Positions 1 to 64,000 of a DNA stretch of 64,000 nt are shown piece by piece. A program made the translations under genes and the position numbers. This stretch comes from Bacteroidota bacterium. GTDB taxonomy: Bacteria; Bacteroidota; Bacteroidia; Bacteroidales; FEN-979. The notes under the pieces are model-generated. The model searched no databases, was not told where the DNA came from, and saw only the letters and a list, made by a program, of their open reading frames with translations. Position 1 is the first letter of the stretch, and each line of letters opens with the position of its first letter. The stretch covers positions 1 to 64,000 of the forward strand of contig JAPLDI010000007.1 of assembly GCA_026391795.1 (NCBI GenBank). The letters are read 5' to 3'.

Positions 1-1
1 C

Positions 2-358
2 CTCCGGCAACTGGCCTTCCAGGAGATCAAAAACAAATCCGTTTCCGATACCTTATACAAACTTGCCGGCAATATTGAAAAGGTCTCAACAACAGACTCC
101 TGGTCGGATTTCAGAAAATGGTTCACGGATATCCATCCTCATTTTTATGAGAACCTCACCAAGATCTGTCCTTCCCTTACCAGTAATGACCTGAAACTGG
201 CCTCTCTGCTAAGGATGAATCTCAGCTCAAAAGAGATCGCTTCCCTTACCATGCGCTCACTCGATTCCATCCACATTGCAAAGCACCGGCTTCGCAAGAA
301 ACTGGGTCTCGAAGATGACAATACCCTCATCAACTTCCTGTTCTCAGTCCAAAGCTGA
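2..358 (+). CDS. C-terminal part of a TPR/LuxR-type regulator (truncated by window edge)
   Basis: Open from the window edge to TGA at 356-358, giving 118 codons that match the last 118 codons of the complete paralogue ending at 2421. Only about 13 bases and 4 residues differ (Ser/Ala, Lys/Arg, Thr/Ser, Gln/Pro). The segment holds the DNA-binding-like helix-turn-helix region with the sequence SSKEIASLTMRSLDSIHIAK, as in LuxR/GerE-type output domains. The upstream part is outside the window, so it is unknown whether the TPR part is also duplicated. Function is inferred from the neighbour: a membrane-anchored TPR sensor with a cytoplasmic output domain. Confidence 0.85.
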   Translation, partial: LRQLAFQEIKNKSVSDTLYKLAGNIEKVSTTDSWSDFRKWFTDIHPHFYENLTKICPSLTSNDLKLASLLRMNLSSKEIASLTMRSLDSIHIAKHRLRKKLGLEDDNTLINFLFSVQS

Positions 359-624
359 TCCAGTGTCCGGAGGGTCTATGTTTTTTTTCTTCCCTAAATC
401 GGGTTGCCTGTTTTTTTTTACCTCCATAAATTCTTAGCTACAATTTGTGACATATTTAGCACGCGAACCGGTAAGAACATCAGCCGGAAATGGCTGTTCT
501 GTTGTCGTCAGGCATCTATCGGATTTGGTTAAAAATAATTTTGATATTGGATTTACAAGGGTTCCGGCACACATTTTTTGTATTTCATCTGTTTTTTATA
601 TCTTTATTCACTCAATCCGGCGGA

Positions 625-2421
625 ATGAAGATCTTATGTGTGTTTTTTATTTCTCTTTTCCTGCTTTCTGGTATTGATGGGTCTGCTCTTTCTACCAGAA
701 AAAAGAAAAATATAAATACATCATCCTACGGCAGTGATACGGCACATATCATTGCACTCACCGATTCAGGTTTCATCCTTGCGGGTTCCAATTCAAACCT
801 TGCCGCTTTTTATTCTTTACGGGCCTTGCACCTCGCAGAAAAGATAAACTATCGAAAAGGTATCGGCAGTGCCCGGTATAGTCTTGGGAACCTTGAACTC
901 TTGCATGGAAACTATGAGAAAGCCGTTTTTCAGTTCAACCTGTCCTATAAAATCTTTGAGGAGATGAACGATGTCAGGAGGGCGGCGACAGCCAAAGGGT
1001 CGATTGCAACAGTTTATAGTTACCAGGGAAAATATGAAGAAGCTCTTAACCAATTGTTCCAGGCTTTGAAAATTCTCGAAAAGAAAAAGGATTTCAAGAG
1101 AGCAGGAGCAATTCTGATTAACATAGGAGGGGTTTTTCAAAAAACGTATGACTATACAAGGGCGAAATACTATTTCAGGCAGGCCCTGCTTTTTGTCGGA
1201 GAGAATTCACATGTAAGCATCAATACGATCTACACCAACCTGGGAGGGGTTTTTGCGGAAGAGAACAACTATGATTCTTCACTTTTTTACTACCGGAAAG
1301 CGCTCAATTATTTTGAAAAATCAAAAACGAATAAATATGCACAGGCTTTTACTCTTATTGAAATGAGCAAAATCTATGGGCAGGTAAAGGAGTATGACAA
1401 CTCACTGGCAATGATAATGCAGGCCCTGCCGATTTGCAATGCAATGGGATTTACCGTACTGAAGGCAAAATGCTTAACCGAATTTGCTGAAACTTATTGC
1501 TTCACCGGCCAGTATGATAAGGCGATCCTTTTTGCCAACCAGGCCCTCGAAATTACCCGGACCGGAAAACTCCTTGAACTTGAATCCTCAAATTTTGAAA
1601 TACTCTACCTCACCTATAAGAAAATGAACCTGACCTCCCTGGCCCTTCACAATCTTGAAGAGTTGAAAATCGTCAAGGACAGTCTTCTGAAAACGAACAA
1701 GATGGAAGAACTGCACAGGATGGATTCAAAGTACCTGACTGAGAAACTTGAACAGAAGGAGCTTATTCTCAAACAGCAAAGCGATCTTTACAAGACCCGG
1801 CAGATCCAGTTCTACCTGATCCTTACCCTGGTTTTCTTCTTCCTGGTCTTTGTCTCCATCGTCTTCTATGTTAAACAGCAGGCTTCCCGACGCAAAACCA
1901 AGATCCTTGAACAGGAAACTGAGATCAACAAACAGAAGGTGATCATCCATCAGCAGGAAACCGCGCTTTATGAAGCCGAACTGAACAAACAGAAGAATGA
2001 AATCCTGGCCATCTCCACCCTCCATGGTAAAACAAATGAAGCTTTGCTCCAGATCATCAACGACCTCCGGCAACTGGCCTTCCAGGAGATTAAAAACAAA
2101 GCCGTTTCCGATACCTTATATAAACTGGCCGGCAATATTGAAAAGGTCTCAACAACAGACTCCTGGTCGGATTTCAGAAAATGGTTCACGGATATCCATC
2201 CTCATTTTTATGAGAACCTTACCAGGATCTGTCCTTCCCTTACCAGTAATGACTTGAAACTGGCCTCCCTGCTAAGGATGAATCTCAGCTCAAAAGAGAT
2301 CGCTTCCCTTAGCATGCGCTCACTTGATTCCATCCACATTGCAAAGCACCGGCTTCGCAAGAAACTTGGTCTCGAAGATGACAATACCCTCATCAATTTC
2401 CTGTTCTCAGTCCCAAGCTGA
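625..2421 (+). CDS. TPR-repeat membrane protein with C-terminal LuxR-like HTH
   Basis: 598 residues from the ATG at 625, which begins a good signal-like hydrophobic segment (MKILCVFFISLFLLSG). An earlier in-frame ATG at 490 would add an unlikely 45-residue leader. Order: signal segment (1-20), TPR-like helical hairpins (about 60-370), one membrane segment (about 393-418, FYLILTLVFFFLVFVSIVF), a charged coiled coil, then a LuxR/GerE-like helix-turn-helix (about 540-595). In Bacteroidota this architecture is typical of regulators in which periplasmic TPRs sense and the cytoplasmic tail binds DNA. Ligand and targets are unknown. Its last 118 codons are almost identical to those of the preceding gene. 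Confidence 0.8.
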   Translation: MKILCVFFISLFLLSGIDGSALSTRKKKNINTSSYGSDTAHIIALTDSGFILAGSNSNLAAFYSLRALHLAEKINYRKGIGSARYSLGNLELLHGNYEKAVFQFNLSYKIFEEMNDVRRAATAKGSIATVYSYQGKYEEALNQLFQALKILEKKKDFKRAGAILINIGGVFQKTYDYTRAKYYFRQALLFVGENSHVSINTIYTNLGGVFAEENNYDSSLFYYRKALNYFEKSKTNKYAQAFTLIEMSKIYGQVKEYDNSLAMIMQALPICNAMGFTVLKAKCLTEFAETYCFTGQYDKAILFANQALEITRTGKLLELESSNFEILYLTYKKMNLTSLALHNLEELKIVKDSLLKTNKMEELHRMDSKYLTEKLEQKELILKQQSDLYKTRQIQFYLILTLVFFFLVFVSIVFYVKQQASRRKTKILEQETEINKQKVIIHQQETALYEAELNKQKNEILAISTLHGKTNEALLQIINDLRQLAFQEIKNKAVSDTLYKLAGNIEKVSTTDSWSDFRKWFTDIHPHFYENLTRICPSLTSNDLKLASLLRMNLSSKEIASLSMRSLDSIHIAKHRLRKKLGLEDDNTLINFLFSVPS

Positions 2422-2509
2422 TCCAGTGGTTGGATGGGACTCTGTTTTTTCCTCGGAATCCGGTTGCGTGATTTTTGTTACCTTCGTGCATTCATAACGG
2501 TTTTTAGAG

Positions 2510-3271
2510 ATGTACCTCATCCTGGACCTTGGGAATACAAATAAAAAAATGGCGGTTTTGCCATCGGGGAAATTGACCCCCGAAGCATTCTCCATAACAA
2601 CCGGCAAAATAGAATCGTACCCGGAAATCTCCCTTCAGGATGTCCGGGAATTCTCCCTCAGGTATCCTGCCATCGATGCCTGTATCCTCTCATCTGTTAT
2701 CCCCTATCCGGTCATGATATCAGACTGGCTCCGCAAGCGGTTCCGTTACCTGGAATTCAATCACAAGACCCCCTTACCGATCACCAATCGCTATCTTTCC
2801 CCCGAAACGCTTGGGAGAGACCGCCTGGCTTCAGCCATTGCCGGGTTCTCCATGTATCCCGGACAGGACGTCCTTGTGATCAACGCAGGAACTGCCCTGA
2901 CATACGACCTGGTTACATCCGCAGGTGCCTACATCGGTGGAAGCATCTCTCCCGGGATGAATATGCGGTTCCGGGCCCTGCATACTTTTACCGGACAGCT
3001 GCCGTTATTAACTTATACAGAGATTGATTTCCTGACGGGAACTGACACAGAGGGGTCTCTTCTTTCTGGAGTTATTAACGGGATGACCGCTGAAATGGAA
3101 AGAATGATTCAGTATTACCAGGAAGAATATCCCGGAATCAAAGTCATCCTTAGCGGCGGGGATTTGATATATTTTGTCAATCGGCTTAAAATTAGCATCT
3201 TTGCACTTCCAAATATTGTCATCTACGGACTACAACAAATTCTTGCCTTTAATGATAAAGAATCGTTTTGA
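2510..3271 (+). CDS. coaX: Type III pantothenate kinase
   Basis: 253 residues, the usual length for CoaX, which phosphorylates pantothenate in the first step of coenzyme A synthesis in the cytoplasm. Visible ASKHA-fold signatures are the N-terminal phosphate loop LILDLGNTNKK, the central INAGTALTYDLV, the glycine-rich YIGGSISPGMNMR and the late VILSGGD. A weak promoter-like TACCTTCG lies at 2479-2486, 23 bases before the ATG. The stop overlaps the start of the next gene by 20 bases, which suggests translational coupling. Confidence 0.93.
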   Translation: MYLILDLGNTNKKMAVLPSGKLTPEAFSITTGKIESYPEISLQDVREFSLRYPAIDACILSSVIPYPVMISDWLRKRFRYLEFNHKTPLPITNRYLSPETLGRDRLASAIAGFSMYPGQDVLVINAGTALTYDLVTSAGAYIGGSISPGMNMRFRALHTFTGQLPLLTYTEIDFLTGTDTEGSLLSGVINGMTAEMERMIQYYQEEYPGIKVILSGGDLIYFVNRLKISIFALPNIVIYGLQQILAFNDKESF

Positions 3272-4535
3272 TTACCGCTTTTACCTGACTGTCTTCTTTG
3301 CTTTTTTGTACTGCACATTGTCTGCTCAGACTACCATAACTTCGCCTTACTCGCGCTTTGGGATCGGGGATTTGTCCGGCAATTCAAATGCTTGGAATTT
3401 TGCCATGGAGGGAACGGGGATCGGCATGCGCAGTCCGTATCATGTCAACTTTATAAACCCGGCCTCCTATACCGCTTTTGATTCCTCTTCGTTTGTTTTT
3501 GAGGGGGGCGTACTCTTTAATTATATCCAGCTGAAAACAGATCTCCAGTCGGCAAACCGCACCTATTCATCCGTTGGCTACCTTTCATTTGGTTTTCCGG
3601 TTACAAAATGGTGGAGGACTTCAATATCGCTTCTCCCCTATAGTAATGTAGGATATAATGTACTTTTTGATGATAAGATCGTAAATGTCGGCCGGGTCAA
3701 CAGGATCTATTTCGGCTCAGGTGGAATCAACCGGTTTATGTGGGGAAACGGGTTCAAGCTGACAAAAAATCTTTCCATCGGCATCAATGCGTCCTATCTT
3801 TTCGGATCCATGGTCCGTGAATCTTCATCCACTTTCCCGGATTCAATCTTTTATATCAATTTCAGAGAGGCCTATAATATTACCACCAGCGGCTTCTATT
3901 TCGATTACGGGGTACAGTATACAGCAAGGCTGAAAAAGGGAGTAAGGCTCACTGCGGGAGGAATTTTTGGCACAAAGACGAACGTAAACGCGAAAACCGA
4001 TATCCTTGCCACAACCTATTTTCAGTCAAACGGAACTGAATACACCAAAGACACCCTCAAATTGGCGCCCGGTGTTCAGGGAACGATCACGATACCTTTT
4101 ATGCTCGGCCTGGGCCTTTCTTTTGAAAAACCTGAGAAATGGAATGTCGGAGCCGATTTCAGGTGGCAGAACTGGAAAAATTACCAGGCATTCGGATTGA
4201 GTGATTCCCTGGTAAACAGCTACTATATCAGTACCGGGGCGGAGATCGTTCCCGATATAAATAACTATTCAAATTACTTAAAACGGGTCCGGTACCGCCT
4301 GGGATTCAGGTTCAACAGCACCTACCTGCAACTGCGTCAGCAACATATTAATGAATATGCCGTCAGTCTGGGATTCGGGCTGCCGATTCGCGGAATAAAA
4401 ACCGGGATCAACCTCAGCGGCGAATTCGCTACCCGTGGAACAACCCAATCAAACCTGATCAAAGAGACCTCCTTTAATTTTGTGATCGGTTTTTCAATTT
4501 ATGAACGCTGGTTCGTAAAACGAAAGTACTTTTAA
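3252..4535 (+). CDS. Outer-membrane beta-barrel protein (SPYSRFG type)
   Basis: 427 residues from the ATG at 3252, which starts a signal peptide (FYLTVFFAFLYCTLSAQ). The longer frame from 3174 lies inside coaX and lacks a signal at its start. The mature protein opens with TSPYSRFGIGDLS, a motif common in Bacteroidota outer-membrane proteins of unknown function. Alternating aromatic/polar strands run to the C-terminus, which ends in a basic/aromatic strand (YERWFVKRKYF), as in transmembrane barrels. Its place between coaX and lptC resembles a conserved Bacteroidota envelope cluster. Substrate unknown; possibly FadL/PorV-like. Confidence 0.75.
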   Translation: MIKNRFDYRFYLTVFFAFLYCTLSAQTTITSPYSRFGIGDLSGNSNAWNFAMEGTGIGMRSPYHVNFINPASYTAFDSSSFVFEGGVLFNYIQLKTDLQSANRTYSSVGYLSFGFPVTKWWRTSISLLPYSNVGYNVLFDDKIVNVGRVNRIYFGSGGINRFMWGNGFKLTKNLSIGINASYLFGSMVRESSSTFPDSIFYINFREAYNITTSGFYFDYGVQYTARLKKGVRLTAGGIFGTKTNVNAKTDILATTYFQSNGTEYTKDTLKLAPGVQGTITIPFMLGLGLSFEKPEKWNVGADFRWQNWKNYQAFGLSDSLVNSYYISTGAEIVPDINNYSNYLKRVRYRLGFRFNSTYLQLRQQHINEYAVSLGFGLPIRGIKTGINLSGEFATRGTTQSNLIKETSFNFVIGFSIYERWFVKRKYF

Positions 4536-4554
4536 TCTTCAAATTCCTTCTCCC

Positions 4555-5106
4555 TTGCGGTCTTTCCGTTACCGTTCTCTGATTGTTCTTCTGTTGCTGC
4601 AAGCAGGCTGCGGAAATGATCTTGAAACCGTCAATGCGATCTCACATACCTACACCGGACCGGTCATGTCGGCGAAGAACATCGACGTGATCTTCAGTGA
4701 TTCGGGCAAGATCCAGGCAAGGGTTACCAGCATCCTCCTCAATCGGTATACAACCCCGGAATCCTACATGGAGTTTCCCCGCGGCTTTAAGATCAATATT
4801 TTTGATTCTGCCCTTCGCACCGAAACGACCATCAGTGGCAATTGGGGAAAACGGAACGACTATTCCAGGGTCATGGAAGCGAAAGGGAATGTGATCGTAA
4901 GAAATGAAAGCAAAAAGCAGCAGCTCAATACCGAGCACCTTACGTGGGATGAAAACCGCAGGATGATCTTTACTTCCGAGCGGGTAAAGATCACGACCCA
5001 GGATAAAATTGTGTTCGGGAAAGGATTGCGTTCAAACGAATCTTTTTCCGATTATACCCTTCTCCAGGTTTATGGTCAGCTGATGGTCAAAAAAGATTCC
5101 ATCTGA
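4555..5106 (+). CDS. lptC: LPS export protein LptC (lipoprotein-like)
   Basis: 183 residues. The only plausible start in frame is TTG at 4555; it gives a short hydrophobic N-terminus ending in the lipobox LLQAGC, so the protein is probably lipid-anchored. The body matches LptC/OstA-like beta-jellyroll proteins (MSAKNIDVIFSDSGKIQARV, YMEFPRGFKINIFD, VMEAKGNVIV, EHLTWDENRRMIFT). These pass lipopolysaccharide from the LptBFG transporter to LptA across the periplasm. It follows the outer-membrane gene by 19 bases, in the same operon. Confidence 0.85.
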   Translation: MRSFRYRSLIVLLLLQAGCGNDLETVNAISHTYTGPVMSAKNIDVIFSDSGKIQARVTSILLNRYTTPESYMEFPRGFKINIFDSALRTETTISGNWGKRNDYSRVMEAKGNVIVRNESKKQQLNTEHLTWDENRRMIFTSERVKITTQDKIVFGKGLRSNESFSDYTLLQVYGQLMVKKDSI

Positions 5107-5120
5107 TTTTAGTTGAAGCC

Positions 5121-5151
5121 TTTGTACTTTCACGAAAATTCCCTAGTTTTG
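5121..5151 (+). promoter_or_regulatory. Bacteroidetes-type promoter for the PpiD-like gene
   Basis: TTTG at 5121-5124, 19 bases, then TAGTTTTG at 5144-5151. This fits the -33/-7 consensus (TTTG and TAnnTTTG) of the primary sigma factor of Bacteroidota. It starts a transcript 20-25 bases before the ATG at 5178, so the foldase gene can be expressed separately from lptC. Confidence 0.7.
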
Positions 5152-5177
5152 CAAACTCTTAAAAAAAATCATTCATA

Positions 5178-7301
5178 ATGGCGCTAATTGGAAGAATAAG
5201 AAAACATTCCGGACTTGCTGTAATCATTATTGGGGTTGCAATTGCAGCTTTCGTTATTGGGGATTTCGGAAAGAAAACAAGGAAAGGAACGAATGAAGTT
5301 GGATCCGTTAATGGTGAATCCATCCCCTACCAGGAGTTTGCGAACAAAGTAGAGGAATCCATTCAATACCAGAAGGAGAGTTCCGGAAATGAGAAGATCA
5401 CCGATGAAGAGACCTATCAGGTTCGTCAGAATACCTGGAATACCCTTGTGAAAGAGCTTCTGATGGAAAAAGAATATGACGAACTCGGGCTTACGGTTTC
5501 CTCAGATGAACTTTTTGACCAGGTTCAGGGAAAAGAGCCGCATCGTTTCATCCTTCAGTATTTTAAAGATCCAAAGACCAATGTATATGATCCGATGATG
5601 GTCAGGAACTACCTGAAGAACCTTGACAATATGGAACCCAAGAACAAGGATCAGTGGCTCCGGTTTGAGAAGGCGATCAAAGATGACCGGCTCGAAACCA
5701 AATTCAACAACCTGATCAAGAAGGCTTATTATATGCCGAAAGCAATGTTGAAGAAGACCTATGCAGAGAACACTCAGTCCATGAATGTCCGTTCTGTTTC
5801 ACCGGCGCTGACAACCATACCTGACAATATGGTTACCCTGACCGATGCAGATTATCAGCTTTTTTATGATAACAACAAAGAATTGTTTTTCCAGGAGGCG
5901 GCTACCCGTGAACTTAACTACGTCCTGTTTGAAGTTAAAGCATCCGACCTCGACCGTAAAAAGATTTCAGAAGATGTGAAGCTGATTTACAAAGATTTTA
6001 CAGCAAGCAGTGATCTGCCTAATTTTATCAATGCAAACGGAGATAAAAAATATGACAGCACATACAAGAAAAAAGGAGGATTTCCCGGAATACTCGATTC
6101 AACAGCGTTGACTTCAAAACCCGGAACCTTATATCCCCCGTTTGAGATGAGCAATACCTGGTACATGGCAAAATTGCTTGATGTGCAGGAACGTCCGGAT
6201 ACCATGAAAGGCTCTCAGCTCCTGGTCACCTTTGCCGGGAGCCAGCTCCAGAACGAAAGTGTAAAGCGGACTAAAGAACAGGCCAAAACCCGTGCCGACA
6301 GTTTGTTTGTGATCCTCAAAAAGAGTCCGGAGAAGTTCCGTGAGTTTGCACTCCGTTTTTCTGATTTTCCGACCGCCAAAGATGATGGCGGTGAACTCAA
6401 GGCAATTGTTGACGGACAGCCAAGTTATGGGGTCTTTTACAACAGCGGCCTTACCATGAAGCCCAAAGAGATGAAAGTTGTTGAAACTAATATCGGGTAT
6501 GCAATCTTCGAACTGACTTCCAAAACAAAACCGGTCAGGAAGGCCAAAATGGCCATCCTTCAGCGGAACATTGAACCCAGCAACCAGACCTTCCAGGAGA
6601 CGTATCTGAAGGCAAGCGCATTTGCCGGACAGAACCGCACAAAAGAAGCGTTCATGAAATCAGCAACCGAAAAAGGACTTCCGAACAGGTCTGCTGAAAA
6701 CATCCTAGAGATGGACAACAGCGTGGCTGCGCTCACTTCCGCAAGAGAAGTGGTACGGTGGGCTTATTCCGAAAACACCAAGATCGGTGATGTTTCCCCC
6801 GTTTTCGACCTGTCAGGCAAATATGTTGTTGCCATCCTAACCGGCATTAATGATAAAGGATATATCTCACTCGAAAAGATAAAAGACAGGATCACCCAGG
6901 GGGTCCGCAACGATAAAAAGACGACCATGCTGGCCGACCGCTTATCCAAGGCGATGCAGTCCAATAAAAACATCAATCAGCTTGCACTTCAATTTCAGGC
7001 AAAGGTTGATACTGTAACCGTAACTTTTGGCGGGTACAACAATTCAGCAATTGGTCGTGAACCACAAGTTGTCGGCGAGTTATTCACCTGTAAGACGGGT
7101 GAATTGAAGGGGCCGTTCAAAGGAAAAAACGGAGTTTATGTGGCCATCATCGACAACATCAATAAGGTTCCTGAAATGCAGGATTTCACAAACCTGAGAA
7201 TGCAGCTGGAGGCAAATTTCGGAAACCGTGTTGCCGGAATGATCTTTGAAACTATAAGGAAAGCCGGAACGGTTAAAGACAATCGAAAGAATTTCTTCTA
7301 A
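5178..7301 (+). CDS. PpiD/SurA-like periplasmic peptidyl-prolyl isomerase
   Basis: 707 residues. An N-terminal membrane anchor (GLAVIIIGVAIAAFVIGDF, about 12-32) is followed by a SurA-N-like helical chaperone region and a parvulin (PPIC) domain at about 340-445 (FREFALRFSDFPTAKDDGGE, VVETNIGYAIFELTSK). A second, degenerate chaperone/PPIase-like region runs to the C-terminus. Proteins of this type help outer-membrane and secreted proteins fold. It has its own promoter and ends just before a strong bidirectional terminator. The assignment to the PpiD/SurA family is firm; the exact client set is unknown. Confidence 0.88.
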   Translation: MALIGRIRKHSGLAVIIIGVAIAAFVIGDFGKKTRKGTNEVGSVNGESIPYQEFANKVEESIQYQKESSGNEKITDEETYQVRQNTWNTLVKELLMEKEYDELGLTVSSDELFDQVQGKEPHRFILQYFKDPKTNVYDPMMVRNYLKNLDNMEPKNKDQWLRFEKAIKDDRLETKFNNLIKKAYYMPKAMLKKTYAENTQSMNVRSVSPALTTIPDNMVTLTDADYQLFYDNNKELFFQEAATRELNYVLFEVKASDLDRKKISEDVKLIYKDFTASSDLPNFINANGDKKYDSTYKKKGGFPGILDSTALTSKPGTLYPPFEMSNTWYMAKLLDVQERPDTMKGSQLLVTFAGSQLQNESVKRTKEQAKTRADSLFVILKKSPEKFREFALRFSDFPTAKDDGGELKAIVDGQPSYGVFYNSGLTMKPKEMKVVETNIGYAIFELTSKTKPVRKAKMAILQRNIEPSNQTFQETYLKASAFAGQNRTKEAFMKSATEKGLPNRSAENILEMDNSVAALTSAREVVRWAYSENTKIGDVSPVFDLSGKYVVAILTGINDKGYISLEKIKDRITQGVRNDKKTTMLADRLSKAMQSNKNINQLALQFQAKVDTVTVTFGGYNNSAIGREPQVVGELFTCKTGELKGPFKGKNGVYVAIIDNINKVPEMQDFTNLRMQLEANFGNRVAGMIFETIRKAGTVKDNRKNFF

Positions 7302-7333
7302 TTATTTATTATAGCTGGTTTCTGTTGATCAGA

Positions 7334-7368
7334 AAACAAAAAAACAGCCATCGTGCTGTTTTTTTTAT
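7334..7368. terminator. Bidirectional rho-independent terminator
   Basis: The stem AACAGC / GCTGTT (about 7342-7360) is flanked by an A-run on the left and a T-run on the right, so it can stop transcription from both sides. It lies between the convergent PpiD-like gene and the PKD lipoprotein gene, whose stop codon sits in the T-run. Confidence 0.85.
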
Positions 7369-7685
7369 TTTATGCTGATGGTCCTTGTTTTTGTTGCCCA
7401 TTTTTCCCTGCTGTTGCTATACTCTTTCAGTACCACGGTAAATGAACCAGCAACAGGATAGATGTGAACAGGGTTGGTCTGTGTGGAGGATTGGCTGTCG
7501 CCAAAGGTCCATTCATAAGAAGAGGCATTCTGGGATTGATTCCGGAAAGTGATTGTATCCGGGACAATGGTATCATTGCTGCCCGTATAAGAAAAATCCG
7601 CTACCGGTACAGCAACTTTTTTGTAACATCCAGATCCTGCTAACAGGAAGAGAACCGCTGCAAGTAATAAAACTTGTCGTTTCAT
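7365..7685 (-). CDS. Small PKD-domain lipoprotein
   Basis: 106 residues. The signal sequence ends in the lipobox LLAGSGC followed by YKK. The remainder is one PKD domain: VADFSYTG at its start, FRNQSQNASSYEWTFGDSQ in the middle (the YEWTFGD signature), then TNPVHIYPVAGSFTVVL. PKD domains are Ig-like modules used for adhesion or as spacers on the cell surface. Monocistronic, convergent with the foldase gene. Its partner is unknown. Confidence 0.85.
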   Translation of the reverse strand: MKRQVLLLAAVLFLLAGSGCYKKVAVPVADFSYTGSNDTIVPDTITFRNQSQNASSYEWTFGDSQSSTQTNPVHIYPVAGSFTVVLKEYSNSREKWATKTRTISIK

Positions 7686-7797
7686 CCGGAGATTTTTTTC
7701 AATAAGTCATTCGATGTGCAATCCTGACCTGCAGGCAGGGAATCCGCATTGAGAAGTTCTCAAGCTTATCCCTGTTGTTACAACTTGCTTATTCCAT

Positions 7798-8037
7798 TTA
7801 TTCAGCCAGCACCAGAACCTGGTTCTCCAGCACTTCGATCACGCCTCCGTTGACCTCAAAAAAGACCGGATTATCTCCTTTCACCTCGACTTTAATCTTC
7901 CCTTTCCGTAACACAGATATGAGCGGGGCATGGTTATTCATGATTTCAAACGATCCGTCAAAACCAGGCAATTGGACCAGGTGAACATTTTCCCCTGCAT
8001 AAAGGACATTATCCGGAGTAATGATATTGAGTTTCAT
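7798..8037 (-). CDS. atpC: ATP synthase F1 epsilon subunit (short form)
   Basis: 79 residues, containing only the N-terminal beta-sandwich (LNIITPDNVLYAGENVHLVQ, LPGFDGSFEIMNNHAPLIS, VLENQVLVLAE). The C-terminal helical hairpin found in most bacteria is missing, as is usual in Bacteroidota. The subunit sits on the rotor stalk of F1. It lies 14 bases downstream of atpD and is co-transcribed with it; the remaining ATP synthase genes are not in this window. Confidence 0.92.
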   Translation of the reverse strand: MKLNIITPDNVLYAGENVHLVQLPGFDGSFEIMNNHAPLISVLRKGKIKVEVKGDNPVFFEVNGGVIEVLENQVLVLAE

Positions 8038-8051
8038 CTTCTCAGCAAATC

Positions 8052-9617
<1,566 letters not shown>

Positions 9618-9687
9618 TTATTTTAAAGGTTATTATTTTACCTTAGATTTGCTGGATAAAAAAAACTGAAAACCTCTTTTGAAACAC

Positions 9688-10560
9688 ATGAGAATGAAGT
9701 ACTTTTTCCTCTTTGTCGTCATTATCCTATTGCCTTTTCGGGGATTTCCCCAGCGGAACATTCCAAATATCATCGACACCGTTGAGACCGATAGCGGTGC
9801 TGTCATCCTCTATCGAAACCATATCTGGGAATATCTTGAAAACGAGCCGGTCATGATGTCGTTGGAAGAAGATTCAACAGGATTGTTTTCCCACAGCTGG
9901 ATCAACGACCAGGTGTTTGCCTATATGGGAGCCAGCAAAAGGGATTCCATCAAAGACACCCTCCTTACGCTTGTTACCAATTCCCGGAAATTCAATGTTC
10001 CGGTCGTTGGCAGGCTTTACCGTGGTTTCTCTTACACACACAAGGGAATGGATATTTCACTCAAGAAAGGCGACACGGTCAGGGCTGCATTCGATGGGGT
10101 GGTAAGGTATGCAAAATACAACCGGGGAGGGTTCGGAAACCTTGTAATCCTGCGCCATTACAACGGACTTGAAACCTATTATGCTCATCTTTCCAAACTC
10201 AAGGTCATGGTGAACCAGGTGGTGAAGGCAAATGAGGTTATCGGACTTGGAGGATCCACCGGCCGGAGCCGCTCTCCGCATCTTCATTTTGAGATCCGGT
10301 ACAAGGACATCCCCCTCGATCCTCAGCGAATGATTGATTTTGATAACGGCAAACTGATCACCGGAATTTTTCCCATTACAAAAAGTGTATTCTATCCCTC
10401 CGATTATGACGGAAAAGCCGTCTATTATACGATCAGGTCTGGAGATACCCTGGCACGTATTGCAAAAAAATGCCATACATCAGTCAAAGAAATCTGTGCC
10501 ATCAACAAAATTAAAACCACATATACGTTGCGGGTAGGACGATCTCTCAGGGTAAAATAA
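9688..10560 (+). CDS. M23 (LytM) peptidoglycan endopeptidase with LysM
   Basis: 290 residues from the ATG at 9688 (a second ATG two codons later is also possible). A signal peptide (FFLFVVIILLPFRGFPQ) is followed by an unassigned N-terminal region, then a peptidase M23 domain. Its zinc ligands are visible: HKGMD (about 119-123) and HLHF (about 198-201). A C-terminal LysM domain (about 245-290, YTIRSGDTLARIAKKCHTS) would bind peptidoglycan. It acts in the periplasm on cell-wall crosslinks or as a hydrolase activator. Divergent from atpD; TAGATTTG at 9644-9651 may be its -7 box. Confidence 0.92.
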   Translation: MRMKYFFLFVVIILLPFRGFPQRNIPNIIDTVETDSGAVILYRNHIWEYLENEPVMMSLEEDSTGLFSHSWINDQVFAYMGASKRDSIKDTLLTLVTNSRKFNVPVVGRLYRGFSYTHKGMDISLKKGDTVRAAFDGVVRYAKYNRGGFGNLVILRHYNGLETYYAHLSKLKVMVNQVVKANEVIGLGGSTGRSRSPHLHFEIRYKDIPLDPQRMIDFDNGKLITGIFPITKSVFYPSDYDGKAVYYTIRSGDTLARIAKKCHTSVKEICAINKIKTTYTLRVGRSLRVK

Positions 10561-10602
10561 ACAGGCGGGAAATCAGAGCCCGGTTCAGGCTTTCCGTTTT
10601 TC

Positions 10603-11241
10603 TTATGCCTCCATTCCGGAAGCGTTCATCTCTTCGTTGTGTTTGAAAAATCTCCTTTGAAAAAAGATCAGGATAAATACCCCAATGGTTATTGAGGAGT
10701 CGGCAATGTTAAAGATGGGCCGGAAGAACACAAACTCCTCTCCTCCCCAAAACGGAAACCATTGCGGAAACCGGGTTTCAATGATCGGGAAATAGAGCAT
10801 GTCCACCACCTTGCCGTGCAGGAAACCTGCATATCCGCCTTCTTTCGGGAAGAGTGTTGCCACCTGGTTTACACACATGCCTGCAGGATCGTTGAAAATC
10901 ATTCCGTAAAACATGCTGTCGATGATATTCCCGATGGCTCCTGCCATAATCAGCGAGATACAGAAAATAAGGCCGGGGCTGCCCTTCTGTTTTACCACCT
11001 TATTCAGCCACCAGCCAATGATAATCACGGCCACAATCCGGAATAAGCTAAGGATCAGCTTCCCGGAATTCCCTCCCAGTTTCATCCCGAAAGCCATCCC
11101 CTCGTTTTCGGTAAAGTGGATAAAAAACCAATTTCCGAAAACACTGTGGCTCTCTCCGAGACACATCGTTGTTTTCACGAAAAATTTGAACGCCTGATCA
11201 AGGAGCAGAACCAGGAGGATGATGATAACTGCTTTTTTCAA
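10603..11241 (-). CDS. lspA: Lipoprotein signal peptidase II
   Basis: 212 residues, longer than the usual 160-170 because of an extra segment around residues 120-170 that precedes the final membrane helix, as in other Bacteroidota. Four hydrophobic segments are visible. The catalytic aspartates fit IGNIIDSMFYG and FNIADSSITIGVF. It removes signal peptides from the many prolipoproteins of this organism at the inner membrane. The start must be TTG at 11241, because a stop codon lies two codons upstream. It is 33 bases downstream of the dksA-like gene in an ileS-dksA-lspA operon. Confidence 0.93.
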   Translation of the reverse strand: MKKAVIIILLVLLLDQAFKFFVKTTMCLGESHSVFGNWFFIHFTENEGMAFGMKLGGNSGKLILSLFRIVAVIIIGWWLNKVVKQKGSPGLIFCISLIMAGAIGNIIDSMFYGMIFNDPAGMCVNQVATLFPKEGGYAGFLHGKVVDMLYFPIIETRFPQWFPFWGGEEFVFFRPIFNIADSSITIGVFILIFFQRRFFKHNEEMNASGMEA

Positions 11242-11274
11242 CGATTAAAAAGAATTGAATGCGAAATGTCAGGT

Positions 11275-11739
11275 TTAGTAAATCTGGTTTGTCGGGGGCG
11301 GAGGAACCGGGATGACAGTCTGCTGCCGTTTGGCTTCAATGCTTAACGTGGCATGGGGGACAATGCGCAGCCGGTCCTTGGGGATCAGCTTTCCGGTAGC
11401 CCTGCAGATGCCGTAGGATTTATTTTCAATCCTGATCAGTGCATTTTCAAGAGCTTTGATGAATTTTGACTGCCGGGCAGCAAATTTGCTGTTCTCTTCC
11501 TTTGAAAAAACCTGGTACCCTTCCTCAAGAACCTTAAACGTGGGAGAGGTATCATTGGTGTCATGATCATTACCCGTTGTATAGGATTCAGTAAGCAACT
11601 TCAGATCATTATGAGCTTTTTCAAGTTTGCTGAGGATGATCTCCCTGAATTCTTCCAGTTCCTCATCTGAATAGCGGTTTTTTACCTTCTCGGCAGCGGC
11701 TTCTTCAGTCTTTATCTTCACACTCGTTGCTTTTTTCAT
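11275..11739 (-). CDS. DksA/TraR-family protein lacking the zinc cysteines
   Basis: 154 residues. A lysine-rich N-terminal tail and a long helical hairpin (EELEEFREIILSKLEKAHND ... ALENALIRIENKSYG) are followed by the DksA-type C-terminal motif. DksA binds the RNA-polymerase secondary channel, with a C4 zinc finger at the hairpin base. Here the motif reads GICRATGKLIPKDRLRIVPH: only one of the four cysteines remains, so zinc is probably not bound. This variant is common in Bacteroidota. It lies between ileS and lspA; the role is inferred to be transcriptional regulation. Confidence 0.85.
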   Translation of the reverse strand: MKKATSVKIKTEEAAAEKVKNRYSDEELEEFREIILSKLEKAHNDLKLLTESYTTGNDHDTNDTSPTFKVLEEGYQVFSKEENSKFAARQSKFIKALENALIRIENKSYGICRATGKLIPKDRLRIVPHATLSIEAKRQQTVIPVPPPPTNQIY

Positions 11740-11799
11740 TGTAGTTGTTTTTTAAAACACTATAAAAAATTCAAATACTCATTCTTCCCGGAAAATGAA

Positions 11800-14700
11800 T
11801 CAGATTGATTTTTCAACCTCCGGGGTTACTCTCTGCAGAAAGATAATTACCGTCAGGGTATCTGTTAACCCGATCACATCCTTCCCGGGAGCGTCAATAT
11901 TATTAACAATTTCGAAGGATTGTGCAAGTGTTTCAGAGCAAATATACAGTAAATTATTCTGAACGGCCAAATTAATCTCATCGTTTCCCTGCAATTTAAC
12001 CTTGATTTTATCGGTCACCTCAAAATTCTTGTCCTTGCGCAGGTTCTGGATCCTGTTGACCAGCTCACGTGCAATGCCTTCTTCCAGAAGAGCCGGGGTC
12101 AGGGTAGTGTCGAGGGCAACGGTCAGCGTTCCCATCACCGCTACCTGCAACCCGGGAATATCATCCGAAATGAGTTCTATATCATCCAGCGTGACCAGGA
12201 TATCCTGATGATCAATGGAAAGGTGATATTCGCCGTTTTTCTCAAACTCACTAATCTTTTCCTGATCCAGGTTAATCAGTTTCTCAGCGATCTCCTTCAT
12301 CAGTTTGCCGTATTTCGGCCCGAGCATTTTGAAATTGGGCTTAATCCGTTTGAACAGGATATTGGCAGTATCTTCTATGTATTCGATATTCCTGACATTC
12401 ACTTCCGAAAGGATCAGCGGTTTCACTGCCTCCACCTGGGCTTTCATGGAATCACTCAACAGGGGAATCATGATTTTGCCGAGGGGCTGCCTTACCCTGA
12501 TGTTTGTCTTTTTCCTCAGGGAGAGTGTCATGGAGGATATTTTCTGCGCCAGTTCCATCCTCTCCTCGAGGGCACGATCAACCCGCGATTTATCCTGCAC
12601 CGGGAATTGGGTAAGATGTACCGATTCTACATCCCTGCGGCCCGTTGCTTTGTTCAGGTCGATAAACAGTTTGTCCATGAAGAACGGCGCAATGGGAGCC
12701 GCCAGCTGAGCAATGGTTTCCAGGCAATGGTAAAGCGTCTGGTAGGCCGATATCTTATCCGCTGAATAATCTCCTTTCCAGAATCTTCTGCGGGAAAGTC
12801 GTACGTACCAGTTACTCAGATGTTCATCTACGAAATCCGAAACAGCCCTTCCTGCCTTGGTAGGTTCATAGTCTTCATAAAAACCGTCAACGGCACCAAC
12901 CAGGGTATTCAGCTCCGACAGGATCCAGCGGTCAAGTTCGGGCCGCTGGCTGTGTTCGATTTCCGGTTCGGAATAATCAAATCCATCAATATTGGCATAC
13001 AGCGAAAAGAAGGCATAGGTGTTATAGAGCGTTCCAAAGAATTTACGCTGCACCTCGGTTATGCCATCGGTGTCGAATTTCAGGTTATCCCATGGCTGCG
13101 AATTGGTAAGCAAATACCACCGCGTTGCATCAGGTCCGTATTTTGCGATCGTCTCGAAAGGATCAACGGCATTACCCAGCCGTTTCGACATTTTGTTGCC
13201 GTCGCGGTCGAGAACAAGTCCGTTGGAAACACAGGTTTTGAATGACACGCTGTCAAAGAGCATAACAGAGATGGCGTGCAGGGTATAGAACCAACCGCGG
13301 GTCTGGTCCACTCCTTCGGCGATAAAATCAGCCGGGAAATAATCTTCCAGCTTGTGGGATTTATCGAACGGGTAATGATACTGGGCAAAGGGCATGGCCC
13401 CCGAATCAAACCATACATCGATCAGGTCGAGTTCACGGGTCATTTTCCGGCCATCCCCTGAAACCAGGATGATATCATCAACAAAAGGACGGTGCAGATC
13501 GAAGGTGTTGTAACTTTCACCGGTCACATCGCCGGGCAGCAGATGATCAAGCGGATTGGAAATCATAAACCCCGCCTTCACCGATTTTTCAATTTCCTCT
13601 TTCAGCTGTACAACGGAAGAGATGCAGATCTCATCGGATCCGTCTTCTGTCCTCCAGATCGGGAGCGGTGTTCCCCAGAACCGGGAACGGGAGAGGTTCC
13701 AGTCGACCAGGTTTTCAAGCCAGTTTCCGAAACGGCCCGTACCGGTGGATTCCGGTTTCCAGTTGATCGTTTTGTTCAGGCTGATCATCCGGTCTTTGCA
13801 AGCCGTTGTACGGATAAACCAGGAATCAAGGGGGTAATAGAGAATGGGTTTATCGGTTCTCCAGCAATGCGGATAGGAATGTTCGTATTTTTCAGTCTTG
13901 AAGGCTTTGTTTTCCTTCTTTAATTTGACGATAAGATCAATATCGACAGAGGTGTCCTTTGCAGGATCGAACTGTTCATCGTATTCAGTCTTCACATACC
14001 TTCCGGCAAATTCACACATCGGCTCTGTGAACCTGCCCTGCTTATCAACCAGTGTGAGGGATCCCAGGCCATACTGTTTGCCCACCCTGAAGTCGTCGGC
14101 TCCAAAGCTGGGTGCGATATGCACAATCCCCGTACCATCTTCTGTGGTAACAAAATCGCCAAGTACAATCCGAAAAGGATCTCCCTCCTCAGGCTGCGCA
14201 TAGGGAAGCAACTGTTCAAAACGGATTCCTTCAAAAGTTTCACCCTTGTAAGTGGATCCGGTAAGAAAAGGAATATTTTTCTGGTTCTCCGTGTAGCTTT
14301 CGAGTTCCAGTCCGGCATTCTTCTCCGGGAAATACCGGTTCAGCAGCTCTTTGGCAAGAATGACGGTCTGTTTTTTGAAAGTATAGGGATTGTAGGTTTT
14401 CACCAGGGTGTACTCTATCTCCTTTCCCATGGCAAGACCCGTATTTGAGGGCAGCGTCCAGGGTGTGGTGGTCCAGGCAAGAACGTAGAGTTCTCCAAAC
14501 AGATCCTTGAAAAGGAATTCAGATTTTTCATCGCGTACAACCTTAAACTGGGCAACTACCGTATTGTCCTTTACCATCCGGTAAGCGCCGGGCTGGTTCA
14601 GTTCATGCGTGCTCAGTCCGGTGCCTGCTGCAGGGGAATAGGGCTGGATGGTAAATCCCTTGTAGAGCAACCCCTTTTCATAGAGTTTGCCCAGGAGGTA

Positions 14701-15186
14701 CCACACGCTCTCAATGTATTTGTTGTCGAAGGTTATGTAAGGGTCATCCAGGTTCAGCCAGTAGCCCATTTTTACAGTCAGGTCATCCCAGAGGTCTTTG
14801 TATTTCATCACCTCCCTGCGGCATTCCTTGTTGTAATCTTCCACAGAAATGCTCTTACCGATATCTTCCTTGGTGATCCCCAGTTTTTTCTCAACGGCAA
14901 TTTCGACAGGCAGTCCGTGTGTATCCCATCCTGCTTTCCGGTGCACATAGAACCCCTTCATCGTCTTGTAACGGCAGAAAATATCCTTGATCGTCCTGGC
15001 CATCACATGGTGAATCCCCGGAATTCCGTTTGCAGACGGCGGGCCTTCATAGAAAATAAACGGAGGCTTTTGCTCGGTCATCCTGAGACTTTTTTCAAAA
15101 ATCCCATGCTGATCCCAGTAAGAAAGGATCTCGTCACCGATCTCTGTCAGGTCAAGTTTCTTATATTCGGGATATCTCGTTTTCAT
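11800..15186 (-). CDS. ileS: Isoleucyl-tRNA synthetase (eukaryote-like type 2)
   Basis: 1128 residues from the ATG at 15186. It charges tRNA-Ile. The class I HIGH motif reads GIPGIHH (about 54-60) and the second signature reads KMSKR (about 662-667) rather than KMSKS. The large editing domain (SFGADDFRVGKQYG region), the anticodon-binding region and a long C-terminal extension without a zinc-cysteine cluster are present. These are features of type 2 IleRS, known from eukaryotes and some bacteria and often less sensitive to mupirocin; the resistance point is inference. It is the first gene of the ileS-dksA-lspA operon. Confidence 0.96.
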   Translation of the reverse strand: MKTRYPEYKKLDLTEIGDEILSYWDQHGIFEKSLRMTEQKPPFIFYEGPPSANGIPGIHHVMARTIKDIFCRYKTMKGFYVHRKAGWDTHGLPVEIAVEKKLGITKEDIGKSISVEDYNKECRREVMKYKDLWDDLTVKMGYWLNLDDPYITFDNKYIESVWYLLGKLYEKGLLYKGFTIQPYSPAAGTGLSTHELNQPGAYRMVKDNTVVAQFKVVRDEKSEFLFKDLFGELYVLAWTTTPWTLPSNTGLAMGKEIEYTLVKTYNPYTFKKQTVILAKELLNRYFPEKNAGLELESYTENQKNIPFLTGSTYKGETFEGIRFEQLLPYAQPEEGDPFRIVLGDFVTTEDGTGIVHIAPSFGADDFRVGKQYGLGSLTLVDKQGRFTEPMCEFAGRYVKTEYDEQFDPAKDTSVDIDLIVKLKKENKAFKTEKYEHSYPHCWRTDKPILYYPLDSWFIRTTACKDRMISLNKTINWKPESTGTGRFGNWLENLVDWNLSRSRFWGTPLPIWRTEDGSDEICISSVVQLKEEIEKSVKAGFMISNPLDHLLPGDVTGESYNTFDLHRPFVDDIILVSGDGRKMTRELDLIDVWFDSGAMPFAQYHYPFDKSHKLEDYFPADFIAEGVDQTRGWFYTLHAISVMLFDSVSFKTCVSNGLVLDRDGNKMSKRLGNAVDPFETIAKYGPDATRWYLLTNSQPWDNLKFDTDGITEVQRKFFGTLYNTYAFFSLYANIDGFDYSEPEIEHSQRPELDRWILSELNTLVGAVDGFYEDYEPTKAGRAVSDFVDEHLSNWYVRLSRRRFWKGDYSADKISAYQTLYHCLETIAQLAAPIAPFFMDKLFIDLNKATGRRDVESVHLTQFPVQDKSRVDRALEERMELAQKISSMTLSLRKKTNIRVRQPLGKIMIPLLSDSMKAQVEAVKPLILSEVNVRNIEYIEDTANILFKRIKPNFKMLGPKYGKLMKEIAEKLINLDQEKISEFEKNGEYHLSIDHQDILVTLDDIELISDDIPGLQVAVMGTLTVALDTTLTPALLEEGIARELVNRIQNLRKDKNFEVTDKIKVKLQGNDEINLAVQNNLLYICSETLAQSFEIVNNIDAPGKDVIGLTDTLTVIIFLQRVTPEVEKSI

Positions 15187-15218
15187 CAATTCCTTTGGCT
15201 TGCCTCGTAAAAAACGTG

Positions 15219-15226
15219 CAAAATTA
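15219..15226 (-). promoter_or_regulatory. -7 box upstream of ileS
   Basis: TAATTTTG on the minus strand matches TAnnTTTG and lies 33 bases before the ileS ATG. No clear -33 TTTG is visible. Confidence 0.5.
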
Positions 15227-15294
15227 GGAAAAAAAGCGTTCTGTTGTTAGAATTAAGGGGTTTTTATCTGCTTGAATGCGGGAATGCGGAAATT

Positions 15295-15395
15295 CAATTC
15301 CTTTGTGTTACTTTGTGAACTCCTTCGTGCGCCTTTGTGGTCAAATTTTTTTTAACACAAAGAACACAAAGGTCTTCACAAAGGCGCACGAAGAA
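15295..15395. repeat. Inverted repeat of CTTTGTG-type motifs
   Basis: A perfect 17-base inverted repeat, CTTCGTGCGCCTTTGTG at 15323-15339 and its complement at 15377-15393, encloses a T-rich loop. Further CTTTGTG copies flank the left arm (15301-15317) and ACACAAAG copies the right loop. A diverged relative, rich in CGCAAAG-like words, occurs at about 26697-26740. Together they look like a dispersed REP-like family. The element sits directly before the radical SAM gene and after the ileS promoter. Confidence 0.75.
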
Positions 15396-15405
15396 ACGAA
15401 GAATC

Positions 15406-16428
15406 ATGAATACTGAACAAAAAAAACACCATTTCACCATCCCGGTCTTCATCCCCATGGAAGCATGCCCGTTTCAATGCATCTTCTGCGACCAGGACCG
15501 GATCAGCGGGAGAACAACCATTCCTGAGCCGGTGGAGGTTAATTCCATAATACAACGGCATCTTGCAACGATCCCTGAAAAAGGAAGTGACATTGAAGTT
15601 GGCTTTTTCGGTGGCACCTTCACCGGACTCTCACCCGAAAAACAGAAAGTCTATCTGGAAGCAGTTCTTCCTTTTACTGAGAGTGGAAGAATAGCCGGGA
15701 TCCGGCTTTCGACGCGACCCGATTTTATCTCTTCCCGGATCCTGGAGCTTCTTGGGAGATATCCTGTAAGAACCATTGAACTCGGTGCGCAGTCGATGGA
15801 CGATGAAGTCCTGAGAAAATCGGGAAGGGGACATACCAGCAGCCAAACGAGGGAAGCCTCTGCTTTGATTCTCGCTGCCGGCTTTTCACTGGGATTACAG
15901 ATGATGGTGGGGCTCCCGGGCGACACCGAAGAAAAAGCAGTAAATACAGCAAAACGGATCATTGAATCCGGAGCCTCTGAAACAAGGATTTACCCGGTCA
16001 TCGTGATAAAAGGCACTCCGCTGGAGAAACTCTTCCGGGAAGGGAAATACCTTCCGCTGGAACTGGATGAAGCCATACAAATAACAAAAGATGTAGTGCG
16101 TGTTTTTGATGAATCGAATGTAAAGATCATTCGCATCGGGCTTCATCCGTCCGAAGGACTGCTGAACAGGAAGGAATACATAGCAGGTCCGTTCCACGTC
16201 TCTTTCCGGGAACTGGTCATGACTGCTCTCTGGACCGACCGGTTCCGGAAAATCCTGGAAGAAAAGCAGGGTGAAAGTATCGGGATCCGCGTCAATCCTG
16301 CCGACCTGAACCCGGCGATCGGTTATTACGGAAAGAACCGTAAATTGCTTGAAAAACATTTCCGGTCAGTGAAGTTCCTGCCAGATCCGGAAATTAAAGA
16401 AAAGAAATTCCATGCTGATCGTCATTGA
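15406..16428 (+). CDS. Elp3-like radical SAM protein
   Basis: 340 residues from the ATG at 15406; the in-frame extension to 15337 lies in the inverted repeat. The radical SAM cluster motif CPFQCIFC has cysteines at about 21, 25 and 28. GFFGGTFTG, ELGAQSMDDEVL and LQMMVGLPGD are typical of Elp3/COG1243-like and coproporphyrinogen-oxidase-like radical SAM enzymes. The acetyltransferase domain of true Elp3 is absent. The reaction is unknown; Elp3 relatives modify tRNA wobble uridines. It overlaps the next gene by 17 bases, which suggests that the two act together. Confidence 0.82.
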   Translation: MNTEQKKHHFTIPVFIPMEACPFQCIFCDQDRISGRTTIPEPVEVNSIIQRHLATIPEKGSDIEVGFFGGTFTGLSPEKQKVYLEAVLPFTESGRIAGIRLSTRPDFISSRILELLGRYPVRTIELGAQSMDDEVLRKSGRGHTSSQTREASALILAAGFSLGLQMMVGLPGDTEEKAVNTAKRIIESGASETRIYPVIVIKGTPLEKLFREGKYLPLELDEAIQITKDVVRVFDESNVKIIRIGLHPSEGLLNRKEYIAGPFHVSFRELVMTALWTDRFRKILEEKQGESIGIRVNPADLNPAIGYYGKNRKLLEKHFRSVKFLPDPEIKEKKFHADRH

Positions 16429-17098
16429 CAGGAAGATTCCCGCAGAGGCCAAAGAAAAATTATCGGTATCCGGTACCCTGCTGGAGCTTGAAACAGAAGG
16501 AATCGTTTACCCTGCCATCTCCGGGCATCCGGATATCTTCTTCTGCAAAACCCCGCAAACACTGGTCGTCTCCCCCAGCCTTCCGGAAAAATACAGCATC
16601 CTGTTAAGAGAACATGAGATTCAATTTACCATAGGAAATCAAGCATCCAGCATCCAGCATCCAGGATCAGTCTATTATAACGCAGCCGTGAATGACCGTT
16701 ACCTGGTCCACCGACTGGAACACACCGACCCGGTCATCCTCCAGCACTGTCATACGTTGAAGAAGATCCCGGTAAAACAGGGATATACGCGTTGCAACCT
16801 CTTGCTCCTGAAGGATCATCATTATGTCACCTCCGATCAGGGCATTCACAGAACTCTGCAACGATCGGGGCTGAAAGGAATTTATGTTTCCCCGTCCGGA
16901 ATTGTTCTTCCCGGCTTTCCGAACGGCTTTATAGGCGGGGCAATGGCAGTTCTTGACCGTTTTATTTATGTTATCGGGAATTTTTCACAATCCCCCGAAG
17001 GCAGCGTAGTCAGAGAATTTCTCAAGGATCTGGATTATTCTGTCATTGAACTCTACAATGGGCCTCTTTGCGATGGAGGGGGGATCCTGTTCCTGTGA
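16412..17098 (+). CDS. Unknown protein coupled to the radical SAM gene (DUF6873-like?)
   Basis: 228 residues, with no signal or membrane segment. Recognisable blocks are VYPAISGHPDIFFC, VKQGYTRCNLLLLKDHHYVT and YNGPLCDGGGILFL. I tentatively place it with the GME-fold DUF6873 proteins that sit beside Elp3-like radical SAM genes, but this is from memory and unproven. The reading frame contains three copies of the 7-base unit GCATCCA at 16643-16664, coding for QASSIQHP, which looks like an in-frame repeat insertion in a loop. It starts inside the radical SAM gene. Confidence 0.6.
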   Translation: MLIVIDRKIPAEAKEKLSVSGTLLELETEGIVYPAISGHPDIFFCKTPQTLVVSPSLPEKYSILLREHEIQFTIGNQASSIQHPGSVYYNAAVNDRYLVHRLEHTDPVILQHCHTLKKIPVKQGYTRCNLLLLKDHHYVTSDQGIHRTLQRSGLKGIYVSPSGIVLPGFPNGFIGGAMAVLDRFIYVIGNFSQSPEGSVVREFLKDLDYSVIELYNGPLCDGGGILFL

Positions 17099-17119
17099 AC
17101 AGTTCCACAAAAAAATTAG

Positions 17120-17127
17120 TACCTTTG
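17120..17127 (+). promoter_or_regulatory. -7 box of the endonuclease I gene
   Basis: TACCTTTG, an exact TAnnTTTG match, lies 22 bases before the ATG at 17149. Confidence 0.6.
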
Positions 17128-17148
17128 CATTGTCCCAATTTCCCGAAA

Positions 17149-18225
17149 ATGAAAAAATCTGCTTTGCTGCTGGCAGTAGTATTGTATTTTGCCTCTTTCT
17201 CCTATTCACAGATTCCCGCCGGTTATTATGATCCCGCCAATGGCTTGTACGGCACTGCCCTGCAGTCGGCCCTGCATGACATCATCAAGGGACATACGGT
17301 GGTAACCTACCAATCGCTCTGGTATTATTTTGAGTCGACCGATAAAAAACCGGATGGTACGGTCTGGGATATGTATTCGGACGTACCGGGAGGAACACCT
17401 CCTTATGTTTATTATTTTAACACCAACCAGTGCGGAACCTATCACGTGGAAGGGGATTGTTTCAACCGGGAGCATTCATGGCCTAAAAGCTGGTTCGGCG
17501 GTGAAGTTGAGCCCATGTATACCGATATTTTTCACCTCTATCCGGTTGATGGTTATGTGAACGGGATGCGGAATGACAATCCCTATGGTGAGGTCAGCAG
17601 TCCGACCTACACCTCGGAGAATGGAAGCATGATTGGGGCCAATACCACCCCCGGGTATACCGGAAAAGTGTTCGAGCCCCTCGACGGGTACAAAGGCGAC
17701 CTGGCACGGACCTATTTTTACATGTCGACAAGGTATTATACTGAAGACAGCGGCTGGCCTGGCAGTGATGCAGTTACCGGGTCACAGCTGAAACCATGGG
17801 CACTGAATATGATGTTGATCTGGAACAGCCAGGATCCAGTTTCACAGAAAGAGATCGACCGTAACAATGCCGTTTATACGATTCAAAATAACCGCAACCC
17901 CTTTATTGATCATCCTGAATTTGCACAGAACATCTGGGGTCCGAATGCCGGGATCGCAGAAAAGGGATCAGGGGTAAGGGTGCTGATGACGTATCCAAAC
18001 CCTGCTTTGGATCACTGTTATATGATCCTGCCGGTTGCCTGTAATGAAAAAGATTGTGAGTTAAGGGTGACCAATGTTACCGGAACGAATCAGAATGTCA
18101 GTTTCGCCTTTGAGGGAAGCAGGGTTTCTGCTGATGTCAGTCAGCTTCCTTCAGGAATCTATTTTTCCACACTTACCATTTCCGGCAAAACCGGAACCTA
18201 CATCGGAAAAATCGTAAAAGAATAG
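17149..18225 (+). CDS. Secreted endonuclease I (EndA-type) with T9SS sorting domain
   Basis: 358 residues. The start at 17149 follows a TACCTTTG promoter box and opens a signal peptide (ALLLAVVLYFASFSYSQ). The endonuclease I core is clear: NREHSWPKSWFGG (about 106-118) and DIFHLYPVDGYVNGMRND, carrying the His/Asn metal-binding residues. Such enzymes cut DNA non-specifically outside the cell for nutrients. The last 75 residues are a type A sorting domain (TYPNPALDHCYM ... LPSGIYFSTL ... GKIVKE), so export through the type IX system to the surface or medium is expected. Confidence 0.92.
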   Translation: MKKSALLLAVVLYFASFSYSQIPAGYYDPANGLYGTALQSALHDIIKGHTVVTYQSLWYYFESTDKKPDGTVWDMYSDVPGGTPPYVYYFNTNQCGTYHVEGDCFNREHSWPKSWFGGEVEPMYTDIFHLYPVDGYVNGMRNDNPYGEVSSPTYTSENGSMIGANTTPGYTGKVFEPLDGYKGDLARTYFYMSTRYYTEDSGWPGSDAVTGSQLKPWALNMMLIWNSQDPVSQKEIDRNNAVYTIQNNRNPFIDHPEFAQNIWGPNAGIAEKGSGVRVLMTYPNPALDHCYMILPVACNEKDCELRVTNVTGTNQNVSFAFEGSRVSADVSQLPSGIYFSTLTISGKTGTYIGKIVKE

Positions 18226-18230
18226 TTTAA

Positions 18231-18266
18231 CTAATTATGAATTACGAATTCGTAATTCGTAATTTT
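18231..18266. repeat. Palindromic ATTACGAATT repeat
   Basis: Contains the perfect palindrome AATTACGAATTCGTAATT (18240-18257) plus a further CGTAATT copy. It lies in the short gap between the convergent endonuclease and fabH genes, where it could act as a terminator-like hairpin. Related words occur at 20601-20637 and 32815-32830. Confidence 0.7.
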
Positions 18267-18292
18267 CAATGCTGATAAGAAGAAAAAGGATT

Positions 18293-19288
18293 CTAAGAAT
18301 TATAGGCCCATTTTACCCAGATTGCTCCCCAGGTAAATCCTCCTCCGAAAGCGGCAAGAATGATATTATCCCCTTTTTTCAGACGATTTTCCCACTCCCA
18401 CAGGCATAAGGGAATTGTTGCACCGGTGGTATTTCCGTAGCGGTCAATGTTGATCATCACCTTTTCTTTTCCGATTCCCATCCTTCGCGCTGTAGCATCG
18501 ATAATCCGCAGGTTTGCCTGGTGGGGTACCAGCCATGAAATGTCTTCAGATTGCAGGTTGTTTTTCTCCATGATCTCGGCAGAGACGTCGGCCATTTTCG
18601 TAACTGCGAATTTGAATACAGCCTGCCCTTCCTGGTAAACAAAATGCTCGCGTGCATCAATGGTATCATGGGAGGGTGGCCGCACCGATCCGCCTGCCTT
18701 CATATGAAGGTAGGGCATCCCCGATCCATCCGACATCAGGATGGAATCCATGATCCCAAAATCGTCTGTTGTGGGTTCCAGCAAAATGGCTCCGGCTGCA
18801 TCTCCGAAGAGAACGCAGGTATCCCGGCTGGTATAATCGGTGATGGATGACATTTTATCACCGCCAACAATGATCACTTTTTTGTAACTGCCGGTCTCTA
18901 TAAATTTGGATCCGGTGATAATCGCGTAGAGCAAACCCGAACAGGCTGCATTCATATCAAAGCTGAAGGCATTTTTTATCCCTACTTTGTCGCAAATGAT
19001 ATTTGCACAGGCGGGAAACACCATGTCAGGAGTCACTGTAGCGCAGATCAGCAAGCCAATCTCGTCAGGCGAAGTACCCGTTTTTGCAAGCAATCCCTTA
19101 ACCGCTTCCGCTCCCATGTCGGAGGTTCCAAGTCCTTCCCCTTTCAGGATGTGACGTTCCTTAATACCCGTACGGGTTAGGATCCATTCATCGGAAGTAT
19201 CCACCATCTTCTCCAGTTCCTTGTTGGTAAGAATATAAGGAGGAGCATATCCCTGGATTCCTGTTATAGCAGCTTTGATTTTCGTCAT
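18293..19288 (-). CDS. fabH: 3-oxoacyl-ACP synthase III
   Basis: 331 residues. It condenses acetyl-CoA with malonyl-ACP to start fatty-acid synthesis. The catalytic triad of the family is visible: Cys116 in [11 protein letters not shown], His in [11 protein letters not shown] and Asn in [12 protein letters not shown]-terminal [17 protein letters not shown] is typical. It is the last gene of the DUF177-rpmF-plsX-fabH operon, 38 bases after plsX. Confidence 0.96.
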
Positions 19289-19326
19289 GAATAGAAAATT
19301 AAAAAATCGCTGAATTGATTGGCTGA

Positions 19327-20286
19327 TTAAACATTATTTAATGCAAACCTTTCGAGTGCATGCTTGATCTTCTGGGCAAGTTTTGCCTCATGGATCTCCT
19401 TTGACATCAGGATCATGTTCCGGATGGCATTGCCGTTCGAAATTCCGTGCCCGACAAGAACAGTAGAATTGATACCGAGGATCGGGGTACCGCCGTAGGT
19501 TTCATAATTGAACCGGTCGAGGTAAGGATCTTTCATTCCCCTTTTTAAAAACACCCTGTACATGGCTTCAATCTGTTTAAGCACAATATTGCCGACGAAT
19601 CCGTCGCAAACTATGACATCCACATTATCCCTGAACAATTCCCTTCCCTCCACATTTCCCACAAAATTATAATCCTTCGAATCTTTCATCAGCTGAAAGG
19701 CAGACTGGGTTGTAAGGCTCCCTTTTTTCTCTTCCGATCCGATATTGAGAAGCCCGACGCGTGGATTCTTGACATGAAAAACATTTTCTGCAAAGAGAGA
19801 ACCCAGCAGTCCGAACTGGTACATAACATCCGGTTTGCTGTCGGGGTTGGTTCCCACATCGATCAACACGCAATTACCGCCGTTTTCTTTTGGAATGTAG
19901 GCAGGAGTACTGGGACGGATGATCCCCTGGATGGTGTTTACACTGTAGATGGATCCGACCATCATGGCCCCGCTGCTCCCGGCACTTGCGAATGCATGGA
20001 TCTCCTTGTGCTTAAGCATCCTGAAACCTACGGCGATGCTTGAGTTGGGCTTATTGAGCAAAGCTTTTGTCGGCTGCTCATCCATTTCGATCAGATCAGG
20101 AGCATCTACAATATCGAACAGGTCAGCGCGGATTTTTTCCTCTTTCAGAAATGCAAGAATAATTTCCTCGTCGCCGATCAGCACGATACGGTCGGTTTTC
20201 GGCAACTCCTTCTGGGCCAGGATAGCTCCGTGAAGCGCAGCTTTTGGTGCAAAATCACCCCCTAAAACATCTAATCCGATTTTCAT
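19327..20286 (-). CDS. plsX: Phosphate acyltransferase PlsX
   Basis: 319 residues. It converts acyl-ACP to acyl-phosphate for phospholipid synthesis at the membrane surface. Family marks: [69 protein letters not shown] and [17 protein letters not shown]. It follows rpmF after a 122-base gap that shows no gene. Confidence 0.96.
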
Positions 20287-20408
20287 TTGCCTGGAATTAA
20301 ATTACTGATCTGAATGATGGCCCCAAAAAGATCGATCAGGTATACCCCCTGCGGATGCAAATCCGGTATCTGATCAGATCCCCTGGAAATTATGAGATCT
20401 GGCGGGAA

Positions 20409-20594
20409 TTATTCAGCGGTTGCCTTAACGATGGCCTGCTTCCCTCTGTAGTAACCGCAATCAGGACAAGCCCTGTGATACAATACAGGAGCTCCGCAAT
20501 TTGAACATAGCCCGACTGTAGGAGCAGTTGCTTTATAATGGGTCCTTCTCTTATCTCTCCGTGTAGTGGAGATTTTGTGTTTCGGATGTGGCAT
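20409..20594 (-). CDS. rpmF: 50S ribosomal protein L32
   Basis: 61 residues. Basic N-terminus ([20 protein letters not shown]) and a zinc ribbon with CSNCG and CPDCG. It is a component of the large ribosomal subunit. The DUF177-rpmF-plsX-fabH order is widely conserved and links ribosome and lipid synthesis. Confidence 0.96.
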
Positions 20595-20600
20595 AACTTA

Positions 20601-20637
20601 GTTAATTATGAATGATGAATGATGAATTACGAATTTT
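20601..20637. repeat. TGAATGATGAATTACGAATT repeat inside an operon
   Basis: The gap between the DUF177 gene and rpmF holds TTAATTATG followed by repeated GAATGAT and ATTACGAATT words. The same AATTACGAATT word occurs at 18240-18257 and in the YdcF-like gene near 32815. It is an intercistronic insertion within an essential operon. Confidence 0.6.
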
Positions 20638-20650
20638 ACTTTTTTACAAC

Positions 20651-21184
20651 TTATTTTTTACTCTTTTTAGCATTCTTCAGCTGGGCTAAGACGTCCCATC
20701 TGGGATCAGGACCGGGCTCAGCCTGAAAGTCTTCCAGCCTGCTGACCACTTCAGGATCACAGGTGCTTTCACCTTGCTCGTTTTCAGGATGTACCCTGCG
20801 AACAGGCAGTGAAAGATGAATGTATTCATAAATAAAAGAACTGACATCAAAATGATTCTCCCCGAAGGGTACAACCTGAATATCCTCACTCTCCTCGTGG
20901 AATGCACCCCCGAATTTCAGGATAAGGCGCTCCTTCCCTTCAACCGCAAGGTCAAACATTTCATAGCACCGGTCGCAGGGAACCTTGACTTTTCCTTTAA
21001 AATCAAAATGGAAAACCAGCAGGTTATCTTCCTTTTCAATGACCAGATGCAGTTGAATCAGCCCATTCTTTATCTCAGAATATTCAAAATGTTCAAAGAA
21101 CGAATCGTCAATTTCAAAGTCGAACTGATGAGATCCCGGCTTTAACCCCGTTACAGGGATAATGAATTGAGTCAGGTAATCCAT
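20651..21184 (-). CDS. DUF177 (YceD-like) protein
   Basis: 177 residues. The DUF177 signature VKVPCDRCYEMFDLAVEG is present, with HFDVSSFIYEYIHLSLPVRR downstream and the late DPRWDVLAQLKNAKKSKK tail. In E. coli the related YceD is linked to 23S rRNA processing. It is the first gene of the rpmF-plsX-fabH operon and has a strong promoter. Confidence 0.88.
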   Translation of the reverse strand: MDYLTQFIIPVTGLKPGSHQFDFEIDDSFFEHFEYSEIKNGLIQLHLVIEKEDNLLVFHFDFKGKVKVPCDRCYEMFDLAVEGKERLILKFGGAFHEESEDIQVVPFGENHFDVSSFIYEYIHLSLPVRRVHPENEQGESTCDPEVVSRLEDFQAEPGPDPRWDVLAQLKNAKKSKK

Positions 21185-21212
21185 TCCAACCTCCCTTTCA
21201 TCAAAAAGAGCG

Positions 21213-21244
21213 CAAAATTAAAAATTAATCTGATGAATTACAAA
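21213..21244 (-). promoter_or_regulatory. Promoter of the DUF177-rpmF-plsX-fabH operon
   Basis: On the minus strand: TTTG (21244-21241), 20 bases, then TAATTTTG (21220-21213). This is a full match to the Bacteroidetes -33/-7 consensus. Transcription would start about 20 bases before the ATG at 21184. Confidence 0.75.
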
Positions 21245-21374
21245 TCTTTATTCCTTGCCCCCTTACTAAGGCCTTTGGAAATTAACCGTTTTCCCCTACT
21301 TTTACAGGTTCAATTCAACAGGATAACGTTCCTTTTTCTTCTTATCATAACAAGTATCAAAAGACCGTAAAGCC

Positions 21375-22286
21375 ATGTTCCAGAAACTGATTGCCGGAAT
21401 GCTCCCCTATATGCCGAAAAAACTGGTATGGATCTTTTCCAGAAAGTATATCGCCGGAGAAACCATCGAAGATGCCATCCGGGTATCCCGGGAGTTGAAT
21501 TCACAGGGCATCAAAGTCACGATCGACCTGCTCGGTGAATTTATTTCCGATCTGAAACAGGCCGAAGCGAACAGGGAGACCTACCTTCAGATCATCGACC
21601 GGATCCAGGCTGAGAAGATCGATGGAAATTACTCCCTGAAACCTACCTCGTTCGGACTTCTCCTCGATGCAGGGGTTTGTTACCAGAACATCAGGCAAAT
21701 TGTGGAGAAAGCAGCAGGATATGATAACTTTATCAGGGTTGATATGGAAGACTCACCCTGCACCGACCTCGAGATAGAGCTTTTCCGGAAACTGAAAAAA
21801 GAATTCCCTTCCCATGTAGGACTGGTGCTTCAGGCATATCTTCGTCGTACACTGGACGATATCAAAAATATGGAGGACCTTCACTCCGCGGCCGTTCCCC
21901 TGAATTTCAGGCTTTGCAAAGGAATCTATGTTGAACCGGAAGCAATTGCCTTTAAGAAATACCAGGAAGTGAATGACCATTACCTCGCTGACCTCGATCA
22001 TATCTTCAGCAAGGGAATGTATCCCGGAATAGCCACACACGACAAGCCCCTTGTGGAAGGAGCTTACCAGCTGATCAGCAAATACAAACTTCCTTCAACT
22101 GCTTATGAATTCCAGATGTTATACGGAGTTACCCCGGAATTACGAAAAAGCATCGTGGAAAAAGGGCATCCAATGCGGGTTTATATTCCTTTCGGAAAAG
22201 AGTGGTTCGGTTACTCCACAAGAAGGCTGAAAGAAAACCCCAAGATGGCAACGCACATCATCAAGGCGCTGTTTATACGCAAGTAA
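21375..22286 (+). CDS. Proline dehydrogenase (monofunctional)
   Basis: 303 residues. The PRODH barrel motifs are visible: VTIDLLGEF, NYSLKPTSFGLLLD, FIRVDMEDS, VLQAYLRRTLDDI, RLCKGIYVEP and IATHDKPL. It oxidises proline to pyrroline-5-carboxylate using FAD at the inner membrane. The P5C dehydrogenase domain of PutA is absent and no separate gene for it lies in the window. It is convergent, with an 11-base gap, with a large FAD/Fe-S oxidoreductase that may also act on proline-like amino acids. Confidence 0.92.
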   Translation: MFQKLIAGMLPYMPKKLVWIFSRKYIAGETIEDAIRVSRELNSQGIKVTIDLLGEFISDLKQAEANRETYLQIIDRIQAEKIDGNYSLKPTSFGLLLDAGVCYQNIRQIVEKAAGYDNFIRVDMEDSPCTDLEIELFRKLKKEFPSHVGLVLQAYLRRTLDDIKNMEDLHSAAVPLNFRLCKGIYVEPEAIAFKKYQEVNDHYLADLDHIFSKGMYPGIATHDKPLVEGAYQLISKYKLPSTAYEFQMLYGVTPELRKSIVEKGHPMRVYIPFGKEWFGYSTRRLKENPKMATHIIKALFIRK

Positions 22287-22297
22287 CAGCTCGTCAG

Positions 22298-25200
22298 CTA
22301 TTTAAAGGCTCTCTCCAGCATTCCGTCGCCTGTCATTTTCAGGCGGTCGAAATAGGACGGAGCAGGTTTCCCAAGCAGTTTATCAACATACATTCTTGCG
22401 AGGTACTGACCCAGCATAAATCCCTGGCCGCGCAAGCCGAGGAACAGCCCGAGTTCAGGGTCGATGATCATTCTGGGTTCAACATAATAACCTGCCCATA
22501 CCGCCTGGAATCCAACGGAGGAAAGTTCCGGGATCCAGTTGGTGAATATCTCGGAGGCGATCTCTGCAAATTCCTCTGAATTGATCCGGATGTTTTTATC
22601 TGCCTCCTGTGGCTCAAATGCCGGAGAAGCGCAGCCGATGATCTGTCCTGTTTCGCCAAGCTGTTGTCCGTAAACCGCCATAAACCCTTTGTATTTCCTA
22701 CGGTCGATCAGCATCCCCAGCGGAGCCCCGTTGATCCCCATCATCGGGAGCCTGCGGGTGATGAAGGCCTGGTGTTTTACCGGAAACAACCCGGTTTCAA
22801 AACCCAGCATCCGGGCAAATTTCTCACCCTCGGGACCGAGAGCATTGATAAAGACTTCCGTTTCGTATTCAACATATTTTTTTTCATGATTGAGGGTCAG
22901 GACGAAATAATGGTTTTCCTCTTTTCTTATGTCCACCAGGCGGCAATCTTCTTCAACCTTTCCACCCTTGTCGATCCCGATCCTGCGGATGAGGTCGATG
23001 ACGCGTCCCGGCGTGGCCTGCCAGCAATCTTTTGTGATCAGTGCGGAGATGTATGTGGTAAGTGAGGCGTTGATCCGCGGAGAGATCTCCTTCTGAAAAT
23101 CTTTGGGACCGACCATGTATGCATTCGACCAGGCCATCGATTCAACAAGTGCATCGTACATTGCCTGATCATGGGCAAAGGTGACATAATTGATGGGACG
23201 GTAATTGACATCATGAAGTTCCTGGAGTTCCCTGAAAATTTCATGATTACGGGTGGCTATCTCCGACAGCTCGGGGAGTGAGAAATTGGGACGGCCGCCG
23301 GCAATATTGCGCCAGGAAGCCCCGCGGCCAAAGTTGATCAGCACCGGTTCCATCTTCTCTTCGCTGAGGTACCTGAACAGCGCGCTGCCCCCGATCCCTC
23401 CGCCTGCAATGAGTGACCTGACTTTTACCTTTTTCGGCAGGTTGCCATTGATGGCCGTGATCACCTTTTCGTGAACCGTACGGGGATAGAGTTCACCCAT
23501 GGATACCTGGTTTGACAAGGGTCCCCGGGGAGTGGGCTCGCCCACGATGGAAATACCGGAGCCGGCCAGGCGCTGCTTCAGCCGCTTGATGCACCGCTTT
23601 CCCCGGCAGGCGCCCATTCCCAGGCGGGTCGTGTGTTTAACCTCATCAACAGAAATGAACTTGCGGTCGCCGATGGTTTCAAGGATCTCATCCAGGGTCA
23701 CATCATCGCAATGACAGACATAGGTCGGTACTGCACTTTCATATTGATACGGTTCGAATGTCACCGGCGAAGGGTAATTCTCTTTCACAATAAATCCCCT
23801 GACCCGCGCAAGTTCTTCCCCGTGAACATCCGTTGATCTTACCCTTGCAATGTTTGTTTTATTGGGTTTCTTCATTATTTTTTCGACAATTCCTTCTCCC
23901 AGTTTCTTCCCGTTGTTATCCACCAGGTAGCATGCTGATTTCTCTGTTACTTCATATTCGATCGGAAGAAAGAGCCAGTCTTTTTTCAGGTTATAGCCGA
24001 AGATGGCAAGTCCGGGGCACTGGAATACACAATCCATACAGCCGGTGCATTTCGAGAAGTCGATGGCTGGTACCGTACTTGTGGACGATTTGGTAATGGC
24101 ACTGTTCGGACACGCAAACGCGCAGGGGTTACATGCAAAGCCATAAAGGCAATCGATGAGAACGAACCCCTTTTCCTGCATGCGAACCGGCGAAGGCAGG
24201 TAAGGCTCCTCGATGATCCTGACCGGGTGCTGTTGTGAATCGATGTATTCCTTTGAGGTAAGGAGGAACGAATCATAGTCAAACTTCTCTCCCATCTCCT
24301 GGAGGATCTCGAACGCTACCTGTTTGCCCCTGACCACGGCGCTTGTACCTTCGCCGATGCGGATGGCATCGCCGGCACCGAAACATTTTCTTCCAAAAAT
24401 CTCATTGCCCTTGATGAGCAACTGATCATCCGATACAAGACCTGTGCAGATATTGATGGCATCGATCCCGCTGATGATCTTTTCGGTACCGGGAACGGCA
24501 TTAAAATCTTTGCACTCGGCGATAACAGCACCCGTGATCCCGTCATGATTTTCATTTGGGATCGCTTTCAGGAGGATGTGAGATGTAAAAACCGGGATTC
24601 CCAGCCTGCGCACACGGTTAGCCTGCACCGGGAAACCGCCTTCGAAGGCCTGGGCTTCTATGATCGCCTTTACGCATGCCCCTGCCTGCATCAGCTGGTA
24701 GGATGTAAGGTAGCCGATGTTCCCGGCTCCGACCGTCAGGATGTTTTTGCCCAGCAGCGTTAGTTCGTTGTTCATCATCTTCTGGACAACTGCAGCCGTG
24801 AAGACACCGGGCAGATCATCATTTTCAAACGTCGGCATAAACGGAACGGCTCCGGTGGCAACAACCAGGTACTCGGCATCCACAAAATAGATCTCCTCGC
24901 TGAGGATGTTCTTAACAGCGATCCTTCCTCCTTCCAGCAGATCCCAAACGGTGGAGTTCAGGAAGATCCCGGAGGGATCATCGCCGGCAAGGGTTCTGGC
25001 AATGTCGAAACCGCGCATACCTCCGAATTTCTGTTCGCTTTCGAAGAAGAAGAACTGGTGGGTCTGCATGAGAAACTGTCCGCCGATCTTGTCGTTGTTA
25101 TCGATCACAAGGTTGGGAACGGAATGTTTGTTCAGCTCTTCCCGGGCAGCCAGTCCGGCAGGACCAGCGCCAATGATGGCGACCGTGGTCTTGTATACAT

Positions 25201-25531
25201 TTATCGGGGTTTCTTTGATATAGTTGGTCCGGTAAGGCGCATAATCGTGGGGGATCTCCTTCACCTCTTTGACCTGATCGACCCGTGTGATGCAGATCCT
25301 TTTTATTTGACCGTCGACAAGCATCTCACAGGCTCCGCATTTCCCGATCCCGCACTCCAGGCTTCGCTCCCGGTTTGTGAGACTGTGGCTGTGAACAGGG
25401 AATCCTGCCTGGTGAAGGGCGGCAGCAATGGTAAATCCTTTTTCACCGGTTATTTCCTTTCCTTCATAGAGGAACGTTGATTTTTCTGCAGGGAGGATTT
25501 CAAGGATCGGATGGGTTTCAATTTTGTACAT
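22298..25531 (-). CDS. Five-module FAD/Fe-S amino-acid dehydrogenase-like fusion
   Basis: 1077 residues from the ATG at 25531, which follows a TAATTTTG promoter box; the longer frame to 25648 is excluded by that box. Modules in order: 2Fe-2S ferredoxin (10-95, CGIGKCGAC ... C), pyridine-nucleotide-disulfide oxidoreductase (FAD loop VAIIGAGPAG near 116, NAD loop TVGAGNIGYL near 262), two 4Fe-4S motifs (about 465-507, CTGCMDCVFQCP), BFD-like 2Fe-2S (about 602-643, CHCDD ... GACRGKRC) and a DAO-type FAD oxidase (from about 704, LIAGGGIGGSA). Separate subunits with these modules form HcnABC, opine and D-hydroxyproline dehydrogenases. Substrate unknown; PRODH next door suggests an imino acid. Confidence 0.85.
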   Translation of the reverse strand: MYKIETHPILEILPAEKSTFLYEGKEITGEKGFTIAAALHQAGFPVHSHSLTNRERSLECGIGKCGACEMLVDGQIKRICITRVDQVKEVKEIPHDYAPYRTNYIKETPINVYKTTVAIIGAGPAGLAAREELNKHSVPNLVIDNNDKIGGQFLMQTHQFFFFESEQKFGGMRGFDIARTLAGDDPSGIFLNSTVWDLLEGGRIAVKNILSEEIYFVDAEYLVVATGAVPFMPTFENDDLPGVFTAAVVQKMMNNELTLLGKNILTVGAGNIGYLTSYQLMQAGACVKAIIEAQAFEGGFPVQANRVRRLGIPVFTSHILLKAIPNENHDGITGAVIAECKDFNAVPGTEKIISGIDAINICTGLVSDDQLLIKGNEIFGRKCFGAGDAIRIGEGTSAVVRGKQVAFEILQEMGEKFDYDSFLLTSKEYIDSQQHPVRIIEEPYLPSPVRMQEKGFVLIDCLYGFACNPCAFACPNSAITKSSTSTVPAIDFSKCTGCMDCVFQCPGLAIFGYNLKKDWLFLPIEYEVTEKSACYLVDNNGKKLGEGIVEKIMKKPNKTNIARVRSTDVHGEELARVRGFIVKENYPSPVTFEPYQYESAVPTYVCHCDDVTLDEILETIGDRKFISVDEVKHTTRLGMGACRGKRCIKRLKQRLAGSGISIVGEPTPRGPLSNQVSMGELYPRTVHEKVITAINGNLPKKVKVRSLIAGGGIGGSALFRYLSEEKMEPVLINFGRGASWRNIAGGRPNFSLPELSEIATRNHEIFRELQELHDVNYRPINYVTFAHDQAMYDALVESMAWSNAYMVGPKDFQKEISPRINASLTTYISALITKDCWQATPGRVIDLIRRIGIDKGGKVEEDCRLVDIRKEENHYFVLTLNHEKKYVEYETEVFINALGPEGEKFARMLGFETGLFPVKHQAFITRRLPMMGINGAPLGMLIDRRKYKGFMAVYGQQLGETGQIIGCASPAFEPQEADKNIRINSEEFAEIASEIFTNWIPELSSVGFQAVWAGYYVEPRMIIDPELGLFLGLRGQGFMLGQYLARMYVDKLLGKPAPSYFDRLKMTGDGMLERAFK

Positions 25532-25587
25532 GGCAGTGAAGTAAATAGAACGAGTGTTAGGATAATGAGAACGATTGAATGCAGCCG

Positions 25588-25595
25588 CAAAATTA
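25588..25595 (-). promoter_or_regulatory. -7 box upstream of the oxidoreductase fusion
   Basis: TAATTTTG on the minus strand, 57 bases before the chosen ATG at 25531. It supports the shorter start and gives the fusion its own transcript, separate from the upstream barrel gene. Confidence 0.5.
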
Positions 25596-25644
25596 TGGTT
25601 TTTCTTGTTCCCGGACCGAAAATCAGCAAGGTTTTTCATAAGGC

Positions 25645-26562
25645 TCAAAGATGAACATAGAAGCCGAAAGTGACAAGGTTCTCCAGCTGAATACTCCGGC
25701 TTACTTTCTCCTCATAGATAACCCTTGTCTGGATGCTGGCTTTCAGGAACCTGTTGATCCGGATTCCAAAATTATTTTTAAGGGTGACATCCACAGGTGC
25801 CGTGTAATTTTTAAAAACGAGCAGATCGCAATTCCATCGGAATCTTTTAAAAAACTCTTTGTCTGCAAGAAATTGCAGGCTGATGCCATATTCAAACCGA
25901 TGGTCCTTTCCTTCCGGAATACCATAATAGGTATCTGTATTCTGCCTTTTGAAGATGCTCTTGTCACGGATCCAGGTAAGTTTTGCCGCTGACAATCCCA
26001 GGCTGACCGAACCAAAATCCCGCCATTTAACAGAAAATCCTCCCGAAAAAGTGCATAGTAAAGGTGTACAGAATGAAGAATTCAGGACTTTGACGACCCT
26101 TCCGCTATCGTCAACGGAATAATCGTACCCGTTCATGATCCTTGAAGCCAGCGTGGAATTTATGGAAAAGTTCAGTTTCTTCCAAATCCGGATATCGAAA
26201 CGGGAATTCAATGTATTGTCGTCGGTATTAACCTTGGTGAGACTGTCAAAATAGCTCAGCAACCCGAGATTGTGCAGGATGGATCCTGAAAAGCCGACCA
26301 GGCTGTCGGCGGAGATTGAAAAAACATATTTCAGATTCTGGAGGAGGATGACCTGGCTGGCATTTTTATCATGGTGCCAGTTTAAGAAAAGATAATTGCT
26401 GAAGGTGAGCGAACCCTCCAGCTCCTGCCTGAAATGTACCTTCCTCCCCGAGATTTCTTTCAGGATTGAATCGGGCGACAACCACGATTGGGTATTTGCT
26501 GATGCTGAAAGGATCAGGCAAAGTACCAGGATTGATTTTTGTTTTTTCTTTCTTCCCCACAA
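25645..26562 (-). CDS. Outer-membrane beta-barrel protein (DUF3078-like)
   Basis: 305 residues. The start is TTG at 26562 (an in-frame stop lies two codons before it), giving KKKQK and a signal peptide (SILVLCLILSASANTQ). The rest consists of amphipathic beta strands (YVFSISADSLVGFSGSI, KKLNFSINSTLASRI, FSVKWRDFGSVSLGLSAAKL) and ends in an aromatic strand (LVTFGFYVHL). This is the layout of DUF3078-type outer-membrane proteins of Bacteroidota; the family call is from strand pattern and order, not a firm match. It lies 113 bases before the oxidoreductase fusion on the same strand. Confidence 0.55.
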   Translation of the reverse strand: MWGRKKKQKSILVLCLILSASANTQSWLSPDSILKEISGRKVHFRQELEGSLTFSNYLFLNWHHDKNASQVILLQNLKYVFSISADSLVGFSGSILHNLGLLSYFDSLTKVNTDDNTLNSRFDIRIWKKLNFSINSTLASRIMNGYDYSVDDSGRVVKVLNSSFCTPLLCTFSGGFSVKWRDFGSVSLGLSAAKLTWIRDKSIFKRQNTDTYYGIPEGKDHRFEYGISLQFLADKEFFKRFRWNCDLLVFKNYTAPVDVTLKNNFGIRINRFLKASIQTRVIYEEKVSRSIQLENLVTFGFYVHL

Positions 26563-26768
26563 TCTTCACCATTTTGAAAAAACAGAACCGGGCATATCCG
26601 GATTGTTGACTCTTTTATCTTCTGAAAATCCGTAGCATCCTTTACGGTTAACATCTTTTTTAATCATCAACCCGGACGCGGGAGCAGGTAATATTTAACC
26701 GCAAAGGGCGCCAGGTTTAAGCAAAGATCGCAATGATGTTTATTTGCTATTTGACTGAATATACTTCC

Positions 26769-27371
26769 TTACAATTTTTTAATCCGGCTTTTTGTCATGT
26801 TCCAGGATTTCTGTATGTCAACATTCAGGTTAATGACCAGGATCCTTAAGTCCTTGCGTTTTTGTGCGGAAGGGATGGTTTCAAAGAGCCGTTCGTTCAT
26901 TTTCCCGATGAATTTTGCCCATGTATTGATGACCAGGAAATCGAATTCCCCCCTGACGGGAAGTTTCGTTGAAGGATCCGGAACCGCCACAATCTCCGAA
27001 AACAGTTTTTCGATATCAATGAAGGTGTCAAACTGATAAACGGTGTCTTTTTTCAGGTGATCTACAAAATATCCCCCCGACCACTGACAGCGAGCCGAGT
27101 CGGTTGCAATCTTTTTAAAATCCGGGTTGATGATCATGGTACTAAGAATGTATTTTTTCAGATGAGGGTCCTTCACCATTTTAATGTAGCTTGTCGAATC
27201 CTTGAAAACATAGAAGTTTTCAACAGGGTAATGGTGCTTCTTTAAGAACCTGGTCAGCGATTCCGCTGACTCCGCTTTTGGGTCTGTGATCCCATAATGC
27301 ATTTTTAGTATTGATTGACATCCTGTAATCTGGAAGAACAGCAGAACCATAAGGAATAAAATCTTTTTCAT
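26769..27371 (-). CDS. Unknown lipoprotein
   Basis: 200 residues from the ATG at 27371 (MKKILFLMVLLFFQITGC), which places a lipobox ITGC at residue 18; upstream in-frame starts would bury the signal. The mature part is mixed charged/hydrophobic with TSYIKMVKDPHLKKYILSTM and GEFDFLVINTWAKFIGKMNE, and no family I recognise. The C-terminal half resembles a thioredoxin-like surface but lacks CxxC. It lies 87 bases downstream of another small secreted protein on the same strand, probably in one transcript. Confidence 0.6.
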   Translation of the reverse strand: MKKILFLMVLLFFQITGCQSILKMHYGITDPKAESAESLTRFLKKHHYPVENFYVFKDSTSYIKMVKDPHLKKYILSTMIINPDFKKIATDSARCQWSGGYFVDHLKKDTVYQFDTFIDIEKLFSEIVAVPDPSTKLPVRGEFDFLVINTWAKFIGKMNERLFETIPSAQKRKDLRILVINLNVDIQKSWNMTKSRIKKL

Positions 27372-27458
27372 AGAATACATGTTAAGGAGATTGTTGAAGA
27401 TTGAAACAGAAAAGGGTTGGCAAAAAGCCACCTTTCAACCAACCCTTCAATATGTTGA

Positions 27459-27920
27459 TCACTTAAAAATAACGGTCACAACATCTCCGTTTTCCGTGTA
27501 AGGATATCTTCCCGGTGAAAGTCTGAAAGAGGCCGGCAGGCCAAGTTTTGCGAGGATCTCTTCTGAGAATGTGCCTTCACCATCAAGAATAAAATACCCT
27601 CCTTTTAAAAATTCTTTAGAGGTGCCCGGAAGAATTCCAGCCTTGATTGAGAATGTAAACACAATTTCATTTTTAGGTCTGATATCCAGGGAGCCTATAA
27701 TTTTCCCCGGTGAAACCGGGCTGTCAGAACCCCCGAATGAAATGTGAAAACAACAGCCATTATCCCTTGGTAAACAGCTTTTAGAAGGACCGTCCCAGTA
27801 GGCTTTTGATGAAAACTCAATGGAGATCAGTGCAGGTGAGAAACACACGGCAAACGACTCCTTAAAAGATGCGGTTAAAATGACAAGGATCAAACCCGAA
27901 ACAAAAAGTATCTTTTTCAT
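27459..27920 (-). CDS. Unknown small secreted protein
   Basis: 153 residues from the ATG at 27920. Signal peptide MKKILFVSGLILVILTASFK. Four cysteines sit close together in the mature part (CLPRDNGCCFHISFGGSD plus an earlier CFSP), perhaps forming disulfides in the periplasm or outside. No known domain was recognised. It precedes the unknown lipoprotein gene on the same strand. Confidence 0.55.
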   Translation of the reverse strand: MKKILFVSGLILVILTASFKESFAVCFSPALISIEFSSKAYWDGPSKSCLPRDNGCCFHISFGGSDSPVSPGKIIGSLDIRPKNEIVFTFSIKAGILPGTSKEFLKGGYFILDGEGTFSEEILAKLGLPASFRLSPGRYPYTENGDVVTVIFK

Positions 27921-28280
27921 ACAATTCAATTTTTAAATTTCCTGCTGCCGTATTCCCCGCCGGCAGCCTGCGGTCAATCATTTGGTTGTGGAAGCAACGA
28001 TTGCGCCTACCTGAAAAAACCACCCGTCCTGCGATCATTTTTTCCGTTTAACCTGGTTGTTCCTCCCCTTCATACCTCCTTTTTTTGGTTACTACTTTGC
28101 TTAATCGGCCGGGAGGATAAAAAGTAATACGGTCAGGGCAACTTTTTTTCCAACTTTTTGGGTTCAAAACTTTAAATAGATAAAAATCAAAATTTTACAA
28201 GAAACGCTTGGATATTAGTTGGAAATTTTTTAGTATCTTTGCACGCTCAATCAAAATTCAGAAAAACGGTAAAGGAGTTT
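27921..28280. other. Intergenic region between divergent genes
   Basis: About 360 bases without a gene. It contains the promoter box of the glycogen synthase gene (28234-28241) and a ribosome-binding site AAAGGAG just before its ATG. No repeat or RNA gene was recognised in the rest. Confidence 0.5.
28234..28241 (+). promoter_or_regulatory. -7 box of the glycogen synthase operon
   Basis: TATCTTTG matches TAnnTTTG. A TTG lies at 28208-28210, slightly farther upstream than usual. The leader is about 35 bases and carries AAAGGAG 5 bases before the ATG at 28281, which is unusually Shine-Dalgarno-like for this window. Confidence 0.6.
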
Positions 28281-29108
28281 ATGGAAAAAGCAAAGGTTTT
28301 ATTTGTTGCTCAGGAAATCATGCCTTACCTGAAAGAAAGCCACATGGGCCATATCGGCAGGCACCTGCCGCAGGGGATCCAGGAAAGAGGAAAAGAGATC
28401 CGCACATTCATGCCCCGGTACGGCCACATCAACGAGAGAAGGAACCAGCTTCACGAAGTGATCCGCCTCTCGGGAATGAATCTGATCATTGATGACACCG
28501 ATCATCCCCTGATCATTAAAGTAGCCTCGATCCAGCAAGCCCGGATGCAGATCTACTTTATTGACAACGAAGACTACTTCCAGCGGAAATTCATGCTTAC
28601 CGACAAGAACAATAAATTTTTCAAAGACAACGACGAGAGGGCCATTTTTTACTCCCGGGGCGTCCTGGAAACCGTGAAAAAACTTGGTTGGGGGCCTGAT
28701 GTCGTGCATTGCCACGGCTGGATCACGAGCCTGGTCCCGCTCAATATCAAGCGTGCATACCGCGACAACCCCCTCTTTACCGACACCAAAGTAATTTATT
28801 CCATTTACGACGACGACTTCCCCGATATGCTGTCGAAGGAATTCGCCAATAAAATAAAAATGGATGGAATCACAACCAAGGACCTCAAACACTATAAGAA
28901 CGCAAATTACGTTAGTATGATCAAGGCAGCCGTCGATTTTTCCGACGGGATCATCTTCGGCTCCCCGGAAATCAACCCTGAACTGAAAAAATATGTCAAA
29001 GAATCGGGCAAACCGCATCTCGAATTCCAGCCGATGGATAAGTACATCGAGGCCTATTCCGATTTCTATGATGAAATACTTGTTCAGGAATCGGTTGAAG
29101 TTGACTAA
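28281..29108 (+). CDS. Glycogen/starch synthase, catalytic N-domain protein
   Basis: 275 residues from the ATG at 28281, which has an AAAGGAG ribosome site. The N-terminal GT5 domain is recognisable: KVLFVAQEIMPYL, GRHLPQGIQERGKEIRTFMP, VVHCHGWITSLVPL and TKVIYSIYDDDF. The C-terminal GT1-like half of normal glycogen synthases (~480 residues) is missing, as in the short Bacteroidota family. Whether it elongates glycogen by itself is uncertain. The order glycogen synthase, DUF4270, glmS appears conserved in this phylum. Confidence 0.82.
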   Translation: MEKAKVLFVAQEIMPYLKESHMGHIGRHLPQGIQERGKEIRTFMPRYGHINERRNQLHEVIRLSGMNLIIDDTDHPLIIKVASIQQARMQIYFIDNEDYFQRKFMLTDKNNKFFKDNDERAIFYSRGVLETVKKLGWGPDVVHCHGWITSLVPLNIKRAYRDNPLFTDTKVIYSIYDDDFPDMLSKEFANKIKMDGITTKDLKHYKNANYVSMIKAAVDFSDGIIFGSPEINPELKKYVKESGKPHLEFQPMDKYIEAYSDFYDEILVQESVEVD

Positions 29109-29135
29109 TTACGGAACTTTCTAAAACTGCTTCTT

Positions 29136-30482
29136 TTGAAATCGAACTCATTCCGCATTATCAGCGTACTTCTTTTTCTGGTCGTTCTGCTTTTCCTTGC
29201 TTACTCCTGTAAAAAGGACCCTTACCAGATCGGAAGCAGCCTGCTTCCTCCCAGCGACACATTGAACATCAAAGCAACCGACACAGCCTCTTTTGTGGCC
29301 TATTCGGTATTACAGGATTCGGTCCGGACCGACGAAACCAAGCTGAGCATACTGGGGTCCCTGATGGACCCGGTCTTTGGTTCTACCACAGCAGGGTTTT
29401 ACATGCAATACAGGCTTTCAGCAGAAGCTCCTGATTTCGGGATTAATCCCAGCCTTGATTCCATCGTTCTGATGATGCCCTACGGTACGGTATATGGGGA
29501 TACCAATGCCCTGCAAACCGTAAAAATTTATGAACTCAGCCAGAGTATTTATTACGACAGCTCTTACTATTCAAACCGTTCGGCCGAAACCTACGGGATC
29601 CCCCTGGCAAATTGCACCTTCAAATATACACCCAGGGACAGTGTCAAAGTAGCGGGTGTTGAAACAGCACCTCACATCCGGATCAGCCTGAACAAACTGA
29701 CGAATTATTTCGGAAATAAACTGCTCAATGCCCCGACCAATGTGCTCAGCCTGAATACAAATTTCCTTGAATTCATGAAAGGGCTTTACATTGAATCAGC
29801 CAGGGTTCCCTCAGGCGGAGCCATCTTCGCTTTCGACCCGACAAGCTCCCTGTCAAAAATCGTCATGTATTTTCATAATGCAACGGATGATTCCCTTCAT
29901 TTCGACTTTGTGGGCACTGCACTTTCTGCACGCTTTAACCATTTCGACCACAATCAATACCTGGATGCCTCACCCGGTATACAGCAGCAGGTTATCCGGC
30001 ACGACACCACACTCGGGAAGAACAACCTCTACATCCAGGGTTTGGGAGGGATCAGGGTGCGTTTCCGGCTTCCTTTCCTTGACTCGTTCGGAAAAGCCGG
30101 AAAGATCGCCATCAACAATGCGGTTCTGACCATCCATAATTTCGAAACCGACACCACGCTTGCACCACCGGTCAAACTTACCCTGGTTGTTGTTGATTCA
30201 GCAGGCCAGGTAGGATTTCTTATCGATGAGAACGAAGGAACCTATTACTTCGGGGGTGCTTACAATACCTCTTCACGAAGCTACCAGTACAGGATCACAC
30301 GACATATTCAGCAGGTCCTTGACGGGAAGTTAAAAAATTACGATATGTACCTCATGGCCAATGATCCAACCACCAATGTCCTTGTTCCAAACCGTGTGAT
30401 GCTGACGGGGACAAACCCGCAAATTCCTTCATTATCAGCTGACCGGATCAGCCTGCAAATTGTTTATACAAAACTTCACTAG
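29136..30482 (+). CDS. DUF4270 lipoprotein
   Basis: 448 residues from a TTG start at 29136. The signal sequence ends at the lipobox LAYSC followed by KKDPYQIGSSLLP. DUF4270 blocks follow: SVRTDETKLSILGSLMDPVF, TAGFYMQYRLS, SLDSIVLMMPY and a C-terminal ADRISLQIVYTKL. The family is specific to Bacteroidota, is exported, and has no known function. It lies 27 bases after the glycogen synthase gene, and 100 bases before glmS, which has its own promoter. Confidence 0.88.
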   Translation: MKSNSFRIISVLLFLVVLLFLAYSCKKDPYQIGSSLLPPSDTLNIKATDTASFVAYSVLQDSVRTDETKLSILGSLMDPVFGSTTAGFYMQYRLSAEAPDFGINPSLDSIVLMMPYGTVYGDTNALQTVKIYELSQSIYYDSSYYSNRSAETYGIPLANCTFKYTPRDSVKVAGVETAPHIRISLNKLTNYFGNKLLNAPTNVLSLNTNFLEFMKGLYIESARVPSGGAIFAFDPTSSLSKIVMYFHNATDDSLHFDFVGTALSARFNHFDHNQYLDASPGIQQQVIRHDTTLGKNNLYIQGLGGIRVRFRLPFLDSFGKAGKIAINNAVLTIHNFETDTTLAPPVKLTLVVVDSAGQVGFLIDENEGTYYFGGAYNTSSRSYQYRITRHIQQVLDGKLKNYDMYLMANDPTTNVLVPNRVMLTGTNPQIPSLSADRISLQIVYTKLH

Positions 30483-30530
30483 CCTTCTGTTCCTGTTCTT
30501 TTTATCCTGGAATCACCGGTCGTTTCACGA

Positions 30531-30562
30531 TTTGAATATTCCGGTAAAATCTGCTACCTTTG
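30531..30562 (+). promoter_or_regulatory. glmS promoter
   Basis: TTTG at 30531-30534, 20 bases, TACCTTTG at 30555-30562: a perfect Bacteroidetes promoter about 20 bases before the glmS ATG. The short leader leaves no room for a glmS ribozyme. Confidence 0.8.
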
Positions 30563-30581
30563 ATCCTCTTAAGTCATTACT

Positions 30582-32420
30582 ATGTGTGGAATTATAGCTT
30601 ACATCGGTCCAAGGGAAGCCTATCCCATCCTGATCAAAGGTTTGCACCGGCTCGAATACCGGGGGTATGACAGCGCAGGCGTCTGTATCCTGAATGACGA
30701 GCTGAGCATCTTTAAATGCAAAGGAAAAGTCTCCGAACTGGAACTCTATGTAAAAGATAAAGATATCTCCGGAACGATCGGCATGGCACATACCCGATGG
30801 GCAACACACGGAGAGCCTAACCAGGTGAATGCGCATCCCCATTTTTCAGGGAATAAAAGTCTCGCAATTATCCACAACGGGATCATCGAGAATTATGCCA
30901 CCCTCCGCAGCGAGCTGATCAACCGCGGATACAATTTCATCAGTGAAACAGATACCGAGGTACTCATCCACCTGATTGAAGACATCAAGGAGAACGAAGA
31001 GGTGGAGCTGGAAGAAGCTGTCCGCATTGCCCTGAACCAGGTAATCGGCGCGTATGCCATTGTGGTGATGTCGAAAGAGAACCCGGATCTCCTGATTGCA
31101 GCACGAAAAGGAAGTCCCATGGTGGTGGGTGTCGGTAAAGAGGAGTTCTTCGTCGCATCGGATGCCACACCTATCGTCGAATACACCAACAACGTGGTAT
31201 TTATGAACGATGAGGAAATTGCCATCATCGAGCGGAACAAAAAACTGCGGATCATTACCATCCGGAACCAGAAGAAAACTCCCTACATCCAGAAGCTTGA
31301 ACTCAGCCTCTCTTCCCTTGAAAAAGGAGGATATGCTCATTTCATGCTGAAAGAGATTTATGAACAGCCACGGTCGATCCGCGACAGTATGCGCGGACGG
31401 TTGCATCCGGAACAGGGGATCATTGCCCTCGGGGGGATCAGGGAGTATGAGCAAAAACTCATCAATGCGAAGCGGATCATTATCACGGCATGCGGAACTT
31501 CCTGGCATGCCGGGCTGGTTGCCGAGTATCTTTTTGAGGATCTTGCCAGGATCCCGGTGGAAGTGGAGTACTCCTCCGAATTCCGATACCGCAACCCGAT
31601 CATCAATGAAGAAGACATCCTGATCGCCATTTCGCAATCGGGAGAGACCGCCGACACCCTTGCGGCCATCGAACTTGCCAAATCCAAAGGGGCAACCGTA
31701 CTGGGGATTTGCAACGTGGTGGGATCCTCCATCGCCCGGGCCACGCATGCAGGCATTTTCACCCATGCCGGGCCTGAAATCGGGGTTGCCTCCACCAAAG
31801 CATTTACTTCCCAGGTTGTGGTGCTTACCCTGATGGCGCTGAAGATCGCACTGAAAAAAGGAACTATCACACAGTCGCATTTCCACCAGATCCTTTCGGA
31901 ACTGGAAACCATTCCTGACAAGGTCGAGGCTACCCTGAAACAGAATGACCAGGTTAAAGCAATCGCAAAGAAGTTCAAGGATGTCCGGAACTTTCTCTAT
32001 CTCGGCCGCGGATACAATTTCCCGGTTGCCCTCGAAGGTGCGCTGAAACTTAAGGAGATCTCGTATATCCACGCCGAAGGCTATCCTGCCGCGGAGATGA
32101 AACACGGGCCTATTGCACTCATCGACGACCAGATGCCGGTTGTGGTCATTGCCACGAAGAAAGGCACCTATGAAAAGGTGATCAGCAACATCCAGGAGGT
32201 GAAGGCACGCAAAGGCAAGATCATCGCCATTATCAATGAAGGCGATACGGATGTAAAAAAACTGGCCGACCATTACATCGAGATCCCCGAGACGGAGGAA
32301 TTCCTGGTACCCATCCTTGCAACGATACCCCTGCAGCTTCTTTCCTACCATATCGCTGTAATGAGGCATTGCAATGTTGATCAGCCCAGGAACCTTGCAA
32401 AATCAGTAACCGTGGAATGA
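30582..32420 (+). CDS. glmS: Glucosamine-6-phosphate synthase (isomerizing)
   Basis: 612 residues. It makes glucosamine-6-phosphate from fructose-6-phosphate and glutamine, the entry to cell-wall and LPS precursors. The N-terminal glutamine amidotransferase has catalytic Cys2 (MCGIIAYIG, LEYRGYDSAG, HTRWATHGEPNQVNAHPH). Two SIS domains follow (ITACGTSWHAGLVAEY, AISQSGETADTLAAIELAK; LYLGRGYNFPVALEGALKLK), ending in the family tail PRNLAKSVTVE. It overlaps the next gene at ATGA. Confidence 0.97.
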   Translation: MCGIIAYIGPREAYPILIKGLHRLEYRGYDSAGVCILNDELSIFKCKGKVSELELYVKDKDISGTIGMAHTRWATHGEPNQVNAHPHFSGNKSLAIIHNGIIENYATLRSELINRGYNFISETDTEVLIHLIEDIKENEEVELEEAVRIALNQVIGAYAIVVMSKENPDLLIAARKGSPMVVGVGKEEFFVASDATPIVEYTNNVVFMNDEEIAIIERNKKLRIITIRNQKKTPYIQKLELSLSSLEKGGYAHFMLKEIYEQPRSIRDSMRGRLHPEQGIIALGGIREYEQKLINAKRIIITACGTSWHAGLVAEYLFEDLARIPVEVEYSSEFRYRNPIINEEDILIAISQSGETADTLAAIELAKSKGATVLGICNVVGSSIARATHAGIFTHAGPEIGVASTKAFTSQVVVLTLMALKIALKKGTITQSHFHQILSELETIPDKVEATLKQNDQVKAIAKKFKDVRNFLYLGRGYNFPVALEGALKLKEISYIHAEGYPAAEMKHGPIALIDDQMPVVVIATKKGTYEKVISNIQEVKARKGKIIAIINEGDTDVKKLADHYIEIPETEEFLVPILATIPLQLLSYHIAVMRHCNVDQPRNLAKSVTVE

Positions 32421-33154
32421 TCCGCCGCATCCTGAAATACGCCATCATTTCCCTGGGATGCCCGTTCTTCATCCTTATCCTCCTTAGTTTAACCTCTGCT
32501 CCTTTCTGGACCTGGTACGGCATGAGTACGAAACATGCAGGTATTCACCGGCCACCCGATTTCATCATCGTGCTTGGTGGCGGGGGAATGCCCAGTGAGT
32601 CAGGACTGATGCGGACATGGTATGCAGGCAAGGCCGGAGATCATTTCCCCCGTTCAAAGGTCATCATTGCCCTTCCGGGGGATACCGCCGACAGCCTCAG
32701 TTCTGTCTGCCTGATGAAACAAGAGCTTCTGATACGTGGAATTTCGGCAAAGAGGATCTCCTTCGAATCCGAAGGAACCAATACAAGGGCCCAGGCATTG
32801 AACATCAAAAAAATAATTACGAATTCCGAATGTTCTATCCAGCATCCAGCTTCCAGCATCCAGCTTCCAGTATCCAGCATCCTTATAATAACTTCACCCG
32901 AACACCTTTACCGCGCAGTTCTTTCTTTCCGTAAAGCCGGATTTTTAAAGGTCGACGGCATGCCGGCCTTCGAGACTGCCATTGAGTCCGAACTTTCCTT
33001 TAACGACCAGCTGCTGGGTGGTAAAAAATGGGTGCCCTCTGTCGGTAAAAACATTACGGTCAGATACCTGTTCTGGACACAGATGCACTATGAACAGTTG
33101 ATCATAAGGGAATGGCTGGCAATTGTTTATTATAAGCTGAACGGGTGGATTTAG
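32417..33154 (+). CDS. YdcF/SanA-like (DUF218) membrane protein
   Basis: 245 residues, starting in the glmS stop (ATGA). An N-terminal membrane segment (IISLGCPFFILILLSLTSAP) is followed by a DUF218 core: PDFIIVLGGGGMP, VIIALPGDTADS, SFESEGTNTRAQALNI and ILIITSPEHLYRAVLSF. In related proteins (ElyC, SanA) the role is in envelope or peptidoglycan-lipid handling, so it may act near GlmS products; this is inference. Between the helix and strand near residues 135-155 there is an inserted CSIQHPASSIQLPVSS stretch coded by CCAGCATC-type repeats, absent from typical family members. Confidence 0.78.
   Translation: MIRRILKYAIISLGCPFFILILLSLTSAPFWTWYGMSTKHAGIHRPPDFIIVLGGGGMPSESGLMRTWYAGKAGDHFPRSKVIIALPGDTADSLSSVCLMKQELLIRGISAKRISFESEGTNTRAQALNIKKIITNSECSIQHPASSIQLPVSSILIITSPEHLYRAVLSFRKAGFLKVDGMPAFETAIESELSFNDQLLGGKKWVPSVGKNITVRYLFWTQMHYEQLIIREWLAIVYYKLNGWI
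32814..32883 (+). repeat. CCAGCATC/CCAGCTTC repeat inside a coding region
   Basis: An AATTACGAATTCCGAATG-like word is followed by five to six 7- to 9-base units of the form (A)TCCAGCATC or TTCCAGC. The reading frame of the YdcF-like gene continues through it. The same unit occurs three times at 16643-16664, inside another gene. Confidence 0.75.
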
Positions 33155-33157
33155 CCG

Positions 33158-33245
33158 GATGACGGAAGTCAGAGGTCAGAGAAATTAAGCTAGAGAAGGG
33201 AAACCCGACTTCCGTCTTCCGACCTCCGTCATCAGACCTCAGACC
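33158..33245. repeat. GGAGGTCGGAGGTCAG-type inverted repeat
   Basis: The left arm (GGATGACGGAAGTCAGAGG, 33158-33180) and right arm (33215-33245, made of CCGACCTCCGTCATCAGACC-like words) are inverted copies around a 30-base spacer. The right arm overlaps the last codons and stop of pth, so the repeat supplies its C-terminus. The same family is found at 36012-36122. Confidence 0.7.
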
Positions 33246-33811
33246 TCCGGTTTCGTATTAAACAAGTTCATGGTGCGATCGATGCCAACAAGAGCAAAGT
33301 TTTTAATGATATCCACGGCACTGGTGATCTTTGGTAAGAGCACTTTTTCTTCCTCCTTTGTCCAGCGGCTCAGCACATAATCCACCTGGCGTCCTTTTGC
33401 AAAGTCATCGCCGATACCGATCCTGAGGCGCGCAAATTCATTGGTTCCGATCTCTTCAATGATACTGATCAGGCCATTGTGACCGCCGTCGCTGCCCTTT
33501 TTCCGTAACCTCAGCGACCCAAGCGGCAATGCAAGGTCGTCAACGATCACCAGGATGTTTTCAGGAAGGATGTCTTCCTTTGTCATCCAGTACCTGACAG
33601 CTTTTCCGCTCAGGTTCATGTAGGTCGTTGGCTTGATCACGATAAAATTTCTGCCTTTCAGCGAAGCCTTAGCCACGGAGGCATACCTTCCGGATGCAAA
33701 TTCCACCTTCCTGTCAAAAGTAAAAGCATCCGCTACAACAAAACCGATGTTGTGACGGGTATTGGCATATTCGTCGCCGATATTTCCGAGTCCGACTATG
33801 AGGTACTTCAT
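33239..33811 (-). CDS. pth: Peptidyl-tRNA hydrolase
   Basis: 190 residues. It releases tRNA from drop-off peptidyl-tRNA in the cytoplasm. Catalytic His20 lies in NTRHNIGF, with Asn10 in GLGNIGDEY, Asn68-like in TYMNLSG and the aspartate in ILVIVDDLALPLG. SDGGHNGLISI completes the family pattern. It is downstream of rplY and prs on the same strand but has its own promoter and a long leader. Confidence 0.96.
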   Translation of the reverse strand: MKYLIVGLGNIGDEYANTRHNIGFVVADAFTFDRKVEFASGRYASVAKASLKGRNFIVIKPTTYMNLSGKAVRYWMTKEDILPENILVIVDDLALPLGSLRLRKKGSDGGHNGLISIIEEIGTNEFARLRIGIGDDFAKGRQVDYVLSRWTKEEEKVLLPKITSAVDIIKNFALVGIDRTMNLFNTKPEV

Positions 33812-33812
33812 G

Positions 33813-33885
33813 AGGGGTTAGGAGTTAGCTATTGGGTGTTGGGCATTGGGCATTGGGTAGTGGGTATTGGGCTTTAGGCATAAGG
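33813..33885. repeat. TTGGGCATTGGG/GGGTAGTGGG simple repeat (arm 1)
   Basis: Six or seven imperfect copies of a 7-9-base unit (TTGGGCA, TTGGGTA, GTGGGTA). A complementary arm lies at 34041-34098, so the two could pair over about 160 bases of spacer. Confidence 0.75.
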
Positions 33886-33943
33886 GAATTGATAACTGAT
33901 AATGGACAATTGTCAACGAATAATTTATTCGTCAATTAATGAA

Positions 33944-33972
33944 CAAAGATAAAGTTAAACTTTAGATACAAA
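33944..33972 (-). promoter_or_regulatory. pth promoter
   Basis: Minus strand: TTTG (33972-33969), 17 bases, TATCTTTG (33951-33944). The spacing is a little short but both boxes are exact. It gives a 5' leader of about 125 bases that contains a simple repeat. Confidence 0.6.
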
Positions 33973-34040
33973 AGCCATTTCCAGGTGTGTTTTCATTTCC
34001 GTAAGGTGAAGTACAACCGAAAATAGGTAAGGTTGAATCA

Positions 34041-34098
34041 TCTACTCCCTACTACCTAAAGGCCAATACCCACTACCCAATACCTAATGGCCAATGGC
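34041..34098. repeat. CCAATACCCACTACCCAATA simple repeat (arm 2)
   Basis: Several copies of the 7-9-base word complementary to the repeat at 33813-33885 (ACTACCTAAAGG, CCAATACC, ACTACCCAATACC, TAATGGCCAATGG). It lies directly downstream of the rplY terminator. Confidence 0.7.
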
Positions 34099-34099
34099 C

Positions 34100-34134
34100 A
34101 AAAAAAAGGTACAAAGTTGAACAACCCTGTACCT
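34100..34134 (-). terminator. rho-independent terminator of rplY
   Basis: On the minus strand: stem AGGTACA (34134-34128) and TGTACCT (34113-34107) around a 14-base loop, followed by a run of eight T. It lies 22 bases after the rplY stop. Confidence 0.88.
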
Positions 34135-34155
34135 TCTGTGAATTGGAAAATGAAA

Positions 34156-34806
34156 TTATTTCTTTTCCTTCTCTCCTTCGCCTTCTTTGCCTTTTTCAGC
34201 GCCTTCAGCAGGTGCAGCACCTTCGGCGGAAGCGCCTTCAGCACCGGGAGTTTCCTCCACAAGCACGCGGGCTGTGCGGACACCAACGATAATCGTATTG
34301 GGAGAATCCATGAAGGTGATGTTCTCCACGGCAAGGTCTTTGACTTTCACGGAGTCACCAATGTCCAGGGGATCAATGGAGACTGTGATTTCATCGGGCA
34401 GGTGCTGCATCAGCGCCAGAATCTTCAGTTTCCGGGTCTTCAGGATCAGTTTCCCGCCTTTCAGCACGCCGGGAGCTGTGCCGATGACCTTTACAGGTAC
34501 ACCAATATTTACCGGCTTTTCCGGTTGGATCTCGAGGAAATCGATATGGAGGATGTTGTCTGTTACCGGATGGTACTGTACATCCTGGATTACGGTATTG
34601 TATGTTTTTCCTGCAATCTCGAGGTTTACAATATAGACCTCGGGAGTAAAGATCAGTTTGCGGAAAGCTTTGTCGCTTGCCACGAAATGAATTTGCTCCT
34701 TACCGCCGTACATAACACAGGGGACATTTCCCTCCTTGCGATGTTTTTTAGCATCTTTTTTCCCTACGTTCTCGCGAAGAGAACCGCTCAATGATACTTG
34801 TTTCAT
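34156..34806 (-). CDS. rplY: 50S ribosomal protein L25 (CTC form)
   Basis: 216 residues: an N-terminal L25 5S-rRNA-binding domain (MKQVSLSGSLRENVGKKDAK, GNVPCVMYGG, YNTVIQDVQYHPVTDNILHI) and a C-terminal TL5/CTC domain (PVKVIGTAPGVLKGGKLI, MDSPNTIIVGV). It ends in a low-complexity Ala/Glu/Lys tail (EGAAPAEGAEKGKEGEG). It is a part of the ribosomal central protuberance. The order prs-rplY-pth is common in bacteria. Confidence 0.96.
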   Translation of the reverse strand: MKQVSLSGSLRENVGKKDAKKHRKEGNVPCVMYGGKEQIHFVASDKAFRKLIFTPEVYIVNLEIAGKTYNTVIQDVQYHPVTDNILHIDFLEIQPEKPVNIGVPVKVIGTAPGVLKGGKLILKTRKLKILALMQHLPDEITVSIDPLDIGDSVKVKDLAVENITFMDSPNTIIVGVRTARVLVEETPGAEGASAEGAAPAEGAEKGKEGEGEKEKK

Positions 34807-34814
34807 AAAATCAG

Positions 34815-34884
34815 TTTGTAAAGTTTGTAAAGTTATAAAGTTATAAAGTTATAAAGTTTGTAAAGTTTTTAAAGTCATAAAGTC
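34815..34884. repeat. TAAAGTT octamer repeat in the rplY leader
   Basis: About eight tandem copies of an 8-base unit (GTAAAGTT, ATAAAGTT). The array lies between the rplY ATG and its promoter, so the mRNA leader contains repeated AACTTTAT words. Confidence 0.8.
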
Positions 34885-34937
34885 CCTTATTATAATACTA
34901 TTTCGCCTTTCGCTTTTCGCCATTTATTTTGGGCCTG

Positions 34938-34945
34938 CAAAGGTA
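34938..34945 (-). promoter_or_regulatory. -7 box of the rplY promoter
   Basis: TACCTTTG on the minus strand, followed by a leader of about 125 bases that carries the octamer array. Confidence 0.6.
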
Positions 34946-35008
34946 ATAATTTTTTCTTCGGAAACTAATATGGATTGGAATATTCGTGATGCGTAACGCG
35001 TCACGATT

Positions 35009-35947
35009 TTACTCGCCGAACTTGAACAGCGAACTGATCGACTCATGGCTTTCCACGCGTTTGATAACTTCCGCGAAAAGGCTGGCGGTGGAGATGACTT
35101 TTACTTTTTTGCTTTGCTTTTTCAACGGGATGGTATCGGTTACGACCATTTCAAGGAGGGGTGATTTTTCGATCCGTTCAATGGCATTGTTCGAGAAGAG
35201 CGGATGGGTGCACATGGCGCGAACGCTGTTGGCCCCGTTTTCCATGATGATCTCGGCTGCCTTGGAAAGTGTACCTGCAGTATCCACAATGTCATCCACG
35301 AGAACAACATCCCTTCCTTTTACTTCACCCACCAGGGCCATCTTTCCTATTTCGTTGGGCTTGCTGCGCTGCTTGTAGCAGATCACGAAGTCGGTACCCA
35401 GGAATTTTGCATAGGTAGCCACCCTGCGGGTTCCCCCTGTATCCGGTGAAGCCATGCTAAGGTTGGGAAGGTTCAGCTTTTTCAGGTATGGCACAAAGAT
35501 TGACGAAGCAAAGAGGTGGTCGACCGGAACGTCGAAGAAACCCTGGATCTGGTCGGCATGGAGGTCGATGGTAATAATGCGCTGAACGCCGGCCGTGGAA
35601 AGCAGGTTTGCCATCAGCTTGGCCGCAATCGAAACGCGGGGCTTGTCTTTGCGGTCCTGGCGTGCAAATCCGAAATAAGGGATCACTGCGATGATGTTTC
35701 GGGCAGATGCTCTTCTTGCAGCATCGATCAGCATGAGAAGTTCGAGCATGTTACTGGCAGGAGCAAAGGTCGACTGCACGATAAAGATGTCCTTTCCCCT
35801 GATGTTTTCCTCAAAAGATGGCTGGAACTCGCCGTCGCAGAAATCAGTAACGACGACTGTTCCGAGGTCTGTTCCGTAGCTGAGGGCGATCTTCTCTGCC
35901 AGGTACTGGGTGGACCTGCCTGAGAAAATTTTTACATTTTGGGGCAT
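35009..35947 (-). CDS. prs: Ribose-phosphate pyrophosphokinase
   Basis: 312 residues. It makes PRPP for nucleotide, histidine and tryptophan synthesis. Family marks: VKIFSGRSTQYLAEKIA, VTDFCDGEFQP, GKDIFIVQSTFAP, PYFGFARQDRKDKPR, TIDLHADQIQGFFD and the PRPP loop VLVDDIVDTAGTL. It is transcribed from its own promoter, upstream of rplY. Confidence 0.97.
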   Translation of the reverse strand: MPQNVKIFSGRSTQYLAEKIALSYGTDLGTVVVTDFCDGEFQPSFEENIRGKDIFIVQSTFAPASNMLELLMLIDAARRASARNIIAVIPYFGFARQDRKDKPRVSIAAKLMANLLSTAGVQRIITIDLHADQIQGFFDVPVDHLFASSIFVPYLKKLNLPNLSMASPDTGGTRRVATYAKFLGTDFVICYKQRSKPNEIGKMALVGEVKGRDVVLVDDIVDTAGTLSKAAEIIMENGANSVRAMCTHPLFSNNAIERIEKSPLLEMVVTDTIPLKKQSKKVKVISTASLFAEVIKRVESHESISSLFKFGE

Positions 35948-35974
35948 ACCGGGAAGGATTAGGGGTTAGAATGG

Positions 35975-36006
35975 CGAAATTACATTGTTCCGGTCAATAT
36001 TCCAAA
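35975..36006 (-). promoter_or_regulatory. prs promoter
   Basis: Minus strand: TTTG (36006-36003), 20 bases, TAATTTCG (35982-35975). It has the proper spacing, with one mismatch to TAnnTTTG, and lies 28 bases before the prs ATG. Confidence 0.65.
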
Positions 36007-36011
36007 TCGTT

Positions 36012-36122
36012 TCGCGGAGGTCGGAGGTCAGGGTGCAGAAGATGGAGGATGGAGGATAGAGGATGGATTATTTCTGAGATCGGAGGTCAGAGATCAGAAA
36101 TCGGACCTCCGACCTCGGTTAC
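36012..36122. repeat. GGAGGTCGGAGGTCAG / GGATGGAGG inverted repeat
   Basis: Direct words GGAGGTCGGAGGTCAG, GATGGAGGATGGAGG and ATCGGAGGTCAGAGATC are followed by the inverted word CGGACCTCCGACCTCGG (36100-36116). It belongs to the same family as 33158-33245 and lies between the prs and tRNA-Leu promoters. Confidence 0.7.
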
Positions 36123-36142
36123 AGACCGCCTCTAAGTCTCCC

Positions 36143-36175
36143 TTTGGGATATATTAGAAAAAAAATATACCTTTG
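36143..36175 (+). promoter_or_regulatory. tRNA-Leu promoter
   Basis: TTTG at 36143-36146, 21 bases, TACCTTTG at 36168-36175, about 15 bases before the tRNA. Both boxes are exact. Confidence 0.75.
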
Positions 36176-36190
36176 CAGCCCCTCTTCTTT

Positions 36191-36274
36191 GCCCGGATGG
36201 CGGAACAGGTAGACGCGTTGGTCTCAAAAACCAATGAGAGCAATCTCGTGCCGGTTCGATTCCGGCTCCGGGTA
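36191..36274 (+). tRNA. tRNA-Leu (anticodon CAA)
   Basis: 84 bases. The acceptor GCCCGGA pairs with TCCGGGT (first pair G-T). The anticodon stem TTGGT/ACCAA encloses the loop CTCAAAA, giving anticodon CAA. There is a long class II variable arm (GAGAGCAATCTC) and a T-arm GCCGG-TTCGATT-CCGGC. The discriminator is A and CCA is not fully encoded (ACCCC follows). It reads UUG codons. Confidence 0.95.
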
Positions 36275-36275
36275 C

Positions 36276-36374
36276 CCCGTTCAAATGCGAAGTGTGAAGT
36301 GTGAAGTGTGAAGTAAAATAATTCACACCTCACACCTCGCACTTAAGACTTATAATTAGGACTTCCTTTCTTTC
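36276..36374. repeat. Hairpin repeat, copy A (GAAGTGTGAAGTGTGAAGT)
   Basis: About 99 bases starting one or two bases after the tRNA. GCGAAGTGTGAAGTGTGAAG words and the inverted ATTCACACCTCACACCTCGC form a long hairpin around the loop AAAATA. The conserved tail AAGACTTATAATTAGGACTT then runs into the 3' end of the four-helix-bundle gene. A second copy is at 42027-42124. Confidence 0.85.
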
Positions 36375-36772
36375 CTGCCCTTCTCCAATTTTTCTGCCAT
36401 TTTTCTTTTAATCTTTACAAACAGCCGAACAAGTTGATCAATCTCATCAAGGAGTGAAGCTATTTTATCTCCATCCAACAATTGAATCAGGATGAGATAT
36501 TCCAGCCAAAACAACGTTTCATCCGCTTCTTCCGTAACAATACATATCTTGGCAAAGAATTCGCTGTCAGATAGTGCCCGTGTAGCGGCCCTGTAATTTG
36601 CAGCGACGGATGATGATGAACGGATTAACTGATTAACTATAGGCCTGTCGATCGATCCAATCTCTATTCCGAGAAGTACTTTTCTGGTATCACAGGCCAT
36701 GTTCATTGTCCTTTTCCTGAGTTGTTCATTGAACATTGGAGTCTTTGTCTGATTAATAAGAATTTTTCCCAT
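36356..36772 (-). CDS. Four-helix-bundle (S23/IVS-like) protein
   Basis: 138 residues from the ATG at 36772 (MGKILINQTKTPMFNEQLRK); a start at 36736 (MFNEQLRKRTMNM) is also possible. The family pattern is clear: VNQLIRSSSSVAANYRAATR, DSEFFAKICIVTEEADETLF and WLEYLILIQLLDG. It is the four-helix bundle first seen in proteins encoded by 23S rRNA intervening sequences, related to the Avd proteins of diversity-generating retroelements. Function unknown, perhaps nucleic-acid binding. Its 3' end lies in hairpin repeat copy A, and it is divergent from a second bundle gene. Confidence 0.85.
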   Translation of the reverse strand: MGKILINQTKTPMFNEQLRKRTMNMACDTRKVLLGIEIGSIDRPIVNQLIRSSSSVAANYRAATRALSDSEFFAKICIVTEEADETLFWLEYLILIQLLDGDKIASLLDEIDQLVRLFVKIKRKMAEKLEKGRKERKS

Positions 36773-36898
36773 TAATCTGCCCGATATGAAAAGGTAATAT
36801 GGTAAATAAAAAAATCTTTCATTCGTGGTTAAAAAAAGTCCCGAGAAACGTATGACCTTTTCATGATTTCGCCGATTAAGAGGAAAAATCCAATACCC

Positions 36899-37252
36899 AT
36901 GAAAAAACAAACTGAAATTGAAAAGGCCGCATTCGATTTTGCTCTTCAGATTTTCAATCTGATCGACTCTTTTCCGAAAGAGGAGAAAGCACTTTTTGGA
37001 CATGAGCTGGCCCGGGAAGCCGTAAAATTGAGCTCAGGGATCGTGACCTATATCTACCTGTATGATCTCAATGCAGCATTCGACTTTCTTAATAATGCAT
37101 TCAGCGCCACATTCCGGGTTGAGATTTATCTTCTGGCTTCAAAAGATCTCCATTTTGTAGAATCCATCGACGACCCAATGAAATCATTACAGAAATTAAG
37201 GAAACGTCTGGATAAAATATTGAACCGGTTGCCGGAAGAGGATGTGTTTTGA
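36899..37252 (+). CDS. Second small four-helix-bundle-like protein
   Basis: 117 residues from the ATG at 36899; an ATG at 36863 would add 12 residues. All-helical composition: KAAFDFALQIFNLIDSFPKE, ARELAREAVKLSSGIVTYIY-like helix, LNAAFDFLNNAFSATFRVEI, EIYLLASKDLHFVES. It looks like a distant member of the S23-like bundle family (SSGIV corresponds to SSSVAANY-type helices). It is divergent from the other bundle gene with a 126-base gap and runs into a 21-bp tandem array. Function unknown. Confidence 0.65.
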   Translation: MKKQTEIEKAAFDFALQIFNLIDSFPKEEKALFGHELAREAVKLSSGIVTYIYLYDLNAAFDFLNNAFSATFRVEIYLLASKDLHFVESIDDPMKSLQKLRKRLDKILNRLPEEDVF

Positions 37253-37631
37253 CAAATGCAAAATGTGGTAAAGTTCGCATTTTACATTTCACAGTTTGTC
37301 TCACCATGACATTTGTTCTACTTTCCATGACATTTGTTCGACTTTTGATGACGTTTGTTCGACTTTCTATGGCATTTCTTCGACTTTCTATGACGTTTGT
37401 TCGACTTTCTATGACGTTTGTTCGACTTTCTATGGAATTTGCTTGAATTTCATTGAACATTTTTCGATTTTCCATTTTTTTTCTTGATTTTCCCCTAGAT
37501 AATCAAGCTTTCTGTAAAACGTTTCCACCCTTTTCCACCCCCCCGGAGGTTTTTGGGAGCGTATTTTTGTTGCGACATGTTACAACGGTTCCGGCCGGGA
37601 TCAAAGTTCTTAACCTTAAAACATTAACATT
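37253..37631. other. Intergenic region holding a 21-bp tandem array
   Basis: About 380 bases. The 21-bp array occupies 37306-37445. After it come T-rich words (TTTTCGATTTTCC), a C-rich stretch, and TATTTTTG at 37562-37569, which may be the -7 box for the next gene. Both strands are open across the array, but no coding use is shown. Confidence 0.6.
37306..37445. repeat. 21-bp tandem repeat array (ATGACGTTTGTTCGACTTTCT)
   Basis: Six full 21-base units begin at 37306, 37327, 37348, 37369, 37390 and 37411, plus a degenerate unit from 37432. Two of them are identical and the others differ at 1-4 places. The period is seven codons. The plus strand reads MTFVRLS repeats and the minus strand reads IESRTNV repeats, with no stop in either. 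Confidence 0.9.
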
Positions 37632-38189
37632 ATGACAACACAATCAGAATTATCGAAAAATTACAGCGGTATCTTCGGCAACCAGGTTGTCCTGAAAAAC
37701 CGCAGGGGCAGAAGCGTCATCACCATTCCCCCGGCAAGGCCGAAAAAGGCGCCGACAGTTAAGCAGTCAGCAGCGCGGGAGCGTCTCAGGCTTGCGGCGG
37801 CCTACGCTGCCCGTGCGATGCAGGATCCGGTATTGCAGGCCGAATACGCGGCCAAAGCACGGAAAGGCAGGTCAGCCTACCACCTGGCCCTTATCGATTT
37901 CCTGCGGTCTCCCTTCATCCTCCAGGCAGATACATCGGGGTACCATGGCAACAAGGGAGATAAGATCACGATTTCCGCCGGCGATGATTTCAAACTCGTC
38001 TCGGTAACGCTGAAGATCTCCAGCCATGACGGCACGCTTGTCGAAGAAGGAGACTGCGTGATCAGCATGCCTTCGGGACAATACGTGTATGCTGCCCGGG
38101 AACAGCTTCCCTCAACCGATGGCGTGGTAATCCTGGTCCGCGCAACCGATCTTCCCGGCAATGTGACCGAAAAATCCGTCACGCTGTGA
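37632..38189 (+). CDS. Unknown Bacteroidota protein
   Basis: 185 residues, no signal or membrane segment. The N-terminal half is basic and Ala-rich (VLKNRRGRSVITIPPARPKK, RERLRLAAAYAARAMQDPVL). The C-terminal half is beta-rich with DTSGYHGNKGDKITISAGDD and ATDLPGNVTEKSVTL, like a small Ig-type domain. I recall similar proteins of unknown function in this phylum, but no domain name can be supported. Monocistronic, followed by two hairpins. Confidence 0.65.
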   Translation: MTTQSELSKNYSGIFGNQVVLKNRRGRSVITIPPARPKKAPTVKQSAARERLRLAAAYAARAMQDPVLQAEYAAKARKGRSAYHLALIDFLRSPFILQADTSGYHGNKGDKITISAGDDFKLVSVTLKISSHDGTLVEEGDCVISMPSGQYVYAAREQLPSTDGVVILVRATDLPGNVTEKSVTL

Positions 38190-38202
38190 CCGGTGTAAAG
38201 GA

Positions 38203-38250
38203 AAACCCGGCCCTTTCACACCATTAAAAAAATGGAAGAAGGCCGGGTCC
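38203..38250. other. Nested hairpin after the unknown gene
   Basis: The outer arms ACCCGGCC (38205-38212) and GGCCGGGT (38241-38248) enclose an inner stem CCATT/AATGG with an A-rich loop. No T-run follows, so it is an mRNA 3' structure rather than a simple terminator. Confidence 0.55.
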
Positions 38251-38287
38251 TTCCAAAGCCTCTCAAGCCTCGTGCTTACTCTATGAA

Positions 38288-38313
38288 GGCCCCGCATTTC
38301 GGGGCCTCTTTTT
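38288..38313 (+). terminator. rho-independent terminator
   Basis: GGCCCCG (38288-38294), loop CATTT, CGGGGCC (38300-38306), then TCTTTTT. It ends the transcript of the unknown gene just before the next promoter. Confidence 0.9.
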
Positions 38314-38315
38314 AG

Positions 38316-39338
<1,023 letters not shown>

Positions 39339-39355
39339 TTCCAAATCCCACTGAC

Positions 39356-39931
39356 ATGAAGAATGTAATTGTCCTCGGTGCTGGCGGAAGCCTTGCTGAA
39401 TATGTGATTGAGGAACTGAATAAACAAACCGATGTTCACCTGACGCTCTTTTTGCGAAACAAAAAGAGGTTAAAGCTCCCTGAAAATTCGGACTGGACGG
39501 TCATTGAAGGGGATGTTATGGACTATGCCACGTTGAAAAGTGCGGTGGAAGGACAGGATATTGTCTATGTAAACCTTGCCGGGAACCTGGAAGCGATGGG
39601 AAAGAACATCGTAAGAGCAATGAAAGAAACAGGAGTTAACAGGGTCATTGCAATCAGTTCAATCAGTATTTATGATGTTCCCTTGAGACAGGTCCTGGTT
39701 CCCTACAGAAAACTTGCTGATGTGATTGAAGGGTCAGGCCTGGACTACACCATTTTGAGACCAGACTGGTTTACTGATTCAAATGAAGTGGATTATGCCA
39801 TTACCCGCAAAGGTGAGCCGGAACAGGGGACAGCCGTTTCCAGAAAAAGCATAGCCACATTTATAGCAACAATCATTGAGAACCCTGGGTTGAATAAGAA
39901 TGAAAACCTGGGAATAAGTAAACCTGAATAG
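39356..39931 (+). CDS. NAD(P)-binding (NmrA/SDR-like) protein
   Basis: 191 residues from the ATG at 39356; a GTG at 39335 overlapping the previous stop is possible. Rossmann loop VIVLGAGGSLAEYVIEEL, then TVIEGDVMDYATLKSAVEG, AISSISIYD and LDYTILRPDWFTD, as in atypical short-chain dehydrogenases of the NmrA type. The catalytic YxxxK is replaced by YRKLAD. Substrate unknown. It is the second gene of the redox cluster. Confidence 0.85.
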   Translation: MKNVIVLGAGGSLAEYVIEELNKQTDVHLTLFLRNKKRLKLPENSDWTVIEGDVMDYATLKSAVEGQDIVYVNLAGNLEAMGKNIVRAMKETGVNRVIAISSISIYDVPLRQVLVPYRKLADVIEGSGLDYTILRPDWFTDSNEVDYAITRKGEPEQGTAVSRKSIATFIATIIENPGLNKNENLGISKPE

Positions 39932-39937
39932 ATTATT

Positions 39938-40726
39938 ATGGATAGCATTAGTGAAAAGACCTCGGTTAATTTGACGGAAACAGCCATAAAGAACCACGAA
40001 GTGCTTTGGCCCGGATACAAATCGAAATTTAAGGAGACCGATCCGGAGTTGATTGAAATCTTCGACAATTTCGCTTTTGATGATGTAATCAGTCATGATT
40101 CCATGGATATCAAGACCCGTGTGATGATGATTATGGCTGCTTCAATCGGATGCCAGGCGTTGACGGAGTATAAGATGATGATCAATGCGGCCTTGAATAT
40201 CGGGATATCTCCGGTTGAAGTAAAAGAGGTTCTATATCAGGCTGTACCGTATGTTGGCATTGCCAAAGTAATCGATTTTGTAACTGCCACCAACGAGATA
40301 TTTTCAGATCGCCAAATTCCACTTCACCTGGCATCGCAATCCACCACCAGCAGGCAAACAAGAATGGAGAAGGGACTGGAAAAACAGAAAGAGATTTTTA
40401 GCAGCGTCATTGATGAAATGTATAACAAGTCTCCAAAGGATTTGTTACATATCCAGCAATACCTGTCGGCCAATTGTTTTGGCGATTATATCACACGTAA
40501 GGGGCTGGATGTGCAAATACGGGAAATGGTAACACTCTCATTTCTCATTGCCCTCGGTGGCACGGAATCGCAAATTAAAGGGCATATTCGTGGCAATGCC
40601 AACGTTGGAAACACCAGGCAGACGCTCATCAACCTGATGACCCAACTTTTGCCCTATGTAGGCTATCCCCGCACCTTAAATGCGATACAATGCTTAAATG
40701 AAGTATTACCCGAATCACGGGTATGA
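39938..40726 (+). CDS. Carboxymuconolactone decarboxylase-family protein, double domain
   Basis: 262 residues, two CMD-type all-helical domains (about 40-120, TRVMMIMAASIGCQALTEYK; about 160-250, REMVTLSFLIALGGTESQIK with HIRGNANVG). The AhpD-type CxxC is not present; only one cysteine (IGCQ) lies at the expected place, so peroxidase-like chemistry is doubtful. It lies 6 bases after the NAD(P)-binding gene in the same operon. Confidence 0.88.
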   Translation: MDSISEKTSVNLTETAIKNHEVLWPGYKSKFKETDPELIEIFDNFAFDDVISHDSMDIKTRVMMIMAASIGCQALTEYKMMINAALNIGISPVEVKEVLYQAVPYVGIAKVIDFVTATNEIFSDRQIPLHLASQSTTSRQTRMEKGLEKQKEIFSSVIDEMYNKSPKDLLHIQQYLSANCFGDYITRKGLDVQIREMVTLSFLIALGGTESQIKGHIRGNANVGNTRQTLINLMTQLLPYVGYPRTLNAIQCLNEVLPESRV

Positions 40727-40900
40727 CCCCCAGGGAAAGTCAAAGACACTCGATTTATCGGTGCCCATGGACCCAGATTCCGCCGCAGAGCGAGGTATTA
40801 TACCCTCCGACTTCGTCGGGATTGTTCGACTAACAAATTTTTAATCACTACGTTCAAAAAATTTGAGTCTCACGAATAAAAACAATAAAAAACAATAACG
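40727..40900. other. Intergenic hairpins before the alcohol dehydrogenase
   Basis: Contains the small stem-loop CCGAC-TTC-GTCGG (40807-40819) and a longer AT-rich inverted repeat, CAAATTTTT ... AAAAAATTTG, near 40834-40865. The latter may end the upstream operon. No coding sequence was seen. Confidence 0.5.
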
Positions 40901-41962
40901 ATGAAAACAGAGAACATAAAAGCATACGGAACCGAGGCAGCGGATAAGCCTTTACATTCAATGAATATTAACCGCAGGGAACTTCAGCATCACGATGTGG
41001 AGATTGAAATCCTTTACTGCGGTATTTGTCATTCAGATCTGCACCAGATTAAAAACGACTTTGGAGGTGCTACCTTCCCCATCGTTCCCGGTCACGAGAT
41101 GGTTGGAAAAGTAACCAGGGTTGGGGAGCATGTGAAAAATTTTAAAACAGGCGACCTTGCAGCGATTGGTTGCATTGTAGATTCCTGCGGAAAATGTGAA
41201 TATTGCGGTGATGGTTTCGAACAATTTTGCGATGAAGGAGTGACCTTTTCGTTCAACAGTCCGGATAAATATCTGGGGGGCGTTACCTATGGCGGTTTTT
41301 CCGAAACCTATGTCTGTAATGAGGCATATGTGCTCCACGTACCGGAAAAACTGGATCTGGCATCGGCAGCACCGCTGCTTTGTGCCGGAATTACCGTCTA
41401 TTCCCCTTTGAAACACTGGAAGGCAGGCCCCGGTAAAATGGTCGGCATCCTTGGGATCGGTGGTTTAGGGCACCTGGCAATAAAAATAGCCAGGGCGATG
41501 GGAGCCCATGTGGTTGTGTTTACCACTTCTCCTTTAAAAGTTGAAGATGCCAAACGCCTGGGAGCAGATGAAGCGGTGTTATCGACTGACAAAGAACAGA
41601 TGAAAAAATACGCCCGTAAAATGAATCTCATACTTGATACGGTTTCGGCAAAACACGATGTGAACACCTACCTTCATCTCCTGAAACCGGATGGCAGCGT
41701 GGTACTGGTGGGATTACCACCGGAGCCGCTTGAAGTAAATGCGTTCAGTGTCGTTTCGGGTCGCCATAGTTTTTCCGGGTCAAATATCGGAGGGATAGCC
41801 GAAACACAGGAGATGCTGAATTTTTGTGCCGGACACAATATAACTGCCGATATTGAACTGATCAATATACAACAGGTCAACGAGGCATTCGTCCGCCTGG
41901 AAAAGGGGGATGTACATTACCGGTTCGTTATTGATATGGCATCATTGAGGAATCCTCAATAA
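40901..41962 (+). CDS. Zinc-dependent NAD(P) alcohol dehydrogenase
   Basis: 353 residues. Catalytic zinc ligands lie in CGICHSDLH and PGHEMVG. The structural zinc set is CGKCEYCGDGFEQFC. The cofactor loop is VGILGIGGLGHLAIKIA. FSFNSPDKYLGGVTYGGFSE is typical of the cinnamyl-alcohol dehydrogenase/YahK branch, which reduces broad aldehydes with NADPH. Cytoplasmic. It follows the CMD-family gene by 174 bases, with its own AT-rich leader. Confidence 0.93.
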   Translation: MKTENIKAYGTEAADKPLHSMNINRRELQHHDVEIEILYCGICHSDLHQIKNDFGGATFPIVPGHEMVGKVTRVGEHVKNFKTGDLAAIGCIVDSCGKCEYCGDGFEQFCDEGVTFSFNSPDKYLGGVTYGGFSETYVCNEAYVLHVPEKLDLASAAPLLCAGITVYSPLKHWKAGPGKMVGILGIGGLGHLAIKIARAMGAHVVVFTTSPLKVEDAKRLGADEAVLSTDKEQMKKYARKMNLILDTVSAKHDVNTYLHLLKPDGSVVLVGLPPEPLEVNAFSVVSGRHSFSGSNIGGIAETQEMLNFCAGHNITADIELINIQQVNEAFVRLEKGDVHYRFVIDMASLRNPQ

Positions 41963-42350
41963 AATCAACCCCTTTCGCAAAATCGATGATGAACTGGCGG
42001 TTAGATCTTTCACCAGAGTAGTGTAACCCGTACAAGTGCGAAGTGTGAAGTGCGACGTGTGAAGTAAAATAATTCACACTTCACACCTCGCACGTAAGAC
42101 TTAGAATTAGGACTTCCTTTCCTTTCATTTTCATCCTGTCAATCTAAAAGCCGGAGTTGTCAGGTTATTCCGGGACAGACTGTTCAAAGCAAGCATTTTT
42201 TCAGGTAAATCTTCAGTTTTATGAATTCTTAACACTTTTTACCTTATATTTGGTCTAAATAAGATTAAATTTACCGACCGATGTGGATTTATCGATTTGT
42301 TTTCTATTATTTAATCCTTGAGATAAAATGTTTTATTTAAAACCAGAAAA
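41963..42350. other. Intergenic region with hairpin repeat copy B
   Basis: About 390 bases without a gene. The hairpin repeat copy is at 42027-42124. TATATTTG at 42245-42252 may be the -7 box of the NTF2-like gene. Nothing else was recognised. Confidence 0.55.
42027..42124. repeat. Hairpin repeat, copy B
   Basis: Matches copy A (36276-36374) over nearly its whole length: the start ACCCGT, the GCGAAGTGTGAAGTG arm, the core GTGAAGTAAAATAATTCACAC, the arm TCACACCTCGCAC, and the tail TTAGAATTAGGACTTCCTTTC. Here no four-helix-bundle gene follows, only about 10 bases of its 3' end. Confidence 0.85.
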
Positions 42351-42737
42351 ATGACAAATACAGAAATAGTAAAACAGGCCTATGCCAGTTTTGCAACAGG
42401 CAATGTACCGGGGGTTTTAGCCCTGTTTGACCCTGCAATTGAATGGAATGAATGTAAGGGCATGCCTTTTGTGGATGGCGATGGCACTTACATAGGACCC
42501 GATGCAGTCGTATCAAATGTTTTCATGAATTTACCGGTATACTTTGATGGATTTAATATTGCAGTAAAGGAAATTATTGGAGCAGATGATAAAGTGGTCA
42601 TGGAGGGTTATTACCAGGGAATTAATAAAGCTACCGGCAATCCATTTAAAGCCAATGCCACTCATGTGTGGACACTCAGAAACGGAAGACTGGTTCGCTT
42701 TTTTCAGGCCGTGGATACGGCTGCCATCATCCGCTAA
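42351..42737 (+). CDS. NTF2-like (SnoaL/ketosteroid-isomerase-like) protein
   Basis: 128 residues. Cone-shaped NTF2 fold pattern: IVKQAYASFATGNVPGVLAL, FDPAIEWNECKGMPF, VVMEGYYQGINKATGN and THVWTLRNGRLVRFFQAVDT. Members are small isomerases, hydrolases or stress proteins; the substrate cannot be told. It stands beside the redox cluster on the same strand. Confidence 0.88.
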   Translation: MTNTEIVKQAYASFATGNVPGVLALFDPAIEWNECKGMPFVDGDGTYIGPDAVVSNVFMNLPVYFDGFNIAVKEIIGADDKVVMEGYYQGINKATGNPFKANATHVWTLRNGRLVRFFQAVDTAAIIR

Positions 42738-42867
42738 ATCTGCCACTTCATCATTCACGGGTATGCCCCCCGGGCAGGCCCATGGAAACTGCTGGCGCGT
42801 GTTTGTCTTCAGTGCTGATATTAAAAGAGCGCCAGGAACCTCTTTTCTCAAATCTTAAAAGATCAAC

Positions 42868-43254
42868 ATGAGTGAAAATAAAAAATTATCAGAAAAGTTT
42901 TTAGAAGTATTACAGCACGAAGGCGTTGTATCCATTGTATCGTGGGGTGTCGAAACGCATGTTGCGAATACATGGAATTCATATCTTGTGGTAACAGAGG
43001 ATGAGCGTATCCTGATACCTGCTTCTGGTTTCAGAAAAACGGAGAAGAATGTGAATGTAAACAACAATGTTAAATTAACCCTTGGGAGTAAAGATGTTCT
43101 GGGATATAAAGATTATCCCGGAACAGGCTTTCTTATTGATGGGACAGCAAAATATATAACTTCCGGTGACGAATATGATTTTATGAAACAGAAATTCTCA
43201 TTTCTCACAAGGGTGCTGGAGATTACGGTAGGATCAGCAAAGCAAATGTTATAA
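42868..43254 (+). CDS. Pyridoxamine 5'-phosphate oxidase-like FMN-binding protein
   Basis: 128 residues. A split-barrel pattern is visible: VVSIVSWGVETHVANTWNSY, LVVTEDERILIPASGFRKTE, NNVKLTLGSKDVLG and GTGFLIDGTAKYI. These bind FMN or F420 and reduce small substrates. It is 130 bases after the NTF2-like gene. The C-terminus (GSAKQML) is short but complete for the family. Confidence 0.82.
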   Translation: MSENKKLSEKFLEVLQHEGVVSIVSWGVETHVANTWNSYLVVTEDERILIPASGFRKTEKNVNVNNNVKLTLGSKDVLGYKDYPGTGFLIDGTAKYITSGDEYDFMKQKFSFLTRVLEITVGSAKQML

Positions 43255-43295
43255 CAAGAAGGCTGACCAGATCAGGATATGATCAATAAAGAATC

Positions 43296-44675
43296 TTATT
43301 GTTTCGCGATCAGGTAACTGTATGGCTGTAAAACAAGCTCTGTGGTCAACGTGATGCTTCCTCCGGTCATGGCATCTGTCCATGCTGTATTTTGAAGCGG
43401 GAGCGGCAATGCAAAATTGATAACCTGGTTCCTCAGGTTCGAAACCACCAGGACTTTCTCTCCCTCCAGTTCTTTGGTAAATGCGCAGATATCGGCATCG
43501 CCGTAGGAGGTAAGCTGGTCCCGCCGCATCGCTGCACTGGCGCTCCTGAAAAGCAGGATCTTTTTATATTCGGCCGTGATATCGGGGTTCAGGGTCCAGT
43601 CAATTTTTCTCCCGGTAAACGGAAAAACGATCCTGAATGGAGTTCCAACCTCCTGCCCGTTGTAAACCATGGGTACCCCTTTCATGCAGGCGGTGACCAC
43701 GAAAGCCGCCATGGAACCCTTCCTGCCCCCGAACAGATCGAGCGGTGTGCCGTCAGAACCATTCACATCGTGGTTCGTGGTGTAACGCACCACCTGCTGG
43801 CCATTGGTTGCATTCGTGAATTCCGTGTTATTCATGTCGTTGATCAGCAGGGCAGAGGCATTGTTGCTGTAGATGGTTTTCAGCAGCCCGTAATAGCTGA
43901 AGCCAAAGTTGTAATCAAATCCGGCAAGGAAGTTGGCACTACGGTGCCCTTCGGCCAGGATCAGCAGTTTGTGGGTTGAAATGTTCCGGAGGGTATCGAT
44001 CGCCTGCGTCCAGAAATCAAGCGGCGGGCCGTCGGCATAATCGCAACGGAAACCATCCACATTGGCTGCAAAGACCCAGTATTTCATATCCCATATCATG
44101 TGCAGGCGCATGGCTGTGCTGGTAAAATTGAGCTGGGCAACGTCGTTCCATCCCATTCCCGGCGGACTGACGATGTTCCCGGCGCCATCCTGCAAGTACC
44201 AGTCCTTGTGGCTGGTGATCCAGCCATTATCCCAGGCGGTATGATTTGCAACCCAGTCAAGAATGACACACATATTCCTGCTGTGAGCGCCATCGACAAG
44301 GTTGCGTAAGTCGTCCAGCGTGCCGAATTCAGCATTGACGGCGGTATAATTTTTCACGCAGTAGGGTGAGTTTACCGACTTCAACGTACCAACCGGGAAG
44401 ACCGGCATGAGGTAGATTACATTTACCCCCAGCGCTTTTATTGAATCAAGCCGGGCGATAACGCTGTTAAAATTGGACTGCGGGCCGAAGGCCCGCATGT
44501 TCACCTGGTAAATGACCGCGTCCTGCCGGTCGGGTACATTGCCAAACGGCGTGCCATATTGCGCGGGGATCGTATCGGTAACGGGCGGTGTAACCGGGGT
44601 GTTGACCGTGTCAGGCTCCTTGCTGCATGACAGCAGGACCGACACGAACAGAAGTAAAAATAAAATCCTTTTCAA
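43296..44675 (-). CDS. GH13 alpha-amylase-family lipoprotein
   Basis: 459 residues. The start is TTG at 44675, giving a signal with lipobox VLLSC followed by SKEPDTV. The GH13 barrel is complete: VIYQVNMRAFGPQ, CVILDWVANHTAWD, nucleophile Asp in VDGFRCDYAD (about 212), acid/base Glu in LILAEGH (about 240), and Asp in TTNHDVNGSD (about 297). A C-terminal beta domain follows. It probably cleaves alpha-glucans at the cell surface. It has a TACCTTTG promoter box at 44698-44705. Confidence 0.92.
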   Translation of the reverse strand: MKRILFLLLFVSVLLSCSKEPDTVNTPVTPPVTDTIPAQYGTPFGNVPDRQDAVIYQVNMRAFGPQSNFNSVIARLDSIKALGVNVIYLMPVFPVGTLKSVNSPYCVKNYTAVNAEFGTLDDLRNLVDGAHSRNMCVILDWVANHTAWDNGWITSHKDWYLQDGAGNIVSPPGMGWNDVAQLNFTSTAMRLHMIWDMKYWVFAANVDGFRCDYADGPPLDFWTQAIDTLRNISTHKLLILAEGHRSANFLAGFDYNFGFSYYGLLKTIYSNNASALLINDMNNTEFTNATNGQQVVRYTTNHDVNGSDGTPLDLFGGRKGSMAAFVVTACMKGVPMVYNGQEVGTPFRIVFPFTGRKIDWTLNPDITAEYKKILLFRSASAAMRRDQLTSYGDADICAFTKELEGEKVLVVSNLRNQVINFALPLPLQNTAWTDAMTGGSITLTTELVLQPYSYLIAKQ

Positions 44676-44697
44676 GAGTGAAAAATTTCGTACGATG

Positions 44698-44705
44698 CAA
44701 AGGTA
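44698..44705 (-). promoter_or_regulatory. -7 box of the GH13 gene
   Basis: TACCTTTG on the minus strand, 22 bases before the TTG start at 44675. It supports that start. Confidence 0.6.
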
Positions 44706-44729
44706 CGATTAAATCAGGGGCTTAAAATT

Positions 44730-46409
44730 TCACTCTTTTATGAATCTGCCTGCTTCCGCCCCGGCGTTGCCGGTTAATCTCACGATATAAACTCCTTTTG
44801 CAAATTCACGTATGTCAATGTCTGTTTTACCTTGCTGCATCTGCCGTTGCATAAGGATTTGTCCCTGCAGGTTGTAAACGGAAATAACAGAATGCCCGGT
44901 CATTTCTGTACTGATCGTCACTCTATCGGATGCAGGATTGGGATACAGGTTGAGAAAGTGTTTATTATTTCCAGAATTATCCTGGATGGAATTCCCCATT
45001 CTGTAAATAAATTTTACAACAACCGCTGATCCGGCAGGAACATTGAAATGAGTCGCATGCGAGGTAACCGGCAACGATGTCCAGGTATACACAGGAATTC
45101 TCCCCAATGAATCTACCACCTTTTCGCCAAGGGTAACCCGGGTTGTATCTCCCAGGGAATCGGAACGTAGCCGGAGGTATTCAGCGGCAATATAGTTACT
45201 GTTCCGGATATCTACCTCTAAACTTATCACTGAATCAGGATTTTGCCATGTCTCTTTATTTATGATCGTAGTGTATATATTGTGCGAGGCATCAATTACG
45301 CTATACGTATCAAGATTAATATGATTGTTCCATACCGTATCCTTAATGAACTTGCCTTTGCTTCCGATCTGGAAAGCAAGAATTCCATAGGCAATCGGAT
45401 GTGCACGATAAACATTATGGTATTTTGAAAAAACAGTATACGGCCCCTCAAGTGCTCCATGAAAATTGACCCCTGCACAACTGTCATAAGCCAGCTGATA
45501 CATATAGTCCAGTGCCCAGAGGGCTGAAACAAATGCATTGCTCACGCCCCACATTCCTCCATGAAACAATGAATTGGTTTCACTCATGCGAAAAGGAATA
45601 TGGCCCCTGCTTGCATACTTGACCAATGAGTCCGCCACATGAGAAATATAATCAAGGTTGTTCTTCATCAGCAAGGAATCCGTCTTCTGCTTGATTATTT
45701 CGTGGGTTGTATCTTTTCCTCCTTCTCCACCATAATTATGTTGCGTAAGCATAGCTATTTTAGAGGGTATGGTGTCCATATCCCTGCAGAATGGCTCCGT
45801 CCATTCGTAGTGATTATCGGCACAACCGGGTCCCGCAAAAACAGCCGCAGGTTGAGATTGTCTGATTGCATTAAAGTAACCCATAAATTCCGATTCATAT
45901 TGTTTAACCATTTATGCCGGTGGTGGTATACGGTATAGGTGTTCTACATACTTATCGGGCTCGTTACCCACTTCAAATCCAAAGAGCTGACCAGGGTGGT
46001 TCTGGATAACATAATTTGCTTCGGTATCGGCAAGCGGAGGATTATTATATCTCAGATTTAAACCCAGTAAGACCTTGCAACCGGCGCTGTCTGCAAAAAG
46101 AAATAAACTGTCTAATTCTGCTTTTGTGAAATGCTTATCTGTCGGATCCGGGCCCAGTGTGACTATATCTACTTCATCGCCTCCGACACGCATTGATTTA
46201 ATCCCGCATGTCTTAAAAAACCGGATCAACGTACTTTCGGAAGGACCAAAATAACCCTTGTTCAGGCAGTTCTTCTCGAACGACAAGCCGGCAAAATCGG
46301 AAGCGATCGGGTTTAATGTATCCTTTGGATAAAGCTTGATGTATATCGTGTCCTGCGAAAAACCAGCAAGAGAAAAAAGAAAAAGAAATGTAAAGCAAAG
46401 AGGTCTCAT
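44730..46409 (-). pseudogene. GH79-like secreted glycosidase with T9SS domain, broken by an in-frame TAA
   Basis: One reading frame of 559 codons interrupted only by TAA at 45914-45912; an ATG follows immediately in the same frame. Signal peptide (FTFLFLFSLAGFSQ), a GH79-type barrel (SMRVGGDEVD, FGFEVGNEPDK with the acid/base Glu, FRMSETNSLFHGG with the nucleophile, AGVNFHGALEGPY), then a C-terminal type A sorting domain (NLYPNPASDRVTIS ... FAKGVYIVRL ... GRFIKE). The two catalytic Glu residues lie on opposite sides of the stop, so neither half can work alone. It may be a nonsense mutation, recoding or an assembly error. Confidence 0.8.
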
Positions 46410-46849
46410 GGTATTTGTTTTATAGCAGCTACATCCTGGCTGGACAAAGCCGCCTGGTTGTCAGTGTGAGAGGGCGGGCTAAAGCAATCTATCTGTTTCT
46501 TGTGAAGTAAGGTTTCCTGATTATCATTGGCTTTAAGTACAAAAATATAAATTAAACGTTCAAAATGTCCGTTTCCTCAAAAAAATCCAGTTGGCACGGG
46601 TTAGAAACACTCGTGAGCCTGGCCGGGATATTTGCCAATGAATTGGGAAGATCGTCTGATAAAAGAATCCCGGCAACTTCTTTATAAGAATATCCTTCGT
46701 CCGGCATCAGGGGACTTTGATTATTGCCTGAAACTTATTATTTTTGACTGACCTTTATTTACGGGCGTTATCATAAATCTGAAAAAGACTGACCACGAAC
46801 ATCATGCAACCCAATAATACATACTCTAAAACCTGAAAGGAGTAAAATC
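46410..46849. other. Intergenic region of about 440 bases
   Basis: Lies between divergent genes. I see no gene, RNA or clear repeat. Only the strong ribosome-binding site AAAGGAG (46836-46842) before the metallophosphoesterase start can be supported. Confidence 0.4.
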
Positions 46850-47950
46850 ATGTCTACTTTTTTGAAAATCACATCGGGGATAATGAAAAGCAGGCTCACC
46901 ATCACAACGATGATGATGCTGATCCTTAGTTTAGCGATGCTTTCTGCCTGCAAAAAAAGCAGTTCAAGTGATGAGGAAAAACTTGGAACTACCGATGGAA
47001 CGCTACGGTTCGTTTTCCTGGCCGACAGCCGGGGTGATTCGCTCGGCTATACGATTGACAGCACTTCGTTAAATCCGATCATTCGCAGGATTGACACCTT
47101 GAAACCCCAGCCATCCTTTGTGGTTTTCGGTGGTGACATGTGCTACCGGGGTTATATGAATAAGAAATACACTTTCCAGGAATTTAAAGATCTCTTTGCA
47201 ATGCTGACCAACAAGGGGATCAAACTATACACGGCCGTGGGAAATCATGAGCTTTATCATGAACACGCGTCGTATGGTTATTTTCTCGTCAACCAGCAGC
47301 AGTTCCAGAGTACTTTTTCCGAGAACCCCTCCAACGGTCCAACCGGCTATACTCACCTGGCCTATTCTTTCACCAATGAGGCAACCAGTTCCTTTTTCGC
47401 TGTGCTTGATCCCTATTTTGTTTACAGGGACACCATGGAAATAAACATGGGCGGACATATCGATTCGACACAAATGGGCTGGCTGAAAACACAGGTAGCC
47501 CGGTCCAGTGCATTGCATAAATTTCTTTTCATTCATGTCCCCTATTATTATGTCGACAACGACTCGACGGAAGCGTCAGAAGCAGATACAACCATCACCC
47601 GGCTCTGGTCATTCATTGACGCCAATAAATTCGACTTCTATGCATGCGGACATTCGCATCTGTATGCCCGACGGACCATTGACGGCGGGTTGGCCCCGAA
47701 ACCGCAGACCACACCGCCAACACCAGGCTGGCAGAACAATGTGGTGCAGCTTCTTTGCGGCACTTGCGGTGCAGGTTCCGGCGGCGGTTACATTGATCCG
47801 ACCGTCAGAACCGAATGGAACGTTCACAACGCCCACAAAACCTATTACTTCAGTGTCGTTGACATCTCCGGCAAGACTGTAACCGTAAACAGTTACCAGG
47901 GTTATACAGGAGCCTACACCGTGTTTGATACTTTCACCATTACCAAATAA
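46850..47950 (+). CDS. Metallophosphoesterase lipoprotein
   Basis: 366 residues. AAAGGAG lies 7 bases before the ATG. Lipobox LSAC at residues 31-34 followed by KKSSSS. All calcineurin-type metal motifs are present: FLADSRGDS, VFGGDMCY, AVGNHELYH, LFIHVPYYY and CGHSHLY. It is a surface or periplasmic phosphoesterase (purple acid phosphatase/nucleotidase-like). A Cys-Gly-rich loop (LLCGTCGAGSGGGYI) follows the last motif. Substrate unknown. Confidence 0.9.
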   Translation: MSTFLKITSGIMKSRLTITTMMMLILSLAMLSACKKSSSSDEEKLGTTDGTLRFVFLADSRGDSLGYTIDSTSLNPIIRRIDTLKPQPSFVVFGGDMCYRGYMNKKYTFQEFKDLFAMLTNKGIKLYTAVGNHELYHEHASYGYFLVNQQQFQSTFSENPSNGPTGYTHLAYSFTNEATSSFFAVLDPYFVYRDTMEINMGGHIDSTQMGWLKTQVARSSALHKFLFIHVPYYYVDNDSTEASEADTTITRLWSFIDANKFDFYACGHSHLYARRTIDGGLAPKPQTTPPTPGWQNNVVQLLCGTCGAGSGGGYIDPTVRTEWNVHNAHKTYYFSVVDISGKTVTVNSYQGYTGAYTVFDTFTITK

Positions 47951-48145
47951 AGCGTACGACGATTCTGAACAGGAGATCCATCTTGATGCGATCACGGGTC
48001 AGGTAAGTGTCCACCCGTTTATTACTTTTAAAAGTTGCAGGACCTTGATATTCTTTGATCGACATTCAAACATTTCCTCTGATTAGGTAAACACTTATTT
48101 ACAGTAAATTATAAACGGAATCATCAATCTTTAAAGGAAACTAAC

Positions 48146-48844
48146 ATGAAAAAAAAGGGAAAACTGATTTACCTGTTTCTGATTTTAGGGGTTTCATTTA
48201 TCTTTTCCAACAGCTGCAAGAAAAGTAGTGACTCCGGCAACAATTCCGGTACAGTTGTAACCGTGACCGATATCGACGGGAACGTTTATCCCACGGTAAT
48301 CATTGGCACCCAGACCTGGATGGCTGCTAACCTAAAGACTACGAGATACCGCACCGGTGATTCGATACCTCATGTCGCTGACAGTCTGCAGTGGGTGGCA
48401 CTTACAACTGCAGGATACTGCAACATTAACAATGACCCGGGGACCGTGAATATTTATGGGCGTTTATACAATTGGGCTGCGGTAACCGACAGCAAAAACA
48501 TAGCGCCCGCGGGCTGGCATGTGCCTACAGATGCGGAGTGGACGACCTTGCTGACATACCTGGGTTCAGGCGCCGGAGGTAAACTCAAATCAACCGGAAC
48601 AACATACTGGAACAGCCCTAACGCAGGCGCAACAAATGCAACAGGGTTCAGCGGCCTGCCGGGAGGCGACCGGTCCAGCAACGGATTATTCCATTACAAG
48701 GGAATATATGGTTGCTTCTGGTGCACCACAGAATTTTCGGCCACAGATGCCTGGGAACATGTGCTTTCTTACATCAGCAGCAATGTTACCCGGATGTCAT
48801 ACTCCAAAGGATTGGGGTTATCGGTTCGTTGCGTAAAAGATTAA
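48146..48844 (+). CDS. FISUMP-domain lipoprotein (1)
   Basis: 232 residues. Signal with lipobox FSNSC followed by KKSSDSG. The FISUMP (Fibrobacter major paralogous) domain is complete: DIDGNVYPTVIIGTQTWMAA, NLKTTRYRTGDSIP, YGRLYNWAAVTDS, PAGWHVPTDAEWTTLLTYLG, ATGFSGLPGGDR and the C-terminal LSVRCVKD. It resembles formylglycine-generating-enzyme-like folds without their activity. A surface protein of unknown role; two relatives lie at 58941 and 62732. Confidence 0.9.
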   Translation: MKKKGKLIYLFLILGVSFIFSNSCKKSSDSGNNSGTVVTVTDIDGNVYPTVIIGTQTWMAANLKTTRYRTGDSIPHVADSLQWVALTTAGYCNINNDPGTVNIYGRLYNWAAVTDSKNIAPAGWHVPTDAEWTTLLTYLGSGAGGKLKSTGTTYWNSPNAGATNATGFSGLPGGDRSSNGLFHYKGIYGCFWCTTEFSATDAWEHVLSYISSNVTRMSYSKGLGLSVRCVKD

Positions 48845-49165
48845 GAAGATGTAAAGAGCGAAGTCCGGGATAGTTTGCATTTTAGATTTTATTTCTATCT
48901 GTGATGAAAGGCTGGTGAAACCCGGCCTTTCACGTTTTCCGGAATTCCTGCAGCAGATCCCTGAAGGGACAATCCGGCAATATTGACCAACCTCTTCTGG
49001 TCATTAAGCACATCCCGTCATTCAAACATTTGATCCCAAATAGTAAACATTTTCCATGATAATTGAACCGCATGAACAAATCGTTAACAAAACATTAACT
49101 ATTAATATTAAGACTTATTCTAAATTGGATGTACCTTTGTCCTTTGAACCCTAACATTATAAACT
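48845..49165. other. Intergenic region with hairpin and promoter
   Basis: About 320 bases. It holds a stem-loop AAAGGCTGG/CCGGCCTTT (about 48907-48930), probably the end of the FISUMP transcript, and the promoter box TACCTTTG (49132-49139). The word ATTCAAACATTT near 49020 also occurs near 48065. Confidence 0.55.
49132..49139 (+). promoter_or_regulatory. -7 box upstream of 49166
   Basis: TACCTTTG, an exact match, about 27 bases before the ATG. Confidence 0.6.
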
Positions 49166-49774
49166 ATGAAAAATATTCTTTTCAGTATCCTCATACTGGT
49201 CCCAACCCTATCCTTCACAACAGGAAATGAAAAGCTGTCCGGTGAAAACGGAATGCTGTCGGGTACTGTGACCTGTAAGGATTATTACGAGTTGTCCAAC
49301 CATGCAGATGCGGGAAGTGAAATTTATGCCATTAACGAAGCCGATGTCAAATCAACACAGTATGGAGACATCGGAAATGTTATTGATAGTTTTCAGGGTA
49401 ACAAATCCGACTATTCCCTGGCGGTATATAATACCTTAGATATTGCCAGGATCACGAAGCTGCATGATAATTTTGATGCTGCATCGAAATTTGCATTCAA
49501 CTATATCAGTGGGTTCAGGAAATTACCTGCCACTGTCAGGACTTCAGCAGACGGGAAAGGAAATTATAAATTAAACTTACGTCCGGGCAGATATTATGTC
49601 GTAGTTATTTCCGGCCTCGTAAAAAGCAATAACATCGTTGAGTCCAAAGGGAATATTGAGTATAAAATTGTGGATATCCGGTCAGCCGGAGAGACCCATC
49701 AGAACATTAGTTTTGAAAAGAGTGAAAACAGTATGGTTCTGCTGTTAACAGCCCGGCAACGACAAGGGTGTTAA
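49166..49774 (+). CDS. Unknown secreted protein with carboxypeptidase-regulatory-like fold
   Basis: 202 residues. Signal peptide NILFSILILVPTLSFTTG. The pattern GMLSGTVTCKDYYEL ... GSEIYAINEADVK and GKGNYKLNLRPGRYYVVVIS resembles Ig-like carboxypeptidase regulatory (CarboxypepD_reg) domains, but with a long helical insert between. Function unknown. Convergent, with a 3-base gap, with the next gene. Confidence 0.6.
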   Translation: MKNILFSILILVPTLSFTTGNEKLSGENGMLSGTVTCKDYYELSNHADAGSEIYAINEADVKSTQYGDIGNVIDSFQGNKSDYSLAVYNTLDIARITKLHDNFDAASKFAFNYISGFRKLPATVRTSADGKGNYKLNLRPGRYYVVVISGLVKSNNIVESKGNIEYKIVDIRSAGETHQNISFEKSENSMVLLLTARQRQGC

Positions 49775-49777
49775 CCT

Positions 49778-50818
49778 TCAATTCTTCAGCAGGAGTTTCG
49801 AAACGATGTCGTCGAAATAGGGCTTTTCTTTGAGGCTGGAGCGTGAGCCGGGGAAATAAATAACCTTTAACTCAATCCGGTTGCTTTTCCCTGCCGGTTG
49901 ACCGGAATTAGTGAACCTGTCCTCGCTGATTAGGCTGTTCAGAACCACGGCAAGCCGCATATCATTTTTCAACCTTGTATTGTCGATCATCGGAAACTCG
50001 AAATAATTGACCATAAACTCGGTCTGTCGAGGCATTTCGGGCGCCCTGTTTTTGCCGGGATAATTGGTTTGAATCGTCAGCCTGACTTTTACAGAAGCAT
50101 CGGTGGTATCGTAATCCAGAATTTTTATCCGTACAACCTGTTGCAGGGAATCCCAGCTCTTTCCATTGAAGACCGAATCCGGATAGGTGCAGAAGGGATC
50201 CGTTCCATTTAATGCCGTTGAATTTTGTTCATATAATTCATCGATCCGCGCTTTGAATTCGCTGTTGGTTTTATATTCTTTTTTGTTTTTATAGGGAAAC
50301 AATGTGTCTACATACGTTAACGTAATGGGTGATGATACAGCTTCGAGGGTAGATATCTGTTTAGCGATGGTCGCTTTCGACATTTTGATCAACCTGTATT
50401 TATAAGCTTGTCTTAAAGCCGGAGACTTTGTTTCTTCATTATTACACCTGTTCAGGTATTCAAACAGCGGCATCAGGTTCAGCGACTCATGAAAATTATA
50501 GGTGAGCAGTTCAAGCTGAAGGATCTTTTCATCGAGTGTTGCGCTGGCTTTATCTTTCAGGATATTGTTCATGATGGAGTTGAACATATCCTTTCGAAGT
50601 GCGCTTTCTGAATCTTCGCGTTTGGTCATTAACTCGGTGTAAAGCTTGGTTCGTGCGTCCTTTTCCTGGTTTTTACTAAGGTAATCGGAAGCTGCATAAC
50701 TGACGAACGCAATCGTGAGGGCTGTGATCAGGGCACCAAAGGGACGCAAAATGATGTCAGCCTTTTCCCAGATGTCTTTTTTGGGTTTTACAGGTTCTAC
50801 TTTTTGATCAGTTGCCAT
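49778..50818 (-). CDS. Unknown membrane-anchored protein
   Basis: 346 residues. One membrane segment near the N-terminus (PFGALITALTIAFVSYAASD, about 27-47) is followed by a long charged helical region (EKDARTKLYTELMTKREDSE) and a beta-rich C-terminal half (RIKILDYDTTDASVKVRLTI). No family recognised. It overlaps the upstream gene by 22 bases, so the two are translated together; that partner carries a carboxypeptidase-regulatory-like domain. Confidence 0.6.
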   Translation of the reverse strand: MATDQKVEPVKPKKDIWEKADIILRPFGALITALTIAFVSYAASDYLSKNQEKDARTKLYTELMTKREDSESALRKDMFNSIMNNILKDKASATLDEKILQLELLTYNFHESLNLMPLFEYLNRCNNEETKSPALRQAYKYRLIKMSKATIAKQISTLEAVSSPITLTYVDTLFPYKNKKEYKTNSEFKARIDELYEQNSTALNGTDPFCTYPDSVFNGKSWDSLQQVVRIKILDYDTTDASVKVRLTIQTNYPGKNRAPEMPRQTEFMVNYFEFPMIDNTRLKNDMRLAVVLNSLISEDRFTNSGQPAGKSNRIELKVIYFPGSRSSLKEKPYFDDIVSKLLLKN

Positions 50819-51117
50819 TTCGAATTGTTTTGAACCAGGATGAATGTGTATCCGGTTGGACTGCTGTTTGAAGTTACATCGGTAACGGCTCCACCTGCAT
50901 TCAGCTTAAACTGGCCCAGCTGTTTGATGTTCATGGTGAAGTACCCGAAAGCATCGGTACTGTCTGATTTAATTACTGTACCCTCGTTGGTTGTGATTTT
51001 TACCAGCTGTTTCGCAAAAGGTTTCCCGTTTTTGGTTATGGTTCCAAAGATGTCTCCTGCAAAGGTCAGTACCGGGAGTAAAAAGATTATGAGAAGTAAC
51101 AATTTTTTAATTTTCAT
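50797..51117 (-). CDS. Small secreted carboxypeptidase-regulatory-like protein
   Basis: 106 residues. Signal peptide LLLLIIFLLPVLTFAGD. One Ig-like CarboxypepD_reg domain: IFGTITKNGKPFAKQLVKIT, STDAFGYFTMNIKQLGQFKL, ending in GYTFILVQN. It is exported and may be a binding or scaffold module. A TACCTTTA box at about 51143-51150 (minus strand) may be its promoter. Overlaps the downstream membrane-protein gene. Confidence 0.65.
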   Translation of the reverse strand: MKIKKLLLLIIFLLPVLTFAGDIFGTITKNGKPFAKQLVKITTNEGTVIKSDSTDAFGYFTMNIKQLGQFKLNAGGAVTDVTSNSSPTGYTFILVQNNSKWQLIKK

Positions 51118-51309
51118 GGCTGTAATTTTATGGACACACTAAAGGTACAATTAATATTAAAATAAAATCCCCTGCGAGGAAGGATAACAATTCAACCTAA
51201 GAATGGAACAGAAATCAGGGGGAGCTTATACAACCAATCAATATTTCAACTATTTTTACAGATATGCATTCTGAATATTCAAGGTAGTAAAAACAAATAC
51301 AACCTCGGT

Positions 51310-52680
51310 ATGAAAAAAATAATCTACATTCTTGCATTGCTCGCCATCTCAGGCTTGAGCAACATTACAACTGCACAACCCATTGCAGGAGGAAGAGCAT
51401 TCTCTCTGGCGGTTTGCGATAATTATACCGTAAAGGCATGGGGGTCCAATGCGTTTGGTCAATTGGGAGATGGAACCCACACCGATAGTAATGTTCCTGT
51501 TTCCGTGAATTCTCTCACGGGCATCACAGCCGTCGCCTGCGGAGACCGGCATTCCCTTGCCCTGAAAAATGATCATACGGTATGGGCCTGGGGAGACAAC
51601 AGCAATGGTGCACTCGGAAATGGAACCAACACAAACAGCGATGTTCCTGTGCCTGTAAATACGCTCACCGGCATCATCGCCATTGCAGGCGGACGTTACC
51701 ATTCTGTTGCGCTGAAAAATGACAGCACAGTGTGGGCCTGGGGCTTTAATGGTGAAGGCGCACTTGGAAACGGAACCAACACCAATAGCAACTTTCCAGT
51801 CCCTGTAAGTTTTCTTACTGGTGTCATTGCCATTGGGGCAGGTACTAATTTCTCCGTTGCCCTCAAAAAAGATGGCACAGTCTGGGCCTGGGGGTACAAT
51901 ACTGATGGTGAACTGGGAAACGGAACAAATACCGGAAGCAATGTCCCCGTCCCTGTAAGTTCCCTGACAGGCATCACCGCCATAGCAGCAGGATATTTTC
52001 ACACACTGGCACTGAAAAACGATCATAAGGTTTGGGCCTGGGGTTACAATGGCAATGGACAGCTTGGAAATGCAACCTTCAACAACAGCAATGTTCCCGT
52101 TGTCGTAAGCTCCCTGGCAAGCGCCATAAAGATTGCAGGTGGAAGGCAACATTCCCTGGCTATCATTACTGATAGTACGGTTTTGGCCTGGGGAGGTAAT
52201 ACCAGTGGTCAGTTGGGAAATGGAGGAAGCGTCGCCAGCAATGTTCCGGTACAGGTAAGTTTTCTTACAGGCATTACCGATATAGCGGCGGGTGAACAGC
52301 ATTCTCTTTCCAGGAAAAATGACGCCACTGCCTGGACCTGGGGCAGCAATACCAATGGCGAACTGGGAAATGGAGCCAACATCAACAGCAATGTTCCTGT
52401 GCAGGTGATTGAACTGTGCGGGGTGCTTATTGTAAATGAGATTGCACCACTATTGTCCTTTTCTGCTTATCCGAACCCTTGCAACGGTCATTTTAATGTG
52501 GCCCTTTCCGGAGATAATGGGAATATTGAAATCTACACCGTTCTTGGGAAAAAAGTTTATCAATCCGAAATTAAATACCGGAGAACCGAAATTGATTTAT
52601 CCGGACAGCCGAAAGGAATTTACCTGGTAAAATTCTTTTCCGGGCAAAAAATGCAAACAGAAAAAATAGTGATCCAGTGA
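51310..52680 (+). CDS. Secreted seven-repeat RCC1 propeller with T9SS domain
   Basis: 456 residues. Signal peptide IIYILALLAISGLSNITTAQ. Seven consecutive 50-residue RCC1/ATS1-type repeats (pattern VWAWGxNxxGxLGNGT ... LTGITAIAAG ... HSLALKND) would make one complete seven-bladed beta-propeller. A C-terminal type A sorting domain (SAYPNPCNGHFNVAL ... QPKGIYLVKFFSG ... EKIVIQ) directs it to the type IX system. Ligand unknown. Repeats are also visible in the DNA as 150-base units. Confidence 0.9.
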   Translation: MKKIIYILALLAISGLSNITTAQPIAGGRAFSLAVCDNYTVKAWGSNAFGQLGDGTHTDSNVPVSVNSLTGITAVACGDRHSLALKNDHTVWAWGDNSNGALGNGTNTNSDVPVPVNTLTGIIAIAGGRYHSVALKNDSTVWAWGFNGEGALGNGTNTNSNFPVPVSFLTGVIAIGAGTNFSVALKKDGTVWAWGYNTDGELGNGTNTGSNVPVPVSSLTGITAIAAGYFHTLALKNDHKVWAWGYNGNGQLGNATFNNSNVPVVVSSLASAIKIAGGRQHSLAIITDSTVLAWGGNTSGQLGNGGSVASNVPVQVSFLTGITDIAAGEQHSLSRKNDATAWTWGSNTNGELGNGANINSNVPVQVIELCGVLIVNEIAPLLSFSAYPNPCNGHFNVALSGDNGNIEIYTVLGKKVYQSEIKYRRTEIDLSGQPKGIYLVKFFSGQKMQTEKIVIQ

Positions 52681-52709
52681 CAATTGCGAATGACAAAAAA
52701 CCTGGAACC

Positions 52710-53288
52710 ATGAAACTTCCCCTTCCGCCTAGAACAATCCTGCTACCCTCTCCCGTGCTCATCATAGGAACCTATGGCCCCGATGGCAAGCCCAATATCA
52801 TGAATGCTGCCTGGGGAGGAATCGCCTCAAGCAAACCGCCTTGCATCAGTGTGTCGATCCGGGAGGCGACACTTACGTTTCACAACATCAAGCAAACAGA
52901 GGCATTCACTATAAATATTCCTTCTGAAAAACATCTTAAGGAGGCTGATTTTGCAGGCATCGTATCCGGAAGAGAAGTTGACAAATTCAAGAAGACCGGC
53001 CTCACACCGGAGATGAGCAAACTGGTCAATGCTCCTATCGTGAAAGAATTTCCCTATGCCCTTGAATGCAAACTGGTAAGGCAGGTCGAACTCGGCTCGC
53101 ATACTATGTTCATCGGGGAAATCGTCGGAATGATTGCCGACAGTGAGGTTCTGAACCCGAAACAGGTTCCTGACATTGAAAAGGTGAGACCCATGCTGTA
53201 TGGTTCCTTCGGCAGCAGCGCCTATTATGGTATCGGGGAAAAACTCGGGGATGCTTTTTCCGTTGGAAACGAACAAAAAGAAAAATGA
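52710..53288 (+). CDS. Flavin reductase-family protein
   Basis: 192 residues from the ATG at 52710; the GTG at 52677 overlapping the previous stop would add 11 unlikely residues. FMN-binding split barrel: LLPSPVLIIGTYGPDGKPNI, MNAAWGGIASSKPPCISVSI, EAFTINIPSEKHLKEADFAG and GEIVGMIADSEVL. It belongs to the DIM6/NTAB-like flavoproteins. Electron partner unknown. Confidence 0.9.
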   Translation: MKLPLPPRTILLPSPVLIIGTYGPDGKPNIMNAAWGGIASSKPPCISVSIREATLTFHNIKQTEAFTINIPSEKHLKEADFAGIVSGREVDKFKKTGLTPEMSKLVNAPIVKEFPYALECKLVRQVELGSHTMFIGEIVGMIADSEVLNPKQVPDIEKVRPMLYGSFGSSAYYGIGEKLGDAFSVGNEQKEK

Positions 53289-53356
53289 TTGGATAGAATG
53301 GCACCTTCCCTTTGCAGGTGCGCATGCCCCCGGGAGGATAGATCTGTAAAAAGCAG

Positions 53357-54037
53357 CTAATTAAGCAGGAGGGAATGACGTATATACTGGTCGTCCCTGG
53401 AATAGATAAATAAACAGGTCCCTTCCCGGATGGCCTCCACGACCTGTTTGACCTGATCAGGGGGTAGTGAAGGACAGCCAAAGCTTCTGCCCAGCCGACC
53501 GGTTTTCCGAATGAAATTCTCGGTCGCATAAGCCGCCCCGTGAATGATGATCTCGCGTTTCAGTGCGTTATCATTAAATCCCTTCTCAACGCCATCAAGA
53601 ATGAGCGACAACCCAACACTGGATCCCACGATCTCCTCTTTCGTCACATAAAAGCCCAGGCTGCTCTGACAGGAGCCTGATACATTCGAGAAATGCTTCG
53701 CATACTCTTCGCCTGTATTTTTTCCATGAGCCACATAGGTGTTGAATAAAAGTGCTTTGTGCACCAGGTCGATCACATAGAGCCTCTTATTTTTACTCGA
53801 TTGGGAAAAATCAACGATCGTCAGGATCCCTGAATTCCGGAGTTTGCCAACAGCCTCCAGTTTCCTGAGGCCCTTAAGCGCAATCCGGAATACATCGCCA
53901 GAGAGACCCTTATCCGACAAATTCAAGGCCGTGAAGAGATCGGGTTGATCTTCCATGCCCGGAACCGGCATTCCGGAACCGGCCCGGTTCATCACAGGGA
54001 CCAGGAAAATCAGGAGGATTAATAAATACGTTCTCAA
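53357..54037 (-). CDS. L,D-transpeptidase-like (YkuD_2 type) secreted protein
   Basis: 226 residues. The only start that keeps the signal segment (YLLILLIFLVPVMNRAGS) is TTG at 54037, which sits almost at the predicted transcription start. The catalytic region is visible: RLYVIDLVHKALLFNTYVAH, IIIHGAAYATENFIRK and GRSFGCPSLPPDQV, with His and Cys. Enzymes of this group crosslink or trim peptidoglycan in the periplasm. Divergent from an NlpC/P60 hydrolase gene. Confidence 0.85.
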   Translation of the reverse strand: MRTYLLILLIFLVPVMNRAGSGMPVPGMEDQPDLFTALNLSDKGLSGDVFRIALKGLRKLEAVGKLRNSGILTIVDFSQSSKNKRLYVIDLVHKALLFNTYVAHGKNTGEEYAKHFSNVSGSCQSSLGFYVTKEEIVGSSVGLSLILDGVEKGFNDNALKREIIIHGAAYATENFIRKTGRLGRSFGCPSLPPDQVKQVVEAIREGTCLFIYSRDDQYIRHSLLLN

Positions 54038-54041
54038 GCTG

Positions 54042-54049
54042 CAAAGGTA
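54042..54049 (-). promoter_or_regulatory. -7 box of the YkuD_2-type gene
   Basis: TACCTTTG on the minus strand. Its last base is only five bases before the TTG start, so the mRNA may be nearly leaderless. Confidence 0.55.
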
Positions 54050-54102
54050 CGCATATATTTAAGATCATTAATATGATTAAGATTCAGTATCAGCAAGTTT
54101 CG

Positions 54103-54110
54103 TATTTTTG
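54103..54110 (+). promoter_or_regulatory. -7 box of the NlpC/P60 gene
   Basis: TATTTTTG, matching TAnnTTTG, 23 bases before the ATG at 54133. It rules out the longer frame that begins at 54073. Confidence 0.55.
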
Positions 54111-54132
54111 CGGGATGGGGTCCTCATCCGTG

Positions 54133-54642
54133 ATGAAAAATGTTCTGCTGACTTTTCTTTTTCTTATGATCTCTTTCCCTGTATTTCTGCAGGAGAAAGG
54201 ATCACCTGCAACATCAGGCAAGCCTGCAATCGCCACAACCGGTGTTGACAGGGCCGGGCTGATCGCCTTTGCGAAACAGTACCTTGGCAAACCTTACCGG
54301 AAGGCAAGCATGGATCCGAAAAAAGGATTTGACTGTTCGGGGTTTGTCTATTTTGTCTTCAACCATTTCAGCATCGATGTTCCCCGGAGTTCCGGGGAAT
54401 ACAAAGCGCTCGGAACGGCTTTGAAGCCGCAGGAGTTTAAAGAAGGGGATGTGCTGGTCTTTTATGGATACAAGGACAAGAGCCATATCGGCCATGTCGG
54501 CATCATCGTTGAAGCCGATGGCATGAAATCCAGGTTCATTCACGCCTCTTCGGGCAAGGCATACTGCGTGATCATCAGCAGCCTGGAATCACAGGGTTAT
54601 CATGGCCGTTTTTACAAATGCATCGATGTGATGGGGAAATAA
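54133..54642 (+). CDS. NlpC/P60 cell-wall hydrolase
   Basis: 169 residues from the ATG at 54133. Signal peptide NVLLTFLFLMISFPVFLQ. The NlpC/P60 papain-like core has Cys68 in FDCSGFVYF, His120 in SHIGHVGIIV and the polar third residue in RFIHASSGK. AKQYLGKPYRKAS precedes the cysteine as usual. It cleaves peptide stems of peptidoglycan. It is flanked on both sides by L,D-transpeptidase-like genes, forming a small cell-wall cluster. Confidence 0.92.
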   Translation: MKNVLLTFLFLMISFPVFLQEKGSPATSGKPAIATTGVDRAGLIAFAKQYLGKPYRKASMDPKKGFDCSGFVYFVFNHFSIDVPRSSGEYKALGTALKPQEFKEGDVLVFYGYKDKSHIGHVGIIVEADGMKSRFIHASSGKAYCVIISSLESQGYHGRFYKCIDVMGK

Positions 54643-54653
54643 CTAATCCTGCG

Positions 54654-56252
54654 TTACTTTTCATCGAAAAGCAACTCACCCAGCCTTTCATCCAGCTGAT
54701 AAATATCGTTATAAAAGTTTATCACTCCCTGTGGATTAACCCAGGCCGTAAGATAGCCGATATAGACAGGCATCTTGTTTTTGAGCAGGCAGGTACTCTC
54801 CTTTCCAGCGTGTATGGCTGCATCGATCTTTTCAGGGGACCAGGCCGGATCATCTTTCAGAATTTCAACCGCCAGGTCTCTCGATTTTCCGACACGGATA
54901 CAGCCATGGCTGAAGGCCCTGCTCTCCTTTGAAAAAAGACTTTTGGCGGGCGTGTCGTGCATATAAATGTCATCGGCGTTTGGAAAGATGAACTTGACCA
55001 GCCCCAGTGAATTGTTCTTTCCCGGTTTCTGCCTTACGATGCCGTTCTTCCATTCCATGTTGTGATTATTCAGGTAATTCTTGTTTTTTGCCATCCCCGG
55101 CTTGACCTCTTTGTCGATAATGCTCTTTGGCAACACCCAGTAAGGACTGAATACGATATACGTCAGCATCCCGCTGAAGATAACAGTTTTCGTCACGTTT
55201 GTCCCGACAACCACCGGCGATTCGAATTCACTTTTCGAATTGCGGACCCGGTTCAGTTTGAACGACGGGATATTCACAACGATATAGGCTTTCGCCCTTG
55301 CAAATTCAGGGGAGATCCACCGGCATCGTTCCATGTTGATGATGATCTTTTTTATCAGATCCCCGACGGGGATATTCATCTCGTTAATGAGTTTCGGGAG
55401 TATTGATTTGCCGGGATTGAAACCGTTGCGCTGCTGAAACATTCGTACCGCATCCTCCAGTTCCGCATCATATTTGTTGCTCCCGTTGTTTTGTCTGATA
55501 TCGCCGGTAAGAAACAGGCGCTCCCTGATCTGCTTTATCGCTTTTGCAGTATCCCCTGGCTTATAGGCCTTTAATTTGGGATCCAGGTCAATCGGTTTCC
55601 ATCCGCCTTTTTTCTCAATTTCCCGGTATCGTTTCAGGAAATCCCGCAGTTTGTAATACTGGATGAAGAGGATACTGTCGTTTCGGTCAATCAATCCCGG
55701 ATCGGATATTACTGAATCCAGCAGAACGGTGTAAGAAACCTGCTTGCGGGGCAGCAGCCAGCCCATCGCGGTGGTTGTGGTATCATCGAGTCCCTTGATA
55801 ACTTTTCCGGCATAGAACAGGTAAAGGTTGGTCATCATTAAATCCGTTTCCGTCTGGGAAAGGGTATTTTCCACATCGTTGTCAAAAATACCGTCAATTT
55901 TTGCCTGATAAGGGAATTTTGAAGATACTCCTTCAACATTTAACGATTTGACTTTGCCGTAAAGCGTCTGACCAAACTCCACGATCCCCTTGCCATCGTA
56001 CCAGATCTGCGTGTATTTGTGCTCCCGGTAAACCAATTCTACATCCTTCCTGTATTTGTTTAGTTCGGGATAGGTGCGGTAGAACTTGAACACCAGGTTG
56101 CTGTCGAAGGGCAGGTTGCTCCTGTGATTAAGAACGCCGCGCAGACGATCGTCACTCTTGCCGGCCAGTTTTTTTTTAATCAGTTTACAGGATGTGCCTG
56201 AAAGCAGAACGGCGAGCATTATAGCTGTTAATGTGAACGTAAGGTGCTTCAT
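54654..56252 (-). CDS. L,D-transpeptidase (YcbB-like) lipoprotein
   Basis: 532 residues. Lipobox LLSGTSC followed by KLIKKK. A YcbB-type scaffold domain is followed by a peptidoglycan-binding domain (about 240-290, YDAELEDAVRMFQQRNGF) and the YkuD catalytic domain (YIVVNIPSFKLNRVRNSK, SPVVVGTNVTKT, YMHDTPAKSLF, and SHGCIRVGK with Cys near 451). It forms 3-3 crosslinks in peptidoglycan. Convergent, with an 11-base gap, with the NlpC/P60 gene. Confidence 0.93.
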   Translation of the reverse strand: MKHLTFTLTAIMLAVLLSGTSCKLIKKKLAGKSDDRLRGVLNHRSNLPFDSNLVFKFYRTYPELNKYRKDVELVYREHKYTQIWYDGKGIVEFGQTLYGKVKSLNVEGVSSKFPYQAKIDGIFDNDVENTLSQTETDLMMTNLYLFYAGKVIKGLDDTTTTAMGWLLPRKQVSYTVLLDSVISDPGLIDRNDSILFIQYYKLRDFLKRYREIEKKGGWKPIDLDPKLKAYKPGDTAKAIKQIRERLFLTGDIRQNNGSNKYDAELEDAVRMFQQRNGFNPGKSILPKLINEMNIPVGDLIKKIIINMERCRWISPEFARAKAYIVVNIPSFKLNRVRNSKSEFESPVVVGTNVTKTVIFSGMLTYIVFSPYWVLPKSIIDKEVKPGMAKNKNYLNNHNMEWKNGIVRQKPGKNNSLGLVKFIFPNADDIYMHDTPAKSLFSKESRAFSHGCIRVGKSRDLAVEILKDDPAWSPEKIDAAIHAGKESTCLLKNKMPVYIGYLTAWVNPQGVINFYNDIYQLDERLGELLFDEK

Positions 56253-56254
56253 AA

Positions 56255-57418
<1,164 letters not shown>

Positions 57419-57428
57419 AATCAAAAAA

Positions 57429-58079
57429 ATGAAAAAAGTAGTATTAATCGGAGCCAGCGGATTCGTCGGAACCGCTCTGCTCAAAGAAATTTTGAACCGG
57501 GGAATTACCGTCACGGCCATCGTTCGGAATCCTGAAAAAATAACGATCAAGTCCGACCTTCTTTCAGTGGTAAAAGCCGATGTTTCTTCAGCCGAAACGG
57601 TTACTCTGTTGTGCAAGGGGTTTGATGAAGTCATCAGCGCCTACAATCCCGGCTGGACAAACCCGAAGATCTATGAAGATACATTGAACGTGTATTCTGC
57701 AATTCTTGAAGGTGTCAAAAAAGCAGGCGTGAAACGTTTGTTATGCGTTGGCGGTGCCGGTTCGCTGTTCTGTGCGCCGAACCTGCGTGTCATGGATTCC
57801 GGAGTGATTCCCGAAGCTTATTTGCCGGCCGTAAAAGGGTTAGCTGAGTTCTATCTGAAGATCCTGATGAATGAAAAAAACCTTGACTGGATTTTCTTTT
57901 CGCCTGCAGGAACCATTACCCCGGGACAACGTACCGGAAAATTCCGTCTCGGGAAAGACGACCTGATCGTTGACAAAGACGGCAACAGCAATATCTCGGT
58001 CGAAGATTATGCCATGGCCATGATTGATGAACTGGAAAACCCCAAACATCATCATGAACGGTTTACCATCGGGTATTAA
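57429..58079 (+). CDS. NAD(P)H-binding (SDR-like) protein
   Basis: 216 residues. Rossmann loop VVLIGASGFVGTALLKEIL, VTAIVRNPEKI, VVKADVSSAETV, LCVGGAGSLFCAP and LDWIFFSPAGTITPG. It matches the NAD(P)H-binding proteins often annotated as Rrf2-linked NADH reductases. It is a different subfamily from the gene at 39356 although both follow an aldo/keto reductase. Substrate unknown. Confidence 0.9.
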   Translation: MKKVVLIGASGFVGTALLKEILNRGITVTAIVRNPEKITIKSDLLSVVKADVSSAETVTLLCKGFDEVISAYNPGWTNPKIYEDTLNVYSAILEGVKKAGVKRLLCVGGAGSLFCAPNLRVMDSGVIPEAYLPAVKGLAEFYLKILMNEKNLDWIFFSPAGTITPGQRTGKFRLGKDDLIVDKDGNSNISVEDYAMAMIDELENPKHHHERFTIGY

Positions 58080-58307
58080 ATCCGTTAACCACGATACCCT
58101 CTCCACGATCCTGGCTTCAGGCTCCTGCTGGCGCGCGTCTGTGACGCGTGCCAACTGAGCTTTTTCTTCCTATCTTTACCGGGACAAATTTTATGCTCCC
58201 GCTTACCAGCGTTTTCTGATCTCCGCTGTCAATGTAACCCGGGGATGTCATCATTTTTGTCACCCTGGCTCTGCCTGTATAGAATATAACCTCTAATTAA
58301 CAAGAAG

Positions 58308-58901
58308 ATGAAAAATATCCTGATCACATTTTGCATGGTCGTTCTGATCTATCCGTCCTCGCAGGGGCAAAAAAACTGGAAAGCCTCCGACTATAAACCG
58401 GTACCTTACCGCAAGGTGATGGTACTGGCAAAAGTATTGGATACCCGGGCTAAAAAGCAACTTGAGGATTATACTGCAAAATTGCTGAAAGACAAGGGAA
58501 TCGTGGCGATCCCTGCTTACGCAAATGTAATGAAGACCGATGGTGTATCCCGTGAGGCATTCCTTAAAATAGCAGATTCGCTGCAGGTGGATGCACTCCT
58601 GGTATATGAAGTCAACGGGACACAAAAACATACCGAGGTCACTTCAACGGTCAGTGTGGGTGTCGGTGTGGGCGGCTACGGCGGCTATGCGGCCACCAGT
58701 GTCCCGATTTCGGCAAACACCAGACAGGTTACCGCGGTCAAAATGAGCGTTTACTTCTATAACCGCGCATCCGTGGATGAACAATGGGCCAAGGAATTGA
58801 GCGGATCAACGGCTGACGGCACGGATAAGCTGGCCTATACCTTTGCAAAGGCTACGGTCAAAGACATGATGAATGACGGGTTGTTTGTTACGAAGAAATA
58901 G
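58308..58901 (+). CDS. Unknown secreted protein
   Basis: 197 residues. Signal peptide NILITFCMVVLIYPSSQGQ. The body has KVMVLAKVLDTRAKKQLEDY, GIVAIPAYANVM, LQVDALLVYEVNGTQ and a Gly/Val-rich stretch (VSVGVGVGGYGGYAA). It then ends in a regular alpha/beta pattern (TAVKMSVYFYNRASVDEQW). It recalls lipoprotein-like DUF4136 or CsgG-type periplasmic proteins, but without a lipobox; this is a weak guess. Confidence 0.55.
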   Translation: MKNILITFCMVVLIYPSSQGQKNWKASDYKPVPYRKVMVLAKVLDTRAKKQLEDYTAKLLKDKGIVAIPAYANVMKTDGVSREAFLKIADSLQVDALLVYEVNGTQKHTEVTSTVSVGVGVGGYGGYAATSVPISANTRQVTAVKMSVYFYNRASVDEQWAKELSGSTADGTDKLAYTFAKATVKDMMNDGLFVTKK

Positions 58902-58940
58902 CAGACAGGATTGAATAATCGAACAGATGATCAACCCTGC

Positions 58941-59663
58941 CTAATCCTTCACACAGCGTACACTGAAACCATATGTCGTGGTCCAGTTGTCGCGGAAGGC
59001 TATGGCACTGTCGTAATTGAGTTCACGGCCCCATGCGTTTCCGATGCCGGTAAATGTCGACGACCACCAGAACCCGGTGTGGCCAATCATACTAAGGAAA
59101 AAATGACCCCCTTCACGGCTGCCGCCGGGAAGCGCAGAAAAAAGACTTGCATTGGTGGCGCCGGTATTGGGTGCGAACCACAATCCTGTAGCGTCCTCAA
59201 TTGTCCCGGTGGCTTTCATTCTTCCCCCGGCTATACTTTCTCCTTCAAGAAAGCTGGTCAGGATGGTCCATTCCGCATCAGAGGGTATATGCCAGCCCAC
59301 AGGGGCGAGCTTGCCTGTACTCACCGCATTCCAGTTGTACAAGGCTCCATAGACGCTTTTGTAACTGATATCATTATTCAACCAGCAGTACCCGGGGGTG
59401 CTTAGATACCTCCACGTCGCGCTGTCGGCAACGAGGGGAATCGGAATTCTATTGCTGTAAAGGGTTGTCCGGAGATTCTCGGCCATCCACCACTGGTTGC
59501 CGATCTTTACAGTTTTATACTTGTTCCCGTCAGCATCGGTAACGGTTCCCGTCGTGGCATCCAGAGTCACGCTATCCTTTTTCTTACTGCAACCACCTGC
59601 AAGCATCAGAATAATTCCCAGAAAGATCACGATGCTGGTCCGGCTCATTGTCCATTTCTTCAT
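58941..59663 (-). CDS. FISUMP-domain lipoprotein (2)
   Basis: 240 residues from the ATG at 59663. Lipobox LAGGC followed by SKKKDS. Complete FISUMP domain: DADGNKYKTVKIGNQWWMAE, LRTTLYSNRIPIP, YGALYNWNAVSTGK, PVGWHIPSDAEWTILTSFLE, FSALPGGSREGGHFF and the terminal FSVRCVKD. A paralogue of the lipoprotein at 48146. A surface protein of unknown role. Confidence 0.9.
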   Translation of the reverse strand: MKKWTMSRTSIVIFLGIILMLAGGCSKKKDSVTLDATTGTVTDADGNKYKTVKIGNQWWMAENLRTTLYSNRIPIPLVADSATWRYLSTPGYCWLNNDISYKSVYGALYNWNAVSTGKLAPVGWHIPSDAEWTILTSFLEGESIAGGRMKATGTIEDATGLWFAPNTGATNASLFSALPGGSREGGHFFLSMIGHTGFWWSSTFTGIGNAWGRELNYDSAIAFRDNWTTTYGFSVRCVKD

Positions 59664-59819
59664 TGAGTTCAATAATTGATAGTAAGAAATCCGCTGTCTT
59701 TAGGGAAGAACACATTCATCCGAAAGTACAGTGTAAATTTGATTGGTGCAAAAATACTTCCTGTACTGATTTTATGATCCGGAATTAACATTATTTAAGA
59801 AAACCAGCAAGGGGAATGA

Positions 59820-61421
59820 TTACCAACCGCAGGTTCCCGAAGGCGGTACAGGTATGGTGAGGCTTGATTGTCTTGCCTCGGAATAGCCGCAGGCATTTTT
59901 CTCCCGGTAGTGTATCGGAACAAACGACTGGGGTTCAAAACGGCCGAAAAACGCAACCCTGCTGTTTCCGGTTGTCCGGATGGCTGCTTCCTGCCACAAT
60001 TGGGTATCTTCATTGAAAAATTCGCAACCTGAAGTGGAGGAATTCTCAACCGGGTGACTGATCTCATAGAAACACAAAGGCCCTTCGATCAGCGATGCCT
60101 GGAAATTATCTGTGGGTACCGGAGGGGCCGAAGTGCAGATAAAATACCAGGCGGTATCCTGTTCTGTATGAGAGAGAAGATTGGTGGAGAGAATGACAGG
60201 ATAAGACTGGTTCCCCTGAACGGAGGGTTTAACCCAGATCTTCACTTTCCCGCTGTGATGCTGGGGCAGGTGTCCGGGAAGATCAAATGGTTGTATTTCA
60301 AAAGCCGGTGAAGACCATGCATAGGTGGCATCAGGATAGTAATTGGCGCTTAAAATGGTGTTTGAGGAGTCGAAGGAATTCTCCGACAGGGAGATCTGGT
60401 TTGGCGTGCCTGAAAAAAAAGTGATCGGGGATGCCTTCTCCCCTTCGGGTTTGTAAACCCTCACGTATTCGATCTCAAGATGGGCCGGAAGCGTTGCCGG
60501 AAGCACCGAGTCGTGAACACCAACAGTGTTCGGGCCCGAATTGAACCGGAGGCAGAAAGGACCATCCGGAGGGAAGTAATACGCTGGATTCCCGGATGTG
60601 CAGCCTGAAGGATTATCCGTCATCTTCATGGTATAAACCTGTTTGTTATTCACATACCAGGTTATGCTGTCACGATTCCATTGAACGGCGAAAACAGTCC
60701 AGCCGGTAACACTGTTCGGATGGGTGTGAACGGTATAATAATTTTCCACTTTCTGCAACCCGTCAGGCTTCCTCCAGTGATATCCGAAGTTAAAACCGGC
60801 GGAATCGTTGGGCCGGGTTTCGAACACATCGATCTCATTATCGTCAAGTATGTTGGGATGGATGATGGTGGGGTCATCAGAATCAAGTACACACCAGAGC
60901 CACATCGCACTGCCCTGCCCCGGGGAACAGTAGAGCTGCCTGACCTTTGCTTCGACATACCCGGTTCCGTAAAAGTAGTAGCTTTTGAAGGTGTGATTCG
61001 CTGTATCCACCGTCATCGTTTTGATCTCACCCATGGAGTAGGGACAATCATTTACCGGGACATTGGTGTTCCAGAGCCAGGCATAGCAGGTATTCCCAGG
61101 GTTATCGTCAGGCGGACCCTGAATCTTTCCTGAGGGGCCGGTTCCAGTGCTTTTCATGCAGGGGAAGGAGACGTTATCCTGGTTCCGCATGAAATTAAAA
61201 ACGCAGCCAATATCGTCATAGGGCTTGCTGACATTCCAGTACTTTGCAGGATTCTGAAATGCCTGATCAAGCAGGAGGTAGAACCCCGGTTTATCGGGCG
61301 GGTTTACCGGGCATGGGGGTATCTCTATGTTCAGATCACAACTCGCAGGTTTCGTAACCTGCGAACGGATCCCGGTCACGGTCATCAGTAAAAAAATAAA
61401 AAGAAGAACAGCCCTGTACAT
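59820..61421 (-). CDS. Secreted GH16 glycosidase
   Basis: 533 residues. Signal peptide AVLLFIFLLMTVTGIRSQ. The GH16 jelly-roll is recognisable: YFYGTGYVEAKVRQ, GSAMWLWCV, the catalytic EIDVFE motif (near 194-199), WTVFAVQWNRDSITWYVNNK and LEIEYVRVYKP. This family cleaves beta-1,3 or beta-1,4 glucans and galactans. A C-terminal region of about 220 residues is of Ig/beta type with many cysteines, ending in SGTCGW, and has no sorting domain. It lies 22 bases downstream of the T9SS propeller gene. Confidence 0.88.
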   Translation of the reverse strand: MYRAVLLFIFLLMTVTGIRSQVTKPASCDLNIEIPPCPVNPPDKPGFYLLLDQAFQNPAKYWNVSKPYDDIGCVFNFMRNQDNVSFPCMKSTGTGPSGKIQGPPDDNPGNTCYAWLWNTNVPVNDCPYSMGEIKTMTVDTANHTFKSYYFYGTGYVEAKVRQLYCSPGQGSAMWLWCVLDSDDPTIIHPNILDDNEIDVFETRPNDSAGFNFGYHWRKPDGLQKVENYYTVHTHPNSVTGWTVFAVQWNRDSITWYVNNKQVYTMKMTDNPSGCTSGNPAYYFPPDGPFCLRFNSGPNTVGVHDSVLPATLPAHLEIEYVRVYKPEGEKASPITFFSGTPNQISLSENSFDSSNTILSANYYPDATYAWSSPAFEIQPFDLPGHLPQHHSGKVKIWVKPSVQGNQSYPVILSTNLLSHTEQDTAWYFICTSAPPVPTDNFQASLIEGPLCFYEISHPVENSSTSGCEFFNEDTQLWQEAAIRTTGNSRVAFFGRFEPQSFVPIHYREKNACGYSEARQSSLTIPVPPSGTCGW

Positions 61422-61443
61422 GATTACATTCTTCCGTTATAGA

Positions 61444-62655
61444 TCATTTACTACCCAGTTTGATAAACTTTGACGACACACTTGCAGTTTCACTGTTTAT
61501 CCTTGCAACATAGATGCCTTCCGGGAAACCGTAAAGATCAGCCTGGATCTCCTTCGATCCGTAACAATTTTCAATCAGTACTGATTTCCCTGTAAAATCG
61601 AGGATCTCAACTTTAACTAAAGGAACGGATGACCGGATGGTTAATTTATCAAAAACGGGATTGGGAAATACCGTCAGTTCCGGACCTTTTTTGTTTTCAC
61701 CGATGGATGAGGATCCGTGAAAATAGCAGTTGTGATTAAAAAGGAACCCGGTAAAGTAGGAACCCGGAAGGGGAGCAATGTGGGTATAGGATACGAGAAT
61801 GCCTTGATGAATATCAACTCCCCTGTAGGTGCGATCCATCGCTTCAAAATAAAAAACCTGCTGGAAGGGATCGATCGTAGCCTGTTCGTTGAGAAGGGTA
61901 TCCGCAACAATGTAAAAAGTTGACAGAAAAGTGACCGCGCCGTTGGCCGGGTCGATCCTGGCAAATTTTCGCCCGTGCGCAATATTGCCTGCGAGACCGT
62001 AAAGGGTTGAGTCATGACAATTGTATTCCATCGGACCCAGCCGGTTAGCCGAATCAATCCCGAGGTGAGTATCAAAAATCCGGTTGCCTGAATGAAGATC
62101 AACTCCGATCAGGTGATTCGTCGGATTCTTAATCGTCGCAAAATAATAGATGCTGTGAAGCGGATCCAGGGCAGTGCCTGTAAGGACACTATAACTGGCT
62201 GCAACGGAGCTGTCGGAAACGGGTGTCACCGATCCGGTGAAGGGATCCAGTTTTGCGAGCCGGATGTCCAAACCGGCAGCATCCACTGCTATACCGTAAA
62301 GTGTCGAATCACGGTAATTATATACCATCCCCCGGAAGGTTGAATTTAAATAGTTCGTGATGGAGATCCTGCGGATCAATTCTCCCGTGGCAAGATCAAA
62401 AGCCAGCAGATCGGAGCCGGATGAGTAGTAGAAAATACGATGGAGGGGATCAAGGGTCCTGCCATTGGCGCCGGGAACCTGAACCACGGCATTTGCGGAT
62501 ATCCGTGCAACACTTCCGTCGGAAGCATTGATTTTTGAAAGATAAAGTGCGGAACCCTGCGTAACGACCGATATTCCGTAGGTTACAGAATCAGTCTGGG
62601 AGACTGCAGACAGACCGTTTAAAATTGCAAGGAATAAAATTAACAGCTTCTTCAT
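61444..62655 (-). CDS. T9SS-exported propeller-like protein
   Basis: 403 residues. Signal peptide LLILFLAILNGLSAVSQ. Repeated blocks of about 60-70 residues of the type LDPLHxIFYY ... LxGxDLxSG and YNxxDSTLYGIA (four to five copies) suggest a beta-propeller of the SdrP/PQQ or YVTN type. A C-terminal type A sorting domain follows (TVFPNPVFDKLTIRS ... FPEGIYVARI ... KFIKLGSK). No enzyme motif is visible. Probably co-transcribed with the GH16 gene downstream. Confidence 0.82.
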   Translation of the reverse strand: MKKLLILFLAILNGLSAVSQTDSVTYGISVVTQGSALYLSKINASDGSVARISANAVVQVPGANGRTLDPLHRIFYYSSGSDLLAFDLATGELIRRISITNYLNSTFRGMVYNYRDSTLYGIAVDAAGLDIRLAKLDPFTGSVTPVSDSSVAASYSVLTGTALDPLHSIYYFATIKNPTNHLIGVDLHSGNRIFDTHLGIDSANRLGPMEYNCHDSTLYGLAGNIAHGRKFARIDPANGAVTFLSTFYIVADTLLNEQATIDPFQQVFYFEAMDRTYRGVDIHQGILVSYTHIAPLPGSYFTGFLFNHNCYFHGSSSIGENKKGPELTVFPNPVFDKLTIRSSVPLVKVEILDFTGKSVLIENCYGSKEIQADLYGFPEGIYVARINSETASVSSKFIKLGSK

Positions 62656-62731
62656 GACGTATGCCTGGAATAACTGAACCAGGCTCTGGATTCGTATATC
62701 CTTCTGTAAAAATATGAAATTATATCGCGGG

Positions 62732-63981
62732 TCAGTTATCCCTGATACACCTCACAGACTGGCCTGCTCTTTTCATGGGAAAGAGGGAATAGATATCGCT
62801 GAAACACCAGCGCAGGCTCCGGTACCATGCCGAAGTGGCATTGTATGTGGTCGATGTCCAGAAGGCGTCATCGTGATTGTTATCCGGGGCCAGGCTCCAG
62901 GCGCCGCTGGCATTCCTGAAGTTGGCGCAGAGAGCGGTAAACCCGACTGAATTTAATCCATAGGTCGAATCCATGTATGCCCAGCGGGTATTGCAGCCCT
63001 CCTTCAGGATCCTTCCGATGATCCTGCCTGTACCTCCCAGGGGCACATTTTTCGGCTGTCGTCAACCGCATAGAAATTGTACAGACGGCCATAAAATTCG
63101 CCTTCGGCGGGCAGGTTGTGAAAATCACAATACGCCCCGGTGGTAAGACTGCCCCATGTGGCGCTGTCGGGCACATTCGGTATGGCTGATCCGTCCAGGT
63201 ACCGTGTGGTTTTCAGGTTTTCCTGCATCCATAACTGTGACCCTATCCTCACAACCGCATAATGATTGCTGTCGGCATCGGTGCAATTGACAAACGAAAA
63301 GGTCACCGTCTGGTTGTGTGTTGGAAACAGCATGCTGACAGTCCTGTAATTTCCCGATTTCCCGGTAAGTTTGAGTGTATCCCCAGCATTGAACTGCATG
63401 AGAACGATTGACCGGGTTCCCCTGAATTGACCCGGATCCGTTGTTCCGTTTACATCCGGTTGCATCATTTTCATGACTGCCGGTTCCATCGCGGTAAATG
63501 CAGGAGATCCAGCTCCGGCAGCCTTGCTGATCAGTTTTGCCGAATAAATATGCCGGTCTGTTTCAATCTTCACGATGTAAACCCCTGCCTCTATTCCACT
63601 CAGCTGAAACCGGTGTTCCCCTTTCTGAAGAAATTCTTTTTCGTGCAGGATCGTTTCCCCTGATATACCGTACAACCTGATGGATATATCGCCGGCTGAA
63701 GGCACCTGGAATTCAACCGAACAGGTTCCCGGGCAAGGGTTCGGATAAAGATTCATCGTGTATTCCCGGGGATTGCCTGTCTCCTTTATCCCAACTTCCC
63801 GATCGAGGATCAGGGTGTCTGTTCCTCCAAGAAGCAGGCTTGTGCATTGCGACAGGTTTTCCACTTTTACGGAATCAACGGTTGAGCTTGCTCCTGTTCC
63901 TGCAAAGGTAATCTGGTAGAACTGCGCCCGGAGTTCACAACCTGCAAGTATCATGAATAGCGAGAGGGTAATTGTTTTCAT
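62732..63981 (-). pseudogene. FISUMP-domain protein (3), broken by a deletion/frameshift
   Basis: An N-terminal frame from 63981 to a stop at 63004 and a second frame ending at 62732 together make one FISUMP protein. A signal sequence (lipobox LAGC) is followed by an internal sorting-domain-like module (NLYPNPCPGTCSVEF ... IEAGVYIVKIET) and then the FISUMP start (SNHYAVVRIGSQLWMQENLK, YGRLYNFYAVDDSRKMCP). At about 63036-63043 the expected GWHVP.DAEW...L stretch is missing and the frame shifts. The rest (LGGTGRIIGRILKEG ... QSVRCIRD) continues in another frame. Likely a short deletion of about 55-60 bases. Confidence 0.8.
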
Positions 63982-64000
63982 GTGATGTTGAATATTTGTC

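Follow-up and report, generated by a model that had tools for sequence, protein, structure and literature searches.

Archaeal dye-linked L-proline dehydrogenases are heteromeric: the PDH1 and alpha-beta-gamma-delta (pdhA/F/X/B) types consist of two to four subunits, and passages of PMC4364671 name PH1363 and PH1364 as the L-proline dehydrogenase of P. horikoshii. Passages of PMC4575208 describe a module set of Fer2_4 (gamma subunit), FAD plus BFD (alpha) and DAO (beta) for the group of opine dehydrogenases, D-hydroxyproline dehydrogenase and HCN synthase, and give the RxW motif as a putative FMN site. Here we analysed a 64,000-nucleotide stretch of Bacteroidales DNA (the window), which carries a gene with the same modules in a single chain, all in-frame in its relatives too. 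The open-licence PMC literature, searched at the level of titles and abstract openings, yielded no paper describing this fusion. We propose, with moderate confidence, that it is a single-chain proline/pyrroline-5-carboxylate (P5C) oxidoreductase, built like the archaeal heteromeric dehydrogenases.

The gene (P0001) lies on the minus strand at positions 22298–25531, with its ATG at 25531 and its stop codon at 22298–22300. ORF analysis with translation, a Pfam domain search and order-wide relatives upheld the 1077-residue, five-module chain that the earlier note had placed there. An upstream TTG at 25648 is a possible alternative start; the methionine at 25531 is invariant in a 62-row alignment that includes the window copy. 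From the N terminus, and all on the minus strand, the chain begins with a Fer2_4 [2Fe-2S] module (residues 19–86, positions 25274–25477; PF13510, 36.9 bits) containing cysteines 60/65/68/80, followed by a Pyr_redox_2 FAD/NAD(P) oxidoreductase module (residues 116–296, positions 24644–25186; PF07992, 58 bits, and a match to 1y56_A). Two GxGxxG motifs, at residues 121–126 and 268–273, are invariant in the 62-row alignment. Two [4Fe-4S] motifs (cysteines 461/467/470/474 and 495/498/501/505, positions 24017–24151) were assigned from cysteine conservation together with Fer4_9 (PF13187; residues 466–507, 23.6 bits, below the 27-bit cut-off) and Fer4 (PF00037; 21.5 bits, barely above the cut-off of 21.1). 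A small beta-rich segment without a listed Pfam match (residues ~510–600, positions 23732–24004) was recognised in a model of residues 428–603 alone (mean pLDDT 90.9); this model had no match in the PDB at E ≤ 0.001, and we do not claim a new fold. A BFD-like [2Fe-2S] module (Fer2_BFD, residues 604–653, positions 23573–23722; PF04324, 35.1 bits; cysteines 606/608/642/647) and a DAO-type FAD module (residues 707–1049, positions 22385–23413; PF01266, 93.4 bits, and a structural match to 1y56_B) complete the chain. The whole-chain AlphaFold2 model had a mean pLDDT of 88.3 and a pTM of 0.85.

The fusion is a conserved family, detected by sequence search in 153 of the 393 Bacteroidales genomes examined. 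Copies covering query residues 1–1077 over spans of ~3.2 kb were found down to 56% identity, which excludes an assembly or frame artefact. Fifteen of the 16 presumed ligand cysteines were kept in 182/182 aligned copies and C80 in 181/182, in an alignment made without two copies split over two ORFs (L084 and L086) and one truncated copy (L240). From their motifs, the 16 cysteines are presumed to bind four Fe-S clusters.

To place the fusion among proteins of known structure, we used profile and fold searches. By sequence profile, the best solved matches were both subunits of PDH1 (1y56, E ~1e-15 each), with the next-best at 3e-10. The alpha subunit (1y56_A, PH1363) aligned in two stretches, residues 13–268 and 598–678, corresponding to its FAD portion and C-terminal BFD-like segment, and the beta subunit (1y56_B, PH1364) aligned to residues 703–1052 (E 1.2e-15); PDH1 is thus the top profile match for both the FAD-BFD and DAO halves. 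Foldseek likewise ranked 1y56_B first for the model, a separate fold comparison with the DAO module gave Z 40.6, rmsd 2.2 and 352 aligned residues, and the DAO module and 1y56_B have KHQA and WAGYY segments in common. Sarcosine oxidase beta was tied with it (Z 39.9), and sarcosine oxidase alpha ranked above 1y56_A by fold. In a DAO tree with references from plasmid records and stretches of PDB alignments, the 11 fusion rows formed one clade separate from the 18 others, on a stem of 3.18; three rows had long branches and six an odd composition, and the tree was used solely for the separation of the fusion clade. The fusion did not join PDH1 beta, and its relation to PH1364 is taken as homology only. 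Two Ti-plasmid DAO rows, whose identity is unproven, did not group with the fusion either; the rows included no identified HcnC or LhpB.

Several features set the fusion apart from these relatives. It has a complete N-terminal [2Fe-2S] cysteine set, which the aligned stretch of 1y56_A lacks. The FMN-linked RxW of 1y56_B (R-T-W) is replaced by AxW in the window copy, and the five fusion rows set beside it read A/S-x-W; A1010 was kept in at least 90% of structure alignment A1 (the window plus 61 of 95 picked relatives; a further alignment, A2, comprised 46 of 62 stretches prepared). The position of the acidic residue expected to contact the FAD ribose is an asparagine, N733. A Ti-plasmid operon (L242) carries the Fer2_4, FAD/BFD and DAO set as separate subunits; scans of its three proteins gave no 4Fe-4S match, unlike the fusion, and its DAO protein keeps RxW, which the fusion does not. 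The earlier note's statement that such modules occur as separate subunits in known systems does not hold as worded, since Agrobacterium vitis and Aureimonas encode shorter single chains (966–967 residues, annotated "FAD-dependent oxidoreductase") with Fer2_4, FAD and DAO modules, which by Pfam follow one another in A. vitis as they do in the Bacteroidales fusion. The A. vitis protein, the one of these scanned with Pfam, gave no 4Fe-4S and no BFD match, whereas the Bacteroidales fusion has both. The DAO modules of these chains group elsewhere in the tree, so the two kinds of single chain seem to have arisen separately. In fold, both halves resemble heterotetrameric sarcosine oxidase (SoxA/SoxB); its soxA profile (TIGR01372) matched residues 115–333 with 59.3 bits, far below the 1164-bit cut-off, and unlike it the fusion has 4Fe-4S motifs and no Pfam match to GCV_T (aminomethyltransferase). 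With PRODH/PutA the fusion would share the proposed reaction alone, Pro_dh (PF01619) being absent from the 15 Pfam families listed for the chain. The P5CR_dimer profile (TIGR00112/PF14748) was likewise absent from these 15 families and from the best 25 of 45 further profile matches.

Next, we examined the gene neighbourhood. A Thermus-like proline dehydrogenase gene (PRODH; positions 21375–22286, plus strand, 303 residues; PF01619, 129.4 bits; NF045947, 208 bits against a 500-bit cut-off) ends 11 bases from the fusion on the opposite strand, in convergent orientation, as the earlier note had it; a scan of 22200–22400 gave no promoter- or terminator-like site, an uninformative result. Among 159 scorable loci, PRODH lay within 1.5 kb of the fusion in 22 (of the short type in 13 convergent and 6 divergent pairs, of the long type in 3 divergent pairs) and was missing from 137, making adjacency a minority trait. 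PRODH-positive loci were scored despite a short flank, PRODH-negative loci only when both flanks reached 1.5 kb, and 24 further loci were not scorable. The two PRODH types found beside the fusion are ~21–25% identical to each other, and adjacency required at least nine trait changes on the family tree (built without L084 and L086). Both genes were present in 103 genomes and adjacent in at least nine of them, from five families, where uniform placement would give ~0.18. Their co-occurrence was weak (odds ratio 1.86). In one clade a P5C dehydrogenase gene lies upstream of the fusion, at ~2.4 kb in L056, L059 and L067 and at 4.4 kb in L068, and in a single locus (L218) an ornithine aminotransferase (OAT) gene stands 278 bp away in divergent orientation.

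Relatives, gene neighbours and distribution together suggest that the fusion interconverts proline and P5C. The imino-acid substrate that the earlier note had considered plausible thus gained support, both from the L-proline dehydrogenase subunits as best solved sequence relatives and from the recurrence of PRODH adjacency in several lineages. In the scheme that we infer, the C-terminal DAO module would bind FAD and oxidise L-proline to P5C; electrons would pass from this FAD to the BFD [2Fe-2S] cluster and over the two [4Fe-4S] clusters to the second FAD, that of the pyridine-nucleotide module, to end on NAD+ or to leave through the N-terminal [2Fe-2S] cluster for an external carrier. The P5C could then go to P5C dehydrogenase, yielding glutamate, or to OAT. 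In Bacteroidales without PRODH the fusion would be their proline dehydrogenase; in PRODH-bearing genomes it may be a second proline enzyme, wired differently.

Genome profiles around P5C are consistent with such a role. A PRODH match was absent from 50 of the 153 fusion genomes. Among PRODH-less genomes, P5C dehydrogenase was present in 35/50 with the fusion versus 6/50 without; counted by family the contrast was 18/29 versus 6/31 (p 0.0013), and in genomes without a ProC match it was smaller (30/43 versus 6/18, p 0.011). Four PRODH-less fusion genomes from two families (G441, G552, G488 and G744) have P5C dehydrogenase and no OAT match, making the fusion a candidate P5C source there; ProA gave no match in G488, the one of the four searched for it. 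The remaining 15 of the 50 PRODH-less fusion genomes had no P5C dehydrogenase match. Phylogeny confounds the P5C dehydrogenase and ProC profiles alike, and the presence of P5C dehydrogenase, OAT and ProC varies by family. We counted against the proline reading these gaps in P5C dehydrogenase, the missing RxW and acidic ribose residue, the failure to group with PDH1 beta, the fold tie with sarcosine oxidase, the minority status of PRODH adjacency, the restriction of OAT adjacency to one locus and of P5C dehydrogenase proximity to one clade, the weak co-occurrence with PRODH, the 50 fusion genomes without a PRODH match and the smaller P5C dehydrogenase contrast in genomes without ProC. The transfer of electrons from proline to NAD+ is also thermodynamically uphill (potentials of about -123 and -320 mV), which counts against the oxidative NAD+ route.

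The transfer from NADH to P5C is downhill, which favours a serious rival, namely that the fusion runs reductively as a NAD(P)H-driven P5C reductase replacing ProC. Electrons would then flow from NADH through the FAD of the pyridine-nucleotide module and the Fe-S chain to the DAO flavin, converting OAT-made P5C to L-proline; the two conserved dinucleotide motifs would suit this role. The rival owes its standing to the anticorrelation of the fusion with ProC, which was found in 7/80 genomes with the fusion versus 42/80 without. These comprised 7/50 PRODH-less fusion genomes (TIGR00112, E ≤ 1e-20) and 0/30 PRODH-bearing ones at strong PF14748 scores, three weak matches near 1e-5 being set aside. 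OAT, which stands beside the fusion in L218, was present in 45/50 PRODH-less genomes with the fusion versus 9/30 without. In 13 of the 50, OAT was present with neither a P5C dehydrogenase nor a ProC match, making the fusion a candidate P5C consumer there. However, ProC was also missing from 38/80 fusion-negative genomes, so family history may explain the pattern, and ProC and the fusion coexist in G441, G552, G472, G521 and G040. Among genomes without ProC, ProA occurred in 1/50 with the fusion and 5/30 without (20 PRODH-less fusion genomes of the 43 without ProC, and 30 fusion-less genomes of the 38 without ProC, were picked by hand for this search), so genomes missing ProC also tend to miss more of proline synthesis from glutamate, and the absence of ProC is not specific to the fusion. 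In addition, the closest solved relatives by sequence act oxidatively. We regard the reductive role as possible but rather less probable than proline/P5C oxidoreduction as proposed above.

An unlikely alternative is that the substrate oxidised by the fusion is a different imino acid, for example trans-4-hydroxy-L-proline or D-proline, and that the fusion works alongside PRODH and not in its place, which would account for the two genes standing side by side. P5C dehydrogenase also accepts the product of hydroxyproline, in keeping with this alternative; a D-substrate, by contrast, would not require P5C dehydrogenase. No epimerase, proline racemase or hydroxyproline genes were recognised by eye in 40 neighbour clusters, which argues against it, while D-hydroxyproline dehydrogenase is placed in the same heteromeric superfamily in passages of PMC4575208. 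Less likely still is an unrelated amine substrate (sarcosine, dimethylglycine, glycine or an opine), with the links to proline genes reflecting a protein-fermenting lifestyle: the separate, long-stemmed DAO clade, the equal fold similarity to sarcosine oxidase beta and the family-wise variation of the P5C genes would fit, but lifestyle does not account for PRODH genes of two distant types recurring beside the fusion, and the chain has no GCV_T match.

If the proline/P5C assignment is correct, Bacteroidales without PRODH or ProC matches could be mis-modelled as unable to use or make proline. The fusion would then also serve as a one-polypeptide model of the electron path of HCN synthase and the archaeal proline dehydrogenases, differing from them in its altered FMN-linked motif and its additional 4Fe-4S motifs. 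We more tentatively envisage a new class of single-chain, four-cluster, two-flavin, NAD(H)-linked P5C/proline enzymes that would have displaced ProC, PRODH or the two together across much of the order, able to work both ways with the direction set by the source of P5C (ornithine or proline), and with an Fe-S chain replacing the archaeal FMN relay; this broader proposal we consider rather improbable as a whole.

By-taxon counts were taken from genome searches and not from the set of related loci (at least 575 confirmed relatives, of which 80 were used). A phylum-wide search of 395 genomes at E ≤ 1e-30 matched the window's own genome alone, and the family was therefore traced inside the order. 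In a search of 41 relatives, 21 reached 1e-20 or better, in one case with a 71-residue piece; a looser tally of 30/41 includes matches near 1e-4, taken for chance. Within the window's own genus, three of five genomes carry the fusion, and G003 and G004 do not. Although the family has matches in so many Bacteroidales genomes, the one member examined together with its annotation, from Parabacteroides distasonis, is named only "FAD-dependent oxidoreductase"; a record of this species carries a copy with 62.5% identity to the window's. One of the 80 related loci used (L062) is labelled Phycisphaerae and falls among the Bacteroidales rows.

Translation and Pfam matching of the 1077-residue open reading frame at 22298–25531 (minus strand) confirmed the modules described in an earlier note, namely Fer2_4, FAD/NAD(P), two 4Fe-4S motifs, BFD [2Fe-2S] and a C-terminal FAD module (DAO), and the gene for proline dehydrogenase (PRODH, PF01619; 21375–22286, plus strand) does end 11 bases from this fusion gene, as that note had it. 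The Fer4_9 match of the fusion fell below the Pfam cut-off, and the eight 4Fe-4S cysteines were present in 182 of 182 aligned copies. Fusion relatives occurred in 153 of 393 Bacteroidales genomes, with most of the listed matches covering residues 1–1077 and some partial at contig ends; in a phylum sample the fusion was present in 1 of 395 genomes, the window's own. A Parabacteroides distasonis record holds a relative annotated merely as 'FAD-dependent oxidoreductase'. Alignment A1, comprising the window protein and 61 relatives (56–73% identity), revealed that the FAD/NAD module retains its two dinucleotide motifs and the DAO module its GxGxxG, and that the cysteine sets are conserved, C80 being nearly invariant; N733 is invariant. 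Among the 80 loci listed, two (L084 and L086) had the fusion split across two ORFs.

An AlphaFold2 model was built from A1 (mean pLDDT 88.3, pTM 0.85). In Foldseek, 1y56_B came first and 1y56_A fourth, ranks two and three going to alpha chains of sarcosine oxidase; 1y56_A and 1y56_B, the two chains of archaeal L-proline dehydrogenase PDH1, were the top two in a sequence-profile search. Chain 1y56_A carries the name PH1363, and PMC4364671 gives PH1363 and PH1364 as an alpha4beta4 L-proline dehydrogenase. VIA-align, listed for fusion residues 700–1077, gave a Z of 40.6 for 1y56_B (rmsd 2.2, 352 residues), a tie with sarcosine oxidase beta (Z 39.9). The aligned stretch of 1y56_A has none of the four Fer2 cysteines, all retained by the fusion. 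KHQA and WAGYY segments are common to the fusion DAO module and 1y56_B. In the five fusion rows compared, however, the RxW motif, linked to FMN in PMC4575208, is A/S-x-W, and the FAD ribose-site acid is replaced by Asn. The 11 fusion DAO modules formed one starred clade (stem 3.18) in a 29-row tree. Kinship is clear, a claim that stops short of placement in a named subfamily.

PRODH adjacency, scorable in 159 of 183 tree rows, was found within 1.5 kb in 22 and was absent from 137. The 22 comprised 13 short convergent, 6 short divergent and 3 long divergent genes, the long type being assigned from length and orientation and its rows being mutually 56–57% identical (BLAST). Adjacency changed at least nine times on the tree, gains and losses pooled. 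Short and long PRODH are about 21–25% identical, so the fusion became associated with each on separate occasions. In one clade, P5C (pyrroline-5-carboxylate) dehydrogenase (P5CDH) lay upstream in four unique loci, three with a spacing of 2.4 kb and the fourth with 4.4 kb, and a single locus had ornithine aminotransferase (OAT) at a distance of 278 bp. Commoner neighbours were a DUF177-like gene, which 47 of 185 loci have within 1.5 kb, and plsX/fabH-like genes, all named by eye from sequence; these look like positional background. Upstream (25645–27431, minus strand), a DUF3078-like gene (below cut-off) and a lipoprotein-like gene (clusters c3 and c4) recur in window-clade loci having that flank.

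Fusion and PRODH were both present in 103 genomes (F+P+), fusion alone in 50 (F+P-), PRODH alone in 126 (F-P+) and neither in 114 (F-P-), with an odds ratio of 1.86 (p 0.0046); all profile tests take related genomes as independent, except the count by family. In drawn samples, P5CDH (E ≤ 1e-100) was found in 35/50 F+P-, 6/50 F-P-, 28/30 F+P+ and 22/30 F-P+ genomes, two of the match sets each including one match that scored under its curated cut-off. In some F-P+ genomes, a PutA-type PRODH may mask P5CDH. The difference between F+P- and F-P- gave p 4e-9 by genome, 0.0013 by family and 0.011 when limited to genomes without P5C reductase (ProC). ProC was matched by TIGR00112 in 7/50 F+P- (two below cut-off, one of these a fragment) and 18/30 F-P- genomes, and by PF14748 in 0/30 F+P+, 10/30 F-P+ and 14/20 F-P-, after removal of four weak hits at E 9e-6 to 9e-4, of which three came from F+P+ genomes and one from F-P+. 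Pooled across these two models, and so with mixed methods, ProC was present in 7/80 genomes with the fusion versus 42/80 without. OAT was present in 45/50 F+P- and 9/30 F-P- genomes. In sets chosen by hand, ProA occurred in 1/50 fusion genomes without ProC and 5/30 genomes without either. Taken together, 74 of the 80 Bacteroidales genomes that lack a clear ProC match had no ProA match either, fusion present or absent.

The fusion is found in the company of PRODH, P5CDH and OAT and seldom with ProC, all of them P5C-node enzymes. Given these associations and the fusion's kin, the most economical account is a predicted proline/P5C oxidoreductase. Oxidation, which would convert proline to P5C, is favoured by part of the evidence: the nearest solved relative has known oxidative chemistry, and four fusion genomes lacking both PRODH and OAT carry P5CDH (G441, G552, G488 and G744). 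Another part favours the opposite direction, in which the fusion would reduce P5C to proline: ProC is usually absent and OAT usually present alongside it, and 13 of the 50 PRODH-less fusion genomes have OAT but no P5CDH or ProC.

The modules and fold are already known, and both Agrobacterium vitis and Aureimonas have Fer2_4-FAD-DAO proteins made as a single chain (Pfam scan of the A. vitis protein alone). In open-licence papers, we found no description of the version with the 4Fe-4S pair, of its Bacteroidales spread or of its P5C-node tie. Two alphaproteobacterial single-chain 'FAD-dependent oxidoreductases' (L247:3186-6086 and L251:4965-7868; Fer2_4-FAD-DAO in the one scanned) adjoin a dihydrodipicolinate-synthase-family gene, dihydropyrimidinase and amino-acid ABC transporter genes.

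Elsewhere in the window, ORFs of 165 and 393 aa (44730–46409, minus strand) lie in tandem in one frame, with a single TAA and, immediately after it, an ATG between them. By eye the sequence looks glycosidase-like, and the two may belong to a single gene interrupted by a nonsense codon or an assembly error. A pair comprising an aldo/keto reductase and then a short NAD-binding (NmrA-like) gene, named by eye, is duplicated at 38346–39931 and 56276–58079. Three similar lipoprotein-like genes (48146–48844, 58941–59672 and 63004–63981) share a YG(R/A)LYN segment and resemble the FISUMP domain family.
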